This document shows positions 1 to 64,000 of a DNA stretch of 64,000 nucleotides, one piece after another. Every line of letters starts with the position of its first letter. Within the stretch, counting starts at the first letter, position 1. The notes beneath the pieces were generated by a model, which was not told the origin of the DNA, ran no database searches, and worked only from the letters and a program-made list of their open reading frames with translations. Location: assembly GCA_030263455.1 (NCBI GenBank), contig SZOZ01000012.1, positions 1 through 64,000 of the forward strand. Direction: 5' to 3'. Origin of the DNA: Synechococcales cyanobacterium CNB. GTDB taxonomy: Bacteria; Planctomycetota; Phycisphaerae; Phycisphaerales; UBA1924. The translations under genes and the position numbers were made by a program.

Positions 1-1075
1 GCCCGCGAGCAACCCGCAACTTGGACCTGCCGTTCCCAACGGGGCCAGGGAGTGTAATCGATCCCAGCCCGCGAGCAACCCGCAACTCGCCGTCGGGAAC
101 GCTGCACGGGGGGTCCAGTGTAATCGATCCCAGCCCGCGAGCAACCCGCAACTCGGCGCCACGGTCATGCGGGACTCCCCCAAGTGTAATCGATCCCAGC
201 CCGCGAGCAACCCGCAACCGGAGGCCGGCACAACCTCGTAGGCGAACGAGTGTAATCGATCCCAGCCCGCGAGCAACCCGCAACTACCTCCATCGGTCGC
301 TTCCGACGTTCAGCAGTGTAATCGATCCCAGCCCGCGAGCAACCCGCAACTTCACCGCGCTTCGTCCGCGAGGCGGTCGAAGTGTAATCGATCCCAGCCC
401 GCGAGCAACCCGCAACTGCATCCGCTCCACTCGTGTTCGCCCTCAAAGTGTAATCGATCCCAGCCCGCGAGCAACCCGCAACTTGACGGCGCGGATGAAC
501 TGATCGCGCCTGAGTGTAATCGATCCCAGCCCGCGAGCAACCCGCAACTGACATGCAGTGCACGCGCGATCTGGAGGAGTGTAATCGATCCCAGCCCGCG
601 AGCAACCCGCAACTGACCAGTGAGCTCCATCTGTCGTCGCAGCAGTGTAATCGATCCCAGCCCGCGAGCAACCCGCAACTCAGGCGCTCTTCTAGCCTAG
701 CGAGTTTGAAGTGTAATCGATCCCAGCCCGCGAGCAACCCGCAACAGCGAGGAATGCGGCGAGCACCACCATCGCAGTGTAATCGATCCCAGCCCGCGAG
801 CAACCCGCAACATGATGGTGTCGTCCATGTTTGGCGGCAGAAGTGTAATCGATCCCAGCCCGCGAGCAACCCGCAACGATCGCAACCCGAGGCCGCAGTG
901 GTGGCGCAGTGTAATCGATCCCAGCCCGCGAGCAACCCGCAACAGAAGCCGCCGGCCTGGTTGCGATAAAACAAGTGTAATCGATCCCAGCCCGCGAGCA
1001 ACCCGCAACTGCCGACGCTGCTTCAGATGCGGGTGCTCAAGTGTAATCGATCCCAGCCCGCGAGCAACCCGCAAC
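1..1075 (-). CRISPR. CRISPR array, 36-bp repeat, probably type II-C (left end cut off)
   Basis: There are 16 full identical 36-bp repeats starting at 51, 117, 183, 249, 315, 381, 447, 513, 578, 644, 710, 776, 842, 908, 974 and 1040. A 20-bp partial repeat sits at the window edge. The 16 spacers are 30 bp, except 549-577, which is 29 bp. On the minus strand each repeat starts GTTGCGGG and ends ATTACACT. The 36/30 architecture, the GTTG start and the TACACT end resemble type II-C (Cas9) repeats, so I infer that crRNA is read from the minus strand. Each minus-strand repeat contains TTGCTC, 16 bp, then TACACT, a promoter-like arrangement as in Neisseria II-C repeats. No cas gene lies in the window; the effector would be beyond the left edge. 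The array itself is certain; type and orientation are inference. Confidence 0.95.
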
Positions 1076-1599
1076 GCGTGTCAACGGCGTGACGTCCATC
1101 ATCGAGCAGGCGCGAGCCGGCCAATCGGGAACTCGCGCTGGTGACGATGTGGAAGAGAAAGGGCGGCCCCCGGGGACGAACCGGTGCCCCGCCCGAAGGC
1201 GGTCCCCAGTTCTTACGTCCGGAACGACCCCCGGGTGGCCGGGAGATTCTTTCGCCCGCACCCGGCTCCTTCAAGCCGGTCAGCCGCATGACGCGCCGCG
1301 AGGCGGAACCCTTCCGCACGATGCGGGGAGGTCTCGTGGTCGCACTTCGCCGACACGCCCGCCCCGCCGCGGAAGGGGGGTCACGCTGACGGCGGGCGGC
1401 GCGCGCTTCGTGCTCGAACGTGCGCTTCGTGCCCTGTTTGCGTCCGCGCGTTCCTTGCGCTCCGGGTCCGATCATCCTGCCCGCACCTCCACACCCTTCG
1501 GCAACCCGGTCGTCCCGTGCCCTCCGGCCGCCCCGGCCACGTCCGACGCGGTTCTCAGGGGCAAAAAGCCCCATTTCGGGCTTTGGAAGGCGTCGCGGC

Positions 1600-1767
1600 A
1601 ACTCCTGACCTTCGAACATGAACTCCTGATCTTCGAACCTGAACTCCTCAGGTTCGAACCTGAGCTCCTGATCTTCGAACCTGAACTCCTCAGGTTCGAA
1701 CCTGAGCTCCTGATCTTCGAACCTGAACTCCTCAGGTTCGAACCTGAACTCCTGATCTTCGAACATG
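1600..1767. repeat. Tandem repeat, eight 21-bp units alternating in a 42-bp pattern
   Basis: Eight consecutive 21-bp units begin at 1600, 1621, 1642, 1663, 1684, 1705, 1726 and 1747, each starting AACTCCT or AGCTCCT and containing TTCGAA. Two variants alternate, giving a 42-bp higher-order period. The variant at 1642, 1684 and 1726 carries CAGGTTCGAACCTG, a perfect 14-bp palindrome. A degenerate ninth unit follows at 1768-1788. Because 21 is a multiple of three, all frames through the array translate as heptad repeats, but no flanking coding sequence supports a protein. Confidence 0.95.
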
Positions 1768-1906
1768 AACTCCTCGGAAGGCGTGCCGAACTCCTCATCA
1801 CGGCCCCCGGACGCCTCGGATGGCGCCCCGGGAACCCCGCCTTCGCCCGGTAACTCCGCGCCGCGCGACGCGCAACTCCCGCCGAGCGTCCGGGAACAGG
1901 CGGGGG

Positions 1907-2046
1907 ATGCAGAGGGCAAAGAGCGGGTGGCAACGCGCAAAGGGCAGAGCGCGAAGAGGGAGGGCGTCCGGTCCTCCGGACCCTCTTCCGTTCCCCTCCG
2001 CGCCCTCCGCGTTCAGTTCCACCAGCGTTCGTCGCGCCCTCTGCGT
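1907..2046. repeat. Imperfect ~140-bp inverted repeat (MITE/REP-like)
   Basis: The left arm starts at about 1909 with GCAGAGGGC and the right arm ends at about 2044 with GCCCTCTGC. Between them, matching blocks occur in the same order on the reverse complement: GGTGG, AACGCG, GGGC and GAAGAGG. The centre is a tight hairpin, GTCCGG-TCCT-CCGGAC, at 1966-1981. The right arm carries the CTCCGCGCCCTCCGCGTTCA type of sequence that I associate with dispersed repeats in planctomycete and other environmental genomes (from memory, not checked). I see no transposase. Confidence 0.6.
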
Positions 2047-2062
2047 TCAACCCGTCTCACGC

Positions 2063-3835
2063 TCAGGCGGGCGGCGCGGCCTCCGCGCCCGTCAGTTCCC
2101 GCGCCCGACCGAGCGCGCCGTCGATGTGGCTGAACATGTTCTCCAGCCCGAACACCCGGTCCAGCCCCGCACGCACGATCGCGTTCAGCGGCTGCGCGTG
2201 CACGCCCGAGAGCACCAGCGTCGTCCCCTGCCGGCGGCACTTGTGGTGGAACTCCTCCAGCGCGTGCAGGCCCGTCGCGTCGATCGCGGGAACCTTGCGC
2301 ATCCGGAGGATGAAGACCCTCGGCGGCCGCTCCAGCCCCTGCAGCGTGTCCTTCAGACGGTCCGCCACGCCGAAGAAGAACGGGCCGTTGATCTCGTAGA
2401 CCTCCACCCCGGGCGGCACGACCCGCTTGTCGATCGAGTCGGGGTCGTCAACGGGCTTGTCGCCGTTGGCGTCGGAAAGCTCGCGCGTGATCGCCGCCAC
2501 GTTCGAGACGTCCGCCATCCGCTTCATGAAGAGCATCGCCGCCAGCACCATCCCCACGCCGACCGCGATCGTCAGGTCCGTGAAGACCGTCAGCCCGAAC
2601 GTCGTCAGCAGCACCACCACGTCGCTGCGCGGGGCCGTGAGCAGCGAACGGAAGCGGTCGATCTCGCTCATGTTCCACGCCACCACCAGCAGCACCGCCG
2701 AGAGCGTCGGCAGCGGCACCAGCTTCGCCAGCGGCGCGGCCGCCAGCATCACCCCCAGCAGCGTCAGCGCGTGCACCATCCCCGCCAGCGGCGTCCGGCC
2801 CCCGGACTTGATGTTCGTGACCGTGCGCGCGATCGCCCCCGTCGCCGGAAGCCCCCAGAAGCACGCCGACGCGACGTTCGCCGCGCCCGTCGCCACCAGC
2901 TCGCAGTCGGACTTGTGCCGGTAGCCCGTCATCCCGTCCGCCACCACCGCCGAGAGCAGGCTCTCGATCCCCGCGAGGATCGCGATCGTCGTCGCGGCGG
3001 GGATCAGCTCGCGGATCAGCTCCGGGCTGAACGCCGGCAGGTGCGGCCGCGGCAGCGTGCCCGGGATGCCCCCGAACCGCGAGCCGACCGTCTGCACCGC
3101 GCCGCCCGACGAGGCGTCGAGCTTCAGCAGCCAGACCGCCAGCGAGGCCAGCACGACGGCCACGATCGGGCCGGGGATGCGCGGGAGCCAGCGGCGGAAC
3201 GCGAGGATCACCGCGAGCGACGCCACGCCGACGATCAGCGTCGGCCAGTTCAGCGTGTCGAGACTGGCGGCGAGCGTCTGCACCTTGGGCACGAAGTCGG
3301 CCGGGAGCGAAACGGGCAGGCCATCGATGTCGTGCGGCGTCAGACCCAGGAAGTCCTTCACCTGCGAGGTGGCGATGATGACCGCGATCCCCGCCGTGAA
3401 GCCGGTGACCACGGGATACGGGATGAACTTGATCATCGCCCCGAAGCGCGCGAAGCCCATGACCGCCGTGATGACCCCCGCCATGAGCGTCGCGGTGGCG
3501 AGGCCCGCGTAGCCGTGCTGGTCGGCGATGCCGTAGACGATCACGATGAACGCGCCCGTCGGCCCGCCGATCTGCACGCGGCTGCCGCCGAGCGCGGAGA
3601 TCAGGAACCCGGCGACGACGGCGGTAAAGAGGCCCATCGCGGGCGGCGTGAGCCACGGATGAATCGCGGCCAGTTCCGCCGCGACGTGCTCGGGGATCGA
3701 CGCGATCCCGAACGCCATCGCCAGCGGCAGCGCGACGATGCCGACGGTCAGCCCGGCCGCGAGATCGCCCGCGAGCAGGCGCGCCGTATAGCCCTCGCGG
3801 AGACAGACGATCGACTTGGGAAGGAACCGCGGCAC
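2063..3835 (-). CDS. SulP family anion transporter with STAS domain
   Basis: This is a 590-residue inner-membrane transporter of the SulP (SLC26) family, which moves sulfate, bicarbonate or related anions coupled to H+ or Na+. The N-terminus has the typical SulP core, with [13 protein letters not shown] leading into [11 protein letters not shown] at about residues 12-40, followed by many hydrophobic segments. The C-terminal ~130 residues form a STAS domain with the typical [12 protein letters not shown] stretch. The frame stays open far upstream, antisense to carB, so I chose the GTG at 3835, which gives the family's usual start ([11 protein letters not shown]) and length. It is divergent from carB with a 213-bp shared upstream region. 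The substrate cannot be read from the sequence. Confidence 0.88.
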
Positions 3836-4048
3836 GCGATGCCCCGGCCGACGGAGGACGATCCCCACGCCGGCGGACGAGCCGAACTGTACCCGGCAGG
3901 CTCGGTTCGGCAAGCCCGCCGCCGCTTTGCCAGCGGGCGACGGATCGCTTACGCTTCCTCGCAGAGGCAGCCCGAACCCCAGCGCGAAGCGCGAACGGAG
4001 CAGCCCGGCGGCCGGGCCGGGGTCGCGGCGCAGCCACGGCGGAGAGCG

Positions 4049-7612
<3,564 letters not shown>

Positions 7613-7627
7613 CCCGCTCTGACTCGC

Positions 7628-8635
7628 TCAGTTCTTCTGGCCGGTGTTCACTTCCTCGCCGCCGTAGTCGACGCCCCCGATGCCTCCCCGCGTCCAGCGA
7701 TAGTGCCCGATGACCCAGTCGCCCAGCGGACCGTTCCCCTTGGCGGGCGGCTCGAAGCCGAGAATCTTGGGGTTGTAGTAGTACGTCGTCGGGTGCTTGG
7801 ACTTCGGCGCCATGGGGTTGCCGCCCCGGTTGGTGTCGGCGGTCGCCAGCGCCCGCACGGAAGAGTCGAAGAACAGGAGGTTCGCCTTCGCGTCGGGGTA
7901 GGCGTGGTAGAGGTCACGCTTGCCGTTGTGGCGATCGTGGAACTCGATCACGTGCACCTTCGCGGCCGGGAACGCAACTTCATGCAGGTACCGGCGGCCG
8001 AGTTCCGCGTTTCCGACGTAGAACAGGTTGTGGTCCATGCCGTACTGGCTCACGGTCTCCTTGCCCTTCGCGTTGGAGTCCCACGACCACGACGCGGGCA
8101 CCCACTGGTACGACGAGCTGTACGGCCACATTTTACGGAACGCTTCGGAGCCGGGCGGGAATGAGGACTCGTTGAACGGATCGTTCTGCCAGGCGATCAA
8201 CCCCTTATCCTCGGGGCAGGCCGCGATGCGTTCGGGCATCTGCGACGACATGTAGTCCATGATGACAAGGTGCGTGAAGCGCCGGTGCGGGAGACGGTCG
8301 GTCAGTTTCGGGATGTCCTCCCGGTGCGCCCGCCGCCGGAGGATGTCCACAGCCTGGTTCATCGCGGCCTGCACGTCGTTGCCGGCGGTGCGCAGGTCGG
8401 CCCATTCGCTCGGGCATTCCGTCCGCGTCCACGAGTATGTGCCGATGCGGTTCTGGAAGTCCACGCTGTATGTCGCGCACCCTACGCCGAACTGCTTCAT
8501 GTTCGAGCCGCACAGGGCCCCGCGCGCCGCCCTCCGTGCCTGACCCAGCGCGGGGAGCAGGATGCCGATCAGCAGCGCGATGATCGCGATCACCACGAGC
8601 AGCTCGATGAGCGTAAAGCCGGTTCGCCTGTTCAT
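7628..8635 (-). CDS. Prepilin-type N-terminal cleavage/methylation protein (pseudopilin-like)
   Basis: This 335-residue protein has a class III prepilin leader, MNRRTG followed by [18 protein letters not shown], so it should be cut by a prepilin peptidase after Gly6 and N-methylated. The hydrophobic helix runs into [13 protein letters not shown], the standard planctomycete pseudopilin continuation. The large C-terminal part is unique globular sequence with Cys pairs and near-terminal glycine-rich segments. The ATG at 8635 has AAGGGA upstream and puts the cleavage site after six residues; an in-frame start 24 codons earlier is less likely. It converges on carB with a 15-bp gap. The family is abundant in planctomycetes and its function is largely unknown. 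Confidence 0.88.
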
Positions 8636-8700
8636 TGCGGCTCCCTTCTTTTCAGGCACGGTCATTGTGGCAGGTCTTCCCCCGGATCGCAAGCCCCGGG

Positions 8701-9792
8701 TCACCATTCGTCGGGTGTATCGCCTGCCGCAGCGTCAAGAATGGCCCTGTAGCCCCCGAGGAAGGCCTCACCGGCTGCGCCCCTGAGCAGCAACGCGACG
8801 ACCACCGCCGAACCCGCTGCTGTGCCCGGATTCAGCATTCCGAGCATCCAAAGACCCGACCCGAACGCCACCATCGTGAGCGAGGCGCCGCGCCCCTGCG
8901 ATTCCATGTACCGGCGCGCGGATCCCAAGCCCGATCCGGCTCGCCCCAGCGTGAGCCATCCCAAGCCGGCTCCCATCGCCGCCAGGTCGTCGCTCACGAG
9001 CAGCACAGCGAGAACAAACGCAACCGGTTGCCACCCCGACGTGAGCGAGGCCGGGTCGAGCAGTGAAGCCAGCCGGGCCGCGCATCCTGCCATCAGCGCC
9101 AGGAGCAGGCCTCGGAGAATCCCCCGACCGCGTGCGGAAAGCGGAGCCAGGCGCGACGCGATCGTGCCCGCTGTATACGCCCCCGCCAGCACGAGCAGCA
9201 CCCAGACCCGATCCGGCGGGGCGAGCGCGGCGATCAGCCCGAACGGAAGGAGAAGCGAGCATCCGAGAAAGAGCCGCGCATCGGTCGAGCGGCCGATCGG
9301 TCGGATGCGGCGCAGCGTTACGTGGGTGAACGCGCTCCCCGATCCAAAGGCCGCGCCGAACGCGAGTCCGGTCAACCGGTCGAGGTCGAAGAGCCAGCCC
9401 AGAAGAATCGCAACGGGCAGCGCGGTCATGGCGAGCGAAAGGAATGCCGCGCCAAGGGCGGTCAGCAGATCGTGTGGGCCGGCTTGCTGCCCCGCGGAGG
9501 ATGGACGGCGGCCCGCCCAGCCCGCGGCGAAGATCGCAATCGATAGAATCGCCACAATGCCCGGAGTCGCCGGTTCTGCTTGACTGAAGACGCGCCCCCA
9601 CAGATCCGGCGCGAGACGACCCGCGATCCCCGGCCCGAGCAGAACACCGGCGATCGAGCCGGTCGCGATCGAACGCAGGGCGCCACTCCGCCCCGCGCCT
9701 GCGAGCCGAAGAAGCAACGCAAGAAAGGCCGGGACGCCGATAAGCAGCCCGAGTCGAGCCGCGAACATCAGCAGGGCATGGCCGTCCTGCAT
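8701..9792 (-). CDS. Polytopic membrane protein, divergent CPA2/Kef-type exchanger-like
   Basis: This 363-residue protein is almost entirely hydrophobic, with about ten to eleven predicted membrane segments. [20 protein letters not shown] at about residues 46-65 resembles the GxLLGP signature of monovalent cation/proton antiporters (CPA2, Kef type), and [18 protein letters not shown] sits where CPA2 proteins carry their SSTA-like unwound helix. The acidic pair that normally follows is not evident; the matching segment reads [15 protein letters not shown] pair occurs later, in [13 protein letters not shown] 9792 was chosen because the helix pattern begins there. It is divergent from gnd, with 50 bp between starts. 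The exchanger assignment is tentative. Confidence 0.6.
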
Positions 9793-9842
9793 AGCGTCGC
9801 ACTGTAGCGGTTGGCGGGGGCGGCCCCGCCGGGAAGGGTGGC

Positions 9843-11399
9843 ATGGCCGCGGGTGAGCGCAGAAGTTCTGACAACGCGGACATCGGCGTGGTCGGTCTGG
9901 CCGTGATGGGGCGGAACCTCGCCCTGAACATGGCCGACCACGGATTCCGCGTCGCCCTGCACAACCGCTCCCCTGAGCCGGTCCGGCAACTCCTGGCGGA
10001 CTCACCCCCAGGCTCGTTCGGCCGGGGGTGGCGCGGACGCGGGCCGGGTTGCTTCCTTCCCGCGTTCGACATGACCGAGTTCGTCGCATCCCTCCGCAAG
10101 CCCCGCGTCGTGCTGCTGATGGTCAAGGCGGGTTCCGCGACCGATGCCGTGATCGAACAGATCGCCCCGTTGCTCGAAAACGGCGACGTGCTGGTCGACG
10201 GCGGGAACGCGCACTGGGACGACACGGCGCGACGCGGAACAGCGCTGAGAGACCGCGGCATCCGCTTCGTCGGCTCCGGCGTGTCGGGGGGGGAGGTCGG
10301 TGCGCGATTCGGCCCGAGCCTCATGGCCGGTTGCGACACCGACGCCTGGCACGCCCTCGAACCGATCTGGACCGCGATCGCGGCGAAGGTGGACGCACGC
10401 ACCGGCAGGCCGATCGAGGGGGGTTCACCGGGCAGGCCGGCCGACGCCCCGAACGCCGAGGCCTGCGCGGCCAGGGTCGGCCCCGGCGCGTCAGGGCACT
10501 TCGTCAAGATGGTCCACAACGGCATCGAGTACGCCGACATGCAGTTGATCGCCGAGGCGTACGACCTTCTCCGTCGTGCGGCTGGACTCGAACCGCGCGA
10601 GATCGCGGCGGTCTTCGCAGAGTGGAACCGGGGCGTGCTGGACTCCTATCTCGTCGAGATCACGGCGGAGGTTCTCGCGCACAAGGATCGTTCCACGGGT
10701 CGCCCCTTCGTTGACGTTGTGCTCGACGCCGCCGGCCAGAAGGGCACCGGCCAGTGGACGAGCCAAGCCGCCCTGGACCTCGGCGTGCACGCGCCGACGA
10801 TCGCCGAAGCCGTCTTCGCCCGCACCATCAGCGCGGATACAGAAGCTCGGCGTGCTGCACGGGAGCGACTGCGCGGGCCGTCCGCTCCGAGGCAGCCCGA
10901 TCGGAGCGGGTTCATCGACGCGGTGGGCGATGCGCTCTACTGCTCGAAACTGTGCGCCTACGCGCAGGGCTTCACGGTTCTCGCGGCGGCGTCCGCGCGG
11001 TGGGACTGGGGCCTGGACTTCGCAACCATCGCACGCATCTGGCGGGGCGGGTGCATCATCCGCGCCCGACTGCTGCACGAGCTGGCGGCCGCGTTCGCCG
11101 AGGAACCGCGGCTGTCGAACGTCCTGCTCGCACGCCCATTCGCCGCAGCAACGGCGGAACGGCAGTCGGCGTGGCGCGAGGTCGTGGCGGCGGCCGCGAT
11201 CTCGGGCGTGCCGACCCCGGCGTTCTCGAGCGCGCTCGCATGGTACGACTCGCTCCGAGCCGACCGCCTTCCCGCCGCGCTCGTCCAGGCGCAGCGCGAC
11301 TTCTTCGGCGCACACGGCTACGAACGCATCGACCGCCCGCGCGGCGAATCGTACCACCTTGACTGGCCGCACCCCGACAGGCCGGAGGTGCGGACATGA
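9843..11399 (+). CDS. gnd: 6-phosphogluconate dehydrogenase, decarboxylating
   Basis: This enzyme converts 6-phosphogluconate and NADP+ to ribulose 5-phosphate, CO2 and NADPH in the oxidative pentose-phosphate pathway. The N-terminal Rossmann motif GLAVMGRNLALNMADHG is at about residues 18-34. The family signature GSGVSGGEVGARFGPSLMAG is at about 144-163. The catalytic Lys segment HFVKMVHNGIEYADMQ is near residue 219. The C-terminus FGAHGYERID is also typical. At 518 residues it is slightly long, with inserts near residue 55 and a Gly/Pro/Ala-rich loop of about 20 residues before the catalytic Lys. ATG 9843 follows AAGGG. The acetyltransferase gene overlaps its stop (ATGA). Confidence 0.95.
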   Translation: MAAGERRSSDNADIGVVGLAVMGRNLALNMADHGFRVALHNRSPEPVRQLLADSPPGSFGRGWRGRGPGCFLPAFDMTEFVASLRKPRVVLLMVKAGSATDAVIEQIAPLLENGDVLVDGGNAHWDDTARRGTALRDRGIRFVGSGVSGGEVGARFGPSLMAGCDTDAWHALEPIWTAIAAKVDARTGRPIEGGSPGRPADAPNAEACAARVGPGASGHFVKMVHNGIEYADMQLIAEAYDLLRRAAGLEPREIAAVFAEWNRGVLDSYLVEITAEVLAHKDRSTGRPFVDVVLDAAGQKGTGQWTSQAALDLGVHAPTIAEAVFARTISADTEARRAARERLRGPSAPRQPDRSGFIDAVGDALYCSKLCAYAQGFTVLAAASARWDWGLDFATIARIWRGGCIIRARLLHELAAAFAEEPRLSNVLLARPFAAATAERQSAWREVVAAAAISGVPTPAFSSALAWYDSLRADRLPAALVQAQRDFFGAHGYERIDRPRGESYHLDWPHPDRPEVRT

Positions 11400-12061
11400 G
11401 ACGGCGGCGCAGCGCGCAGCGGACGATCTCGGCACGCGACGCCATCGCGGACCTCGCGCCGTTGCGGCCGGTCATCGTCGAAAGCCGATCGCTCCTCCGA
11501 ACATCGCGGCTCACGCTGCGCCCGCTGCGCGAGAGTGACCGCGACGAATATCTGCGCGTCATCCGGGCGAGCCGGGACCATCTCGACCGCTTCAGCCCCC
11601 TGCACCGACCCGGTGAATCGGACGACGACCTCTTCCTCCGGCAACTCGAGCTGACCGAGGCCGGCGACCGCACCGGCACCGGCTGGCGACGTGTCGGCGT
11701 GCTCGACGACGGCCGCATCGCCGGCGTGTTCAATCTCAACGCCATCCGCCGCGGGCTTTGCCTCGAAGCGGACGCCAACTGGTGGATCGCCGCGGACTGC
11801 ATCCGCCGCGGCCTGGCGGTCGAGGGGGTGCGCGCCATGCTGGACTACGCCTTCCTCGACCTGCCGAAGGGACTCGGCCTGCACCGCGTCTTCGCGGGCA
11901 TCCAGCCCGAGAATGAGGCGAGCCTTCGCATGGCGGCGCGGCTCGGCTTCGTGCGCGTCGAGGGAGGGGTGTCGAGTTACCTCCACGCAGGGGGACGGTG
12001 GGAGCGCCACGACGTCTATGTCGCTGACGCGCTGGGGCAGGTGCGCGAGTCCTCTGAATAG
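11396..12061 (+). CDS. GNAT family N-acetyltransferase (RimJ/RimL-like)
   Basis: This 221-residue protein has the layout of RimJ/RimL-type acetyltransferases. It starts with LLRTSRLTLRPLRESDRDEY near residue 33. The acetyl-CoA loop region, ANWWIAADCIRRGLAVEGVR, is near residue 125. The terminal HRVFAGIQPENEASLRMAAR motif, followed by LGFVRVEG, is typical of the family. It likely acetylates a protein N-terminus, an amino sugar or a small amine; the substrate is not recognisable. The ATG overlaps the gnd stop in ATGA, so the two are translationally coupled. About 30 basic residues precede the domain, so a later start is possible but none has a better context. Confidence 0.85.
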   Translation: MRRRRSAQRTISARDAIADLAPLRPVIVESRSLLRTSRLTLRPLRESDRDEYLRVIRASRDHLDRFSPLHRPGESDDDLFLRQLELTEAGDRTGTGWRRVGVLDDGRIAGVFNLNAIRRGLCLEADANWWIAADCIRRGLAVEGVRAMLDYAFLDLPKGLGLHRVFAGIQPENEASLRMAARLGFVRVEGGVSSYLHAGGRWERHDVYVADALGQVRESSE

Positions 12062-12092
12062 GAACGTCGCCCTTTCGTGCCCATACGTCTGG

Positions 12093-13917
12093 TTACGGCG
12101 TCTCGGGCTGCTCCGCCGGCGCTTCGATCTCGTCCGGCGGCACGATGACCGGCAGTTTCTCGTCGTCCTCGCCCAGAAGCCGGGCGTAGTCGAGCGGGAT
12201 GTGCTCGACGCGGACGTCCATACCAGGCAGCGGCTCAAGCGAGCCGTCCAGTCGGACGCGGAGCTGCCCGGACGCGAGCAGGTAGTTCAGCACGGCGATG
12301 CGCAGGTCCGTCAACGCCTGGTCGCGGTCGTTCTGCGAGTTGAGCAGGTCGGTCAAGGCGTCGAGTTGCGTGCGCGTATCCACGAGGTCGGCCCTGATGC
12401 GCTGCTCCTCGAGCCGGCGCTCGTTGATCTGCACCTGCCGCTCCGCGAGTTCGAGTCGGAAGCGGGCAAGATCGATCTCGCGGACGCGGCGGCGAACGTC
12501 CACGACAACGTCGTCGCTGAACCGCTCGTACGCGCGCTGCTGCCGGTCGCGATTCAGGAGGGCCTGCCTCAGCTGGAGCCGCTCGATCTGGCGGTCGAGC
12601 GGCAGCGAGAGCGTCATGCTCGCCTCGTAGCGGGTCTCGTCAGGGTCGAACGCGACGCCTCCCTCCCGCGCGTCGGGATCGGTGGGAATGCCCACCTGCG
12701 CGCCGACTCCCAGGTCCGGCAGAAGGTTGTTGCGGGCCACGTCCACGTTCCGTTGCGAGTCGAGCAGCCTGTCGCGCCGGTTCTGGAGATCGAGCCGATA
12801 CGCCAGCGCGGCCCGTGTCGCCTCATCCAGGTCAACAACCGGCGCGGTCAGGCCGAAACTGACGCCCGAGAGGCGAACGGAGGTCTCGACCGGGATGCCG
12901 AGACGCACCTTGTAGCGGTCCAGTTGCAGCGTGAACTGCTCTCGCAGGCTCGCCAGCGTCGAGACCGCCTGCAGCACGCGGTTGGTCGCGTTGTTCAGGT
13001 CGAACTGGCTGATCCGCCCGGCCTCGAACTTCGCACGCTGCTGCTCCTCGAACAGACGAAGGCTCTGCAACTGCGAGACCTGGTTGTTGATGCGAGCCGC
13101 GGCCTGAAGCAGGCGGAAGTAGTCGTCCGCGATGCTCACGAAGTAACTCCGGCGAAAGTGTTCGAAGTCACGGGCCGCGTAGACAAGATCACGCTCCGAC
13201 TGGATCAGGCTCTCCTGCGCAACCGTACCCGCCCCCCTGAGCAGCGGCATGTTCGCGTCGAAGACCAGTTCCGAAGACTGCCGATACTGGCCCGAGACGC
13301 TCGACCGCAGGTCCTCGGTCGCACGCCACACCCAGCGGGCCTCCGCCTGCCCCCCGTAGGGCAGCCTCTGGTTAGCCCGCAGCGTGTTCACCACGCGGAG
13401 CGCGTTGTCGAAGCGCCCCTCGTCGCCCTCGCCCGAGAGCGAAACGCTCGAATCGTTGAACAGGCGCGGGCCCCACCGGTGCCGTTCGATCAGCAGCCGG
13501 ATCGCCGCGACCAGGTAGTCCTCCTCCGCGTCGCGGTACTCACGGCCTTCGAGCTGCGCCACCTCGAACGCACGGTCAAGCGTCAGCGGGATGTACTCGC
13601 CCGCTCCACCCCCCGCGGCCTGCTCGTGAAACCGCCGCAGGCGCTCGTTCACCCTACGCAGTTCCTCGTCGGCCGATTCCGCCTGCTCGCCCGGAACGTA
13701 CGACAGCGCACCGGTCGCCGGGTGCCCGGACCCCCGGCGATGAAGCCGCCATCGCCCGCGAGCGATCCTGAACGACCTTGGCGAGTTGACGATCGATCTT
13801 CGCCATCCCCCCCCCACAGCCGGCGGCAAGAAGCAGGAGGGACATGCAGCCGAGACCCGCCCACACATGGGAGCGGCGGCAGACGATCGGGCTATGGAAG
13901 GTGCCGTGCTTAGACAT
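12093..13917 (-). pseudogene. TolC-family outer-membrane efflux lipoprotein, interrupted by a one-base frameshift
   Basis: The 3' part encodes a TolC/OEP-type protein: long coiled-coil helices, FDLNNATNRVLQAVSTL and VDVARNNLLPDLG motifs, and duplicated beta-rich halves. TolC proteins form outer-membrane channels for efflux or type I secretion. The natural start is not in that frame. The frame from ATG 13917 gives a lipoprotein signal (SLLLLAAGCGGG) running to about residue 60. The two frames join at a run of five G on the minus strand (13731-13735); dropping one G yields a continuous 607-residue product. The total span of 1825 bp is one more than a multiple of three, which fits. It could be a sequencing error, a contingency tract or real inactivation. 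Confidence 0.75.
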
Positions 13918-14122
13918 CGCGGCCGCTCAGATCGGACGGGGGGGGCGAAGGTGTGAAAAAGAGCACTGTGTCCTCCTGACAATAGCCAAACATTGTGGCC
14001 GATCGTTCGGCACGCACCTATTCTGATCCTCTCCCGCACGGACTCGTGGGGCGGCCGCGGCAGCCAACCGGAACCGGGGCCAGAGCGTAGCCCCCGGCCG
14101 CCGCCCCTTCGACGGAGAGCCA

Positions 14123-16873
14123 ATGCCATCGGTCACCTTTGACGGCAGGAGCCTCCTGCTCGACGGACGACGACTCTGGATCGTCGGCGGCTCCATCCAC
14201 TACGCCCGCCTCCCAAGGGAAGTCTGGGCTGATCGCATCCGCGCCGCACGTTTCGCGGGACTCAACACGGTCGAAGCCCCGGTCGTCTGGGCCAGGCACG
14301 AGCCGCGTCCGGGCCAGTTCGATTTCGCGGGCGAGAACGACCTCCGATCCTTCGTGAAGATGGTCGGCGAAGCGGGGATGCACTGCATCCTCCGGCCGGG
14401 TCCGTATGTCGGGTCCGGCTTCGACCTCGGCGGGCTTCCCCCGTGGCTCACTTCCCTTCCGGGACTGCGCCTTCGCACCCAGAACGGTCCGTTCCTCGAG
14501 GCGTGCTCTCGCTTCATCACCGCGCTCGCCAAGCAGGTCGCGGACCTGCAGGTCACCAGCAGCGGGCGCGGCGGCCCCCTGCTGATGATCCAGAACGAGC
14601 ACGCGTGGACCTGCGGGCATGATGACCTCGCGCACGCCTACCTCGGCGAGTTGCTCAGGTATTACCGGGAAGCCGGCTTCAGCGTTCCCGTCATCAACGC
14701 CAACAACCTCTGGCAGTCCGTCGAGGGCGAGATCGAGTGCTGGTCCGGAAGCGACGAGATGCTCTCCGCGGTACGGCAACTCGGCATCGTCCGGCCTCGC
14801 AACCCACGAATCGTGATCGACCTGCGGATCGGACACGCCGCTTCCTGGGGTCAGCCCGCGCCAGACCCGCTCACGACTCCAGCCATCATGCGTTCGGCGG
14901 CACAAGTGTTGGCCGCGGGAGGGCAGTTCGTCGTCAACCCCTTCGCCGGCGGGACGAACTTCGGGTTCTCGGGAGGCAGGCTGCACACGGCTCACGAGGC
15001 CTTCGTCACAGCGTCCCACGATCAGGGCGCGCCACTCTCCGAAACCGGTGATCTGACCGAGTCAGGGCGTGCCCTGCGCAGACTCTGCACGTTCGCGTCC
15101 CAGTTCTCACGCATCTTGGCGAACCTCGACCCTGATCAGCGGCCCGTCCTGATGGACCCGGCCGCCATTCCCGGACATGGCATGGGGATGAGTCTGGCCC
15201 ATGTCCAAGGAACGCACGGCGGCGTCGCGTTCGTATTTGACGACCCGCCCGCACGTTCACGGGCACTTCGGTATGCGCACATCGTGCTGCCGGACGGTTC
15301 ACCCGTCGCGGTCCCGCTCTCCGCCCAGGGCGTGGCGTGGTGCCTGCTCGGCACGCGAATCGGGGCACGTTCGGAGATCGACTACTGCGCGCTCAATGCC
15401 CTCGCGACGTTCGGCCGGGTGCTGGTCTGCTTCGGCCCGGAAGGGTCGCGCGGCGTCGTCTCGGTCAACGGCTCTCCTCTGGAAGTGGAAGCACCACGGG
15501 GCAAGTCCGTCGATCCCTTGGTGGTCGAGCATGAAGGCGTCGTGCTGGTCGTGCTGAGCGAGGAGCAGGTGGATCGAACGCTCGTGCTGGATGACGCCAT
15601 CATCTTCGGTGCGGCGAGAGCCGACGCCGCGGGTCAGCCCGTGCCGGCCGCAGGCGCGCGCCACATGACGCGCATCGACGGCGAAGGCCGCGCGGAACGG
15701 ATCAAGATCGCCTCCGCCCCGGCAATGGCACGCAACTCCGCGCCGTCCTTCGGCGTTTGGGAGGCCGCCCCCGCCGACGACTTCGCCGCCGGCACCAGCC
15801 AGCGATACGCCGTCATCGCTGGGCCTGACGACCTGACTCGCCTCGGCGCGCCCTACGGCTACGGCTGGTACCGTCTCACCTTCCGTTCGTCGAAGGCAAA
15901 GCGTGTGAAGATGACCTTCCCTCACGCCGCTGATCGCCTCCACCTCTTCCTCGACGGCGAATCGCAGGGGATCATCGGCACCGGACCGGGCGCGGACCTC
16001 GACCCCGTTCTCCAGCTCCGCAAGGCCGAGCACACGCTCGTCGCGCTCGCCGACAACCTCGGCAGGCTTTCCGGCGGCGTGCACCTCGGCGAGCCGAAGG
16101 GCCTCTACGGGCACGTCTGGGAGACGACCAACTTCCGATCGGGCCGCATGAAACTCAGCGAGGAATCGCCGATCGAGCTGATGTCGTTCCGCACTCCCCT
16201 GTGGGAAGTGCGCCAGGGCGACGTCACCCACCCGATGCGCGCGACGTGGACGCTCCCCCACCGCCGAAAGACGCCGATCATCGTGACCATCGGCTCCTTC
16301 GTCGGGCGCGGCCTCGTCCTGCTCAACAACAAGCCCATTCATTACCTCGACCGCCCCGGCCCCGATCGCCTCGTCCTCGACTCCGAGATGCTCAGCCGCG
16401 GCAACAACACGCTCCAGATCGCCCTCGCGGCGGACTCCGTCGGCCCCGAAGGCGCAGAGGCGATGCTGAACTCGCTCGCCCCGTCGGTGCAGATCGTCGA
16501 AGGCACCAGGTGCATCTCGGAGAAAGCAGAATGGGCGTTCGCCGCGTGGGAACCACCGCCCTCGCACGCTTACTCCGATCAGCACAAGGCCGGCGGCCGG
16601 CGCGGACCCGTCTGGTGGCGCACCTCGTTCAAGGCGACGGACGACCGACCGCTCCTCCTCGACCTCACCGGCATGACAAAGGGGCAAATCTTCCTCAACG
16701 GACGCAATGTCTCGCGGTACTGGGTCGCCACGGCGACGGGCAAGGGCGTTCCGCCGCAGACGCGCTACCTCCTCCCCGGCCCCTGGCTCAAGCCCGGTGC
16801 GGAGAACGTGCTGCTCCTCTTCGACGAGCACGGCGGCAACCCCTCGCGCACGAGCCTGATCCACGCCGGGTAG
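14123..16873 (+). CDS. Glycoside hydrolase family 35 beta-galactosidase-like protein
   Basis: This 916-residue protein opens with the GH35 barrel: VGGSIHYARLPREVWADRI near residue 22, VEAPVVWARHEPRPGQFDF near residue 50, then ILRPGPYVGSGFDLGGLPPW near residue 91. The acid/base motif reads IQNEHAW with Glu159, in place of the usual NE(Y). GGTNFGF matches the later GH35 signature. Where the nucleophile Glu is expected, in the segment ending SWG, the sequence reads IVIDLRIGHAASWG, placing Asp233 there. The C-terminal half contains jelly-roll segments typical of GH35. ATG 14123 follows GGAGAG. No export signal is visible, suggesting an intracellular enzyme on beta-galactosides or another glycoside; activity is uncertain because of the Asp. 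Confidence 0.82.
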   Translation: MPSVTFDGRSLLLDGRRLWIVGGSIHYARLPREVWADRIRAARFAGLNTVEAPVVWARHEPRPGQFDFAGENDLRSFVKMVGEAGMHCILRPGPYVGSGFDLGGLPPWLTSLPGLRLRTQNGPFLEACSRFITALAKQVADLQVTSSGRGGPLLMIQNEHAWTCGHDDLAHAYLGELLRYYREAGFSVPVINANNLWQSVEGEIECWSGSDEMLSAVRQLGIVRPRNPRIVIDLRIGHAASWGQPAPDPLTTPAIMRSAAQVLAAGGQFVVNPFAGGTNFGFSGGRLHTAHEAFVTASHDQGAPLSETGDLTESGRALRRLCTFASQFSRILANLDPDQRPVLMDPAAIPGHGMGMSLAHVQGTHGGVAFVFDDPPARSRALRYAHIVLPDGSPVAVPLSAQGVAWCLLGTRIGARSEIDYCALNALATFGRVLVCFGPEGSRGVVSVNGSPLEVEAPRGKSVDPLVVEHEGVVLVVLSEEQVDRTLVLDDAIIFGAARADAAGQPVPAAGARHMTRIDGEGRAERIKIASAPAMARNSAPSFGVWEAAPADDFAAGTSQRYAVIAGPDDLTRLGAPYGYGWYRLTFRSSKAKRVKMTFPHAADRLHLFLDGESQGIIGTGPGADLDPVLQLRKAEHTLVALADNLGRLSGGVHLGEPKGLYGHVWETTNFRSGRMKLSEESPIELMSFRTPLWEVRQGDVTHPMRATWTLPHRRKTPIIVTIGSFVGRGLVLLNNKPIHYLDRPGPDRLVLDSEMLSRGNNTLQIALAADSVGPEGAEAMLNSLAPSVQIVEGTRCISEKAEWAFAAWEPPPSHAYSDQHKAGGRRGPVWWRTSFKATDDRPLLLDLTGMTKGQIFLNGRNVSRYWVATATGKGVPPQTRYLLPGPWLKPGAENVLLLFDEHGGNPSRTSLIHAG

Positions 16874-16892
16874 CCTTTCTCGGAGCACGCCG

Positions 16893-17438
16893 ATGCCGAT
16901 CGATCCCACGCGCTGGCAACAGGCAGCCTCGTTCGCCGCACGTGCCCACCGCCACGCCCTGCGCAAGGACGGACGAACGCCCTACTACGCGCACCCCACG
17001 AGAGTCGCCCTCATCGTCGCTGTCGTCTTCGGGTGCGAAAACCAGGTCGCGCTGTGCGCTGCACTGCTGCACGACACGATCGAGGACACGGACACGGACT
17101 ACGACGACCTGCTCGAGGCCTTCGGGCCGGAAGTCGCCGACGCCGTTGCTGCGCTCACCAAGAGCATGATCCTCCGCGAGGACTTGCGCGAGCCGGAGTA
17201 CGACGCACGCCTCGCTGCCGGCCCTTGGCAGGCTCGGCTGGTGAAACTCGCTGACCAGTACGACAATCTGTGCGAGCTCGACAACCGCCCGGACGCCCCG
17301 CCCGGGAGTGCCAAGCGCGCCCAGGCCATCGAGCGCGCCCGAAGGGCGATCACGCTCGCGCAGGCCGACGCCGCCCGAGAGTGCGTCGCCCGTGGCATCG
17401 AGGCGCTCAGCGCTCTCATGGCAAAACTCAGGCCGTGA
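16893..17438 (+). CDS. Small HD-domain alarmone hydrolase (MESH1/SpoT-hydrolase-like)
   Basis: This 181-residue protein consists of a single HD hydrolase domain of the RelA/SpoT type. AYYAHPTRVA-like sequence (YYAHPTRVALIV) near residue 30, LLHDTIEDTDTDYDDL with His60-Asp61, and VKLADQYDNL near residue 110 are the metal-binding blocks of (p)ppGpp 3'-pyrophosphohydrolases. There is no synthetase, TGS or ACT domain, so this is a stand-alone hydrolase like MESH1. It probably lowers (p)ppGpp or hydrolyses related pyrophosphorylated nucleotides. ATG 16893 follows GGAG after a 19-bp gap from the GH35 gene, so the two may be co-transcribed. Confidence 0.82.
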   Translation: MPIDPTRWQQAASFAARAHRHALRKDGRTPYYAHPTRVALIVAVVFGCENQVALCAALLHDTIEDTDTDYDDLLEAFGPEVADAVAALTKSMILREDLREPEYDARLAAGPWQARLVKLADQYDNLCELDNRPDAPPGSAKRAQAIERARRAITLAQADAARECVARGIEALSALMAKLRP

Positions 17439-17619
17439 CACGCGATCCCGGCCGCCCGCACGAGTGCGAACTCACCACCCATGCCTCAGTGCCCCGTGAC
17501 TTGGCGTCCTTTCTGCTGTTCAAGCCACGCTGCCCTGCGGCAGCCTCCGCACTCTTCGACGCAGAGCCGATCCCGTTCGACGCTCTCTTCGAACCCCCAT
17601 CGCCGCCATACACTCCCCT
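17439..17619 (+). other. Intergenic region with a leaderless-type promoter candidate for rlmN
   Basis: This 181-bp gap contains no gene I can support. TACACT at 17609-17614 lies five bases before the GTG at 17620. That is the -10 spacing expected for a transcript starting at or next to the start codon, and no Shine-Dalgarno sequence is visible. A -35 element is not convincing. Confidence 0.3.
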
Positions 17620-18768
17620 GTGCCCGACGTGACACCCAGCCCGCTCGCCCTCCCCTCGGTCGCTTTCGCCGACGCCTGCGCTCGGGCCGGGCTTTCCTCT
17701 CGCGTTCGTGCCCTCGACGACTACCGCGCGTTCCACCGTGCCGGCGTGATCGCTGACTGGATGAACGACGCCGCGCTCGCCGGCCCGATCGTGCGTGAAC
17801 AGCGCGAGGCGGTTGCAGAAGGCACGACGATCAAGTTCCTTCAGCGGCTGGAGCGAGGCACGGTCGCCGATCGCTTCCCCGAACACGTTGCCCTGCACGT
17901 CGAGAGTGTCGTCATCCCGATGATCGGTCGCGGCGGGGCGCGGACACACACGCTCTGCGTCTCCAGCCAGGTCGGGTGCGCCATGGGCTGCACGTTCTGC
18001 GAGACGGCCCAGATGGGCCTCGTTCGCTCGCTCACGCCCAGCGAAATCGTCGGCCAGTGGTGGGCGGCGCGGCACGTTCTCGGGGCGCCGATCCGCAACG
18101 TCGTGTTCATGGGCATGGGCGAGCCGCTCGACAATCTCGACGCGGTGCTCGACGCCGTCGCCATCCTGACCGATCACGACGGCCCGGGTATCGCCACGTC
18201 GCGCATCACCATCTCCACGGTCGGGCGGATCGACGGCCTGCGACGACTTGCGACGGTGATGGACCGACCTGGGTGGCGGCGGCTCGGCCTGGCCGTCAGC
18301 ATCAATGCCCCGAACGACGCCACACGCTCCGCCATCATGCCCGTCAACCGCGCAATGCCTTTGGCGGACCTGCGGGAGGCCATCCTTGCCGTGCCCGGCC
18401 TCGGACGCGCCCGCAAGATCTGCTTCGAATACGTCATCATCCCAGGCGTGAATGACGAGCCTCACCACGCCGACGAACTCGCGGAGTACCTCCGCCCCTT
18501 CACGGCCTGCGGGTCAAGCGACGGCCTGACCCGGGGCATGGTGAACGTCATTCCCTACAACCCGCGACGCAACTCCCCCTGGCCCGCTCCGATAGAGGAG
18601 AGCATCGAGCGGTTCGTGGGCCGGCTCGTCGCACGCGGCCTCTTCGTGCGCCGGCGACGCACCAAGGGTCGCACCCTCATGGGCGCGTGCGGCCAACTTG
18701 GCACCGACGAGATCAGACGCAGGCGGTTCGTGGGGCCGGGCGCGGGGGGCGTCATCGCGGGTTGTTGA
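17620..18768 (+). CDS. rlmN: RlmN-type radical SAM rRNA (adenine-C2) methyltransferase
   Basis: RlmN methylates C2 of A2503 in 23S rRNA (and A37 in some tRNAs) by a radical-SAM mechanism. The CX3CX2C cluster motif is [15 protein letters not shown], with Cys120, Cys124 and Cys127. The two methyl-carrying cysteines of the mechanism are also present: Cys113 in LCVSSQVGC and Cys357 in GACGQL near the C-terminus. [14 protein letters not shown] near residue 166 and [11 protein letters not shown] near residue 268 are typical. The CETAQMG variant of the usual CATGQMG is seen in some RlmN-like branches, so a Cfr/RlmN paralogue is possible. GTG 17620 was chosen for length. The 3' end overlaps the convergent pseudopilin gene by 17 bp. 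Confidence 0.88.
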
Positions 18769-19570
18769 TCCAGCCGTAGGGCCGGTTCCACTGCGTCCCG
18801 TAGATGCGGTACCAGTGGTCAGGCCCGCGAGTGGACGCGAAGACGTCGTTGGCCTCGAAGTCGCGATTCCCCTGGTAGCGAGGTTCGTCGCCGTCGTTGG
18901 GACCGACGAAGAGTTCGGTCGAGCCGTCAACAAACCACATGTATCCACCCTTGAAGTGGCGGATCGTGACCTGGTCCTGATTCCCCCACAGGCCGTCGCG
19001 GATGGCGTCGTTGTACCACCATGTGCTCTCTTCCACGAACACGAACACCGACCGGAAGTACGTCAGTTGCGGCAGAAGCGCGGGCGGCAGCTTCGCGGGC
19101 GAGTTGTAGTTCGGCGGGATGTACGCGCTGCGAACCTCGGACCCCAGCCGATACCCGCTCGTGAACGTCTGCATGGAGTAGTCGAAGTCGAGCTCCGACG
19201 TGCCCCCGTACCAGTTCGAGTTCTTCTTGTAAGTATCCCGGTTGTTGCGGCCCTTGCGCTTGTTCGTCGGACACGCCAGGATTTCTTCCGCCTTGTTCAC
19301 GTACTCGTACAGGTGTCCAGGCGCATCGTTCAGGCCGTCGCCGTTGGAGTCCGTTCGCGCCCAGTCCCACGAGAACCAGATCTCGTCCTTGTTGTCCTGG
19401 GCGTACATCGTGCTCGCCTTGCCGATCTGGTCCACATTCGACATGCACAGCGTGGACTGCGCCACCGCCCGCGCCTTGCCCAGCGCCGGCAGCAGAATCC
19501 CGATCAGCAGCGCGATGATCGCGATCACCACCAGCAACTCGATGAGCGTGAACGCCCTGGTCCGCACCAT
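18752..19570 (-). CDS. Pseudopilin-like protein with prepilin leader
   Basis: This 272-residue protein has a very short leader, MVRTRA, then [18 protein letters not shown] and [13 protein letters not shown], the planctomycete type-II-pseudopilin N-terminus. In the usual G/A-F cleavage site, Ala is at the P1 position here instead of Gly. The rest is Tyr/Trp/Asn-rich and contains a predicted calcium-type acidic loop (DSNGDGLND). The pattern near the end, [15 protein letters not shown], corresponds to the H-X9-DG motif of this family. ATG 19570 follows AAAGGGG. It probably sits in the inner membrane or is assembled into a pseudopilus-like structure; the function is unknown. Confidence 0.88.
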
Positions 19571-19723
19571 GCCCGTCGCCCCTTTCGCGACCACCCACGG
19601 GGAGAACTCCCCCTGACAGCATACAAGACCCGTCCACCGAATCCAAACGATCCTCACAAGAACCGGTCGGGGTTCACGCTCGTGGCGTAGACTCCCGGGC
19701 CGAGGCTCCGAGAACGGCCTCAG

Positions 19724-22426
19724 ATGCCACCCCGCGCCACCAAGCCGCCATCCCGTCTCCGGAGAACCGCACGGGTTACCGTCGCGGTCTACCTCGCGCT
19801 TCTCACGGCCTCGCACGCCGTCCAGAGCCTCGTCGGCTCGTGGTACGTGCCTCCCCCCGCAGAGGTCGGCGCACGCATCGTCGAGATCCATGCCACGGAC
19901 GAGGACGGCCCGGTCCCCGACCGCACCACGTCCATTGCCTACCTCGAGTGGGGCAGCGACCTTGCCGCACCGCATGCCCCCGTCGTCCTCCTCCATGGTT
20001 CACCCGGCCAGGCCCTCGACTTCGTCCGACTCGGCCCACTCCTCGCCCGCGACCGCCGCGTCATCGCCATCGACCTGCCAGGTTTCGGAAACTCGACCGC
20101 GCTCGCTCCGTCGTACTCCAACCGTGCCCACGCCCATGCCGTTCTCGAGGTCCTCGCCGCGCTCGACATCGAGCGCGCCCACCTGGTCGGTTGGTCGAAC
20201 GGCGGCGGCGTCGCTCTCCACGCCGCGGACATCGCCCCAGACCGCATCGCCTCGATCGCTCTCGTCGCCGCAACCGGCGTGCAGGAGACCGAGGGCACCG
20301 GCAGCTACTTCTTCGAGCGTGTCAAGTATGCCGCCGGGTTCGTCGCCGTGGTCATCGTGCCGGAACTCGTCCCGCACTTCGGCGCCCTTGCCGAGCGCGG
20401 CATGCGTCACGCCTTCATCCGCTCGTTCTGGGACACCGACCAGCGCCTCGTCGAGCCGGTCATGGAGCGGTTGACCGTGCCCGCGCTCGTCCTCCACGGG
20501 CACGACGACTTTCTCGTGCCCGCGTGGGGCGCGGTCGAGCATCACGAGCGCATGCCCACGAGCCGCCTCGTGCTCATTGACGCCTCGCACTTCCTCCCCT
20601 TCCTCCAGGCGGAAGAGACGGCCACGCACCTGCTCTCGTTCCTCGCCCGCCACGACATTCCCGGTGTGCCCCCTCTAACGTACGCCGCCGATCTCGCCCC
20701 GGACCCGCGAGTCGGCGTGGTCGGGAAAGCCGCTGAGCTTCTCGACGCGATCCGCGTGTTGCCGTGGTGGGCGGTCGGCGGCACGTTCGTTCTGCTCGCC
20801 CGCCTGCGACCGGAACACGCCGCCGTGCTCGCGGGCCTGCTGGTGGCCACGCTCCGGCTGGACTTCGGCCTGGCCGCCTTCGCACTCGCTGCGGGACTCT
20901 CGCTCCGTGCCCTCTCGAATGCACTTCCCGCGCTGCGCTGCGGCTTCCTCGACCCCGCCGATATGGACTGGGCACGCCGGTTCGCCGGCGCGACGGCCGC
21001 ACGTCGCGACGACCCGCTCCCTCAGCGCACGCTCTGGCACACCTTCACCGCCGTCCTGGTTTCCTGCTTCCAGCCCTGGCAGCGAGACGAAGCATCGCAC
21101 GCCCTCGGTTCGCTCCGTGCCCTCGGCCCGGCCGCGATGCTCGGCCTCGGCGCCGGCTCGCTTCTCTGGGCGACTCTGGTTCTCGTCGCCGCGACTGTCG
21201 CTGCCCAGGCCGTGCTCGAACCCCTCGAAGACTCGCTCGGTCTCGCGGGCGTAGCGCTCGCGTGTGTGGGCACGGTCCTCACCGTCCGCGCCGCGACCCA
21301 CGCCGTGACATGGTCGGGCCGGGGGCGACTCCTCGCAGCCCTCGACCGCCTGCCGCGCCACGAGTACTGGCCCCCCTTTGTCTTCTACCTTCCACTCCTG
21401 CCATGGATCGCCTGGCTCTCCATCCGCCATCGCGGCCTGATGATCTGGACCTGCTGCAACCCCGCCATCCCCTACGGCGGCGGAATCGTCGGCGAGAGCA
21501 AGACCGAGATTCTCCGTGCGCTCTCCGCCGCCGGACCAGCCGTCATGCCCTCCGCCCTCATCGAACCCGCCTCCGTCAGCGAGCGACTCCACGCCCTGCG
21601 GCGCACGATGCTCCATCCACACGACGTCGGACCCTACCCCGTCGTCCTCAAGCCCGACACCGGGCAACGCGGCTACGGCGTCCGCCTGATCCGCTCCGAT
21701 GACGATGCTCGACGCTACTTCGAAGCCATGCCCCGGGCCGTCGTCGTGCAGGCCTACCACCCTGGCCCGCACGAGTGCGGCATCACCTGGGTCCGCGACC
21801 CGCACGCCCCACCCGGCCGCATCGGCCGTATCTATGCCGTCACGCGCAAGGAGTTCCCCTTTGTCGTGGGCGACGGCCGGCGCACGATCGAAGAACTCCT
21901 CTATCGCGACCGTCGCTACCGCCGGCAGGCTGCTGTCTTCCTCGCCCGCTTTGCAGGCTCACGCGCCTGGGTACCATCGGACGGCGAGCGAGTCCGGCTC
22001 GCCCAGTCCGGCAACCACGCTCAGGGCACCCTCTTCCGCGACGGCGCGGACCTCATCACCCCCGCACTCGAAGCCCGCATCGACTCGATCATCGCAGCCT
22101 ATGCCTCTGCGGTCGGCACGCCGACAGACCCCGGCATCGACTATGCACGCCTCGACGCCCGGTACGAGTCCGACGACCTGCTCCGCGAGGGGCACGGCAT
22201 CGGCATCGTCGAACTCAACGGCACCACCGGCGAGCCGACCAACCTCTACGACCCGGGCCGGGCCGTCGTCTGGGCGTATTCGGTGCTGTTCGGGCAGTGG
22301 TCGCACCTGTACCGCCTCGGGGCATTGCGGCGGACGCAGGGTGTCAGACCGATCGGGCCTCGATCGCTCCTGGCAGCGTGGCGTGGATTCGCCCGGGGCA
22401 GACCCCCCTTCGGTGTGGCGGACTAG
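19724..22426 (+). CDS. Fusion of alpha/beta hydrolase, membrane domain and ATP-grasp domain
   Basis: This 900-residue protein joins three parts. Residues 1-40 include a signal-anchor helix. Residues 80-310 are an alpha/beta hydrolase: LLHGSPGQ oxyanion loop, GWSNGGG with Ser158, HGHDDF with Asp261/262, and DASHFLPF with His289. Residues 345-560 are hydrophobic segments without a recognised family. From about residue 585 an ATP-grasp domain follows: [26 protein letters not shown] with Lys643, a [12 protein letters not shown] block, and a metal-binding ELNGTTGEP with Glu830 and Asn832. ATP-grasp enzymes ligate a carboxylate to an amine or thiol. The hydrolase and the ATP-grasp may act on one envelope substrate; this is inference. 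Confidence 0.75.
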
Positions 22427-22606
22427 CCGGCAAGGCCCGGTTGTGTTCCCACTGGCTTGCTGAACCCGATCTGAGTATGATGCGAACAAGGGGTACGGAG
22501 GGCCGGTTCTGGCCTTCCGGCAAAGTGGACGATCCGATCACGAAGGCCGCACAGCCGCAGCCGGTCGCCCGAAGCTCCGGACAGGCAGAACCAGAGGAGA
22601 CGCCCC

Positions 22607-23644
22607 ATGGCACACAGAGCACGCCGCGGATTCACGCTGATCGAACTGCTGGTGGTGATCGCGATCATCGCCCTTCTGATTGGACTCCTGCTACCCGCCC
22701 TCGGAGAGGCACGCCGCGCTGCACGAAACGTCATCAGCCAGTCGAACCTGAGCCAGCTGGTCAAGATCGGCCTGCTCTACACAGGCGAACACCGAAACTC
22801 ATTACTCAACCCCTTCTGCGCTCCCGGCGAACGTGGACCGCTGGCGACGATCAACGACGGCAACAATGCATGGAACGGCGTCATGAAGCCTGTCTCCGAA
22901 TACCTCTTCAAGTTCAACGACACCACTGGTGGAGGCATGTGGAACAGCGAGATGTACGCATTCCACTGGTATTCGCTTACCGCCAGCTGGCTCAGCGAGG
23001 GGGACTACGCCTCGGACGTCCAGTTCTCGCCATCCGACCCCAAACCAAAGCAACGATTCCTCGATGAGATTCTCGGCGGCGGAAGTCATGAACAGTGGAT
23101 ATGGGACACCTCGTACTGCTACTCGCCGACAATGTGGTTCTCCGCTGCTCGATACAAGAACCGTCCTCGCCCGAGTGCATCGGGCACCGCAGCAGCCGCG
23201 ATGGTCCGCAGAAACACGATTGATGACGTGACCTTCCCCGAACTCAAAGTCATGATGTGGGAGCGATTCGACACCTCGCAGAAACGTCGCAACCAGATCG
23301 CCTACTCCACGCCAGACGCTTCGAGCGGCACCCCCGCCGGAAGCATGAGCTTCTTCCCCAACTGGAACAACCCGGGAGCAGACCCCAACATCGGTCTTGT
23401 TGACGGCAGCGTCATCAAGTACGATCTCGACCAGGTCTATCTCGCTCTGCGAGACCAAAACCAGCCGCGAACCAAGGACTCCCTCACTCCGACAGACGTC
23501 TGGAACCCGCTCGCCGGCATCCTCAACAAGTACGCCATGGCCAAAGACAATCTGGAAAACGGTTCATCCACCGATCCCGGCGTCTACCCCGCCTTCTTCT
23601 GGGCCACCAAGGACGGCGTCCAGGGTCGCGACATCATCCGCTGA
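22607..23644 (+). CDS. Pseudopilin-like protein with prepilin leader
   Basis: This 345-residue protein starts MAHRARRG, then [18 protein letters not shown] and [15 protein letters not shown], a class III prepilin leader with cleavage expected after Gly8. The C-terminal region is rich in Trp, Tyr, Asn and Ser; [18 protein letters not shown] near residue 261 is the DG motif of this family. A GAGGAG Shine-Dalgarno precedes ATG 22607. Codons here are somewhat less GC-rich than in its neighbours. A strong intrinsic terminator follows. The protein probably faces the periplasm, held by its N-terminal helix; the function is unknown. Confidence 0.88.
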
Positions 23645-23672
23645 CTCGAATCGGAACTCACTCGCATCGCAC

Positions 23673-23705
23673 GGGCGCGTCGGCGGAACCGACGCGCCCT
23701 TTCTT
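23673..23705 (+). terminator. Intrinsic terminator after the pseudopilin gene
   Basis: An 11-bp perfect stem (GGGCGCGTCGG at 23673-23683, CCGACGCGCCC at 23689-23699) encloses the loop CGGAA and is followed by TTTCTTCT-like sequence. This is a textbook rho-independent terminator, 28 bp after the stop of the pseudopilin gene. Confidence 0.85.
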
Positions 23706-23733
23706 CTCGCCTCGAACTCGACGGGGTACACGC

Positions 23734-23964
23734 ATGGACGAGAAACGCAAGAAAATGATTCTCGGTGTGGCCGCGGGCGTCATCGGCCTGCTGGCGATCA
23801 TTCTCATCGCGAGATCGATCCTCGGCGGCGGCACTGCCCCCGAGAGCGCGGAGTATGAACGTATCAAGCGAGAGGGGGGTAACACACCCCCACCGACGCC
23901 GACTCCGGCAGCCGACGATGGCACCGAAGCCGGTTCAGGCAGGCGACCCACTCAGCCGGAGTGA
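23734..23964 (+). CDS. Small membrane-anchored protein of unknown function
   Basis: I do not recognise this 76-residue protein. It begins MDEKRKKMI and has one transmembrane helix at about residues 8-28 (LGVAAGVIGLLAIILIA). A polar tail follows, rich in Pro, Thr, Gly and acidic residues (TPPPTPTPAADDG). The positive N-terminus suggests the tail faces the periplasm. It lies just after the terminator of the pseudopilin gene, so it needs its own promoter or read-through. It may be an accessory protein of the pseudopilin, but nothing in the sequence proves that. Confidence 0.6.
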   Translation: MDEKRKKMILGVAAGVIGLLAIILIARSILGGGTAPESAEYERIKREGGNTPPPTPTPAADDGTEAGSGRRPTQPE

Positions 23965-24125
23965 AACCACATCGGCGCGGCCGCGCCGAGTTTCATGCCA
24001 CCGAGTTCGGCTTTGCGAGCTCGTCGCCGCGGGCGCGAACGGCGGCGTGTGGAGCACCGACTTCGACTCAGAGCAGCCGAAGTCGGTGGTATGGCACTAC
24101 GCGCGCGGTTTCGCCAGCAGCCTCG
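23965..24125. other. Convergent intergenic region with hairpin
   Basis: This 161-bp gap lies between two converging genes. It contains an 11-bp perfect hairpin (CACCGACTTCG at 24055-24065, CGAAGTCGGTG at 24078-24088, 12-base loop) without a T-tract on either side. It may act as a bidirectional transcription barrier. I see no gene. Confidence 0.35.
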
Positions 24126-24896
24126 TTATCGCTGCAATCCCCCACACGATGCGCACGCGGTGGGCGTCGGATCGTGCGGAGAAGATGATGGCGCCACGCC
24201 TTCGTCTCGGCGGATGCGTTCACGGACACGCGGGAAGAGGATGTTGTTCTCCTTGTGAACGTGCCGGTGCATGTCGGATTCCAGCGCACGCAGCCCTTCG
24301 AGCAGCGCCCGGTACGTGCCGCACGCGTCCATCGGCACGGCGAACCCGCCGGTCAACTCTCGCATCCGTTCGAGGGCACGGCCGGCGTCGTCGTGCTCCT
24401 GCTCCATCACGGCGATCGGCGCGCCAATGCCCCTGATGGTCTGCCCTGACTCGACCGCGCGGATCGCGGGAAAGAGAATCTGCTCCTCCTTGTGCATGTG
24501 TGCGGTCAGTTCAGCAGCGAAGCCACGAAACACCTTCGCGACTTCGTGCATCTCCGGTCGGCGTTCGCCGTGGGCCTTGACGACGCGATCGAGCCGCGCC
24601 GCGAGGGCGGGCAACTCGCGCCGAACGAACTGGTGGTGAGTGGCCTCGATGTGGTCGCACAGGTCGCCGAGGCTCGCGGTGCGCCAGTCCCGCTCATCGC
24701 CGGTCTGCACCGACGCGGTGGCTTCCAGACCCGACACCACCTCCCGCAGGTCGAGGCACTTGTGTTCGACGGCCTCCGCAAGCGTCTTGCGGCCTCCGCA
24801 GCAGTAGTCGATGCCAAAGCCCTCGAGAGTCGTGGCAACGGCCGGGTATCGGGCGACGATCTCGCCCACCGTCATGGTCGGGGTGATGGCGGTCAT
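24126..24896 (-). CDS. Iron-sulfur cluster repair di-iron protein (RIC/YtfE/ScdA family)
   Basis: RIC proteins repair Fe-S clusters damaged by nitric oxide or oxidants. This 256-residue protein has the N-terminal ScdA domain with FGIDYCCGGRKTLAEA near residue 28, followed by a hemerythrin-like four-helix domain. Its metal ligands are visible as ATHHQFVRREL, HMHKEEQILFPAI, MEQEHDDAGRAL and HRHVHKENNILFPRV. A short tail ends with CASCGGL. ATG 24896 follows AAGGAGG, an excellent ribosome binding site. Upstream is a strong promoter overlapping a dyad, listed separately, consistent with inducible expression under nitrosative stress. Confidence 0.92.
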   Translation of the reverse strand: MTAITPTMTVGEIVARYPAVATTLEGFGIDYCCGGRKTLAEAVEHKCLDLREVVSGLEATASVQTGDERDWRTASLGDLCDHIEATHHQFVRRELPALAARLDRVVKAHGERRPEMHEVAKVFRGFAAELTAHMHKEEQILFPAIRAVESGQTIRGIGAPIAVMEQEHDDAGRALERMRELTGGFAVPMDACGTYRALLEGLRALESDMHRHVHKENNILFPRVRERIRRDEGVAPSSSPHDPTPTACASCGGLQR

Positions 24897-24920
24897 GGGG
24901 CCTCCTTGCTGAAAGAGCGA

Positions 24921-24950
24921 TATCGTATAATCGGATAAACAACTCGTCAA
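24921..24950 (-). promoter_or_regulatory. Promoter with overlapping operator-like dyad for the RIC gene
   Basis: On the minus strand TTGACG (24945-24950), a 17-bp spacer and TACGAT (24922-24927) form a good sigma-70-type promoter. The -10 lies inside an imperfect 17-bp dyad at 24921-24937 (TATCCGATTATACGATA read on the minus strand; TATC and GATA arms). The AT-rich patch stands out in this GC-rich DNA. A repressor such as an Rrf2-type (NsrR-like) or another NO sensor could bind there; the regulator is not identified. Confidence 0.6.
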
Positions 24951-25046
24951 TACGCGGGTTCGCGGTTTCTGCCAAAATCATCGCGTATTCGCGTTTAGTT
25001 CGGTGTTGATCGTGCGGAATCGTTGAAGCGCGCCGATGATGCCCTC

Positions 25047-25358
25047 ATGCCGAAGGGGCGTACGAGGCGGACACCGTGGCTGGCGATCGGCGTGCTGCTG
25101 CTGGTTGCCGCGGTGGGAGTGGGTGCGGTCGAAACCACGCGGAACCTGAACCGGCTGGAACGAACGGTCGGCGGCACGGTGGTGTACGTGGGGTACACGA
25201 AGTTTGTGCGGGCCGTGGAGCGGTCACCGTGGACGCTCACGCTCGCGCTCGCGGGCGGAGTGGCGGTTGCGGTCGGGCTTGCAGGTCGCGCCTGCGGTGT
25301 GGGCGGGCGCCCGCGCCGGCATCGCCGCGCACGGCCCACACGCTCGCGCCGACGATGA
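25047..25358 (+). CDS. Small membrane protein, unknown function
   Basis: This 103-residue protein is not recognised. It has two hydrophobic helices: LAIGVLLLVAAVGVGAVETT near the N-terminus, and TLTLALAGGVAVAVGLAG near residue 65. Between them is a short polar loop with a Tyr/Val-rich stretch (VVYVGYTKFVRAVE), and the C-terminus is Arg-rich. ATG 25047 was chosen over an in-frame TTG eight codons earlier; no clear Shine-Dalgarno is seen. It is divergent from the RIC gene and its stop is 10 bp from the end of the convergent M19 gene. The coding call is moderate. Confidence 0.5.
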   Translation: MPKGRTRRTPWLAIGVLLLVAAVGVGAVETTRNLNRLERTVGGTVVYVGYTKFVRAVERSPWTLTLALAGGVAVAVGLAGRACGVGGRPRRHRRARPTRSRRR

Positions 25359-25368
25359 GCAGAGCCTG

Positions 25369-26493
25369 TCACGCCTCCCCCATCGGATCGAGGCTCCAGA
25401 ACCTCGCCCAGTTGCCCCAGGCGAAGCCGTGAATCGCCTCGTCGGTCCAGCCTCGGGAAACGAGGGCGTCGGCGATGCGGTGCAGGTCCGCAGGCGAGTC
25501 GATGCCCAGCGGCAGGTCGTTGGCTGTCAGTCCGCCGTCCATGTCCGACCCGAGCGCGACGCCGCGTGTGTGCCCCATGACCGCACAAACGTGCTCGACG
25601 TGGGCGATCAGGTCGTTGATCGTCGGGCGGTCCTCGGGGTTCGAGCGGTCGATGCCCACCTTGATGAAGTTGCGGACCAGGTTGACGCCGACGATCCCGC
25701 CTCGACGGCCGATCTCGCGGACCGTCTCGTCGGCCAGATGCCGCTGCCAGTCCTTGTTCTCATGCCCACCGAGCAGGGCACGGCAGTTGGAGTGCGAGGC
25801 GATGACCGGGCGATCGGTGTGCGCCAAGAGTTCGTCGGTAGCCCGCTGTGAGAGGTGCGTGAGGTCGTGGACGACGCCGAGTGTGTCCATCGCGCGGGCG
25901 AGTTCGCGGCCGAGGTCGGTCAGGCCTCCGTCCGTGCCGTTGCCGCCGGCGTACCGCGAACCGCGCCACCACGCCATGCCGATGGCGATGACGCCGCGCT
26001 CGGCCCACCACAGAAGTTCGTCCGGCGTGGTGATGGGGTCGGCGCATTCCATGAGGATGCCGAGGAAGAGCCGCGAATCGCGAGGCTTGAATCCCGGGTC
26101 TTGAGACGGGTGACTCGCGGATACGGGTTTGGATGTTGCGGATTGCGTGGTCGTGGATGCGCGGGGTGGAAGGAACGAGGCGACGCCGGCATCGCGCCAG
26201 GCGTGGTAGACGGCCAGTTGGCGGAGGCCCGCGCGGTGCGCCGCGGCCGCGTCGCCGACGGGGTAGGAGTACGAGCCGGCCTGCTCGCCGCCTGTCGGCG
26301 CATCGACGATCGCCTCGGTGAAGATCGTCCCGAGGCACGCCCGAACGCGGCCTTCGTGCAGCGAGGGAAGCGTGACCGCCGCCGGAGCCAGCGGACCACC
26401 GCAGGATTCGAGGGGCGCGTGCAAGTCTCGCCCCAGTTCCACCAAGTAGGCAAGGTCGAGGTGGCCGTCGAACCAGATAGGGGCGTCGGGCAT
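25369..26493 (-). CDS. Peptidase M19 (membrane dipeptidase family)
   Basis: M19 enzymes are zinc dipeptidases that cleave a broad range of dipeptides, often with a D-residue. The 374-residue product opens with IWFDGHLDLAYLV, the His-X-Asp metal site. Later blocks are VVHDLTHLSQRATDEL, VIASHSNCRALLGGHEN, GGIVGVNLVRNFI and GVALGSDMDGGLTAND, all typical. The order and length fit the family. An insert at about residues 110-140, rich in Ser, Thr and Pro, is unusual. ATG 26493 was chosen because it places the metal motif nine residues in; the 15 in-frame upstream codons look unrelated. No signal peptide is evident, so a cytoplasmic location is likely. Confidence 0.88.
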   Translation of the reverse strand: MPDAPIWFDGHLDLAYLVELGRDLHAPLESCGGPLAPAAVTLPSLHEGRVRACLGTIFTEAIVDAPTGGEQAGSYSYPVGDAAAAHRAGLRQLAVYHAWRDAGVASFLPPRASTTTQSATSKPVSASHPSQDPGFKPRDSRLFLGILMECADPITTPDELLWWAERGVIAIGMAWWRGSRYAGGNGTDGGLTDLGRELARAMDTLGVVHDLTHLSQRATDELLAHTDRPVIASHSNCRALLGGHENKDWQRHLADETVREIGRRGGIVGVNLVRNFIKVGIDRSNPEDRPTINDLIAHVEHVCAVMGHTRGVALGSDMDGGLTANDLPLGIDSPADLHRIADALVSRGWTDEAIHGFAWGNWARFWSLDPMGEA

Positions 26494-26587
26494 GACGGCT
26501 GGACGGTAGGACACACCGCAAGCGAGGGAGCACACCACGCACGGAACGGATACCGTTCCCGAAACGCGGCTTCAGGGAGGGCATGAC

Positions 26588-27310
26588 ATGCCGAGCATTT
26601 CAAGGGTTCACCGGCGCGGGGTGATCAAGGTGGGGTGCGCGGCCCTGCTGGTGATCGTTGTGCTGGCGATGGCGGCCGGGTTCTGGTTCGCGCTCAGCTG
26701 GCGTGGCTGGGCAGCGGAAGGCTCTCGCAAGGCGTTTGCCGCGCTGATCGAGAAGACAGGCCTGCCCGACGAGCAGAAGCAGGGCATGATCGCGCACATC
26801 GACTCGCTGACCGCAGAGTTCGAGGCGGGCACCGTTTCAGCCCGCGACCTGGTCTCGGTCGTCGAGGAGGTCTCAAGAAGCCCGATCATCCCGGCAGCGA
26901 TTGTGGCGGCCATGTACGAAGGCTACGTCCAGCCCTCGACGCTTTCGGAAGAGGAAAAGCAGGAGGCCCGGATCACGCTTCGGCGCTTCGCCCGCGGCGT
27001 CTATGAGAAGTCCATCCCTGAGAGCGCAATCGGGCCGACGATCGAACCCATCAGCGCGCCGCGCGATCAATCGAACGTCTCGATCGGCACGGGACGCGCA
27101 GACTATCACCTCAAGGAACCCAAGAAGGTCACCCCCGACGAGCTCCGTGCCTTCATCGCCAACGCCCGAGCGAAGGCGGACGAAGCGGGCGTGTCCGGGG
27201 ACGTCACGGAAGTCGATTTCGCCGCCGAACTCGGCAAGGCGATCGACACCGCGCTGGGACGGAGCCGACCTCCGCTCGAGAGCGACCACGAACCGGCCGG
27301 TGAGGACTGA
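26588..27310 (+). CDS. Membrane-anchored protein of unknown function
   Basis: I do not recognise this 240-residue protein. A basic N-terminus (RVHRRGVIK) precedes one transmembrane helix at about residues 14-36 (ALLVIVVLAMAAGFWFAL). The remaining ~200 residues are helical and charged, probably outside the membrane. They show an alpha-helical bundle pattern around KTGLPDEQKQGMIAHIDSLT and a low-complexity acidic end. ATG 26588 follows GGGAGG. It is divergent from the M19 gene and converges on the CoA-transferase gene. Confidence 0.75.
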   Translation: MPSISRVHRRGVIKVGCAALLVIVVLAMAAGFWFALSWRGWAAEGSRKAFAALIEKTGLPDEQKQGMIAHIDSLTAEFEAGTVSARDLVSVVEEVSRSPIIPAAIVAAMYEGYVQPSTLSEEEKQEARITLRRFARGVYEKSIPESAIGPTIEPISAPRDQSNVSIGTGRADYHLKEPKKVTPDELRAFIANARAKADEAGVSGDVTEVDFAAELGKAIDTALGRSRPPLESDHEPAGED

Positions 27311-27337
27311 ACGCCGCTACACCCGGACTGTTGCAGC

Positions 27338-28000
27338 TCAGACCGCGATCGATACGGGATCGCCACCGGCGACGATCTCAGCCGCGGTCTTGGCGATCAC
27401 CTCGTCCTTCGTGACTCCCTTGGCGAGTTCCGTCAGGACGAACCGGCGCCGGTCGTAGTCCATCCGCAGGACACACAGGTCGGAAATGACCATGTCCACG
27501 CAGCGGCGACCCGTCAAGGGGAGCGTGCACGCGGGCAGGATCTTGCTCTCACCCTTCTTGTTGCAGTGCTCCATCATCACGATGACGCGGCGGACGCCTG
27601 CGACCAGGTCCATCGCGCCGCCCATGCCTTTGACCATCTTGCCGGGGATCATCCAGTTGGCGATGTCGCCCTCCTGGCTGACCTCCATGGCGCCCAGGAT
27701 GCACATGTCCACGTGCCCTCCGCGGATCATGGCGAACGAATCCGACGAGGAGAACGAGCTCGCCCCGGTGCGGGCCGTGATGGTCTGTTTGCCGGCGTTG
27801 ATGAGGTCCGCATCCACCTCGGCCTCGGTCGGGAACGGGCCGATCCCGAGCAGGCCGTTCTCGGATTGGAGCCATACGTCCACCCCCGGCGGTATGTGGT
27901 TCGCCACGAGCGTCGGCATGCCGATGCCAAGGTTCACGATGTAGCCGTCCCGCAGTTCACGGGCGGCGCGGGCGGCGATCTGGTCGCGAGTCAGGGGCAT
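27338..28000 (-). CDS. scoB: 3-oxoacid CoA-transferase subunit B
   Basis: This is the beta subunit of a two-subunit acetoacetyl/3-oxoacid CoA-transferase, which moves CoA between succinyl-CoA or acetyl-CoA and acetoacetate. The catalytic glutamate is in [30 protein letters not shown] near residue 23 and [14 protein letters not shown] near residue 93 are characteristic. At 220 residues it is full length. Partner subunit A is normally encoded next to B, but neither neighbour fits: upstream is a HAD hydrolase (ends 9 bp away) and downstream is an unrelated convergent gene. The A subunit must be elsewhere, or the protein acts differently. Confidence 0.92.
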
Positions 28001-28009
28001 GGGGGAAGT

Positions 28010-28756
28010 CTACAGCAGAATCGTGGGTAGTGGACCTGGGGGAGAACGCGGCGCGAGACTTCCGCCGTGCAGGATGGACACGAGGGTGGCGAGGTCTGGG
28101 ACTTCGATATCGGCCTGCGCGTGGCTCGGCATCGTCGCGCCGTGCCGGCCTGCCTGGCGGTTCACCCAGACAGTCACAAAGCCCAGGGAGCGGGCCGGCG
28201 CGATGTCATGGTATCGGCTCTGGGCGACGTGCAGCACACGCTCGCATGGCAGGCCGAGGACTTCGAGTCCGCGACGGAAGTGGGCATGTCCCGGCTTGTA
28301 CGACCGCACGTCCTCCGCGGTGATGAGGGCATCGAGTTCGACGCCCAGTTTCGGGGCGGACAGGGCGAACAGGTCGCGGTCGATGTTCGACAGCACGGCC
28401 AGCCGGTAGCGTCGTTTGAGGTCGCGCAGCGCCTGGAGCGTGTCCGCGAAGGCAGGCCAGTCGCGGATGGACTCCGCGAGCAAGCCGTCTTCGCCGGTAG
28501 CAAGCGTGATGCCGATTCGATCGGCGATCCGTCGGCACACCTCCGCGAGCACTTCGCGATATCGACGGTACCGGCCCCGCTGCGCCTCGGACTCCAACTC
28601 GGCGTACAGGCTGAGCAGGGCGTCGTCGCCGGGAGAGCGGACGCCGTGCCGGTTGAGCAGGGCGTTCAGTGCGGCGAGCAGTCCGCGCTCCCAATCGACG
28701 AGCGTGCCGTAGCAGTCGAACGTAAGTGCGTCGAATCGGCTCGGGTCGAGCGTCAC
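28010..28756 (-). CDS. HAD-superfamily hydrolase, haloacid dehalogenase type II-like
   Basis: This 248-residue HAD hydrolase has motif I as FDALTFDCYGTLVDWE near residue 8, motif II as LAVLSNIDRDLF near residue 118, the lysine of motif III as DVRSYKPGHAHF, and a final motif near HVAQSRYHDIAPARSLGF. The C-Y-G-T-L motif and the helical cap resemble L-2-haloacid dehalogenases. Motif I has Cys between the first Asp and Tyr, not a second Asp, which fits dehalogenases better than phosphatases. It sits 9 bp upstream of the CoA-transferase subunit B gene, so the two are probably co-transcribed. The substrate is unknown. Confidence 0.85.
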   Translation of the reverse strand: MTLDPSRFDALTFDCYGTLVDWERGLLAALNALLNRHGVRSPGDDALLSLYAELESEAQRGRYRRYREVLAEVCRRIADRIGITLATGEDGLLAESIRDWPAFADTLQALRDLKRRYRLAVLSNIDRDLFALSAPKLGVELDALITAEDVRSYKPGHAHFRRGLEVLGLPCERVLHVAQSRYHDIAPARSLGFVTVWVNRQAGRHGATMPSHAQADIEVPDLATLVSILHGGSLAPRSPPGPLPTILL

Positions 28757-28771
28757 GGGCGTCGGCTCCGG

Positions 28772-29074
28772 TCAGGCGGGAGGGCGCGAGTTCCAGCGGT
28801 CGATGCGCGACACGGATCGGCCGTGCCGCGCCCGGATTCGTGCCGTGATGAGCATGAACGAGCCGGCCAGGAGGAGCGGGGCGCCGGCGACCCCGATCAG
28901 GACACCCCGAAACATGGCGGGGACGACCGCCTCCTCGCGCCCCTCGGGTTGGCCGAGAGGGTCGGTCGTCATGTCTGCGTACAGCGAGCCGAGTTCTCGG
29001 AGGGCAGTCCCGATCCCGACGAGGACAATCCCTCCCCCCACAAGGATCAGCAGCCAAGCGAGTGTTTTCTTCAC
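28772..29074 (-). CDS. Small two-helix membrane protein, unknown function
   Basis: This 100-residue protein is not recognised. It begins VKKTLAWLLILVGGGIVLVG and has a second hydrophobic segment, VLIGVAGAPLLLAGSFMLIT, separated by an acidic loop of about 35 residues (DMTTDPLGQPEGREE). The Arg-rich C-terminus is probably cytoplasmic. The frame is open far upstream, but that part is antisense to the next gene, so the GTG at 29074 is preferred. It ends 15 bp upstream of the HAD hydrolase start and may belong to the same transcript. Confidence 0.6.
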   Translation of the reverse strand: MKKTLAWLLILVGGGIVLVGIGTALRELGSLYADMTTDPLGQPEGREEAVVPAMFRGVLIGVAGAPLLLAGSFMLITARIRARHGRSVSRIDRWNSRPPA

Positions 29075-29218
29075 GAGCGATGCTAGTGGACCTGGCAAGA
29101 CGGGCAAACCCGATCCGGAGTGGAGGGGGGCTTGCGTCCGAGGGGGGACGTCGGGTAGAGTGTGTCGGACGGTTACGGAGGGGCGTGCTTCCCTGGTTTG
29201 GACGATGGGAGCCGCGGT

Positions 29219-29929
29219 TTGAGGACGAAGAGTGGCGGAACATGCTCGCCTGTGGCCGTTCGCGCCTCGCGGTCGCGCGGGTTTTCGCTTGTCGAGTTGA
29301 TGGTGGTGATCGGGATCGCGGCGATCCTCGCGGGGCTGATGATGCCCGCGCTGGCGGGGTCGATCTCGCAGAGCCGTCTGACGCGCGATATGGCGCTGCT
29401 CCGCTCGCACGCCGCGACGGTGGCGATGTACTGCACGGACTACGACGGGGTGTTTCCGCTGGCCAACACCGACCCCTGGTTCGCGGCCCAGTCGTGGGGT
29501 GAGGCCGTTCTCAAGGCCGGTCACTTCGAGTCGGAGAGCGAGATCGACCCGGACGTGCATCGGCGCGGCAAGTACCCGTCGATCGCGCTCTCGATGTGCA
29601 TGGTCTACGACGCAGCGCTGATGCGCCCCGGGCACACAGTCCCGGTCGAGCAGCAGAGAACTTCGCCCGTGCGGGCGGAGCAGGTGCTGTTCCCGTCGTC
29701 CAAGGGGCTGCTGTTCAAGGTGCACAACGGCAGCCCGATCCCCGAAGAGGGAGGCACGCAGTTCTGTTGCATGGACCTGTGGGTGTTCCCCGCGGCTTTC
29801 GCGGATGGGTCCGCGAGCGCGGGAACGTACCTGGATTTTCACAACGGGCTTCCTCCGTACGTGGAGAACGAGATCGGGATGCCCGTGTACTCGACGTGGT
29901 TTGGAGTGAGAGGGATGGACCGTTGGTGA
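29219..29929 (+). CDS. Pseudopilin-like protein heading the Cys-rich/MauE operon
   Basis: The prepilin core reads GFSLVELMVVIGIAAILAG and LMMPALAGSIS, a slightly divergent version of the pseudopilin helix (SLVE instead of TLIE), with a hydrophobic segment of about 20 residues. The rest has a Cys pair (QFCCMDLW). The start is unclear: a GTG at 29162 would give an odd 40-residue leader, while the TTG at 29219 has GGGAG seven bases upstream and a 21-residue leader, so I use that; GTG 29252 is a third choice. The next gene follows after 25 bp. It may supply an envelope-anchored partner for the cysteine-rich protein downstream. Confidence 0.8.
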   Translation: MRTKSGGTCSPVAVRASRSRGFSLVELMVVIGIAAILAGLMMPALAGSISQSRLTRDMALLRSHAATVAMYCTDYDGVFPLANTDPWFAAQSWGEAVLKAGHFESESEIDPDVHRRGKYPSIALSMCMVYDAALMRPGHTVPVEQQRTSPVRAEQVLFPSSKGLLFKVHNGSPIPEEGGTQFCCMDLWVFPAAFADGSASAGTYLDFHNGLPPYVENEIGMPVYSTWFGVRGMDRW

Positions 29930-29954
29930 CACCTGTGTCAGAGAGGAGATCGAG

Positions 29955-30404
29955 ATGAGAGGGTCACATCGAGCGATAGGAATAGCAAGCCTGCTGTTGG
30001 CGGGGGTCGGAATGATGGCGCAGATGGCGCCGGTCTGCTGCCGGTACACCTACGACTGGCCCCTGGATGGACAGGGACCGAACGGCGCGTGTACCGGCGA
30101 CTTTGCCACCGTGTGCGAGGCGGGGTCCGGCAACGCACCATCGAGCGATCCGGTGGCAAAGGTCCGCCGGCCGGGTTCCCGCTACGCGCTGTGCTGCACG
30201 TACACGCTCGGCGGCAGCGGCGTGTTCATCATCGCGCCCTGCGACGAGCCGCCTCACCCTGATGCCGAGATGATCGGGCAGCTTGCGGACGGCAACTGCT
30301 GCTGGGCGTACGATCCGGGCGGGATGAACGTTGATTGCTGGCCACTGCAACTCACGGTCATGAGGTGCGAAAACTCGTGCAAAGACAACCAGGCTCCTCA
30401 GTGA
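29955..30404 (+). CDS. Secreted cysteine-rich protein
   Basis: This 149-residue protein has a signal peptide at about residues 1-24 (AIGIASLLLAGVGMMAQ) and about 125 mature residues containing 12 cysteines. Three CC pairs sit in similar surroundings: VCCRYTYD, LCCTYTLGG and NCCWAYDPGG, with Tyr or Trp following. No family is recognised. Twelve cysteines in an exported protein should form up to six disulfides. ATG 29955 follows AGAGGAG. Its stop overlaps the next start (TGATG), and a MauE-like membrane protein is encoded two genes further on. Confidence 0.8.
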   Translation: MRGSHRAIGIASLLLAGVGMMAQMAPVCCRYTYDWPLDGQGPNGACTGDFATVCEAGSGNAPSSDPVAKVRRPGSRYALCCTYTLGGSGVFIIAPCDEPPHPDAEMIGQLADGNCCWAYDPGGMNVDCWPLQLTVMRCENSCKDNQAPQ

Positions 30405-31345
30405 TGAGTAGAGAATCTTGGCTGAACGTGGCTGCGGGAGCCCTCGCCGCCGCTCTGGTGAACTCCGCGTGCGGCCAGGAGGAACCCGGCAAGGTTTCTC
30501 CTTTGTTACTCCGCGAGTTCGCGGCGGTTGTCGAGCAAGCCCTGCCGAATCGCGGAAGCGTGATCGCTGTGTACGAGCCAACCTCCCAAACAGTCTACGG
30601 CCGGACTACGGTCGGCTTTGACGCCCAATCTCGCGCGTGGTTCTTTGCGTCCTGGAAATCCGTAATCGGACGGGATCCGAGTGGCAAGTCGTATAGAAGT
30701 CAGGGGGAATCGCCACAGTTGGTCGATTGGGCTTCAGGGGAGAGCCTCGGCGGACTCGGTATCGCCGACTACATTCCGATCGGGTACCTCGACTTTCTGC
30801 GAGCAAACCCTCAGGCCATCACCTCGCTTGAGCGGACGTCCAGCGGCGCCTGGCTGGTGTGGTACTCGCAGCCCGGGCTCGAGAGCCTCGCGCCGAGCGG
30901 CGTCGAGATCGACCCGACAGGCACGCCTGTACGACGCTGGCGAGAAGACCCGAAGGATCGGCGCGAATCCGAGTTCCTGTACTCGCCCGAGAGTCCGCCG
31001 GGGTTCCCGCTGGCGATGTCGTGGGGGTCGGAGACGCAGAGTGTGCCCCGCCCCGTCCTCACGCACGTCGAGTTCCACGCCAACGGGAATCCAGCATTGT
31101 TCGAGCGGTCCGCCGTTGAGAGCACAGCGATCGACAACCGCGTGATCGTTGAGACGAAACGACAGGCAATCGCGGCCGGCTTCACCCGCAACGAGGACGG
31201 GACGTGGAACCCGCCCGATCAGACCAAGGTCAAGCCCTACTCGGGCGACGACCTGCGCGCGTACCGCTGGCCGCTGGTGCTGGCGGGAGTGACGCTCGTG
31301 GTTCTCGCGGGTTTCGAGATCGTCCGTCGCCGCAAGGGCGTGTGA
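30404..31345 (+). CDS. Envelope protein with C-terminal membrane anchor
   Basis: This 313-residue protein is not recognised. The N-terminus is an exported-type hydrophobic stretch (VAAGALAAALVNSACGQ) with a poor lipobox-like end. The middle is globular with Trp/Tyr-rich sequence and an internal SRAWFFASWKSVIG region. One transmembrane helix near the C-terminus (WPLVLAGVTLVVLAGFEIV) is followed by a basic RRRKG tail. The bulk should therefore lie in the periplasm. The start ATG shares bases with the previous gene's stop. It is flanked by the cysteine-rich and MauE-like genes, so it may present or bind the cysteine-rich protein; this is inference. Confidence 0.75.
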   Translation: MSRESWLNVAAGALAAALVNSACGQEEPGKVSPLLLREFAAVVEQALPNRGSVIAVYEPTSQTVYGRTTVGFDAQSRAWFFASWKSVIGRDPSGKSYRSQGESPQLVDWASGESLGGLGIADYIPIGYLDFLRANPQAITSLERTSSGAWLVWYSQPGLESLAPSGVEIDPTGTPVRRWREDPKDRRESEFLYSPESPPGFPLAMSWGSETQSVPRPVLTHVEFHANGNPALFERSAVESTAIDNRVIVETKRQAIAAGFTRNEDGTWNPPDQTKVKPYSGDDLRAYRWPLVLAGVTLVVLAGFEIVRRRKGV

Positions 31346-31357
31346 GGGGCCGACGCC

Positions 31358-31846
31358 GTGACCGATTTTTCTCGCGTGCGCAAGACGGTGGCCGCTCTGC
31401 TGGTGGCAGCCGGGGCGGTCATCTTTCTCGTCTCGGGCTTCCGGCACTTCGCCGAACTGCGGCATTTCTCCGACCTGCTGCTCAAGCACGACCTGATCCC
31501 CGAGTCGCTGGCCGGAGCGGCGGCGTGGGGCGTGTCGGGCGCGGAGATCGTCGTCGGAGTCGTCGCGGCATGGTGCCTCGTGACCGATCGCGGCAGGCGG
31601 ATCGCTCTCGGTGCGCTCGCCGTCGCGGTGCTCATGGGGGCCATGTCGCTCTACGCTACCTCGCTCGTGTTCTGGCCGCCCCCCGTGCCCGTGCCCTGCG
31701 GGTGCGGGATCGGGGCAGCCCTGCCAGTCGAAGACTGGACGCCGATCGCCATGCGCAACGGCCTGCTGACGGCGGTGATGGCCGCGGCGGCCTTCGTGGC
31801 CAACCTCCGGCCTCGCGACCCGATCGCCAAGCCCCGCTCGGCGTGA
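31358..31846 (+). CDS. MauE/DoxX-like redox-associated membrane protein
   Basis: This 162-residue protein has four hydrophobic helices and the motif VPVPCGCGIGAAL after helix three, resembling the conserved Cys-X-Cys motif of MauE-type proteins. MauE is needed in methylamine-utilising bacteria for formation of the disulfide-rich small subunit of methylamine dehydrogenase. Here it follows a gene for an exported protein with 12 cysteines, two genes away in the same operon (12-bp gap from the previous gene), so a role in disulfide formation or electron transfer is attractive. The GTG start at 31358 has GAGGGG upstream. The assignment rests on topology and the PCGC motif. Confidence 0.65.
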   Translation: MTDFSRVRKTVAALLVAAGAVIFLVSGFRHFAELRHFSDLLLKHDLIPESLAGAAAWGVSGAEIVVGVVAAWCLVTDRGRRIALGALAVAVLMGAMSLYATSLVFWPPPVPVPCGCGIGAALPVEDWTPIAMRNGLLTAVMAAAAFVANLRPRDPIAKPRSA

Positions 31847-31877
31847 CCCCTCAGGCCGATCATTCAACGCATCGCCG

Positions 31878-32579
31878 TCAGTTCATCTCGAAATACCGCG
31901 GCGCGATCAGGCGCAGCACGCCTTCGCTCAGAAAGTCCGTGGCACCCCAGCCGATGGCCCAGAGCACACCACCGCCGTAGAAGAAAACCATCGCGAAGAG
32001 AATCAGCCCGACGACAGTTGCATTGTCGCGTGAGATAAGCCGCTCGTAGGGGGCATACACGCTTGCGAGCATCCGCGATCCGTCGAGCGGCGGAATGGGC
32101 AGCAGGTTGAGCACGACAAGCGCCGCGTTCAACGCGCAGCCGAGCGAAAGAAACGACTGTACATTGCCGTACAGCGTGATCGATCTGATCGAGACGTGGT
32201 CGCTCGCCCACCCGCCCGCGAGAGCGATCCATAGCCCGAGCGCGAGGCCGCACACCAGCGACAGGCCGACGTTCATCGCCGGTCCCGCGGCGGAGACGAT
32301 CAGGTCGTCGTATCGCCCGCGGAAGCGGCTCGGGTTCACGGGCATCGCGCCCCAGGCGATCCCGAACAGGAAGAACGCGATCAGGCCCGGCGTCCCGATG
32401 TGGACGGTCGGGTTCCACGTCATGTGTCCGAGTTCGATGGGTGTGCGATCGCCGCAACGGATCGCCGCCCACCCGTGCCCAAGTTCGTGCAGCGTGATCG
32501 AGAAGATGAGCCAGAAAACCCACGAGACAAGGTAGACGGGGCTGTGCTGCCAAGCGTCGGCGAGCCACCATCCGTCCAT
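31878..32579 (-). CDS. M50 site-2-protease-type zinc metallopeptidase
   Basis: This 233-residue membrane protease has the zinc site ITLHELGHGWAAIRCGD near residue 28 and the second metal motif LNLLPIPPLDGSRML near residue 160, with about six hydrophobic helices between and around them. It resembles short M50B-type rhomboid-independent proteases without PDZ domains (FtsH-independent, often called 'site-2 protease family'). The target is unknown. Candidate substrates encoded nearby are the membrane regulators of the two sigma cassettes, but no direct evidence links them. ATG 32579 follows AAGGAT. It converges on the MauE-like gene and lies just after rplT. Confidence 0.9.
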   Translation of the reverse strand: MDGWWLADAWQHSPVYLVSWVFWLIFSITLHELGHGWAAIRCGDRTPIELGHMTWNPTVHIGTPGLIAFFLFGIAWGAMPVNPSRFRGRYDDLIVSAAGPAMNVGLSLVCGLALGLWIALAGGWASDHVSIRSITLYGNVQSFLSLGCALNAALVVLNLLPIPPLDGSRMLASVYAPYERLISRDNATVVGLILFAMVFFYGGGVLWAIGWGATDFLSEGVLRLIAPRYFEMN

Positions 32580-32621
32580 GCCACATCCTTCCCGAGCGAG
32601 GGCCGGCCCGCCGTCTTCGGT

Positions 32622-32996
32622 TCAGGCGTTGGCCGGCTGCGCCCGCGTGGCCTTCTCGGCGGTCTGGACGAGTCCGTCGAAGGCCTTCGGTTCGTCGATC
32701 GCGAGTTGGCTGAGCATCTTGCGGTTGAGCGTGATGCCCGCGAGACGCAGGCCGTTCATGAACCGGCTGTAGCGCGTACCTCGCATCCGGCAGGCCGCGG
32801 TGATGCGCGTGATCCAGAGCGAGCGCAGGTCGCGCTTGCGGGCGCGTCGGTCGCGGTAGGCGTACACGCCCGCACGACGGACAGCGTCGCGCGCCAGGTA
32901 GAAGTGGTTCTTGCGCGTGCCGTAGTACCCCCGCGCCTGGCGGAAGATGCGCTTGCGTGCGCGGTTGCGGGCTGCGCCCTTGGTTGCGCGTGGCAT
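32622..32996 (-). CDS. rplT: 50S ribosomal protein L20
   Basis: L20 binds 23S rRNA early in 50S assembly and represses its own operon in many bacteria. The 124-residue sequence is diagnostic: MPRATKGAARNRARKRIFRQ, ARGYYGTRKNHFYLARDAVR, RDRRARKRDLRSLWITRI, and RYSRFMNGLRLAGITLNRKM. The C-terminal tail after the usual end adds only a few residues. It is transcribed from the same strand as rpmI, 99 bp downstream, the conserved order. The leader was not examined for an autoregulatory fold. Confidence 0.98.
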   Translation of the reverse strand: MPRATKGAARNRARKRIFRQARGYYGTRKNHFYLARDAVRRAGVYAYRDRRARKRDLRSLWITRITAACRMRGTRYSRFMNGLRLAGITLNRKMLSQLAIDEPKAFDGLVQTAEKATRAQPANA

Positions 32997-33095
32997 CGGT
33001 CGTCTCCTTCGCGTCCGACGGGGCAGCCGACGGCGGCTGGCTTCGGCCCGGCGGGCATCGTCTCCGGGGCGTTCATCGCCCCGCGGTTCGCTTCA

Positions 33096-33392
33096 TCATT
33101 CCCTCGAGGCGGCTGCGGCCTCGGCCTGCGCGGCCGCTCGCTGCTCGGGCGAGGGAGAACGCCGGATCGCGCTGCGGGGCTGGTTGCGCCCGCGCAGTCG
33201 GCGGAAGAGCAGTTTCTCAAGCCGCTTGGCGTCGGGTCCGGCCATGTAGCGGTCCTTGCGGAGCTGGCGGAGCCGCTTGCCGCTCTTGCCCGACGAGAGG
33301 TGCTTGTGGTAGGCGGAGCGGTGGCGGGCTTTGCCCGTCTTCGAAATCCTGATCCGCTTCAGCAGGCCCTTGTGGCTCTTGTTCTTCGGCAT
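33096..33392 (-). CDS. rpmI: 50S ribosomal protein L35, C-terminally extended
   Basis: The first ~66 residues are a normal L35: MPKNKSHKGLLKRI, SKTGKARHRSAYHKHLSSGK and RLRQLRKDRYMAGPD. The family normally ends near residue 65, but this one continues to residue 98 with RNQPRSAIRRSPSPEQRAAA and an alanine-rich tail. ATG 33392 was chosen because it gives the canonical MPKNK start; an in-frame ATG five codons earlier is unlikely. infC, which often precedes rpmI, is absent; the upstream neighbour is an anti-sigma-like gene. The extension is probably a surface tail on the ribosome. Confidence 0.93.
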   Translation of the reverse strand: MPKNKSHKGLLKRIRISKTGKARHRSAYHKHLSSGKSGKRLRQLRKDRYMAGPDAKRLEKLLFRRLRGRNQPRSAIRRSPSPEQRAAAQAEAAAASRE

Positions 33393-33528
33393 GGGACCGC
33401 GCTCCAACCCTTGCCCGGCTCTCCGGGGGCGGGAAGGCTAGGCCGAGCGCTCTGGAACAGCAAGTTTCGCGGCGGGCCGAGCGCAGCAGGCCCCGAGTAT
33501 GAGAGACGAGGCACCACCGGCCCCGTCA

Positions 33529-34716
33529 TCAGGGTCCGACGAACGCATCATCAGGACCGTCCGGCAGTTCCCGGCCGGTCAGTCGGCCGCCGGACAACTG
33601 GTGCAGCACCCGTTCCAGCGACCTCGGGAACCAGATGTTGTCGCCGTTGGGAAGGACTGGGCTGGCGTGCCATTCGACCCCCCCATCGTTGAACAGGAGG
33701 TGCTGGCCCCTCCCGCCGTGGTTCGGCGTCGAGGCCACCGGGTTCGGTCGCTCACCCCTGACAGCCCGCTGCACGACCGGAGAGCGATCCGCCATCACAA
33801 GGACGCGGGTCGAATCGCCCCAGCGCGGCGCCTGCGGCACGGAGATGACGCGGTAGGAGTACGACACCTCGTCGAGGGTCCGCCAGTCGCGGTCTTCCGG
33901 ACTGGCAGGCACGGTTGCTGCGTTCGGATTGCCGGGGCAGGCCAGGCTTGCGAGCGAGATGTACTTTTCGCGGGCGAGTGTGTAGAGATTGGCGGAGTTG
34001 GAGCGGTCGGGGCCTTTGCCGACGTTCCACCACGTGCCCCCGCCGTAGGAGGCCGTGACCATGGGCAGGGCGTTCTGATTCAGGCTGGCGTAGCCGCTCA
34101 TGGCGTTGGCAGCGCCGTGAAGGTTGGCAGCGCAGGCGATGCGCCGGGCCTGATCGCGAACAGAGGAGAGAATGGGCCAGACGACCGAAGCACCGATCAG
34201 CAGCACTGCGGCGACAGAAACCAGGTCGGCGAAACGGACCCGCCGCCCCGCTGCCCTTTCAAAGACGAGGCTTTCGGAGTCACGATCAATCGACGCCTGC
34301 ACGAGCGCAAGTGTGCGATCGACGAGGGAGTCGCGGTCGCCTGGGTCGCACTCGCACACGGCCCCCGCAAGCGCACCGTGGCGTTCGGCCCGCGCTCGCA
34401 GTGCCTCGGGCACGCTTGCGGCGTGGCCGCCGGACTCCAGCCAGGCGTCGAGAGCAGCCGCGTCTTCGGCGCACAGGCTCGGTTCGAGGCCGAGTGCACC
34501 GGCGAACGCCAGATCGACGAGCCTGCCGGATCGTCCGATCGGCGCATTGTTCAACAAGCCGAGGAGCGAGGCGATTCGTTGGGCGCGCGCCCGGTGCGGT
34601 TCGGTGACAGAACCCGGGTCAAATCCCGCTGCGACCAGCGCGTCGAGCGCAGCGGCATCGGCCGCGCTCAATGCCGGTGCGTGTTCGCCCATGGCCGATG
34701 GGGTTCGTGTGTCCAT
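33529..34716 (-). CDS. Sigma-cassette membrane protein with pilin-like periplasmic domain (anti-sigma candidate)
   Basis: This 395-residue protein overlaps the stop of the sigma gene by one base (TGATG), a classic anti-sigma position. The N-terminal ~165 residues are Ala/Leu-rich helices with no recognised zinc site. One membrane helix (LVSVAAVLLIGASVVWPIL) is followed by SSVRDQARRIACAANLHGAA, which closely resembles the post-helix region of planctomycete pseudopilins. The C-terminus has HGGRGQHLLFNDGGVEW, their DG motif. There is no GFTLIE prepilin site, so it is not cleaved like a pilin. I infer a membrane-bound regulator sensing through a pilin-like domain. Confidence 0.75.
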   Translation of the reverse strand: MDTRTPSAMGEHAPALSAADAAALDALVAAGFDPGSVTEPHRARAQRIASLLGLLNNAPIGRSGRLVDLAFAGALGLEPSLCAEDAAALDAWLESGGHAASVPEALRARAERHGALAGAVCECDPGDRDSLVDRTLALVQASIDRDSESLVFERAAGRRVRFADLVSVAAVLLIGASVVWPILSSVRDQARRIACAANLHGAANAMSGYASLNQNALPMVTASYGGGTWWNVGKGPDRSNSANLYTLAREKYISLASLACPGNPNAATVPASPEDRDWRTLDEVSYSYRVISVPQAPRWGDSTRVLVMADRSPVVQRAVRGERPNPVASTPNHGGRGQHLLFNDGGVEWHASPVLPNGDNIWFPRSLERVLHQLSGGRLTGRELPDGPDDAFVGP

Positions 34717-35324
34717 CACCGATCGTCCCCGTTCTGCGAGGCCTTCCACTTCCGGGCGAACGCCGCGACCGCCGCGTGCAGGCGGGACTTCACCGTCCCG
34801 AGCGGGATGCCGAGATCCTCGGCGATCTGGGCGTAGCTGAGCCGCTGGAAGTAGGCCAAGAGCAGAATCTCCCGCAGCGGCAGGGGCAGTTCGTCCAACG
34901 CACGCTGCACCAGCCTGTCGCGTTCGCTCGCGTCTGCGGCGGCGTCCGGAGCGGGCACGTCGATCTCCATCAGATCGACGAACTGAACCCCCCCGTGCTC
35001 GTCGCCGCCCCCCGCCCTTCCGACGGGGGCCGACAGTTCCATCTCCTGCCGGCGTCCCTTCCTACGCAGGTGGTCACGGGCCTTGTTCGCCGCGATCGTG
35101 AATAACCAGGGACGGAAACGACGCTCGACGTCGAAGGAGTCGGCGGAGAGGTGAATCTGGAGAAAGGTCTCCTGGAAAACGTCGTCCGCCGCGGCCCGAT
35201 CGCCGGTCAGGCGGACCAGAAAACGCAGCAGGTCGTCGTGGTGGCGTTCGATCAGGGTCCGAAAGGCGTCCGACTCGCCCGAGCGATACGCCTCCAGCAG
35301 TTGCTCATCGCTCCTCGGGTCCAA
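34716..35324 (-). CDS. ECF-type RNA polymerase sigma factor
   Basis: This 202-residue ECF sigma factor has region 2 (LIERHHDDLLRFLVRLTGD, VFQETFLQIHL, RPWLFTIAANKARDHLRRK) and region 4 (LPLPLREILLLAYFQRLSYA, IAEDLGIPLGTVKSRLHAAV). An acidic, Gly-rich linker of about 50 residues joins them. It should direct polymerase to a dedicated set of promoters, controlled by the overlapping membrane protein downstream. The ATG at 35324 gives the usual N-terminus (SDEQLLEAYRSGESDAF). Targets are unknown. Confidence 0.93.
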   Translation of the reverse strand: MDPRSDEQLLEAYRSGESDAFRTLIERHHDDLLRFLVRLTGDRAAADDVFQETFLQIHLSADSFDVERRFRPWLFTIAANKARDHLRRKGRRQEMELSAPVGRAGGGDEHGGVQFVDLMEIDVPAPDAAADASERDRLVQRALDELPLPLREILLLAYFQRLSYAQIAEDLGIPLGTVKSRLHAAVAAFARKWKASQNGDDR

Positions 35325-35465
35325 TCCGGATTCGCTCCCGGTGGTTCACCCTCTTCCCCTGCCCACCCGGCCGTCTCCGAACCGCGAGGCCGCATCGGAT
35401 GACCACGGGGAGTCTACGACAGGATGGCTGTGCCTGATCGCCCGCCCCAGACCCCACAGCACCCC

Positions 35466-35774
35466 CTACACGGCCTCCCCCACCGTCCGAACGAATCGGA
35501 CCCCGGTTTCCGGGCCGAACCGCTTGGCTCCGTCAGCCCGCAGCGCGGGGGCGTGGTAAGCGAGATAATCATCGAAGGCCTCCCGCGTCGGGAAGACATA
35601 CCGGGTCTCGACCCGAATCGGATCGGGTGGGTCCGTGACCCGAACAATCATCGCGCTGTGTGCCCCGGCCGCGACAACGGCGTCGATATGCCCGTCCCTG
35701 AGCCAATCGACGTAGCGTTCGGCGGTCGGCCGGTCCGGGAGTGTCGCGGTAACGGTGTACACAATGGCGGACAT
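35466..35774 (-). CDS. DUF4286 family protein
   Basis: This 102-residue protein has the look of the DUF4286 family, with IVYTVTATLPDRPTAERYVD at the N-terminus and paired beta strands. It resembles an EthD-like ferredoxin-fold domain (a dimeric alpha/beta-barrel). No catalytic residues are known for this group. The gene is divergent from the second sigma gene, whose possible upstream starts overlap it. The function is unknown. Confidence 0.7.
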   Translation of the reverse strand: MSAIVYTVTATLPDRPTAERYVDWLRDGHIDAVVAAGAHSAMIVRVTDPPDPIRVETRYVFPTREAFDDYLAYHAPALRADGAKRFGPETGVRFVRTVGEAV

Positions 35775-35853
35775 CCCCCCAGCCTACCCCTCCAGTCGGC
35801 CAGCCGCCGGGAACCGGGCAATCCTCACCGGACTGGGGCGTTCTGCGGACGGC

Positions 35854-36480
35854 ATGCCTCCCGCCATGGAGCGAACGGACCCGGCGCCGGGTATCGCCCC
35901 TGACGACGGGCGGCTGGCCGAGGTTCTGGACGCGGCATCGCGCGGCGATGCGGACGCCTGGCGCGAGATCGTGGACCTGTACGCCAGGCGGGTCTTCGCC
36001 CTGGTCCACAGCCGGTGTCGGCGTCCCGACCTGGCCGAGGAGGTCACGCAGTCCGTGTTTGTTACAGTCGCCAGCAAACTCTCACGGGGGGGGTACACGG
36101 AGCGGGGCCGCTTCGAATCGTGGCTCTTCCGAGTGGCCGTGAACCGGGCGCGAGACGAGATGCGCCGGATCGCACGTCAGGCGACGCCGGCCGATCCGGC
36201 GACGGTCGCGGCGGCCGTGGATCGAGCCGCGGAGAACCGGGGCCGCACGAGCGAGGAGACCTCGCTCACCGCGCTGCGGGAGGCGATGTCGAGCCTGTCC
36301 GACGCCGACCGGGAAGTGGTCGAGCTGCGGCACCACGGCGGGCTGAGTTTCCGCCAGATCGCGGACCTGCTGGGCGAACCGATGGGCACGCTCCTGGCCC
36401 GCCACCACCGCGCGCTGCGCAAACTGCGGTCGATGATCGAAGATGCCGAACGTACAGGTGATGCGGAGACGACGCGATGA
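35854..36480 (+). CDS. ECF-type RNA polymerase sigma factor (second cassette)
   Basis: A second ECF sigma factor. Region 2 is visible as DAWREIVDLYARRVFALVHS, LAEEVTQSVFVTVASKL and RFESWLFRVAVNRARDEMRR. Region 4 is ALREAMSSLSDADREVVELR and FRQIADLLGEPMGTLLARHH, ending in LRKLRSMIEDAE. From ATG 35854 it has 208 residues; an in-frame ATG at 35755 would overlap the divergent gene and add 33 residues without sigma character, and ATG 35866 is also possible. It is immediately followed by an overlapping membrane-protein gene (ATGA), then an exported protein. Confidence 0.9.
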   Translation: MPPAMERTDPAPGIAPDDGRLAEVLDAASRGDADAWREIVDLYARRVFALVHSRCRRPDLAEEVTQSVFVTVASKLSRGGYTERGRFESWLFRVAVNRARDEMRRIARQATPADPATVAAAVDRAAENRGRTSEETSLTALREAMSSLSDADREVVELRHHGGLSFRQIADLLGEPMGTLLARHHRALRKLRSMIEDAERTGDAETTR

Positions 36481-36896
36481 ACGCACAGCTCAACGACGAG
36501 TTCGACCGGATCAACACAGCGCTCGACCGGCTCGCCGCGTCGGATCGCGAGGCCGCTCCCACCTCGCTCGAATCGAACGTGTACCGCGCTTCGCACGCCT
36601 TCCTGCGCTCAGGCGGCACATCGCGCCCGCGGATCGGGTGGGGGCTGGGACTTCGGCTCGCCGCGGCGGCAGTGCTGCTGGCGGGGACGATCGGCATCAT
36701 CTCGACGCTGAACCGGGGCGGACCTTCCCCGGCGCCGACGGCGAACGTGACGGCTGCGGCGCTCGAGACGTGGCTCGCCTTGGATGACCTCTTCGACGAC
36801 GGCTTCGGCACACGCCTCGGCGTCGTTTCGACGGACGCCGACCGGCTCTCGCAACCGGACACGGACGACTGGGACGACCTGGAGGATTCGCTGTGA
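36477..36896 (+). CDS. Short membrane protein coupled to the sigma factor
   Basis: This 139-residue protein starts inside the sigma gene's stop (ATGA) and is a candidate anti-sigma factor. About 55 soluble N-terminal residues (RINTALDRLAASDREAAPTS) precede one membrane helix (LGLRLAAAAVLLAGTIGIIS). An Asp-rich tail follows (LDDLFDDGFGT, DTDDWDDLED). No zinc-binding HXXXCXXC motif is present. The ATG is fixed by the overlap, and the stop overlaps the GTG of the next gene. Sequence alone does not prove anti-sigma activity. Confidence 0.75.
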   Translation: MNAQLNDEFDRINTALDRLAASDREAAPTSLESNVYRASHAFLRSGGTSRPRIGWGLGLRLAAAAVLLAGTIGIISTLNRGGPSPAPTANVTAAALETWLALDDLFDDGFGTRLGVVSTDADRLSQPDTDDWDDLEDSL

Positions 36897-37714
36897 CTCG
36901 ATACCACGCCATGGCGATGATTGCCGCGATAGCGGGGCTTTCGCTCCCCTCGGCCGCACAGCCCGAGCGCCCGCCGCGCGAAGACCGCCCCGCGCTGCGC
37001 CAGCCTGACCGCGAGGGAATGCGCGAGCGCATCCAGCGGCGACTGGACGAGACCCGGCAGTTGGAGCAGCGACTGATCGCCGCGCTCGACGCGCTGGACC
37101 GTGGCGAGGTGCCGCCGCCGATCGCCGAGCCGGGCGTGCCGATGCGGGGGGAGTGGCCGCGTGGACGCCCGTTCGAGCAGGAGCCGCTGGCGGGCGACAT
37201 CCCCCCCCCGGCAACCGACGAAGAGGTCATGGCGTTTCTCGATTCGGCCGTGCCGCCGATCGCACGGCGGCTGCGCGAGGTGCACGATTCCGAGCCTTGG
37301 CTCGTCGAGCGGACGGTGCGCCGCCTGGCCGGTCGCGTGGCGGAGATCCGCGTGGCCCGCGAGCACGACCCAGCGTTGGCGGACCTCATGGTCGCGGAGA
37401 CCCGGAGCGGCCTGCTCGTGGCCGATGCGCTGCGTGACGTTCACCGGGCCGTGCTGGGCGGGGGCGACGAGGCCGCGCTCCGGGCCGCGTCCGCGTCGTT
37501 GCGGGGCGCGCTCGAGGCCCAGTTCGATGCCCGCATCAAGCGGCGCGAGCACGAGATTGTTTCCTTGAGCCGGCGCATCGAAGAACTGCGAGCGGAGCTC
37601 ACCCGGCAGCACGCCGAGCGCGAAGCGTTCATCGACCGCGCCGTCGAGCAGGCTGTCGAGCGTGCGAAGCGCTCGCCTGAGCGGCCGAACGAGCCTCGCG
37701 GCGGGCGCCGCTGA
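36893..37714 (+). CDS. Exported coiled-coil protein, third gene of the sigma cassette
   Basis: This 273-residue protein starts at GTG 36893, overlapping the preceding stop. A signal-type N-terminus (YHAMAMIAAIAGLSLPSAAQ) is followed by Arg/Glu-rich helices with coiled-coil pattern (REGMRERIQRRLDETRQLEQ) and a second coiled-coil near the end (SRRIEELRAELTRQHAERE). It resembles in broad layout the CpxP/Spy-like periplasmic helical sensors, but I see no diagnostic motif. Its position suggests it is a target or sensor for the cassette sigma factor. Confidence 0.75.
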   Translation: MTRYHAMAMIAAIAGLSLPSAAQPERPPREDRPALRQPDREGMRERIQRRLDETRQLEQRLIAALDALDRGEVPPPIAEPGVPMRGEWPRGRPFEQEPLAGDIPPPATDEEVMAFLDSAVPPIARRLREVHDSEPWLVERTVRRLAGRVAEIRVAREHDPALADLMVAETRSGLLVADALRDVHRAVLGGGDEAALRAASASLRGALEAQFDARIKRREHEIVSLSRRIEELRAELTRQHAEREAFIDRAVEQAVERAKRSPERPNEPRGGRR

Positions 37715-37722
37715 ACCAAACG

Positions 37723-38118
37723 TCAGGAAACGACCGAACCGGGCGCAACCTCCGCCGACGGCGACAGCACCACGACACGGCGTGAATCACCCTCGCCCGG
37801 CTCGCTGGCCGCCAGCAGCATCCCGCGCGATTCCTCGCCGCGGATGGTCCGGGGCGCGAGGTTCGCGACGATCACGATGCACCGGCCGACAAGTTCCTCC
37901 GGCTTGTAGTGCTCGCGAACTCCGGCGCAGATCTGCCGCGTCGTCCCGGAGCCGTCATCGACCCGGAGTTTGAGGAGGCGATCCGCGTTCGGGTGCGGCT
38001 CGGCCTCGATGACGCGCGCGACGCGCAAGTCAAGACGCGCGAAATCTTCGAAGGTGATGGTCGGCTTCGCCGGCGAGGCCTGCGTCAAGCCGGTTGAAGG
38101 CGCGGTCGAGTCGGACAT
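37723..38118 (-). CDS. Stand-alone tRNA-binding domain protein (CsaA/Trbp111-like)
   Basis: This 131-residue protein is a free-standing version of the C-terminal tRNA-binding domain of methionyl-tRNA synthetase (OB fold). ITFEDFARLDLRVARVIEAE, HPNADRLLKLRVDDGSG and RQICAGVREHY are characteristic, as are VIVANLAPRTIRGEESRGM and LAASE. Such proteins bind tRNA or act as CsaA-like secretion helpers. ATG 38118 has GGAGAT upstream. It is convergent with the preceding coiled-coil gene. I see no synthetase gene nearby. Confidence 0.9.
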   Translation of the reverse strand: MSDSTAPSTGLTQASPAKPTITFEDFARLDLRVARVIEAEPHPNADRLLKLRVDDGSGTTRQICAGVREHYKPEELVGRCIVIVANLAPRTIRGEESRGMLLAASEPGEGDSRRVVVLSPSAEVAPGSVVS

Positions 38119-38186
38119 CGGGTATCTCCGTTTGCGATCGGGGATCGTGCAACCCAGGCTGAAACGAGTGTAGCCCGGGGAAAGCG

Positions 38187-39077
38187 CTACTCCGCGTCCG
38201 GCTTCACCCATCCCCCGCCGCGCCACAGGCACCGCTCGGGATCGACGCCGAGCGAAGCCGCGAAGGTCTCGGGATCGAGGTCACGCAACGGCGCACCGCC
38301 ATCCACGGCCAACTGCGCGGCCCACGAGCGGTGAACTCCCTCCAAGAGGCGGGATTCAAGCCGCAACTGGTCGATGAACTCCGCGGCGGACATCTGCGGG
38401 CCCGGGTCGCCGCGGCAGGTCGCGCACAACCGGTAACTCGGCGGGTCCGTTCCCGGTACGAAGACAGCCCGCTCGTTGCGGCACTCCGGGCATGGCCATG
38501 CCGCGGCATAGCGCTCCGTGTTCCAGAGCACGCTGCCCGCACCGCCGAGGCCGACAAGCCGTCCGTAGCGTTCGAGGGCCTCACGCACGCCGGACTTTCG
38601 CAGGAGTTCCCGTGCGCGGATGCCCTGCCCGGCGCGGGCCTCGCCCATCGCCTCCGCGGCCGCGAGCGCGATCTCCGAGCGCAGCACCTCGTCGCGCCCG
38701 CGCATCCACTCCGGCATGGCGTAACGCCGGTCGAGCCTGCTCGCCATCGCCGCAAGCCACCGCTGCTCGGAATCCACACGCGCGATCGCCGCCAAGCCCA
38801 TGCACGCGCTGGCTCCGACTCCGGCCGACCAGTTGCGGCGACGGTCGTGCTCGAAGGCGAGGGCGTAGAGCGTGCGAGCCAGTTCGACCTGCGCCGGGTC
38901 GTCCGCTTCGTAAGCAACCTCCTCCGCGAGCAGCAGATAGCCGCGCGGGTCGGAGGGCGACAGCGCGGCGAGGCGCTCTTCGAGCCGCGGGATCGGCAGC
39001 GTGGCGAGAGGCAACGCCTGCTCCGGCTGCGCCAGGGCGACCGTGACGGCCAGCGTTGCTGCGAGGAGGATGCTCAC
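38187..39077 (-). CDS. Exported zinc-ribbon protein, last gene of the VWA/ExbBD run
   Basis: This 296-residue protein starts at GTG 39077, overlapping the previous stop (GTGA). A hydrophobic export signal (SILLAATLAVTVALAQ) is followed by a helical domain and a two-Cys-pair zinc ribbon (WPCPECRNERAV, RLCATCRGDPG). No family is recognised. Being the promoter-distal member of the eight-gene run, it is presumably made with the ExbB/ExbD machine. The zinc ribbon in an exported protein is somewhat unusual. Confidence 0.75.
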   Translation of the reverse strand: MSILLAATLAVTVALAQPEQALPLATLPIPRLEERLAALSPSDPRGYLLLAEEVAYEADDPAQVELARTLYALAFEHDRRRNWSAGVGASACMGLAAIARVDSEQRWLAAMASRLDRRYAMPEWMRGRDEVLRSEIALAAAEAMGEARAGQGIRARELLRKSGVREALERYGRLVGLGGAGSVLWNTERYAAAWPCPECRNERAVFVPGTDPPSYRLCATCRGDPGPQMSAAEFIDQLRLESRLLEGVHRSWAAQLAVDGGAPLRDLDPETFAASLGVDPERCLWRGGGWVKPDAE

Positions 39078-41950
39078 GGCCGTTCCTCTCCGAAGCGGAT
39101 CGCCCACAGGCGGCCGATCGCCAGTTCGGTCGCGGCGATCTGGTGCAGGATGTGCGTGGAGGCACGGCGCGAGTTCCCCAGCTCGGCGAGCACGCCCGCG
39201 GCCTCGGCGGCTCGCTCGGGTCTCTCCACCGCGATCACCGCAGAGAGCAGTTCCGCGATCGCCAGCTGCTCGACGGCGAATCGCTGCACAGGCCCGCCGG
39301 CAACGGCCAGCCTCGCCGTGCGGCGACGCTCGATCTCCTCCGCCCGCACGACGCCCGATCGCCCTGCCGAGAGTTCAGCGGCGAGTCGTTGCCACTGCGC
39401 GCGCACGCGGGCAGCGCTCTCGTCGGCCGAAGTGGGCGTGCCGTCGGACGATGATGACGCGAGCGCGGACGGTACCATGCCCGCGTACGTTTCGGCGAGC
39501 AGCGGGGCAAGGCGATCGACCCGCCCGACCTCCCCCTCGGCCGCGAGCAGCTCCATCAACCGCTCGACCAGCATACGCCGCGTCTTGAGCTTCCATTCCG
39601 GATCGCGGATGGAAACGACTGTCGTGCCTGTCATCTCCGCGACCAGTTCTGCGTTCTGGATCGTGCGCGGCATGGTCGGCGCCTGCTCGAGCAGACCCTT
39701 GACGGCCGATGCGTTCAGCCGCAGCGTGAGCAGGGCGTCGCGCGCAGCCAGGCGGACCTGTGCCGGCGAGCCGCGCACCGCCTCCTGCGCCACCACCTCG
39801 CCGCTGATCGGGTCCAGGAGTGAGCCCCCGGCAAGTTCACGGAGGAGGGCAACCCGAGCGTCAGCGTCGCGCTGGGCTGAGATGTAACGGACAGCCCATG
39901 CGCCGTCGTACCTCCCCGGCGAGACGACCGCCTGATCGCCGACGCTGCCGCGCGCCGTTTCCATCGCGTCCTTGACGGGAGCGTCAAGCCGGTCGATGAG
40001 GACAGCGGCAGCGTCCAGGCCGCCGGCCCACCGCAGCGCGGCGGCCGCGTTCAATCGGGCCGCGACCACCGCGCGGGCGAGGTGCTCGAACGGCGCGCGA
40101 TCACGCTCCGCATCGCGCACGATGCGGCGCAGTTCGCGGAGCCAGGCGTCCGCGAGATCGTCGCGCTGAGCAGCGGTCGGCAACCCCCAAGCGGTCTCGT
40201 ACCTGCGCAGCAGTTCCCGGCGCTGGGCATCGATCGAACGCGCCGGCAGCGACATCAGCGGATCGACGCCCTCGGCATTCGACCGCGTCGCGAGCGCGGT
40301 CGTGATGACGTGCAGGTCGGCGTTCGAGACGCGCGGGTTGCCGAACGCCTGCGCAAGCCACGCGCGAGAACGATCGCCGCGCCGCCAGGTGAGCGCGAGC
40401 GTCAGTTCGACCATCGCGTCGGCGATCGCGGCGTCTTCGTCCGGTTCCGGCCCCGCGAGAACCAACGCATCCAGACCTGCGAGCAGCAACTCGGTCCGTC
40501 GCGCGGGCTGCTCGGCCGCGGCGGCCTCGACGGCCCGCGTCCAGCGCTTCCATCGCTCCAGTTCCGCTTCTCGCCCCGGACGCTCGCCCAGCACGAACCG
40601 CCGCGGCATCAACCCCAGCGCGGCGACCGCACCAGCCTCGAACGTGCGCCCGGATGCCGGTGCAGCGCCCCCGATCGACTGAATGAGCGAGTCTTCGATG
40701 ACGCGCAATGCGGTCGCGCCCAGCGCGCCCTCGCCGCGCAGTCGCACCAGCACGCCGGCCGACCACACCGCAGGCCACACACCATCGGCGGTCGGCGCGG
40801 ACCCGTCACGCATGACCAACGACCCCGACGCGATCGCTTCTGCCGCCGCGGACGCGACGGGGGGCGTGCCCGACGCGGCGTGCATGAACTCCACGACCGA
40901 GTTGGTCGCCGCTCGCTGCCGATCGGGCGTGAGCAGGCACCAGTTGGCAGCGACGTCCTGCACCGACGAGCGAAAGACCGCCAGCGCCTCCGTGAGGTCG
41001 AGCGTCAGCCCGTCGGCGGCGACCTCCAGTCCGCGCAAAGCGGCGTTCAGCTCCGTCGCCGACGGAACGCCGGCGGTGCGTGGCGCGGCCTCCTTTGCGC
41101 CGCCGGGTCTGAGTGGGAACGGCTCGACCCGTGCCGGTTCTGCTGCCGTTCGCGTCGAGGGGGGGGGTGCTGGTGCAGGCTCGGCCGGGGTTCGGGGCGC
41201 GGTCAGGATGATGGCTGCGATCGAGCCGATCACCGCGAGCGCAACAAAGCCCCCGACGACCACGAACGCGCCGCGGCGCAGAATGCGCTTCGCGGGATCG
41301 TCCTCTTCGGGTCGGACCATCTCGGGTGGGCGTGGATCGGCAGGGCGTGGCGGCTCATCGGCGAGCGGCCTGGGCAGGCCGGAAAACCGCACGGGAACCC
41401 GAGCGGTCTCGCCGGGATCCGATGGCAGGGACGCGGGACGCGGCGCGCTTCGAGCATCCGATGAACTGCGGCTGCTGAGGCGTCGCAACGCTCCGATCAG
41501 TTCGTCCGGCGATGCCTCGCGGGCACGTGCCAGCAACATGAGCCGGCGCAACGATCGCCGGTTCCAGCCGCCGTAGCGGGCGAGCGTGAGCAGCGCGTCG
41601 TGCTCCAACAGAACACCGCGCCCGGCTTCCGAGGCAGGCGCGGCGAGGGCGGCCTGCTGCGCCGCAGCCTCACCCCCCCAGCGCCGTGCCAGATGGACAC
41701 GAACGGCAGGGTCGAGCAACTGCGCCGCGGCAGCGTGCAGCGCCAGCCGCACCTCGTCCGCCTCCGGCGTCTCGCTCTGGCGGTGCGCGGCCAGCGCCGC
41801 AAGACGCCTTTCGAGCGCAGCGATGACGACCGCATCGTCCGCTGCGCCCGGTCGCAACCCGAGCAGCGCGAACGGCCCCCCCCTGGCCGCGTCCTCGCCG
41901 AGAAAGCGGGCGATCAGCGAAACGCCGGAAGCATGGGGCACCGCGCTCAC
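39074..41950 (-). CDS. Large membrane-anchored protein with J-like N-terminus, in the VWA/ExbBD operon
   Basis: This 958-residue protein starts at GTG 41950, overlapping the stop of the upstream gene (GTGA). Residues 27-90 resemble a J-domain (FALLGLRPGAADDAVV, then PEADEVRLALHAAAAQLLDP) but lack the HPD tripeptide. A Pro/Arg-rich linker leads to one membrane helix at about residues 228-250 (FVVVGGFVALAVIGSIAAII). The remaining ~700 residues should lie in the periplasm and are helical repeats without a known family. Its position among ExbB/ExbD and VWA genes suggests a structural part of an envelope machine. Confidence 0.8.
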   Translation of the reverse strand: MSAVPHASGVSLIARFLGEDAARGGPFALLGLRPGAADDAVVIAALERRLAALAAHRQSETPEADEVRLALHAAAAQLLDPAVRVHLARRWGGEAAAQQAALAAPASEAGRGVLLEHDALLTLARYGGWNRRSLRRLMLLARAREASPDELIGALRRLSSRSSSDARSAPRPASLPSDPGETARVPVRFSGLPRPLADEPPRPADPRPPEMVRPEEDDPAKRILRRGAFVVVGGFVALAVIGSIAAIILTAPRTPAEPAPAPPPSTRTAAEPARVEPFPLRPGGAKEAAPRTAGVPSATELNAALRGLEVAADGLTLDLTEALAVFRSSVQDVAANWCLLTPDRQRAATNSVVEFMHAASGTPPVASAAAEAIASGSLVMRDGSAPTADGVWPAVWSAGVLVRLRGEGALGATALRVIEDSLIQSIGGAAPASGRTFEAGAVAALGLMPRRFVLGERPGREAELERWKRWTRAVEAAAAEQPARRTELLLAGLDALVLAGPEPDEDAAIADAMVELTLALTWRRGDRSRAWLAQAFGNPRVSNADLHVITTALATRSNAEGVDPLMSLPARSIDAQRRELLRRYETAWGLPTAAQRDDLADAWLRELRRIVRDAERDRAPFEHLARAVVAARLNAAAALRWAGGLDAAAVLIDRLDAPVKDAMETARGSVGDQAVVSPGRYDGAWAVRYISAQRDADARVALLRELAGGSLLDPISGEVVAQEAVRGSPAQVRLAARDALLTLRLNASAVKGLLEQAPTMPRTIQNAELVAEMTGTTVVSIRDPEWKLKTRRMLVERLMELLAAEGEVGRVDRLAPLLAETYAGMVPSALASSSSDGTPTSADESAARVRAQWQRLAAELSAGRSGVVRAEEIERRRTARLAVAGGPVQRFAVEQLAIAELLSAVIAVERPERAAEAAGVLAELGNSRRASTHILHQIAATELAIGRLWAIRFGEERP

Positions 41951-44649
41951 GGCGTCCCCCCCCCGTTCGGCACGGTGGGTGGCGTCGCCTGCATCGCGGC
42001 GTCGAGTTCGCGCAGCCTTGCTCCCCACGGCTCCGGGCCGAACTGCGGAAAGAGCGCCTTGTGCTGATCGAGCACGAGGCGGGCACGCGGCGCATCCACG
42101 GCCGCGAGCAACCGGAGCGATTCGTATCGCGCCTCGAACCACTCGTCGCTACCCTGCGCAAGGCCCGCCAGGAGCGTGCGCCAGCCTTCGAGAGCCGCCT
42201 CCGCATCGCCCGCTTCCTCGCTCAGGCGTGAGTAGCGACGCAGGGAGCGCGCGGTGTGCCTGCCGAGATCGATCAGCCTCGCGTCCAACCGCAGCGCCGC
42301 GCCGCGCGCCGCCTCGTCTCGCTCGAGCCGCCACAACGCATCCGCGGCATCCGCGATCGCCTCCATCAACGACGCGACCTGCTGGTTCGAGATCGACGAC
42401 TCCAGCGGCTCGAACCCAGCCAGGATGCGTGAGCCGGTGCGCACGACCTCCCTCGCGGCGAAGGCGTCGTCGGGATTGGACCGTCGCTGTTCGAGGGCGA
42501 CGCGGTACACGAGCCGGTCCGCGGCCTCGGCGAAGCGACCGCCGATCTCCTGGAGTCGCCGCGAGGCGGCATCGATCTTCGGACGATCACGATGGACGAG
42601 CGCGATCTGGAGTTTGCGGTACTCGATCTCCTCCTCGAGCGCGTCGAGATTGAGTCCCAGGTACGCGCGAACCTCTTCGAGCGCCGCCAACGCACGCTCG
42701 GCGCGTCGAACGTCGGGCGCCGCCGCCGACATCAGCACGTCGAGCATCTGCCGGACGCGGAGCACGACGAAGTCCGCTGCCTCTCCCGCCTCGACCGGCG
42801 TGCCGTTCATCACCGTCCAGCGGTCTCGCTCGATCAACTCTTCCGCGACCGACGCGAACCTGGCAGCCATCGCGCCGCGGTCGGCGGGGCGTGCGATCCG
42901 GCACTGCGTGTACAGCAGCCGGGCAGCGTGCCTGCGTGCGACGTCGTACAGGGCTGACTCGCGCGGCACCGCGAGCAGCACCTCGATCGCTTCGACGTCG
43001 TCGAGCAACCCCCCCTCGACGCGCCTCAGCAGCAGCCGCGCCGCACGCTCGGTCTTCGGAAACGACTGCAGGAAGACGCCCGCGAGCCGGTCGCGCCGCG
43101 GCACGAGCGAGAGACGTCCGCCCTCCACGGCTCGATCAAGCGCGACGATCGCGTACCACAACGCCTCTTGGCGCTCGTCCTCGCCCGGGGCGAGCGACAC
43201 CGCAACCTCGTAGGCATCCGCGGCCGCCTCCGGCTCACCGGCGTAGTAGAGCGACAGTCCACGGAGCAATGCCGCCCGCGCTCGCTCCTTCGGGAACTTG
43301 CCCGCGTCCGCCGCCTCGACGCCGAGCAGCATCGCCCGCGCGGCCTCGCGGTAGCGGTTCGCCACCGCCTCGTCGGCCGTCGGCGCCTCGCCGTCCTCGC
43401 CTGTCTTGCCGTGGCTTTCGCGCGCCCGCTCGTATGCCCTCAGCCCTCGCACGAACTGCACGATGAACCCCTCGTTGCCGATCGGCGCGGTCCCATAGCG
43501 GCCCACGAGGTCGATCACGTGCCCGACCTCGCCGCGAGCGACCAGGTCGCCGAGGGCGGTCTGGGCCAGCGTTTCAAGGAGCCGATCCCGCCCGGCGACG
43601 CCGCGCGCCTTCGGGTCGTCGAGCGCCTCGAGCACAACGACTGCCAGCAGGCGCGCGTCCGCGGTTTCGAGGTGAGTATCCTTTCCGTCCGCCGCTCGTC
43701 GGGCGCGAGAAATCATCAGGTCGAGGTCAGCCCAACGGCGGGCCGCGCCGAGAACGGCGATGCGCCGGGTGAAGAGTTGTCGCCGGACGGACTCGGGCAC
43801 CTCGGGCGACTCGACCAGCACGTCGAGCCAGCGCACGGCCTCGACGTCGTTGCCCCGCACGGAAGCGGCCAACGCTACACCCATCGCGGCACGGGCCACA
43901 TGCTCGAACCGAAGCAGCGGACCGGGGAGCCGCTCGACGGTCGGCTCGCGGTTGCCCGGCGCGTTGAGCAGCCAACCGAAGTCCCGCTTCGCCTGCTCGG
44001 CGAGGCGGGCATCCCCGCTGACGAGCGCGAGGTAGTACCTCGACCAGCCGGTGTAGTACATGGCGAGCGAGCGCAGCCGGCGTGCCTCTGCGAGCTGCTC
44101 CTTGAGCGACTGCGGGTCGGGATCGCTGCCGCGCTGCTCGCGCCGTTCGAACGACTCGACCCGCCGGTGAACGTTCGATCCGACGTCCTCGAAGATGGGG
44201 AGCACGGACCGCAGGACGCGCTCTGCTTCGCTCCGTTCCTCGGGGCCGGCGATGCGAAGCCGGTGCAGCTCCGCCAGTTCCTCGCCTTTCAGGTACGACG
44301 CCTTGGCCAGGTTGATGCGGAGTTCAAACGACTCGGATTCCGGCACTTTTCGGAGCAGCTCGCGGCTGAGCGTCTCCGCCCGTGCGCGCTGCTCCGGCGT
44401 CGCGGCATCCGTGAGAAGCCGCACGTAGAGCGACCCGAGCCTCTCTGCGATGGCGACTCGCTCGTCGCCGAGCGCCGCGTCGAGCCGTTCCTGTAACCTC
44501 ACCGCGAGCAGGTCGGTCAGCCCTCGCTCGGCGAGGTAGCGCTCGACCGCGTCTTCCGAAGCCGGATCGGTCTGCGCGGCGGCATCGCCCGCGAAGATCG
44601 CGATAAACGCCAGCAGGATCGCGGTGATGGTTTCAGTTCGCCGGTACAT
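41947..44649 (-). CDS. Large exported helical-repeat (TPR-like) protein
   Basis: This 900-residue protein has a signal peptide (TITAILLAFIAIFAGDAAAQ) followed by helical hairpins resembling tetratricopeptide repeats: RRLRSLAMYYTGWSRYYLAL, ARAALLRGLSLYYAGEPEAA and EALWYAIVALDRAVEGGR show the TPR spacing. Such repeats usually hold protein partners together. ATG 44649 was chosen; it overlaps the ExbD1 stop by 17 bp, and an in-frame ATG ten codons earlier is also possible. It precedes and overlaps the 958-residue protein gene. I infer a periplasmic scaffold for the ExbB/ExbD complex. Confidence 0.78.
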   Translation of the reverse strand: MYRRTETITAILLAFIAIFAGDAAAQTDPASEDAVERYLAERGLTDLLAVRLQERLDAALGDERVAIAERLGSLYVRLLTDAATPEQRARAETLSRELLRKVPESESFELRINLAKASYLKGEELAELHRLRIAGPEERSEAERVLRSVLPIFEDVGSNVHRRVESFERREQRGSDPDPQSLKEQLAEARRLRSLAMYYTGWSRYYLALVSGDARLAEQAKRDFGWLLNAPGNREPTVERLPGPLLRFEHVARAAMGVALAASVRGNDVEAVRWLDVLVESPEVPESVRRQLFTRRIAVLGAARRWADLDLMISRARRAADGKDTHLETADARLLAVVVLEALDDPKARGVAGRDRLLETLAQTALGDLVARGEVGHVIDLVGRYGTAPIGNEGFIVQFVRGLRAYERARESHGKTGEDGEAPTADEAVANRYREAARAMLLGVEAADAGKFPKERARAALLRGLSLYYAGEPEAAADAYEVAVSLAPGEDERQEALWYAIVALDRAVEGGRLSLVPRRDRLAGVFLQSFPKTERAARLLLRRVEGGLLDDVEAIEVLLAVPRESALYDVARRHAARLLYTQCRIARPADRGAMAARFASVAEELIERDRWTVMNGTPVEAGEAADFVVLRVRQMLDVLMSAAAPDVRRAERALAALEEVRAYLGLNLDALEEEIEYRKLQIALVHRDRPKIDAASRRLQEIGGRFAEAADRLVYRVALEQRRSNPDDAFAAREVVRTGSRILAGFEPLESSISNQQVASLMEAIADAADALWRLERDEAARGAALRLDARLIDLGRHTARSLRRYSRLSEEAGDAEAALEGWRTLLAGLAQGSDEWFEARYESLRLLAAVDAPRARLVLDQHKALFPQFGPEPWGARLRELDAAMQATPPTVPNGGGTP

Positions 44650-45049
44650 ACGTCCGTTTCGTGAATCCCGCGTCAACACCGGCCTGCAACGCCACCGCCG
44701 CCGCGTCCCAGGGGACGTCTCCCGACACGCGGATGAAGACGCCCCCGTCCTTGGGAAGTTCTCGCAGCACGGCGACGAGCTGGCCTCGTTCCGTCAGCAC
44801 GTGCTGCCCGATGCGGAAGACCGGGACCGCCCCGGCCATCTCGACGCGGACGATCTGCGGCTGGAGGTCCGCGGCCGCGCCGCCGCGGCGCTCGGCGGCC
44901 AGCGCGCTGCCGACCTGCGACTCTCGCTTGGTGAACGTCGTCGTCACCATGAAGAAAATGAGGAGCAGGAAGACGACGTCAATCATGGTTGTCATCGGGA
45001 GGCGGCCGATTTCCTCGCCTTCACGCTCGGTCCGTCGAGTGAGCCTCAT
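44633..45049 (-). CDS. ExbD/TolR-type proton-channel subunit (first paralogue)
   Basis: This 138-residue protein has the ExbD/TolR layout: a short cytoplasmic start (TRRTEREGEEIGRLPM), one membrane helix with the conserved aspartate (TMIDVVFLLLIFFMVTTTF) and a periplasmic domain. ExbD together with ExbB forms a proton-driven motor. A second, different ExbD gene lies immediately upstream and overlaps it (ATGA), so the complex probably contains a heteromeric pair, as in some gliding or TonB-like systems. The ATG is fixed by the overlap. Confidence 0.9.
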   Translation of the reverse strand: MRLTRRTEREGEEIGRLPMTTMIDVVFLLLIFFMVTTTFTKRESQVGSALAAERRGGAAADLQPQIVRVEMAGAVPVFRIGQHVLTERGQLVAVLRELPKDGGVFIRVSGDVPWDAAAVALQAGVDAGFTKRTYVPAN

Positions 45050-45480
45050 GGCCGGCCCCCCGGCACGTCCGCGGTGCCCACCTGCCAGCGGCGCACGCCC
45101 AGCGCTGCCAGCCTGTCCACGAGGTCGTTCACAGTCGCGGCGCGGGCCGCGCGGTCGGCGCGAATCAGGAGTTCGAGGGAAGCCGCGTCGCCTCCGCGCT
45201 TGCCGATCTCGGCCTGCACGATGCGCACCGCGCCGTCGAGCAACACCGGCTCGTTCGCGATGAGGACGGTTCCATCCTGTCGGACGTCAACGACGACCAG
45301 GCCGGAGCCGACGGCCGCGTCCTTCTCACCCGGCTGCTCCGGCAGGTCGATCGGCGAGCGGATGAGTTGCGAAAACTGGGACGTGAAGAGGAAGAAGATG
45401 ATGAGCTGCAGCACGACGTCGATCATGGGCGTCAGATCGAAGCCTCGCTGCTTGCGGCCTGTTCTCGGCGACAGATTCAT
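45046..45480 (-). CDS. ExbD/TolR-type proton-channel subunit (second paralogue)
   Basis: This 144-residue ExbD has GFDLTPMIDVVLQLIIFFLF with the essential aspartate in the single membrane helix, and a periplasmic domain ending in DLVDRLAALGVRRWQVGTAD. It starts at ATG 45480, overlapping the ExbB stop (ATGA). Sequence identity to the neighbouring ExbD is low outside the helix, so the two paralogues probably do different jobs in one complex rather than being redundant. Confidence 0.92.
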   Translation of the reverse strand: MNLSPRTGRKQRGFDLTPMIDVVLQLIIFFLFTSQFSQLIRSPIDLPEQPGEKDAAVGSGLVVVDVRQDGTVLIANEPVLLDGAVRIVQAEIGKRGGDAASLELLIRADRAARAATVNDLVDRLAALGVRRWQVGTADVPGGRP

Positions 45481-46247
45481 GCCGTGCCGACCCCCGTACG
45501 CGGTCGCGGCGCCGGTTTCGCACCGGCTTGCGAGCCGCCCGGCGAGCCGGGAGCGGATGCCCCGGCGCTCTCCAGGTGTGATGCCAGGTCGTCGATGATC
45601 CGGGCGATCTCCTGGGCCATCGCGTCGATCCGGTTGCGCAGCCACGCGTACGCGGCGGTGCACGGGATCGCCACGATCAGCCCCATGACCGTCGTAATGA
45701 GAGCGACCGAAATGTCGCCCGCCAGTTCGTCCGGTCTGGCCACGCCTTCGCTGGTGCTCAGCGTGTCGAACGCGCCGACCATGCCGACCACGGTGCCCAG
45801 CAGCCCGAGCATCGGCGCGACCGTCGCGATCAGGCCGATCGACTCGGTCGAACGCTGGAGTTTCGAGACTTCCTGCTGGCCGGCCTCTTCCAGCGCGGAA
45901 CGCAGTTCGAGGAATCCGAACGCGGAGCGACGGCACCGGAGCAGGGCGGACCCGAAGACGCGGGTCAGGAACGACGCGTTCTCCTCGGCCGTGCAGTAGG
46001 CGATCGTGCCTTCTGTGTCGTTCGCTCGCAGCATCTCGTGCAGCCGCGCGACGTGAACAGCGGGAGCGAGGTGCTTCATCCGCAGGCGAACGACCTGCGC
46101 GATGATGAGCACCACCGCAACGAACGAAAGCGCGATGATGAGGAACCCGACCTGCCGCCCCTGCGAGATGTAGTCCATCAGCGACTTGTCCGTCGCCGCG
46201 TTCTGGGCCAGCGTAAGAACACCGGGCACGATCGTCGTGAGGATCAT
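45477..46247 (-). CDS. MotA/TolQ/ExbB proton channel family protein
   Basis: This 256-residue protein is the channel component. One helix near the N-terminus (VGFLIIALSFVAVVLIIAQV) is followed by a cytoplasmic loop and the conserved block LQRSTESIGLIATVAPMLGL, LGTVVGMVGAFDTL, then DISVALITTVMGLIVAIPCT, where the Thr-containing helix lines the proton path. It is about 100 residues short of the upstream open frame, whose extra sequence is antisense-like; ATG 46247 overlaps the preceding stop (ATGA). A disordered Pro/Gly tail ends the protein. Confidence 0.93.
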   Translation of the reverse strand: MILTTIVPGVLTLAQNAATDKSLMDYISQGRQVGFLIIALSFVAVVLIIAQVVRLRMKHLAPAVHVARLHEMLRANDTEGTIAYCTAEENASFLTRVFGSALLRCRRSAFGFLELRSALEEAGQQEVSKLQRSTESIGLIATVAPMLGLLGTVVGMVGAFDTLSTSEGVARPDELAGDISVALITTVMGLIVAIPCTAAYAWLRNRIDAMAQEIARIIDDLASHLESAGASAPGSPGGSQAGAKPAPRPRTGVGTA

Positions 46248-47392
46248 CGTCTTGCGGTCTCCGTTGAATGCGGAAGCGAATCGGCAGCTGCCTGCTCGGG
46301 TGTTGCCTCGCCGTGTCGCCGGATCGCGTCCCACTCGCACGCGGGATGGCCGGCGAATCTCGTGAGCAGTTCCGCGCGGAGCCGCGCTGCACCGCCAGGG
46401 TCGCCCAGCGATTCGAGGGCAACGGATGCGTCGGCGAGGGCGATTCCCGCGAGGTAGGGCAGTTCTCTCTCGAACGAGGCGGGAACGGTGAGCAGCTCGA
46501 CAACGCCGAGCCGGCGCGCCCCGTCGTCGGCCTCCATCAGCAACGAGCGGCCTCGGGCGAGCCGCGCCCACGCCTGCTGCCACGGAGGCGCACCCGCGTC
46601 CAGCGACGGCGCGAGCGCCGAGCGTGCGGCTTCGCGGGCCGCACCGTCCGTCGCCGTCGTCGCACTGACAATCCGCGCCACGAACTCAACACCAGGCTCG
46701 CGCGACGTGACGATGGGCAACGTGGATTCGACGCCCGATGTTGCGCGTGCGGCGTGGAGGTAGAGCGCGGCGTAAGCCTCCGCGCGGGTCGAGTACGGCG
46801 TGCGAGCAGTCAGAGCACCTCCCGTCGCCAGCACGCGCACCGCGGGACCCGGCACCCACACCGGCGGCAGGTCCGGGACAAGGCCCGTCTCGCCGTCGAG
46901 GACGCCGTCGATGTTCGCGTCGTCACGCACGGCAGGAACACCGCTCGCCTCACGCGCGCGGAGGAACGACACCCACGGAACAATCGCGAGCGATTGTGCG
47001 TTGCGCGCGAGGCGGCACCGGAGCAGGCCGAAGGCGATGCGCTCGCCCGTCGGCCCCCGGTTGTCGTGCATCGATTCGAAGAGTTCCTCGAAGAGCGGCT
47101 CAGCAGCGGGGACGTCGCCGTGTTCGAGGCGTGCCCTGGCCCTCCACGCCCGATTCGCCATCGGCATGTACGCCTCAGCGACCGCGGCGTGCTCGCCGCG
47201 CACGACGAGCACCTTGTCCCATGGCACGACGACCGGCGCGGCGCCACCATCCCGCACCGCGACGCCGTCCGACGAAACCGCAACGATCACGCCGGGCGGC
47301 GGCATCTCTCGACCGCGCAGCGTCAATGCAGGCTCGTCCGCCCACGGCGAGACGACGACCGCGATCGTCGCGAGCACGCCGATGGGAATCAC
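46244..47392 (-). CDS. Exported protein of unknown function in the VWA/ExbBD operon
   Basis: This 382-residue protein has a hydrophobic N-terminus (MIPIGVLATIAVVVSPWADE), a probable signal peptide. A small beta-rich region (GVIVAVSSDGVAVRDGGAAP) precedes helical repeats, with blocks such as YAALYLHAARATSGVE and RLRAELLTRFAGHP. No family is recognised. It starts in the overlap with the VWA gene (the VWA stop lies at 47389) and ends in the ExbB start (ATGA), so it is firmly part of the run. It may be a periplasmic partner of the VWA protein. Confidence 0.78.
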   Translation of the reverse strand: MIPIGVLATIAVVVSPWADEPALTLRGREMPPPGVIVAVSSDGVAVRDGGAAPVVVPWDKVLVVRGEHAAVAEAYMPMANRAWRARARLEHGDVPAAEPLFEELFESMHDNRGPTGERIAFGLLRCRLARNAQSLAIVPWVSFLRAREASGVPAVRDDANIDGVLDGETGLVPDLPPVWVPGPAVRVLATGGALTARTPYSTRAEAYAALYLHAARATSGVESTLPIVTSREPGVEFVARIVSATTATDGAAREAARSALAPSLDAGAPPWQQAWARLARGRSLLMEADDGARRLGVVELLTVPASFERELPYLAGIALADASVALESLGDPGGAARLRAELLTRFAGHPACEWDAIRRHGEATPEQAAADSLPHSTETARR

Positions 47393-48396
47393 GGCCCGCC
47401 TCCCGGCACGAAGGTGTACGTCCCGCCGGACTCGCGCGCGATCCGCCGCATGAGCGCCTCCGCCTCGCGGGACATGAAGCAGATGGAGTGGATCGGCACC
47501 CGGTGCTCGGCATTCAGGCGTTCGATCTCGCCCGCAACCTGATCGGGAAACTCGCCGTCCGTCATGAAGAAGATGGCGTCCGGCCTCGGACGGAGTTGAA
47601 AGGCGAGGTGGAACGCGGGCGCGGGGTTCGTGCCGCCGCCGGACTGGATGGCCATCACCTCGCGCCGTGACGATCGTTTGTTTCGCTCGTTGGCCTGGAG
47701 CCAGCGGACTTCGCCGCCGAGCGGGATCGCCCCGGTCGAGAACGTGATGGGCAGGTAGTGCGTGTTCTCCATCAGCCCGTCGATCGACTTGGTAAGTTCG
47801 TCCCGGAGCCGCTCGATCCTGCCGCCGAAACTCATCGACCCGGAGGTGTCCACGATGTAGACGAAGCGCGAACCGGTCGCTTCCGCGCCGAAGAAACCAG
47901 CTCCGCCCGCACCGCCGCCGCCCTCGCCCATGCCCGGTCCGCTGCCGAGGTCGCCCGCTCCGGTGAGCGAGCCGGTCTCGGCGAGTTCGTGCATCGCGCC
48001 GCTGAGGTCGATGTCCGGGGGCGCGTCGAGGAGATCAACAGTCGCCGTATCGGGCAGCGTGACCTCCGGGACGACGGGCGATTCGAGCGAGAGGGCTTCG
48101 TCGGTCAACTGCGCCAACTCGACGTCCGTCATCACGGCGAAGTCGACAACCGATGCACCTCCCGCCGCTCCGCCCCGCGAGTTGTGCTCGACTCGCAGGT
48201 GCATGGCGATGAGCCAGGCCGTCAGGTGGATCAGCAGCGAGACGACAACGCCGACGACCGTCGCCCGCTTTGCGAATCGGATGAGCCGGACCTCGAAGGG
48301 GACCTCCGGCGTCTCCCCCCCCGGCGCGGTCGGCCACATCAACCCACCCGGGGCCGGATCGCGCCCAGCCTCCTGCTGGCTTTCGCTGCGGCTCAT
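47389..48396 (-). CDS. VWA domain protein with TonB-like membrane anchor
   Basis: This 335-residue protein is the first gene of the run. The cytoplasmic N-terminus leads into a membrane helix, TVVGVVVSLLIHLTAWLIAM, at residues 46-65, with Ser53-x3-His57. TonB carries the same Ser-x3-His spacing in its single helix, which contacts ExbB/ExbD. A Gly-rich linker (about residues 135-165) leads to a VWA domain with an intact MIDAS: VDTSGSMSFGG, SGGGTNPAP and FMTDGEFPD. ATG 48396 has AGGG upstream; an ATG four codons earlier is also possible. I infer a periplasmic, metal-dependent ligand-binding domain moved by the proton motor. Confidence 0.85.
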   Translation of the reverse strand: MSRSESQQEAGRDPAPGGLMWPTAPGGETPEVPFEVRLIRFAKRATVVGVVVSLLIHLTAWLIAMHLRVEHNSRGGAAGGASVVDFAVMTDVELAQLTDEALSLESPVVPEVTLPDTATVDLLDAPPDIDLSGAMHELAETGSLTGAGDLGSGPGMGEGGGGAGGAGFFGAEATGSRFVYIVDTSGSMSFGGRIERLRDELTKSIDGLMENTHYLPITFSTGAIPLGGEVRWLQANERNKRSSRREVMAIQSGGGTNPAPAFHLAFQLRPRPDAIFFMTDGEFPDQVAGEIERLNAEHRVPIHSICFMSREAEALMRRIARESGGTYTFVPGGGP

Positions 48397-48599
48397 GCAC
48401 ACCCTCATCGGCGACGCGGCGGCGCTCCGTGTGAGTCTACCTGCGCTCTCGCCCGGCGTTGCCGCTGCCTTCGGGCACGCCGCGAGCCTGTTCGCACGCC
48501 TCGGACAACGGGTTCGATCCCCTCTATCGCTTGACGCCCGCCCCCCCGCGCCGTTCAATGCGGCCGCCGGAACCCCTTTCCTCCCATGGAGCCGCCCAC

Positions 48600-49364
48600 A
48601 TGCCCGACACCGCCTCGACCCAGGCCAGGCAGGCGGCTGCCGGAAAGGCACAGAAGCCCCGTCGCGTCCTGCTCAAACTCAGCGGCGAGGCCTTCTGCAA
48701 GCCGGGGGGCTTCGGCATTGACCCGGACGAACTCGAACTGATCGCCCGAGAGGTCGCCGACGCGACCCGGAGCGGTGTCCAGGTCGCCGTGGTCGTCGGC
48801 GGCGGGAATATCGTTCGCGGGGCACAACTCGCCGCCGCCGGGCACATCGAGCAGGCCACAGCCGACTACATGGGCATGCTCGGCACCGTCATCAACGGTC
48901 TGGCCCTGAAGGAGAAACTCCTGACGCTCGGCGTGGACTCCCGGGTGCTCTCCGCCCTCGAAGTCCGTTCGGTTGCCGAGCCGTTCATCCGGGGGCGCGC
49001 CCTGCGGCACCTGGAGAAAGGGAGGGTCGTCGTGCTCGTCGCGGGCACAGGCAATCCATTCTTCACGACGGATACCTGCGCTGCCCTTCGCGCCCGCGAA
49101 CTGGAGTGCGGCGTGCTCCTCAAGGCGACCAAGGTGGACGGCGTCTATACGGCCGACCCTCGCAAAGACCCGACCGCCAAGCGATATGAACGTCTCACTT
49201 TCACTCAGGCCATCGAGCAGCGGCTCGGCATCATGGACCTGACCGCCTTGGCCATGTGCCAGCAACACGGCATCCCCGTCGTCGTGTTCGACTTCAAGCA
49301 GCCCGGCAACATCCGGCGCGTCGTCGCCGGCGAGCCGATCGGCACCCGCGTGGACCGCGCCTAA
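48600..49364 (+). CDS. pyrH: Uridylate kinase
   Basis: PyrH phosphorylates UMP to UDP. The 254-residue sequence is typical: RRVLLKLSGEAFCKPGGFGI near residue 22, VAVVVGGGNIVRGAQ near 62, MGMLGTVINGLALKEKL near 92, GTGNPFFTTDTCAALRA near 149, LLKATKVDGVYTADPRKDP and a C-terminal GIPVVVFDFKQPGNIRRV. ATG 48600 lies after GGAGC; the frame is open upstream but that part lacks the conserved kinase start. About 20 extra N-terminal residues are rich in Ala and Gln. frr follows after 36 bp, the conserved pairing; rpsB-tsf is not upstream. Confidence 0.96.
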   Translation: MPDTASTQARQAAAGKAQKPRRVLLKLSGEAFCKPGGFGIDPDELELIAREVADATRSGVQVAVVVGGGNIVRGAQLAAAGHIEQATADYMGMLGTVINGLALKEKLLTLGVDSRVLSALEVRSVAEPFIRGRALRHLEKGRVVVLVAGTGNPFFTTDTCAALRARELECGVLLKATKVDGVYTADPRKDPTAKRYERLTFTQAIEQRLGIMDLTALAMCQQHGIPVVVFDFKQPGNIRRVVAGEPIGTRVDRA

Positions 49365-49400
49365 GCCGACGAACCGACGGCCCGATCACGGAGCGAACCC

Positions 49401-49970
49401 ATGACCGACCCAGACACCATCCTCCTCGAAACCGAAGACGCGATGCTCAAGGCCGTGGACTACCTGAAGAAAGAACTCCGAGGCATCCGCACCGGGCGGG
49501 CAACGACCGCGCTCGTCGATTACCTGAAGGTGGACTATTACGGTTCCTCGACCGACCTCAAGGCACTCGCCGCCATCAGCATCCCGGAGCCGACGCAGAT
49601 CCTCATCAAGCCGTTCGATCCCGGCTCGCTCAGCGAGATCAAGAAGGCGATCGAGTCGTCTGGTCTGGGCATGAACCCGATCGTCGAGGCGAAGCAGATC
49701 CGCCTGAACGTCCCCGCACTGACGACCGAGCGGCGGCAGCAACTGGCAGGGCAGGCGCGGAAGATGGGCGAAGAGCAGAAGGTCGCCCTTCGGAATGCCC
49801 GCCGCGACGCCAACAAGCACGCCGACGGGCTGGCAAAGCAGGAAGGCAAGCACTACCCCGAAGACGAAATCGAGACCCTGAAGACCGAGATCCAGGAGAT
49901 GCTCAAGAAGTACGAAGGGCTGATCGACGCCGCCGTCGAGGAGAAGACCCGCGAGATCATGGAGGTCTGA
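49401..49970 (+). CDS. frr: Ribosome recycling factor
   Basis: Frr separates post-termination ribosomes together with EF-G. The 189-residue protein is standard length and shows LKKELRGIRTGRATTALVDY, VDYYGSSTDLKALAAISIPE, PTQILIKPFDPGSLSEIKKA, GLGMNPIVEAKQIRLNVPAL and the C-terminal RRDANKHADGLAKQEG. The ATG is preceded by GGAGCG. It probably shares a transcript with pyrH. It converges on the SppA gene with a 15-bp gap. Confidence 0.97.
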   Translation: MTDPDTILLETEDAMLKAVDYLKKELRGIRTGRATTALVDYLKVDYYGSSTDLKALAAISIPEPTQILIKPFDPGSLSEIKKAIESSGLGMNPIVEAKQIRLNVPALTTERRQQLAGQARKMGEEQKVALRNARRDANKHADGLAKQEGKHYPEDEIETLKTEIQEMLKKYEGLIDAAVEEKTREIMEV

Positions 49971-49985
49971 CGCTTCGTCTTCGGC

Positions 49986-51761
49986 TCAGCGAACCACGAT
50001 CGCCTTGGGCAGGGTGAGCAGTACAGGCTCGCGGCGGAGTTGCACGAGGGCCGCGGCGCCGCGCCTGACCTGCGACCAGGTCTGATCCCCGAGCAGTTCG
50101 CCGGCCGCGTCGGTGAATCCTGCCGGGAGCGACAGACCCGGCGCTGCCAGCGCCGAGCCGAACATCTCTTCGAGCAACTCCGCGATGCTCTTGGGACCGG
50201 GGAACTCGAGCACGTCGTACTCGTCAAGACCGAGTTCGGCGGCGATCGCTTCGATGCACGAGTCCAGGCCCCCGATCTCGTCCGCCATGCCGAGCGCGAT
50301 CGCCCGCTCGGCCGTGAACAGACGACCCTCGGCGGTCTTCGAGAGATCGATGCCGGGTCGCCCCGCGACGACGCGGCGGGCGAACAGGTCGTAGGTCTGC
50401 TTCATCTTCGCCCGGACCTGCTCGACCTGCGTCGGTGACCACGGCTCGGTGGATGAGAACATGTCGCCCGCCGGGCCGCGCGTCCGGGTCGTCACCCGCA
50501 CCTTGAGTCTGTCGTAGAGCGGCCCCATCGAGATCTTGCCCCCGACGACGCCGATCGAGCCGACGATGCTCGACGGGTTCATGTAGATGCGGTCGCCGCC
50601 GACGGCGATGTAGTAGCCGCCCGAGGCCGCCATCGACCCCACGCTCACCCAGACCGGCTTCTCGGCAGCGACACGCCGTAGCCCTTGCCAGATGACCTCG
50701 CTCGCGGTCGCCGACCCGCCGGGCGAGTCGATGCGCACCACGACGCCGAGGATCAGGTCGTCGTGGAGGATGTCGTCAAGAGCGTTTCGGATGGTGCGGC
50801 TGCCGACGCTCGACTCGCCGAGGAACCCGCCCCGGGACGAATCGCCGTCCACGATCGCGCCGTCGATATAGACGACCGCGATGCTGGGCATTTTGGCCGA
50901 GTGGTCGGGCTGCTGCGTGAAGATGCGGAAGACCGCGAAGGGGTCCGACATGCTCGGCGGCTGCACGGACGCTCCGAGTTCGTCGGCCCACTCGACTTCC
51001 GCGCCGAGCGATGACGCCAGCCGGTCCTCGATCTCGTCGAGATCAACTTCTCCGTCGAGCAGTCGATGGCGAACGGCCTCCTCCGCCGTCCCCCACCACA
51101 GGTCTCGCATCGCCGCGTCGAGTTCCGCGTCGCTCAACCCGCGGTTCGCCTTCAGCGTCGCCCGCATCTCGGCGTACAGCCCGTCGAGCAGTTGGGTGAC
51201 GTTCTGGTCCCACGCCTCGCTCGGGCCGCTTCGCGTGAACATCTCGTTCGCGCCCTTGTAATCGCCGACCTGCACAAGATCGGCCTTCATCCCGATCCAC
51301 GTCAGCGTGTCTGCAAGGAATATCTCCTCCATGTGCATCCCGGGGAACGACACCGAACCCGCCCGCTGGATCAGGCTCTCGTCCGCGTACGACGCGAGCA
51401 GCAGGTCGGTCGGCCCGTAGTTCTCGGCGTACACGATCACCCGCTTGCCGGCCTCCCGAACCGCCAGCATCGCATCACCCAACTCCTGCACGTGGGTAAA
51501 CCCCAGCGCGGAGTCCTTGAGGCGGACGAAGACCGCGTCCACGTCGTCGCGCCACGCGGCCTCGTGCAGCATCCCGACATAGTCCCGGAGCGTGGTCTCC
51601 CCCATGCCCAGCCACGCCAGCGGGCCGGCAGCCTCCACCGGCGCGCCCTCGACTTCGAGGACGACGACACCCGCCGGACCGCCGTCGTGCGCTCTCGTGC
51701 CAGGGACGAAGACTGCAAGGACGAAACAGGCCGCCAACCAACAGACGACAGCGTGACGCAT
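49986..51761 (-). CDS. sppA: Signal peptide peptidase SppA, 67-kDa type
   Basis: SppA is a membrane-associated serine protease that degrades cleaved signal peptides. This 591-residue protein is the tandem-domain type: the N-terminal half carries the catalytic lysine in VQVGDYKGANEMFTRS (Lys169) and the C-terminal half carries the serine in VSVGSMAASGGYYIA (Ser380). VVVRIDSPGGSATASEVIWQ and NPSSIVGSIGVVGGKISMGP are conserved. ATG 51761 gives a clean signal peptide (VVCWLAACFVLAVFVPGTRA); the frame upstream is antisense. It should sit in the inner membrane facing the periplasm. Confidence 0.93.
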   Translation of the reverse strand: MRHAVVCWLAACFVLAVFVPGTRAHDGGPAGVVVLEVEGAPVEAAGPLAWLGMGETTLRDYVGMLHEAAWRDDVDAVFVRLKDSALGFTHVQELGDAMLAVREAGKRVIVYAENYGPTDLLLASYADESLIQRAGSVSFPGMHMEEIFLADTLTWIGMKADLVQVGDYKGANEMFTRSGPSEAWDQNVTQLLDGLYAEMRATLKANRGLSDAELDAAMRDLWWGTAEEAVRHRLLDGEVDLDEIEDRLASSLGAEVEWADELGASVQPPSMSDPFAVFRIFTQQPDHSAKMPSIAVVYIDGAIVDGDSSRGGFLGESSVGSRTIRNALDDILHDDLILGVVVRIDSPGGSATASEVIWQGLRRVAAEKPVWVSVGSMAASGGYYIAVGGDRIYMNPSSIVGSIGVVGGKISMGPLYDRLKVRVTTRTRGPAGDMFSSTEPWSPTQVEQVRAKMKQTYDLFARRVVAGRPGIDLSKTAEGRLFTAERAIALGMADEIGGLDSCIEAIAAELGLDEYDVLEFPGPKSIAELLEEMFGSALAAPGLSLPAGFTDAAGELLGDQTWSQVRRGAAALVQLRREPVLLTLPKAIVVR

Positions 51762-51846
51762 GGAACTTTCTCCAGGAGCACTCCGCTCGCTCCGCCAGAG
51801 TGTACCGCCTGAACCGCACCAGGAACCGCCCCGCGAGCCTTTTCGC

Positions 51847-52254
51847 TCAGTCGTACCCGAGGTCCGCCAGGTCGTCCTCGTCCAGCCCGAAGTGGTGCCC
51901 GATCTCGTGCAGGAGCGTGATGCGGATTTCCTCACGCACGGCCTCGTCGCCGCTCTCCCACCCCCCGGCGAGGTTCACGATGCCCACGCGGAAGAGGTGG
52001 ATGTCGTCCGGCAGGTCGCCGGAGCGATCGACCGACCGATCGGGCAACGAGACCCCCGTGTGCAGGCCGCAGAGTTCCTCGGCGGCATCGGCGTGCTCCT
52101 CGGGCGGGATGCCGAGTTCGTCGAGCAGGGCGGGGGACGGCCGGTCAACAACGATCACCGGCAGTTCCTCCAAGACCGCGCGCACACGCCTCGGCAGGCT
52201 CTCGATCACCTCCTCAAGCAACCGATCGAACCGTGCACGCTCGGCCTCCGTCAT
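51847..52254 (-). CDS. Zincin-like metallopeptidase (DUF1025/PF06262 type)
   Basis: This 135-residue protein has a metal-binding signature at the C-terminus, ITLLHEIGHHFGLDEDDLAD (HEXXHHXGL). The N-terminal part includes LPRRVRAVLEELPVIVVDRP. The family is known by structure as a small minimal gluzincin-like metallopeptidase with unknown substrate. ATG 52254 overlaps the stop of the upstream zinc-ribbon membrane protein (ATGA), so the two are co-translated. Confidence 0.88.
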   Translation of the reverse strand: MTEAERARFDRLLEEVIESLPRRVRAVLEELPVIVVDRPSPALLDELGIPPEEHADAAEELCGLHTGVSLPDRSVDRSGDLPDDIHLFRVGIVNLAGGWESGDEAVREEIRITLLHEIGHHFGLDEDDLADLGYD

Positions 52255-53243
52255 CGCCCTCCCTCCGGCGATTCAGGCTCATCCCCGCCGAAGACGTCTC
52301 CGAGCGCGAGCGGACGACGCAGCAGCACAGGCATCAGCCGCCACGAGTCGATCACAAGCCCCGTCAGAGCGATCGTGAGCAGCATCGAACCCACCGCGAC
52401 GAGGAAGAGGCTGGAAATGGCTGTCAAGTCTCCGATCGGGCCTCGCAGCACCGCCGCGAGCAACCCCATCGTGTCGCCCAGAGCAATGACCGCGACGGAA
52501 GCAAGCACGGCGTACATGGTCTGACGATCCACGCGACCCGTCCGCAGCACCAGCGACCGCGCCACCAGCAGCCGCAGGTTCGGTCGCAGGCACAGCACCA
52601 TCACCGCCATCACCCCCGACATCGCCAGGCGCAGGCACAACCTGTCGAACACCAGTTCCTCGACGATGCCGCTCTGCGCGAAGTACGGAGGTGGTGCGAC
52701 GGCGTCCAGCACGCCCACGATCTGCCAGTGCAGCCAGGCAAGGGGCACGTACGCCCCCGCGGCGATCATCGCCAGAACCACGTTCCGCGCGGGGATGCCA
52801 GCGTGGGGACGCACGACCGCAAGCGAACCCAGCCCGGAGACCAGCATCGCCAGGACACCGGCCTCAGGACACCACCCCACGTTCCACGCCGCGCCTCGCA
52901 TCAGCTCGGCGACGTGGGCGATCTGAATCATCCATGTGAAGAGCGCAGCCGCAAGGGCCCCGAGGGACCAGCACATGACGCCAGCCGCGACGAGTTGCGG
53001 GCGGGGGATGGGCTGGATCTCGGTCGCCCTGGGATCGATTCTGGCGAGGATCGTCGCCCTCACGGGCACGCTGCACTCAGGGCAGTTCGCCCTCACGGAC
53101 AGCCCGCGCAGGTTGTACCCGCAGGAAGCGCAGGGCAGGTCGCCGGTCAGGTCGAGCGCGAGCGAACCGGTGGGGCGTTCGGCGCGGGGTGTTCCGCCCT
53201 GCCGTGCGCTGCTTCCCCCCCCCTGTCGGGCCGTTTCACTCAT
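52251..53243 (-). CDS. Zinc-ribbon polytopic membrane protein, unknown function
   Basis: This 330-residue protein is not recognised. An N-terminal zinc ribbon (PCASCGYNLRGLSV, NCPECSVPV) of about 30 residues is followed by about six to seven membrane helices. The zinc-ribbon plus membrane layout recurs in planctomycetes without a known role. ATG 53243 (MSETARQ) was chosen; an ATG five codons earlier is possible. It is divergent from moxR. Confidence 0.75.
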   Translation of the reverse strand: MSETARQGGGSSARQGGTPRAERPTGSLALDLTGDLPCASCGYNLRGLSVRANCPECSVPVRATILARIDPRATEIQPIPRPQLVAAGVMCWSLGALAAALFTWMIQIAHVAELMRGAAWNVGWCPEAGVLAMLVSGLGSLAVVRPHAGIPARNVVLAMIAAGAYVPLAWLHWQIVGVLDAVAPPPYFAQSGIVEELVFDRLCLRLAMSGVMAVMVLCLRPNLRLLVARSLVLRTGRVDRQTMYAVLASVAVIALGDTMGLLAAVLRGPIGDLTAISSLFLVAVGSMLLTIALTGLVIDSWRLMPVLLRRPLALGDVFGGDEPESPEGGR

Positions 53244-53407
53244 GGCGCTCCGATGCACTCACTCGACCCCGCGGCTGCCCCCCGGCGAGCGGCGTTGAGC
53301 ATACGCGACCGCGGATCGCCCCGCGCGAACCCCCCAGACCCCCATATACTCACGCCCCCACGCAACCCCCCATCTTCGCGGACGAACCGGACCAGCGAGC
53401 AGACCCC

Positions 53408-54334
53408 ATGCCCGACGCCATCCAGCGACTCCGCGACAACGTGCAACGGGTCTTCCTCGGCAACAGCCCAGCCGTCGATCGGATCATCTGCTGTCTTCTG
53501 TCCCGCGGGCACCTGCTGATTGAGGACGTTCCCGGCGTCGGCAAGACCGTCCTCGCCAACGCCATCGCTCGCAGCATCCACTGCTCCTTCAGTCGCATCC
53601 AGCTCACCCCCGACATGCTGCCGGGCGACGTGCTCGGGGTCTCCATCTTTGACCGCGAGACCGGCGAGTTCACCTTCAAGCGGGGCCCCATCTTCGCCAA
53701 TATCGTCCTCGCCGACGAGATCAACCGCACCACGCCCCGCACCCAGACCGCCCTGCTCGAAGCCATGAGCGAGGCGAGCGTCTCCATCGACGGCGTCGTT
53801 CACCGTCTCGACCAGCCCTTCATGGTGCTCGCCACCCAGAACCCCTACGAGTTCGAGGGCACCTATCCCCTCCCCGAGAACCAGCTCGACCGGTTCCTCA
53901 TGCGCGTCCGGCTCGGATACCCCGCCCCCGAGGACGAACGGCGCATCCTCGAACTCCGCCCGGCGACAACCGTGCTCGAATCGCTCAAGCCGGCGATCGA
54001 CAAGGACGAGCTGCTGCACCTCCAGTCCGAGGTTGATCGCGTGCGCGTCGATCCGGCCCTGCTCGATTATGTCGTCGAGTTCGCCAACGCCACCCGCCGC
54101 CACGACCGCATCCAGATCGGCCTCTCGCCGCGCGGCTCGCTCGCGCTCACGCAGGCCGCTCGCGCGACCGCCCTCTTCCGCGGACGCGACTACGCCGTGC
54201 CGGAGGACATCCTCGACAACGTGACGGCCGTGTGCGCACACCGGATCATCACGCGGACGTACCTCGGCGCCGCCCCCGAAGCCGCAGAGGACGTCCTGAC
54301 CGGCATCCTCGAAACCCTCCAGAGTCCCGCCTGA
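53408..54334 (+). CDS. MoxR-family AAA+ ATPase
   Basis: This 308-residue AAA+ ATPase has the MoxR pattern: Walker A as IEDVPGVGKTVLANAIARS near residue 38, Walker B as VLADEINRTTPRTQTALLEA, sensor 1 as MVLATQNPYEFEGTYPLPEN and the sensor 2 region LSPRGSLALTQAARA. MoxR proteins act as chaperones that fit metal cofactors or assemble complexes, usually with a VWA (CoxE/BatA-type) partner encoded downstream. Here no VWA or DUF58 gene follows; a CDGSH gene does, 15 bp on. The VWA protein encoded 5 kb away is not in the same operon. ATG 53408 is supported by the usual start. Confidence 0.93.
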   Translation: MPDAIQRLRDNVQRVFLGNSPAVDRIICCLLSRGHLLIEDVPGVGKTVLANAIARSIHCSFSRIQLTPDMLPGDVLGVSIFDRETGEFTFKRGPIFANIVLADEINRTTPRTQTALLEAMSEASVSIDGVVHRLDQPFMVLATQNPYEFEGTYPLPENQLDRFLMRVRLGYPAPEDERRILELRPATTVLESLKPAIDKDELLHLQSEVDRVRVDPALLDYVVEFANATRRHDRIQIGLSPRGSLALTQAARATALFRGRDYAVPEDILDNVTAVCAHRIITRTYLGAAPEAAEDVLTGILETLQSPA

Positions 54335-54349
54335 GCGGAGGAGTTCGCC

Positions 54350-54568
54350 GTGGCTCGCATGGTCCGATTTGAACGCGACGGCCCGTACAAGATCGAGCCG
54401 GGCCTGATTCCGACGGACAAACCGCTGTGGATCTGCGGGTGCGGACTGACGAAGAACCCGCCCTTCTGCGACGGCTCTCACAAGCCCTGCCGCAACGAGC
54501 AGCCGGGCACGCTCTACGTCTACGACAAGGATCGGGCCTCGGTCGTCGAGCAGCGCGACGACACTTGA
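54350..54568 (+). CDS. CDGSH iron-sulfur domain protein
   Basis: This 72-residue protein has the CDGSH motif CGCGLTKNPPFCDGSH, which binds a redox-active [2Fe-2S] cluster through three Cys and one His. It is a single-domain mitoNEET-type protein without a membrane helix. GTG 54350 follows GGAGGAG; a downstream ATG is four codons later. It follows moxR directly, so the pair may be co-expressed. Its electron partner is unknown. Confidence 0.92.
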   Translation: MARMVRFERDGPYKIEPGLIPTDKPLWICGCGLTKNPPFCDGSHKPCRNEQPGTLYVYDKDRASVVEQRDDT

Positions 54569-54575
54569 CGCCCGA

Positions 54576-57500
54576 TCAGTCGAGCATGGACGCCAGCCAC
54601 TCGACCGGGTGCAGCGCCCGCACGCCGACGCCGTCCTTGAGCTGGTGCCGGCACGAGGTGCCCGTGGCGACGACGGTCGCGCCCGGATCGCCGCGGACGG
54701 CCGGGAACAACGCCAGGTCCCCGATCCGCATCGAGAGATCGTACCGGCCGGTCGTGTAGCCGAACGAGCCGGCCATGCCGCAGCACCCGGCGTCGAGCGT
54801 CGTCAGACCATCACCGACGATTCGCCGCAGCAGCGCACCCGAACTTTCCTGGCCCCAGAGCGACTTCTGGTGGCAGTGCGCATGGAAGAGCATGCGTGCG
54901 CCCCCAGGCCGCGCCGCGAGGGCGGCTTCGACCTCGGACCGGTTCGGGTGGTTCCCCCACCGCTGCTCGAGGAACTCCTCCACGAGCACGGCGTGCGCCG
55001 CGATGCGCCGTCGGACCTCGATCGGCGTCGTGGTCCGCAGGCTGAGCCAGTCGTCCCTGATCGCGGACAGACACGAAGGCTCCAGAACGAGGATCGACTC
55101 GGCGCGGTCGTCCTCGAGCCACGGAAGCAGCCGATTGATCGTCCGGTCGATCGTCGTTCTGGCGTCTTCGAGCAGCCCCGTGGAGATCATCGCCCTGCCG
55201 CAACACCCCGCATCGGCGAGCGCGACGCGGTATCCGAAGGCGGAGAGCACGCGAACGGCCGCCTCGCCCAGCCCGCGCTCGCCGTAGAGCGTGAAGCAAT
55301 CGCCGAACACCACGACCGTTTGCGCACCTCCCCGGAGATCATCGGGTCGCCTGATAACGCGACCACGCACGCGCCGATGCAGCGGCGCCGCGAACTCCGG
55401 CAGCGTGCGCCGGCGGTCGATGCCGAGGAGACGCTCCGCCATGCGGCGCGCGACCCCGGTGCGATTCACAGCATTCGCCAGCCGGGGTGTCAACGACGCC
55501 ACGCGCGAGAGTTCTCGCACTCGCCCGAAGACCCTCGCGACGAACGGTGCGCCGCCACGCGCCCGATAGCCCTGGGCCAGGTACTCCGCCTTCAGTTTCG
55601 CGACGTCAACGTTGCTCGGACATTCCGCCTTGCACGCCTTGCACGAGAGGCACAGGTCGAGCGTGGCGAGCGTTTCGGCGTCGTTCCATGCGGGCGAACC
55701 GACCTCGCCGCCGGGGAACTGGCCGGTGATGGCGAGGCGCAGGGCGTTGCCGCGACCGCGCGTCGAGTGCCGCTCGTCCAGCGTGCCCATGTACGACGGG
55801 CACATGGTCCCGCCGCGTTTCTTTCGGCAGACGCCCGCGCCGTTGCACTGCTCGACAGCGCCGCCGAACCCGTGCTGCCCTGCGTAGTCGAAGTACGTGT
55901 CCACGATCGGCGCGCGCACGTCCGCGCAGATCGGGCGCACTCTCAGTTTTTCCGTGATCGACTCGACCCCCGGCCCGCCGCGACCGAGCGCGTCGCCTGC
56001 GCCAAGCGGCGCCACGATGTTGCCGGGGTTGAGCAGGTTCTGCGGGTCGAAGAGCGTCTTGACCTCGCGGAACGCGCGCACGAGTTCCGGGCCGTAGAAC
56101 CGCTCGATGAGCGGCGATCGAACCCGCCCGTCGCCGTGCTCGCCCGACATCACGCCGCCGAGATCGCGGGCGAGGTCGGCGACCTCGACGGCGATCGACC
56201 GCAGGAGCGCGAGGTCGCTCTCGTCGTGCAGGTCGATCATCGGTCGCACGTGCAGCACGCCCACGGAGGCGTGCGCCCAGTACGCCGCCTTCGTCCCGTG
56301 CCGCGTCACGATCTCCCGGAATCGGCGCACGAACTCTGCCAGCCGCTCGACGGGGACGGCGTTGTCCTCGACGAAGGTCACCGGCTTGCGATCTCCCGGC
56401 ACGCCGTGCAGCAGCGGCTCGCCCGCCTTGCGGAGCGCCCACGCCCGCAGCATCGCCGAAGGTTCGACATGCAGCATTGCCGGCACACCGGGCAACAGCC
56501 CACGCAGCGCGGCGAAACCCGCGTCGATCTCGCCGCGGTCACGCTCGGCGGAGAACTCGACGTACAGCACCGCCGCCGGCGTCACGCCGTTCACCATCGG
56601 CAGCACGTCCAGCAGCCGCGAGCAGCCGGGATTCGCCCTCGCCAGCGAAAGCACCATGTCGTCGAGCAGTTCGACTGCCGTCGGCCTCAGCGCGAGGATC
56701 GGCGCGACCTTCTCGACCGCCTCGTCGAGCGACGCGAACCCAACCACCGCCAGCCCGCGCGCGACCGGCAAAGGCGAGAGCAGCAACTCCGCGCCGAGCG
56801 TCACCGCGAGCGTCCCTTCGCTGCCGCACAGCATCGGCGCAAGATTCACGTCCAGCGGGGGCACGCCCGCGTCCAGCTGCCGGAGCACTTCGTCCAGACC
56901 GTACCCCGCGTTGCGCCGGACCGTCTTCGGATATCTCTCGCGGATCAACCCGGCCTGTGCTCGGACGATCTCGACCACCCCCCCGGTCAGATCGGCCACG
57001 CGCGGCTGCACGCGGGCCGCGCCCGGACCGAACCGCACCTGTGTTCCGTCGGCCAGACACGCCTCGATCGAGAGAAGGTTCTCGCTCGTCCGTCCGTAGC
57101 GGATCGACCGTGCCCCTGCCGCGTTGTTGCCGATGCACCCCCCGACGTTCGCGTGCCGGCTTGTTGCCGGGTCCGGCGGCCAGAAGAGGCCCAGCGGCGC
57201 CAACCGCTCGTTCAGTTCGTCCACGCACACGCCAGGCTCGACCCGGCAGCGCCGCGCTCCGGCATCCACCGACGGCACGCCCCGGCAGTTCACGGAGAAA
57301 TCGATCACGACGGCCCGGTTCGTGCACTGCCCGGCGAGGCTCGTCCCGCCGCCGCGCGGCAGGATCGGCAGCCCACGCGAAGCGCAGAACTGCACCGCGC
57401 GAACAGCGTCCTTGACCGACGCGGGAATCACGACCGCCAGCGGCTCGACCTGGTAGAGAGACGCGTCGGTCGCGTAGAGCATCCTGTCGTGCAGGCCGAG

Positions 57501-57596
57501 CCGGACCTCGCCCTCCACCGCCGCTGCAAGTTCGCGTCCAAGCCCGTCGAGGCCCGCGTGAATAGAACCCCCGTCGAGCACCGGCAGCCGTGCCAT
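54576..57596 (-). CDS. FAD- and Fe-S-containing dehydrogenase (GlcD-GlcF-type fusion)
   Basis: This 1006-residue protein is a fusion of an FAD-linked oxidase (GlcD-like) and an Fe-S subunit (GlcF-like). An FAD-binding PCMH domain is seen in LPILPRGGGTSLAGQCTN and ATSRHANVGGCIGNNAAGAR. A C-terminal FAD oxidase cap follows. The Fe-S part has CNGAGVCRKKRGGTMCPSYM and CLSCKACKAECPSNVD (one classic 4Fe-4S motif). Two CCG domains are visible in DAGCCGRAM and DAGCCGMAGSFGY. Such enzymes oxidise D-lactate, glycolate or 2-hydroxyglutarate and feed electrons to quinones. ATG 57596 follows GGAGGT. Confidence 0.93.
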   Translation of the reverse strand: MARLPVLDGGSIHAGLDGLGRELAAAVEGEVRLGLHDRMLYATDASLYQVEPLAVVIPASVKDAVRAVQFCASRGLPILPRGGGTSLAGQCTNRAVVIDFSVNCRGVPSVDAGARRCRVEPGVCVDELNERLAPLGLFWPPDPATSRHANVGGCIGNNAAGARSIRYGRTSENLLSIEACLADGTQVRFGPGAARVQPRVADLTGGVVEIVRAQAGLIRERYPKTVRRNAGYGLDEVLRQLDAGVPPLDVNLAPMLCGSEGTLAVTLGAELLLSPLPVARGLAVVGFASLDEAVEKVAPILALRPTAVELLDDMVLSLARANPGCSRLLDVLPMVNGVTPAAVLYVEFSAERDRGEIDAGFAALRGLLPGVPAMLHVEPSAMLRAWALRKAGEPLLHGVPGDRKPVTFVEDNAVPVERLAEFVRRFREIVTRHGTKAAYWAHASVGVLHVRPMIDLHDESDLALLRSIAVEVADLARDLGGVMSGEHGDGRVRSPLIERFYGPELVRAFREVKTLFDPQNLLNPGNIVAPLGAGDALGRGGPGVESITEKLRVRPICADVRAPIVDTYFDYAGQHGFGGAVEQCNGAGVCRKKRGGTMCPSYMGTLDERHSTRGRGNALRLAITGQFPGGEVGSPAWNDAETLATLDLCLSCKACKAECPSNVDVAKLKAEYLAQGYRARGGAPFVARVFGRVRELSRVASLTPRLANAVNRTGVARRMAERLLGIDRRRTLPEFAAPLHRRVRGRVIRRPDDLRGGAQTVVVFGDCFTLYGERGLGEAAVRVLSAFGYRVALADAGCCGRAMISTGLLEDARTTIDRTINRLLPWLEDDRAESILVLEPSCLSAIRDDWLSLRTTTPIEVRRRIAAHAVLVEEFLEQRWGNHPNRSEVEAALAARPGGARMLFHAHCHQKSLWGQESSGALLRRIVGDGLTTLDAGCCGMAGSFGYTTGRYDLSMRIGDLALFPAVRGDPGATVVATGTSCRHQLKDGVGVRALHPVEWLASMLD

Positions 57597-57737
57597 GCGA
57601 CCTCCCGCGCCACTATACGGCACGGCAGGTCGTGTCACGCCCGCGCAACACACCCGCCAGTCGGCACCCGCTCCAAGCCCACGGCGGTACCTAGGCTGCG
57701 CCGGGCCTGATCACACGCCCGAGCCAGGAGACGAACC

Positions 57738-59816
57738 GTGAAACACTCGACCGCCGCGCTCGTGCTCGCCGCCGGGATGGTGCTCGCCGCGCCGCACGCC
57801 GCCCTCGCCATCGGCGACGGGGCCGACTCGCTGCCCATCAGCCAGATCACGCTCTACCGATCGGGGGTCGGCTCGTTCGTTCGGCAGGGCGTCGTCGAGG
57901 GTGACGCGCAGGCCAGCCTCCGCTTCCGCACCGAGCAGGTGAACGACATCCTCAAGTCGATGGTCGTGCTCGACCTCGACGGCGGCACGGTGGCCGGTGT
58001 GACCTACGCCTCGAAGGAGCCGCTGGAACGCCGCCTGCGGGCGTTCGCGGTGGACATCTCCGATGACCCGAGCCGGGCCGTCCTGCTCACGCGACTGCGA
58101 GGGGCCCAGGTGCTCGTGCGCACGACGGAAGGCGAAGAGCGCGGGGCCGTGCTGGGCGTCGAGGCGCGGAACGTCGTGCATCCCCAGACGAACCGTTCGA
58201 CGGTCGAGCACTCGCTGAACCTGCTCACGGCCCAGGGTGTGCGGACCGTGCAACTCGACTCGGTGCGCTCGTTCCAGGTGCTCGACGCAGCCCTCGCCGA
58301 CGAACTGAACAAGGCCCTCGCCGCGCTGGCCGAGCACCGGGCGGACACGACGAAGTCGGTGGCGATCGACTTTACAGGTCGCGGGTCGCGCCGCGTGGTC
58401 ATCGCCTATGTGCAGGAGACGCCGGTGTGGAAGACCTCGTACCGGCTGGTGCTGCCCGAGGAGGGCGGCGATGCCGGGCCGCGGCTCCAGGGGTGGGCCA
58501 TCGTCGAGAACACCACGGATGAGGACTGGCAGAACGTGCGGCTGGCGCTCGTCGCCGGCCAGCCGGTGAGTTTCCGCATGGACCTCTACGAGCCGCTGTA
58601 CCTCGACCGCCCCGAGGTGCCCGTGCCCGTCGCGTCCGGGGTCACGCCGCGCGAATACGCCGCCGGCGTCGGCAAAAGCCCGATGCGTGATGCACAGGAG
58701 GAGAGCGCGACCGAGAGGAGGCGAGGAGCCACGGCGCGTCTCCTCATGCCGGGAGCGCCCACCGCCGCGATGGACAAGGAGGCGGGTGACTTCTCGGCCG
58801 GGTTCACGGCGGAGATGCTCGGGCGCTACGTCGCCGGCTCGCGTGCCACCGCCGCGCAGGAGGGCGAGGTTTTCCAGTACGTCCTCGATACGCCGGTCAC
58901 GGTCGCGCGCCAGCAGTCCGCCATGCTGCCGATCCTCTCCGCCCTGATCGACGCCCGACGCGTCAGCATCTTCAACCGCAACGACGGCCTCTCCAGCCCC
59001 ATGCGCGGCGTCGAGATCACGAACACCAGCGACCTGCAACTCATGCCAGGCCCGATCGCCGTCTTCGACGGCGCGGCCTACGCGGGCGACGCCCAGATCG
59101 GCCACGTCCCCGCGGGCGACAAACGCCTCCTCGCCTACGCCGTCGATCTGGACGTGGCCGCGACGACCACCGACCGGGGTGCATCCTCGGTGCGCAAGGT
59201 CCGGATCGTGGACGGGCTGATCGAGCAGACGACCCAGCAGCAGCAGACGGTCGAGTACGCGTTCGAGAACAAGGATCGCGAGCAGGGGCGAACCATCATC
59301 GTCGAGCACCCGCGACTCGAGGGCTGGGAACTCGTGGACACCGCCGAGCCGAAGGAACGCACACAGGACACGCTGCGTTTTGAGGTGTCGGCCAAGGCCA
59401 ACGACACGGCGAAACTGGCCGTGACGCAGCAGATCGTGCAGAGCCAACGGCTCGAGCTGCTCTCCTACGACCTGCCCACGCTGCTGGCGCACCAGCAGGC
59501 GGGGCGTGCATCGGCGAAGGTCGTCGAGGCGTTCCGGGAGGCCGCCCGGCGGCAGGCCCTCGTCCAGGAGGCGGAGAGGACGATCGCCCGGCTCCAGAAC
59601 GAGCGCAATGAGATCAACACCGACCAGCAGCGCGTCCGCCAGAACATGCAGACCGTGGACCGCCAGAGCGACCTCTACACGCGCTACGTCAAGCGGCTCT
59701 CCGACCAGGAAACCCGCCTCGAACAGATCGGCGCGGAGATCACGCAGGCGACGAACGAGCGCGAACGCCTCCGGGCGGAACTGGCCGCGTACCTGCGGAG
59801 TCTGAACGTCGAGTGA
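57738..59816 (+). CDS. DUF4139-domain exported protein
   Basis: This 692-residue protein has a signal peptide (ALVLAAGMVLAAPHAALA), beta-rich sequence beginning PISQITLYRSGVGSFVRQG, the DUF4139 region (VQETPVWKTSYRLVLPEEGG, then GWAIVENTTDEDWQNVRLAL) and a C-terminal coiled coil (NEINTDQQRVRQNMQTVDRQ). DUF4139 proteins are widespread, exported and of unknown function; some are annotated as mucoidy-inhibitor homologues. ATG 57738 fits the signal peptide. It is divergent from the FAD dehydrogenase gene. Confidence 0.88.
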   Translation: MKHSTAALVLAAGMVLAAPHAALAIGDGADSLPISQITLYRSGVGSFVRQGVVEGDAQASLRFRTEQVNDILKSMVVLDLDGGTVAGVTYASKEPLERRLRAFAVDISDDPSRAVLLTRLRGAQVLVRTTEGEERGAVLGVEARNVVHPQTNRSTVEHSLNLLTAQGVRTVQLDSVRSFQVLDAALADELNKALAALAEHRADTTKSVAIDFTGRGSRRVVIAYVQETPVWKTSYRLVLPEEGGDAGPRLQGWAIVENTTDEDWQNVRLALVAGQPVSFRMDLYEPLYLDRPEVPVPVASGVTPREYAAGVGKSPMRDAQEESATERRRGATARLLMPGAPTAAMDKEAGDFSAGFTAEMLGRYVAGSRATAAQEGEVFQYVLDTPVTVARQQSAMLPILSALIDARRVSIFNRNDGLSSPMRGVEITNTSDLQLMPGPIAVFDGAAYAGDAQIGHVPAGDKRLLAYAVDLDVAATTTDRGASSVRKVRIVDGLIEQTTQQQQTVEYAFENKDREQGRTIIVEHPRLEGWELVDTAEPKERTQDTLRFEVSAKANDTAKLAVTQQIVQSQRLELLSYDLPTLLAHQQAGRASAKVVEAFREAARRQALVQEAERTIARLQNERNEINTDQQRVRQNMQTVDRQSDLYTRYVKRLSDQETRLEQIGAEITQATNERERLRAELAAYLRSLNVE

Positions 59817-59869
59817 ACAAACGAGCCGCGACCGTGAGGGAGCGGTTCACCCTCACACGGCTTCACCCT

Positions 59870-60379
59870 TCACTCCGTCAACCACGCCAGCGCGATCTGC
59901 ACCATTACCACGGCCAGCGCGGCCGCCATGACGAGCAGCACGACCGGGTGCGCGGGCGTGCGCTCGCGCTGAGCCGGCCGCACGAGCCGGAGCCGCGGCT
60001 CGACGCTCGGGCCGTGCAGCCCTTCGCCCAGTCGGGCCGCGTCCTGCACGATGGCGATCACGAGGTTCGTGTCGAACGGGCGCAGGCCGAGGTTCACGCC
60101 CAGCGCGACGAGGCGGTCGCGCTTCTCCGGCGGCAGGACGGCGGCACGACCGCCCTCCAGCGAGGCCGCCACTCGGACCGCCATCGCCCAGCGGGCGTCT
60201 GACGCGGTCAGCGCGGCCGCGGAGCGGTTCTCGACCTCGACCGCGTGGGCCGCGTCCGCCCATCGGATGTCCGGGGCAGCGTCGTCCGTGCGCACCGTTC
60301 GCCGACGCGGCAACGTCCCGGCGTTGACCACTCGCAACGCGGGCACGCCGGATCGGGACTGAAAACGCGGGTCCGTCAC
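59870..60379 (-). CDS. Tail-anchored membrane protein, unknown function
   Basis: This 169-residue protein is not recognised. Most of it is soluble (a helical region at about residues 55-125), with one membrane helix at the very C-terminus (VVLLVMAAALAVVMVQIALA). The GTG at 60379 is the only start with a full reading frame here; no strong Shine-Dalgarno is seen. It is convergent with the DUF4139 gene and divergent from the next gene. The coding call rests on the long frame and the clear anchor. Confidence 0.6.
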   Translation of the reverse strand: MTDPRFQSRSGVPALRVVNAGTLPRRRTVRTDDAAPDIRWADAAHAVEVENRSAAALTASDARWAMAVRVAASLEGGRAAVLPPEKRDRLVALGVNLGLRPFDTNLVIAIVQDAARLGEGLHGPSVEPRLRLVRPAQRERTPAHPVVLLVMAAALAVVMVQIALAWLTE

Positions 60380-60527
60380 TCGCCATTTCTACGGGCGAAC
60401 GGTGTGCCCGGCTCGCAGCATGCTCCGCCAGGCGCACAATCGCCGTTATTGGGACTCGCCCCGCGGCCGATACACTTCCCGCCCGGCACCGCATGACTCC
60501 CCCACGATTCGGCCAGAGAGCCATCGC

Positions 60528-61061
60528 GTGAGCGACCCCCGACCCGCAACGCCCGCTGCGCCGCTGCCCGAGGTCCGCACGCCTCTCGCGCCCGCCGATG
60601 CGCTTGCGCGGCTCTCGACCGCCGCCCGGCGCGGCCGCCTGCCCGACTACCGGCCGGTCGATGACACGGCCTTTGAGGCCGAGGCGTTCGCCACGCCGTT
60701 CACGCACGTCCTCAGGGGACGGTTTGCCGACGGGCAGGACGGCACGACGCGGATCACCTTCGACCTGCGGCGCCCGTGGCCGATGCCGGCGGTCTTCGCG
60801 GTCGTGCTCGCCGTCACGGTCTGGCCGGGCGTGCTGCTGACGGACTCGCTGCTGGCGACGTACTGGCCGGCCTACGGCGGATGGACGACGCGCATGCCGT
60901 GGCTGACCTACGCCTGGTACCTGCCGCTGACGGCCCTCCCGCTGCCGTGGGCGTGGCGTGCGTGCGTGCGCCGGTCGGCGGCGATGGCGCGCGAGTCCGC
61001 CCGCGAGACGATCTCGAAGATCGCCCGCGAGACGGACGGCACGCTGGCCGGCGCGGCGTGA
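60528..61061 (+). CDS. Membrane protein, unknown function
   Basis: This 177-residue protein is not recognised. A cytoplasmic region of about 80 residues (LARLSTAARRGRLPDYRPVD) precedes two hydrophobic helices (MPAVFAVVLAVTVWPGVLLT and WLTYAWYLPLTALPLPWAWR) and a charged tail with RESARETISKIARETDG. The start at GTG 60528 has AGAGAG upstream; the frame is open further upstream but lacks structure. It is convergent with the AGCS symporter gene. Confidence 0.65.
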   Translation: MSDPRPATPAAPLPEVRTPLAPADALARLSTAARRGRLPDYRPVDDTAFEAEAFATPFTHVLRGRFADGQDGTTRITFDLRRPWPMPAVFAVVLAVTVWPGVLLTDSLLATYWPAYGGWTTRMPWLTYAWYLPLTALPLPWAWRACVRRSAAMARESARETISKIARETDGTLAGAA

Positions 61062-61079
61062 TGCGCGCCGGGTTGCACG

Positions 61080-62978
61080 TCACTTGACGTCCTTGCCCTC
61101 GACCACGTCCAGCGGCTTCGGATAGGGGTGACCGACGAACTCGCCCCGCTTCAACTTGCCGATGTACGTGTGGTAGGCCTTCATCGCCTGCGACCCGAAG
61201 ATGAGCATGATCGGGATGTTGGCGAAGAGCATGACGCCCGTGCCGAGCGCGGTCCACGAGTCGAGCTGGGCGTCCGTGCGGATGAAGCCGAGCGTCGAGA
61301 TGATGATGAGTGCGCAATAGCACACCTTGTAGAGCATGACGCCCCCGTTGCCGACGAGGTAGACGATCCCCTGCTCGCCGTAGTAGGCCCAGGAGATCAT
61401 GGTTGAGACGGCGAAGAGCCAGCATGCGATGGTGACGAGCCACATCCCCAGGCCCGGCATCACGCGGTCGAAGGCGTGTCCGGTCAGGGCGGCACCGACG
61501 AAATCGTTGTAGAGACCCGGGCTGTCGAGTCGCGGCTCGTTGGGGGATGAGTACGGGGCCCAGGCGATGCGCAGCGTGCCGTTCACGTCCTGAACCAACC
61601 CTCGGAGGCGGTGCAGATCGCGGCCGGTGCGCGAGTCGTGGTCGCCGTGGACGATCATGAACACCGTGTTGCCCGCACGCCACGCCCCGCTGATGCGCCT
61701 GGCCTCGGCCGTCTTCTCCGGAACGCCCTCGGTCCGGGGCACCCACCGGGACGGGTCCGTCCCGAGCGCGACGACGGCGGAACGCGGCCAGACCTTGTAC
61801 GCGGGTTCGCCCGGGCCGGTCTCGCCGTTGAGGAAGGCTACTTCCGATTCGCTCTCACCGATGAGCACGCCGTGGATGGTCCGCGATCGGGTTCCCTCCT
61901 GCACGGTCAGTGCGTGGGCGTTCACGAGGGCGGGCATCGAGTCAAAGGTCGCTTCCGCTTCGCGGTTCCACGCGCCGCTGAGCAGGATGACGAGCGTCGT
62001 CAGGGTGCAGACGACGATGGTGTCGATGAACGGCTCGAGGCCCGAGACGACGCCCTCGCGGACCGGCTCGTTCGTCTTGGCGGCGGAGTGGGCGATGGGG
62101 GCCGACCCCTGGCCCGACTCGGACGAGAACAACGCCCGCTTCATGCCCCACAGGAAGGCGTACCCGGCGGTGCCGCCGAGGAACGCGCCGCCGGCCTCGG
62201 CGGGCGTGAAGGCCGAGACGACGATGAGTTTCAGCATGTTCGGGATGTCGCCGATGTGCACGACGAGGACGTACACCGCCGCCAGCAGGTACAGGATGCA
62301 CATGAGCGGCACCAGCCGCCCGGCCACCGCGCCGATGCGCTTGATGCCCCCGATGATGACCATGCCGACGAGGATCGCGAGGATCACGCCGACCACGAAC
62401 TTCGGCACGGCCGGGAAGTAGCTGTTGGTGATCTCGGCGACGTTCCAGGCCTGGAACATGTTGCCGCCGGTGATCGCCGAGATGATGAGCGTGACGCAGA
62501 AGATGCCGCCGACGATCGCGCCCAGCGGCTTGAGCGCGGGGCTCCACTTCTCGAAGCCCTTCTGCGCCACCCACATCGGCCCGCCGTGCGGGTTCTCGGG
62601 GTCGTCGGTGTTGCGGTAGAGCATGGCGAGCGTGACCTCGGTCATCTTCAACGCCATGCCGAAGATGCCCACCATCCACATCCAGAAGACCGCGCCTGGC
62701 CCGCCCAGCGCGATGGCCAGCGCGACGCCGCCGATGTTGCCCAGCCCCACCGTCGCCGAGAGCGCGGTCGAGAGCGCCTGGAAGTGGTTGATCGCGCCCG
62801 GGTCGGCCTTGTTGTCGTACTTGCCGCGGATCACCTGCACGCCGTGCGTCAGCGCGCGGTACTGCCCGAAGCCGGACCAGATTGTGAACAGCACGCCCGT
62901 GGCGAGCACGATGTACAGGACGTAGTCGTGCCAGAGCACGCCGTTGATCACGTCGATGAAGTCGGTCAGGGCTTGCAT
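61080..62978 (-). CDS. AGCS sodium:alanine symporter with a large inserted loop
   Basis: This 632-residue protein belongs to the alanine/glycine:cation symporter family: TALSATVGLGNIGGVALAI near residue 70, GGPGAVFWMWMVGIFGMALK, a GGPMWVAQKGF segment, SAPIAHSAAKTNEPVREGVV and WLFAVSTMISWAYYGEQGIV. Family members are normally about 450-500 residues. Here about 135 extra residues lie between GAWNREAEATFDSM and the GLYNDFVGAALTG segment (about residues 338-480). The insert looks soluble and beta-rich (TVQEGTRSRTIHGVLIGESE), probably on the periplasmic face. ATG 62978 gives a typical N-terminus. Confidence 0.9.
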   Translation of the reverse strand: MQALTDFIDVINGVLWHDYVLYIVLATGVLFTIWSGFGQYRALTHGVQVIRGKYDNKADPGAINHFQALSTALSATVGLGNIGGVALAIALGGPGAVFWMWMVGIFGMALKMTEVTLAMLYRNTDDPENPHGGPMWVAQKGFEKWSPALKPLGAIVGGIFCVTLIISAITGGNMFQAWNVAEITNSYFPAVPKFVVGVILAILVGMVIIGGIKRIGAVAGRLVPLMCILYLLAAVYVLVVHIGDIPNMLKLIVVSAFTPAEAGGAFLGGTAGYAFLWGMKRALFSSESGQGSAPIAHSAAKTNEPVREGVVSGLEPFIDTIVVCTLTTLVILLSGAWNREAEATFDSMPALVNAHALTVQEGTRSRTIHGVLIGESESEVAFLNGETGPGEPAYKVWPRSAVVALGTDPSRWVPRTEGVPEKTAEARRISGAWRAGNTVFMIVHGDHDSRTGRDLHRLRGLVQDVNGTLRIAWAPYSSPNEPRLDSPGLYNDFVGAALTGHAFDRVMPGLGMWLVTIACWLFAVSTMISWAYYGEQGIVYLVGNGGVMLYKVCYCALIIISTLGFIRTDAQLDSWTALGTGVMLFANIPIMLIFGSQAMKAYHTYIGKLKRGEFVGHPYPKPLDVVEGKDVK

Positions 62979-63106
62979 GTCGGCTCCGTGCTGTGGGTCG
63001 CCGGCGCGATGCGGCCCTGGTCCGGCGGGCCGCGCGAGGGCGTCCGTGTCTGTCCCGGGCGCGACCCCCGCCGCCCCGGGCGAGCGGGGAGTATCGTCGA
63101 TCCTGC

Positions 63107-63817
63107 ATGTGGTGTCCAGAGGCCCTGGTCGAGGCCTGCACAGCCGCCCTCCGGGCCGAGGCCCGTCGTCTCGACGCCGAGCAGGCCGTCCACGGCCTCG
63201 ACGCCCTCGACGAGACCGCCTTCCACCCCATCCTCGCCGCCGGCCTCGCGGACGCCGGCTTCGAGGCGCTCCGCGAGCAGCCCTACCCCGGCGAGCCGGC
63301 CCGCCTCGCACGGCACGCCGAGCGGAAGCGGTGCGACCTGGTCGTGCTCGAACGCCCGGGGCTGCGCCTCATGGACGAGACGGTCGAGCTGCGGGAGCGC
63401 GACCGGGCCGCGGGCACCCTCTTCGAGGCGTCCGCCGCGGTTGAGCGCATGCCCCAGGGCGCCGTCCCCCCCTCCGACGCGGCGTGGCTCGAAGTGAAGG
63501 CCGTCGGACAGTTCACCTACGTCGAGGGGTTCGCCGGGCCGAACCGGCGTTACGCCGCCGAGCTGGTCGGCGGTCCGCTCGCCGACGCCCGCAAGCTCGC
63601 CGCCGAACGCGCCATCCGGCTCGCGGGCGTGCTCATCATTCTCTTCACCGCCGACGCTGCGACGGCCGAGCACGACCTGCACGCCCTCGCGCACAAGGCC
63701 CTCGACCGCGACCTGCCCGTCGGCGCGCCGATCCTCGACGGCTTCGGCCTGACCGACCGCATCGGCAACGCGCGGTGCACCGTCGCGCTCCTGCCCGTGC
63801 GACCCGGGCCGGACTGA
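63107..63817 (+). CDS. PD-(D/E)XK nuclease-like protein, unknown function
   Basis: This 236-residue protein lacks a named family but shows a PD-(D/E)XK-type core: KRCDLVVLERPG with Asp77 and AAWLEVKAVGQF with Glu129-x-Lys131. The upstream segment HPILAAGLADAGFEALREQP resembles the helix-strand that precedes the core in many restriction-endonuclease-fold proteins. The later part has AERAIRLAGVLIILFTADAA. ATG 63107 was chosen because earlier codons are Arg/Pro-rich and unstructured. A nuclease or a structural relative without activity are both possible. It is divergent from the symporter gene. Confidence 0.55.
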   Translation: MWCPEALVEACTAALRAEARRLDAEQAVHGLDALDETAFHPILAAGLADAGFEALREQPYPGEPARLARHAERKRCDLVVLERPGLRLMDETVELRERDRAAGTLFEASAAVERMPQGAVPPSDAAWLEVKAVGQFTYVEGFAGPNRRYAAELVGGPLADARKLAAERAIRLAGVLIILFTADAATAEHDLHALAHKALDRDLPVGAPILDGFGLTDRIGNARCTVALLPVRPGPD

Positions 63818-63937
63818 TCGCGCGACGCGGGGTTCATCCGACGATCCCCGGGGATCAGCGATGGATCCCCGGGGTCCAGCGACGGATCCCCGGGGCGCAG
63901 CGGCCGGAACGCAGGGACCGAAGGCAGAACCCGCGGG
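63818..63937. other. Intergenic region with three 21-bp direct repeats
   Basis: Three copies of GATCCCCGGGG lie at 63843, 63864 and 63885, exactly 21 bp apart, and the first is part of a perfect 14-bp palindrome, GATCCCCGGGGATC (63843-63856). The intervening bases (CAGCGATG, CAGCGACG) are also similar. No gene is seen in this 120-bp gap between two converging genes. Confidence 0.7.
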
Positions 63938-64000
63938 TCAGACCGTCTCGGCCGCGACGCTCACCAGCCCGAGCGACTGCTCGACGGCGTCGGCCGCGCT
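63938..64000 (-). CDS. C-terminus of an unidentified gene running off the right edge
   Basis: The minus strand reads an open frame from the window edge to a TGA at 63938-63940, ending in SAADAVEQSLGLVSVAAETV. Only 20 residues are visible, too few to identify the product. The coding nature is inferred from the composition and the plausible helical ending. Confidence 0.35.
   Translation of the reverse strand, partial: SAADAVEQSLGLVSVAAETV

Follow-up and report, generated by a model that had tools for sequence, protein, structure and literature searches.

Williams-Jones et al. 2025 (PMC12204202) described force transducers that join an SHLS helix to a vWA domain in PVC bacteria, among others. 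In the sections of that paper cited here, the transducer genes neighbor tolQ, two different tolR genes and a TPR gene, an AlphaFold3 model seats the transducer helix on the motor through its His, and the SHLS motif occurs in many but not all vWA transducers. For the Ton system, the cited passages report cryo-EM structures in which TonB Ser16 and His20 contact ExbB Ser34 and Trp38 on TM1, while ExbB Trp38 contacts Pro190 (PMC12215075). They also describe the TonB D-box as a strand with the pattern hydrophobic-polar-hydrophobic-polar-hydrophobic-hydrophobic-polar, which is captured by two ExbD subunits and was proposed as a coupling element in TonB (PMC10907165). In the Agl motor, AglR, AglQ and AglS comprise one ExbB-type and two different ExbD-type subunits, as given in the cited part of PMC3169522.

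Here, we analyzed an operon in the window, the whole 64,000-nucleotide stretch of DNA under study, which belongs to a 3.2 Mb genome. We suggest that its products probably form a trans-envelope machine of the Ton/Tol/Agl type that is driven by protons and has a VWA protein as the force transducer.

Gene set, gene order and spread of the operon

The operon comprises eight co-directional genes that lie head to tail on the minus strand (48396 to 38187). Neighboring genes overlap at all seven junctions, by 17 bases between ExbDb and g6 and by 4 bases at the six others. Open reading frames and Pfam matches agree with the earlier note on this DNA, which had placed an eight-gene operon at 38187-48396 and had stated that most of the genes overlap. 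The VWA gene (47389..48396, minus strand; 335 aa; Pfam VWA_3, 1.8e-7) comes first. The note's order of an ExbB followed by two different ExbD was also confirmed: an ExbB/TolQ-type channel subunit of 256 aa (45477..46247, minus strand; MotA_ExbB PF01618, 3.9e-29), ExbDa of the ExbD/TolR type with 144 aa (45046..45480, minus strand; Pfam ExbD, 1.5e-15) and ExbDb, a second and different protein of that type with 138 aa (44633..45049, minus strand; Pfam ExbD, 4.1e-13).

At E<=1e-3, 59 of the 61 genomes in the sample of relatives contain a match to the VWA protein. The closest named relatives are Phycisphaeraceae/Planctomycetota MAGs, whose VWA proteins are 90-91% identical to that of the window. 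In families f5 and f6 (six and five genomes), the VWA matches were weak (best 1.4e-24) or absent, and two genomes of these families, G040 and G041, gave no g6 match at 1e-10. Around the VWA matches we collected 40 loci, three of which (L038, L053 and L060) are cut by contig ends; the full eight genes stand in order in 32 of the 37 that remain, and the other five are without the ExbB-ExbDa-ExbDb trio. Gene calls alone give 30 of those 32; only tblastn revealed the VWA gene of L051 and the ExbB gene of L061, and the same holds for g8 in the motorless L039. A single gene call covers both g7 and g8 in L041. A set of 80 named loci, which overlaps with the 40-locus set and holds the best 80 of 269 relatives, contains all eight genes in 51 cases. 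The trio is missing from ten of these best 80 of 269, eight lacking the trio only and two lacking it on contigs that end after g6. The other 19 of the best 80 are cut or miss gene calls: seven have no g8 call (two of them at a contig end), four end after g6, five end earlier and three (L140, L167 and L177) miss gene calls. Conservation of the gene set had been put forward as a check, and both the set and its order are conserved across Phycisphaerales. Outside the order, the complete set is present in a distant planctomycete (G178, locus L211), and g6 was matched at 1e-10 in 8 of the 149 genomes of the phylum sample, four of the eight coming from the family of the window. Of 78 loci, 68 have the operon divergently oriented from an upstream pyrH (named by eye), and a CsaA-like gene comes next downstream in 45 of 60. 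The retention of both neighbors fits vertical inheritance.

An operon so widespread and kept beside pyrH might be a planctomycete stand-in for Tol-Pal, whose motor would pull the VWA domain and thereby keep the outer membrane in place or constrict it during division. The machine is kept through much of the order, and a search for TolB_N found no match in 37 genomes of the order although the E. coli, Caulobacter and Bacteroides controls matched; a Tol-Pal-like duty is therefore possible. However, the f5/f6 part of the order has weak VWA matches or none, a TolB_N search would miss a divergent TolB or Pal, and Pfam detected no peptidoglycan-binding domain among the eight proteins. We regard this duty as unlikely.

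The VWA protein, its motor and its companions

Hydropathy predicted a sole membrane helix in the VWA protein, at about residues 45-67 (48196..48264, minus strand), with Ser53 and His57 inside it. Among 100 sequences with 98 readable helices, Ser53 is retained in 95 of the 98 (Thr in two) and His57 in 97 of the 98, which upholds the Ser53-x3-His57 spacing first noticed in this helix; L053 shows an Asn in an earlier alignment. No other residue from 45 to 69 is conserved above 74 of 100; the seventh residue after the His is Ala in 74 of 100 and Leu in 3 of 100, and the eleventh is variable. Thus, of the SHLS motif the 98 readable helices nearly always retain the first two residues, Ser and His, and the Leu-Ser half is not conserved. 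In the Ton system, the Leu and Ser of SHLS are less conserved also, according to the cited part of PMC12215075.

Between the helix and the VWA domain, the linker carries the stretch VDFAVMT at residues 84-90 (48127..48147, minus strand), 27 residues past His57, which matches the D-box pattern if any residue other than V, I, L, M, F, Y or W counts as polar. The pattern recurs at these residues in 71 of 98 sequences, compared with 7 in the next best column and a background of 8 of 8463 in other linker 7-mers. In 64 of the 71 pattern-bearing sequences, the strand lies 25-28 residues from the His. The spacing in TonB is 25, counted from His20 to the peptide numbered 43-54 (PMC10907165, methods; PMC12215075), a peptide to which the cited structure passage of PMC10907165 gives numbers 12 higher. 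By these sequence features the helix is TonB/TolA-like and the putative linker strand D-box-like at the TonB spacing. The latter is a second TonB feature and did not figure in the earlier note.

A Gly-rich linker leads to the VWA domain (47404..47868, minus strand; Pfam VWA_3 at residues 179-329), whose MIDAS residues D183, S185, S187, T256 and D280 are identical in 40 of 40 aligned sequences, that of the window included; the MIDAS had rightly been called intact. The protein has no TonB/TolA-type C-terminal domain, its matches in Pfam and NCBIfam being to VWA-type models only. With phmmer, the helix region matched no solved structure, TonB/TolA included.

In the motor subunits, the ExbB pore threonines Thr152 and Thr186 are invariant (34 of 34 each), as are Asp21 of ExbDa and Asp24 of ExbDb (34 of 34 each). 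The equivalents of E. coli ExbB Ser34 and Pro190 are also kept, as Ser41 in 67 of 67 and Pro195 in 66 of 66. The equivalent of Trp38 is found in none of 67 operon ExbB sequences, 47 of which have V, and position 181, which aligns to a TolQ Glu, is mostly non-acidic, with Glu in 1 of 34. A single-helix VWA protein beside an ExbB gene might itself be the axle inside the ExbB ring, like the second VWA family of PMC12204202. However, that family is without SHLS and tolR in the cited description, whereas the operon has two ExbD genes with an invariant Asp, and the VWA helix has the Ser/His pair and no conserved Asp. We consider such an axle extremely improbable.

The four remaining proteins have no accepted domain in Pfam or NCBIfam. 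g2 (46244..47392, minus strand; 382 aa) was modeled with a pLDDT of 91.4 as a small beta domain (23-64) followed by TPR-like helical repeats, and a few of its 50 members gave weak TPR matches in Pfam. g6 (41947..44649, minus strand; 900 aa) is a putative TPR-type solenoid, its profile matching TPR structures at best with 1.5e-6. By hydropathy, g2 and g6 of the window have signal-like N-termini and are predicted to be secreted; the hydropathy cut-off was passed by only part of the g2, g6 and g8 calls in the best 80 of 269 relatives' loci. g8 (38187..39077, minus strand; 296 aa), with an N-terminus that looks signal-like by eye, is likewise a candidate secreted protein. Its cysteines 196, 199, 218 and 221 are conserved in 89-97% of 36 sequences, so that the CxxC...CxxC part of its earlier description as a zinc-ribbon protein stands, while the zinc is putative.

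g7 (39074..41950, minus strand; 958 aa) is predicted to be bitopic. Its model (pLDDT 81.9, pTM 0.48) has a helical N-terminal domain at 12-167, a membrane helix at 220-250 (41201..41293, minus strand; also seen by hydropathy) and a large helical, solenoid-like domain at 298-952. The sizes of 900 and 958 residues given in the note for two periplasm-facing proteins were correct, but g7 does not face the periplasm as a whole, about 165 residues preceding the helix. This N-terminal part resembles a degenerate J domain (residues 24-98; 41657..41881, minus strand): hhalign scored it against 20 J domains of the same bacteria at 73% with E 3e-5, compared with at most 1.5% for six other families and five column shuffles. 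None of 47 members has a full HPD triplet; at the three columns, His occurs in 42, Pro in 26 and Asp in 1, and this one member with Asp, L175, is without the His and the Pro. No J-domain Pfam model was among the families matched by any of 48 members at E 0.1, and hhalign alone points to the J likeness. Fold searches with g7 and g2 returned generic helical-repeat matches and no named relative (best E 0.006 for g7 and 0.16 for g2; best Z 8.4 for g7), and they barely covered the J-like part of g7. In a distant region (L212), a relative of g6 lies beside a protein that is J-like by eye.

With secreted TPR proteins and a bitopic partner around one ExbB and two ExbD, the operon could encode an envelope or surface transport machine like the Myxococcus Agl-Glt gliding motor, serving gliding or the movement of a surface polymer. 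Agl-Glt follows the same plan, AglR acting with AglQ and AglS, TPR proteins and the bitopic GltG (PMC3169522, as cited above), and a gliding-like role was suggested for vWA transducers in the cited sections of PMC12204202. However, the eight proteins gave no Pfam match to a TonB C-terminal, FHA or outer-membrane beta-barrel domain. CglB is an outer-membrane adhesin with a VWA domain; the VWA domain here is instead tethered by an N-terminal helix. A gliding or polymer-moving role seems to us improbable.

Building on the gene set and its conservation, the Ser/His pair, the D-box-like pattern, the motor residues and the predicted membrane segments, all established at the level of sequence, we provide a putative mechanism for the VWA protein as force transducer. 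An ExbB pentamer would enclose one ExbDa and one ExbDb as an axle, moved by proton flow through the ExbD aspartates and the ExbB threonine ring. The VWA helix would dock outside ExbB through Ser53 and His57, and the ExbDa/ExbDb pair would use its periplasmic domains to capture the strand at 84-90, much as two ExbD bind the D-box of TonB. The pull would then pass along the Gly-rich linker to the VWA domain, whose MIDAS would grip a partner, most likely one among the co-encoded g2, g6, g7 and g8. The secreted helical-repeat proteins g2 and g6, together with the membrane-anchored solenoid of g7, may form a load-bearing scaffold, and the J-like domain of g7 would be cytosolic if its orientation is as we suppose. 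The Ser/His pair, the motor residues, the D-box-like strand and the gene set argue that a VWA protein has taken over the role of TonB/TolA at an ExbB/ExbD motor, in line with the replacement of TonB proposed in the earlier note. In the note's picture of a proton-driven machine that moves a metal-dependent adhesive domain, "adhesive" and "metal-dependent" are readings of the MIDAS. Such a machine would widen the Ton/Tol principle, a proton motor pulling across the periplasm, to a system whose gripping domain is unusual and whose conserved scaffold is large.

Operons without motor genes

Fourteen operons are without the trio, ten from the named loci (best 80 of 269) together with L039, L046, L047 and L071; L065 is on the same contig as L162. 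The Ser and the His are kept in all 13 of their readable helices. On a quick g6 tree with SH-aLRT support only, which holds 13 of the 14 motorless operons (L132 left out), the absence of motor genes needs seven changes, at least six of them forced by well-supported branches. A single motor-loss event was rejected on this ground.

Profiles of the operon-type ExbDb and ExbB were used to search the motorless genomes. A cognate motor was present elsewhere in six (G013, G206, G207, G210, G213 and G214; ExbDb 120-163 bits, ExbB 272-295 bits); in five of the six, ExbB, ExbDa and ExbDb adjoin one another without other operon genes, G207 lying outside the gene tables. No cognate motor was found by these profiles in the other eight (G208, G209, G211, G212, G215, G020, G031 and G016), where ExbDb reached at most 63 bits and ExbB at most 147 bits. 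Missing assembly was rejected as the cause of motor loss, the genome G016 being 98% complete in 8 contigs with no cognate match; for L132 (G208) it is the likely cause, because in its near relatives, L134 and L139, the motor has been relocated. The idea that the motorless VWA operons are broken was also rejected, since the VWA-domain score is not lower in the motorless loci (354 vs 339) and the Ser/His pair is kept. The whole-helix score is slightly lower (28.8 vs 32.8, p=0.03).

The persistence of the VWA protein, g2, g6, g7, g8 and the Ser/His pair where the motor genes have left the operon bears on another reading, in which the VWA protein is not driven at all and acts as an assembly or regulatory factor of the motor, a MIDAS chaperone that uses Ser-x3-His for attachment only. 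VWA/MIDAS proteins often help assemble other complexes, and force is here a reading of sequence. This persistence speaks against a motor factor, however, and a D-box-like strand, proposed as a coupling element for TonB in the cited account (PMC10907165), exceeds the needs of attachment. We hold an undriven VWA protein to be quite unlikely.

For the VWA protein as a driven transducer, the D-box itself was scored with a weight matrix built from intact operons less than 60% identical. Mean scores were 14.3 in intact operons (n=85), 14.1 where the motor is relocated (n=5) and -0.1 where it is lost (n=8). Scores of motor-lost operons were lower than those of intact (p=0.0005) and relocated ones (p=0.02), and relocated versus intact gave p=0.32, all uncorrected for kinship. 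The strict pattern occurs in 66 of 85 intact and 5 of 13 motorless operons (Fisher p=0.006). Against the contrast, the motor-lost L132 and L047 have fair scores (18.5 and 11.6), and one intact clade has a changed D-box with a score of 2 or less (L135, L144, L146, L149, L150 and L164), a score also given by L052 and L053, which were counted as intact. Moreover, six of the eight motor-lost operons stand in one part of the g6 tree, so that the contrast represents few independent events. Overall, D-box change goes mainly with loss of the cognate motor, and we read it as a probable re-fitting of the transducer to another motor.

A second trio offers a candidate for that other motor. Its ExbB is present in all eight motor-lost genomes, and for four of these the complete trio was observed (L102-L105). 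G020 has only two matches to the MotA/ExbB family, one MotA-like by eye and the other the second-trio ExbB. However, this ExbB also occurs in 23 of the 36 genomes of the family sample (matches above 280 bits, the next at 162), so its association with motor loss is statistically weak; 4 of the 10 sequences in the search alignment came from motor-lost genomes. At the site of the TonB-His contact, the second ExbB has Trp in 5 of 9 copies from motor-lost genomes and in 0 of 23 others, the carriers forming one clade as far as the trees show.

We speculate, with somewhat less than even confidence, that a motor exchange took place, by which the VWA transducer of at least one Phycisphaerales lineage had its cognate ExbB/ExbDa/ExbDb motor lost and replaced by another, unlinked ExbB/ExbD/ExbD trio. 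Under such an exchange, the ExbB-contacting Ser/His pair would have stayed fixed while the ExbD-contacting D-box was rewritten, and the adopted ExbB would carry Trp at the TonB-His contact site in five of the eight motor-lost genomes. If true, a force transducer changed engines in nature, and its two contacts become experimentally separable. With intact, relocated and motor-lost operons all available from nature, it becomes testable which contact carries the force, that between helix and ExbB or that between D-box and ExbD.

Comparison with known systems

The operon shares with TonB-ExbB-ExbD and TolA-TolQ-TolR the Ser-x3-His helix, the spacing of the D-box-like strand, the pore threonines and the ExbD/TolR aspartate. 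It differs in that a VWA domain replaces the C-terminal domain, two different ExbD are present and the Trp38 equivalent is missing. With Agl-Glt it has in common the combination of a single ExbB and two distinct ExbD, secreted TPR proteins and a bitopic partner that bears an N-terminal domain; unlike Agl-Glt, it has no FHA or TonB domain and no outer-membrane protein among the eight, and the VWA domain is on the transducer itself. g7 is set apart from DnaJ and other J-domain proteins by its incomplete HPD motif, and the order from Tol-Pal bacteria by the absence of TolB_N matches in the 37 genomes.

The statement of the earlier note that no described system has this composition does not hold, since the cited sections of PMC12204202 describe a transducer family in PVC bacteria. 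A homologous set has thus been described there, by prediction and not by experiment, which in part fulfils what the note had named as refuting it, an already characterised homologous set. No other VWA transducer for ExbB/ExbD or TolQ/TolR was found in the literature within reach, which excluded preprints and most subscription papers. The same literature searches, aimed at neither subject, turned up no J-like g7 and no motor loss, and the cited sections of PMC12204202 make no mention of relocation or loss of motor genes.

Compared by description with the cited sections of PMC12204202, the operon is a variant of its first vWA transducer family. That family has an N-terminal helix, a disordered linker and a C-terminal vWA domain, and helix, linker and vWA domain are all present here; its predicted motor box in the linker is paralleled by the D-box-like pattern (71 of 98), its adjacent tolQ-like and two different tolR-like genes by the trio, which is absent from 14 operons, and its adjacent TPR gene by g6, according to its profile, and by the TPR-like model of g2. 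However, the VWA gene comes first here and is often downstream there, SHLS is reduced to its Ser-His half, and the conserved set includes g6, the J-like bitopic g7 and the CxxC protein g8. Overall, this kind of system was already known, and as far as these sources go, the eight-gene composition, the J-like g7 and the motor history are new.

Genes flanking the operon

The operon is followed in the window by a gene for a CsaA-like tRNA-binding protein (37723-38118), and a CsaA-like gene was found after the operon in 45 of 60 related loci. On the other side, past pyrH and frr, we identified by eye an SppA-like peptidase frame (49986-51935); a cluster of 22 proteins that lie upstream in related loci is similar-looking to this frame.

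Variant operon loci and a further Ser-x3-His protein

Across the VWA proteins, the proposed force transducers, the only clear substitution of His57 is an Asn in L053, a locus whose contig stops after g2. The genome of L053 also carries an unusual ExbB-ExbD-ExbD set on a separate contig (L116). In another related locus, L041, a single gene call of 1203 residues spans both g7 and g8.

Outside the window, the same genome encodes another protein with Ser-x3-His in an N-terminal helix (L115, 5328-6344), for which no Pfam match was obtained at 0.01. A lone ExbD gene lies nearby.

A second ExbB-ExbD-ExbD trio

A second ExbB-ExbD-ExbD trio, not linked to the VWA operon, was observed at loci L102-L105 and L107-L112, and its ExbB is present in 23 of the 36 genomes of the family sample. 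At the five tabulated loci (L102-L105 and L107), no transducer gene adjoining this trio was seen by eye. The Ser+4 position of its ExbB is Trp in 5/9 copies from motor-lost genomes, which have the VWA operon without its ExbB/ExbD trio and in which no cognate motor was found elsewhere, compared with 0/23 other copies. The five Trp-bearing copies (L102, L103, L104, L290 and L291) apparently form a single clade. In E. coli ExbB, this position corresponds to the Trp38 site.
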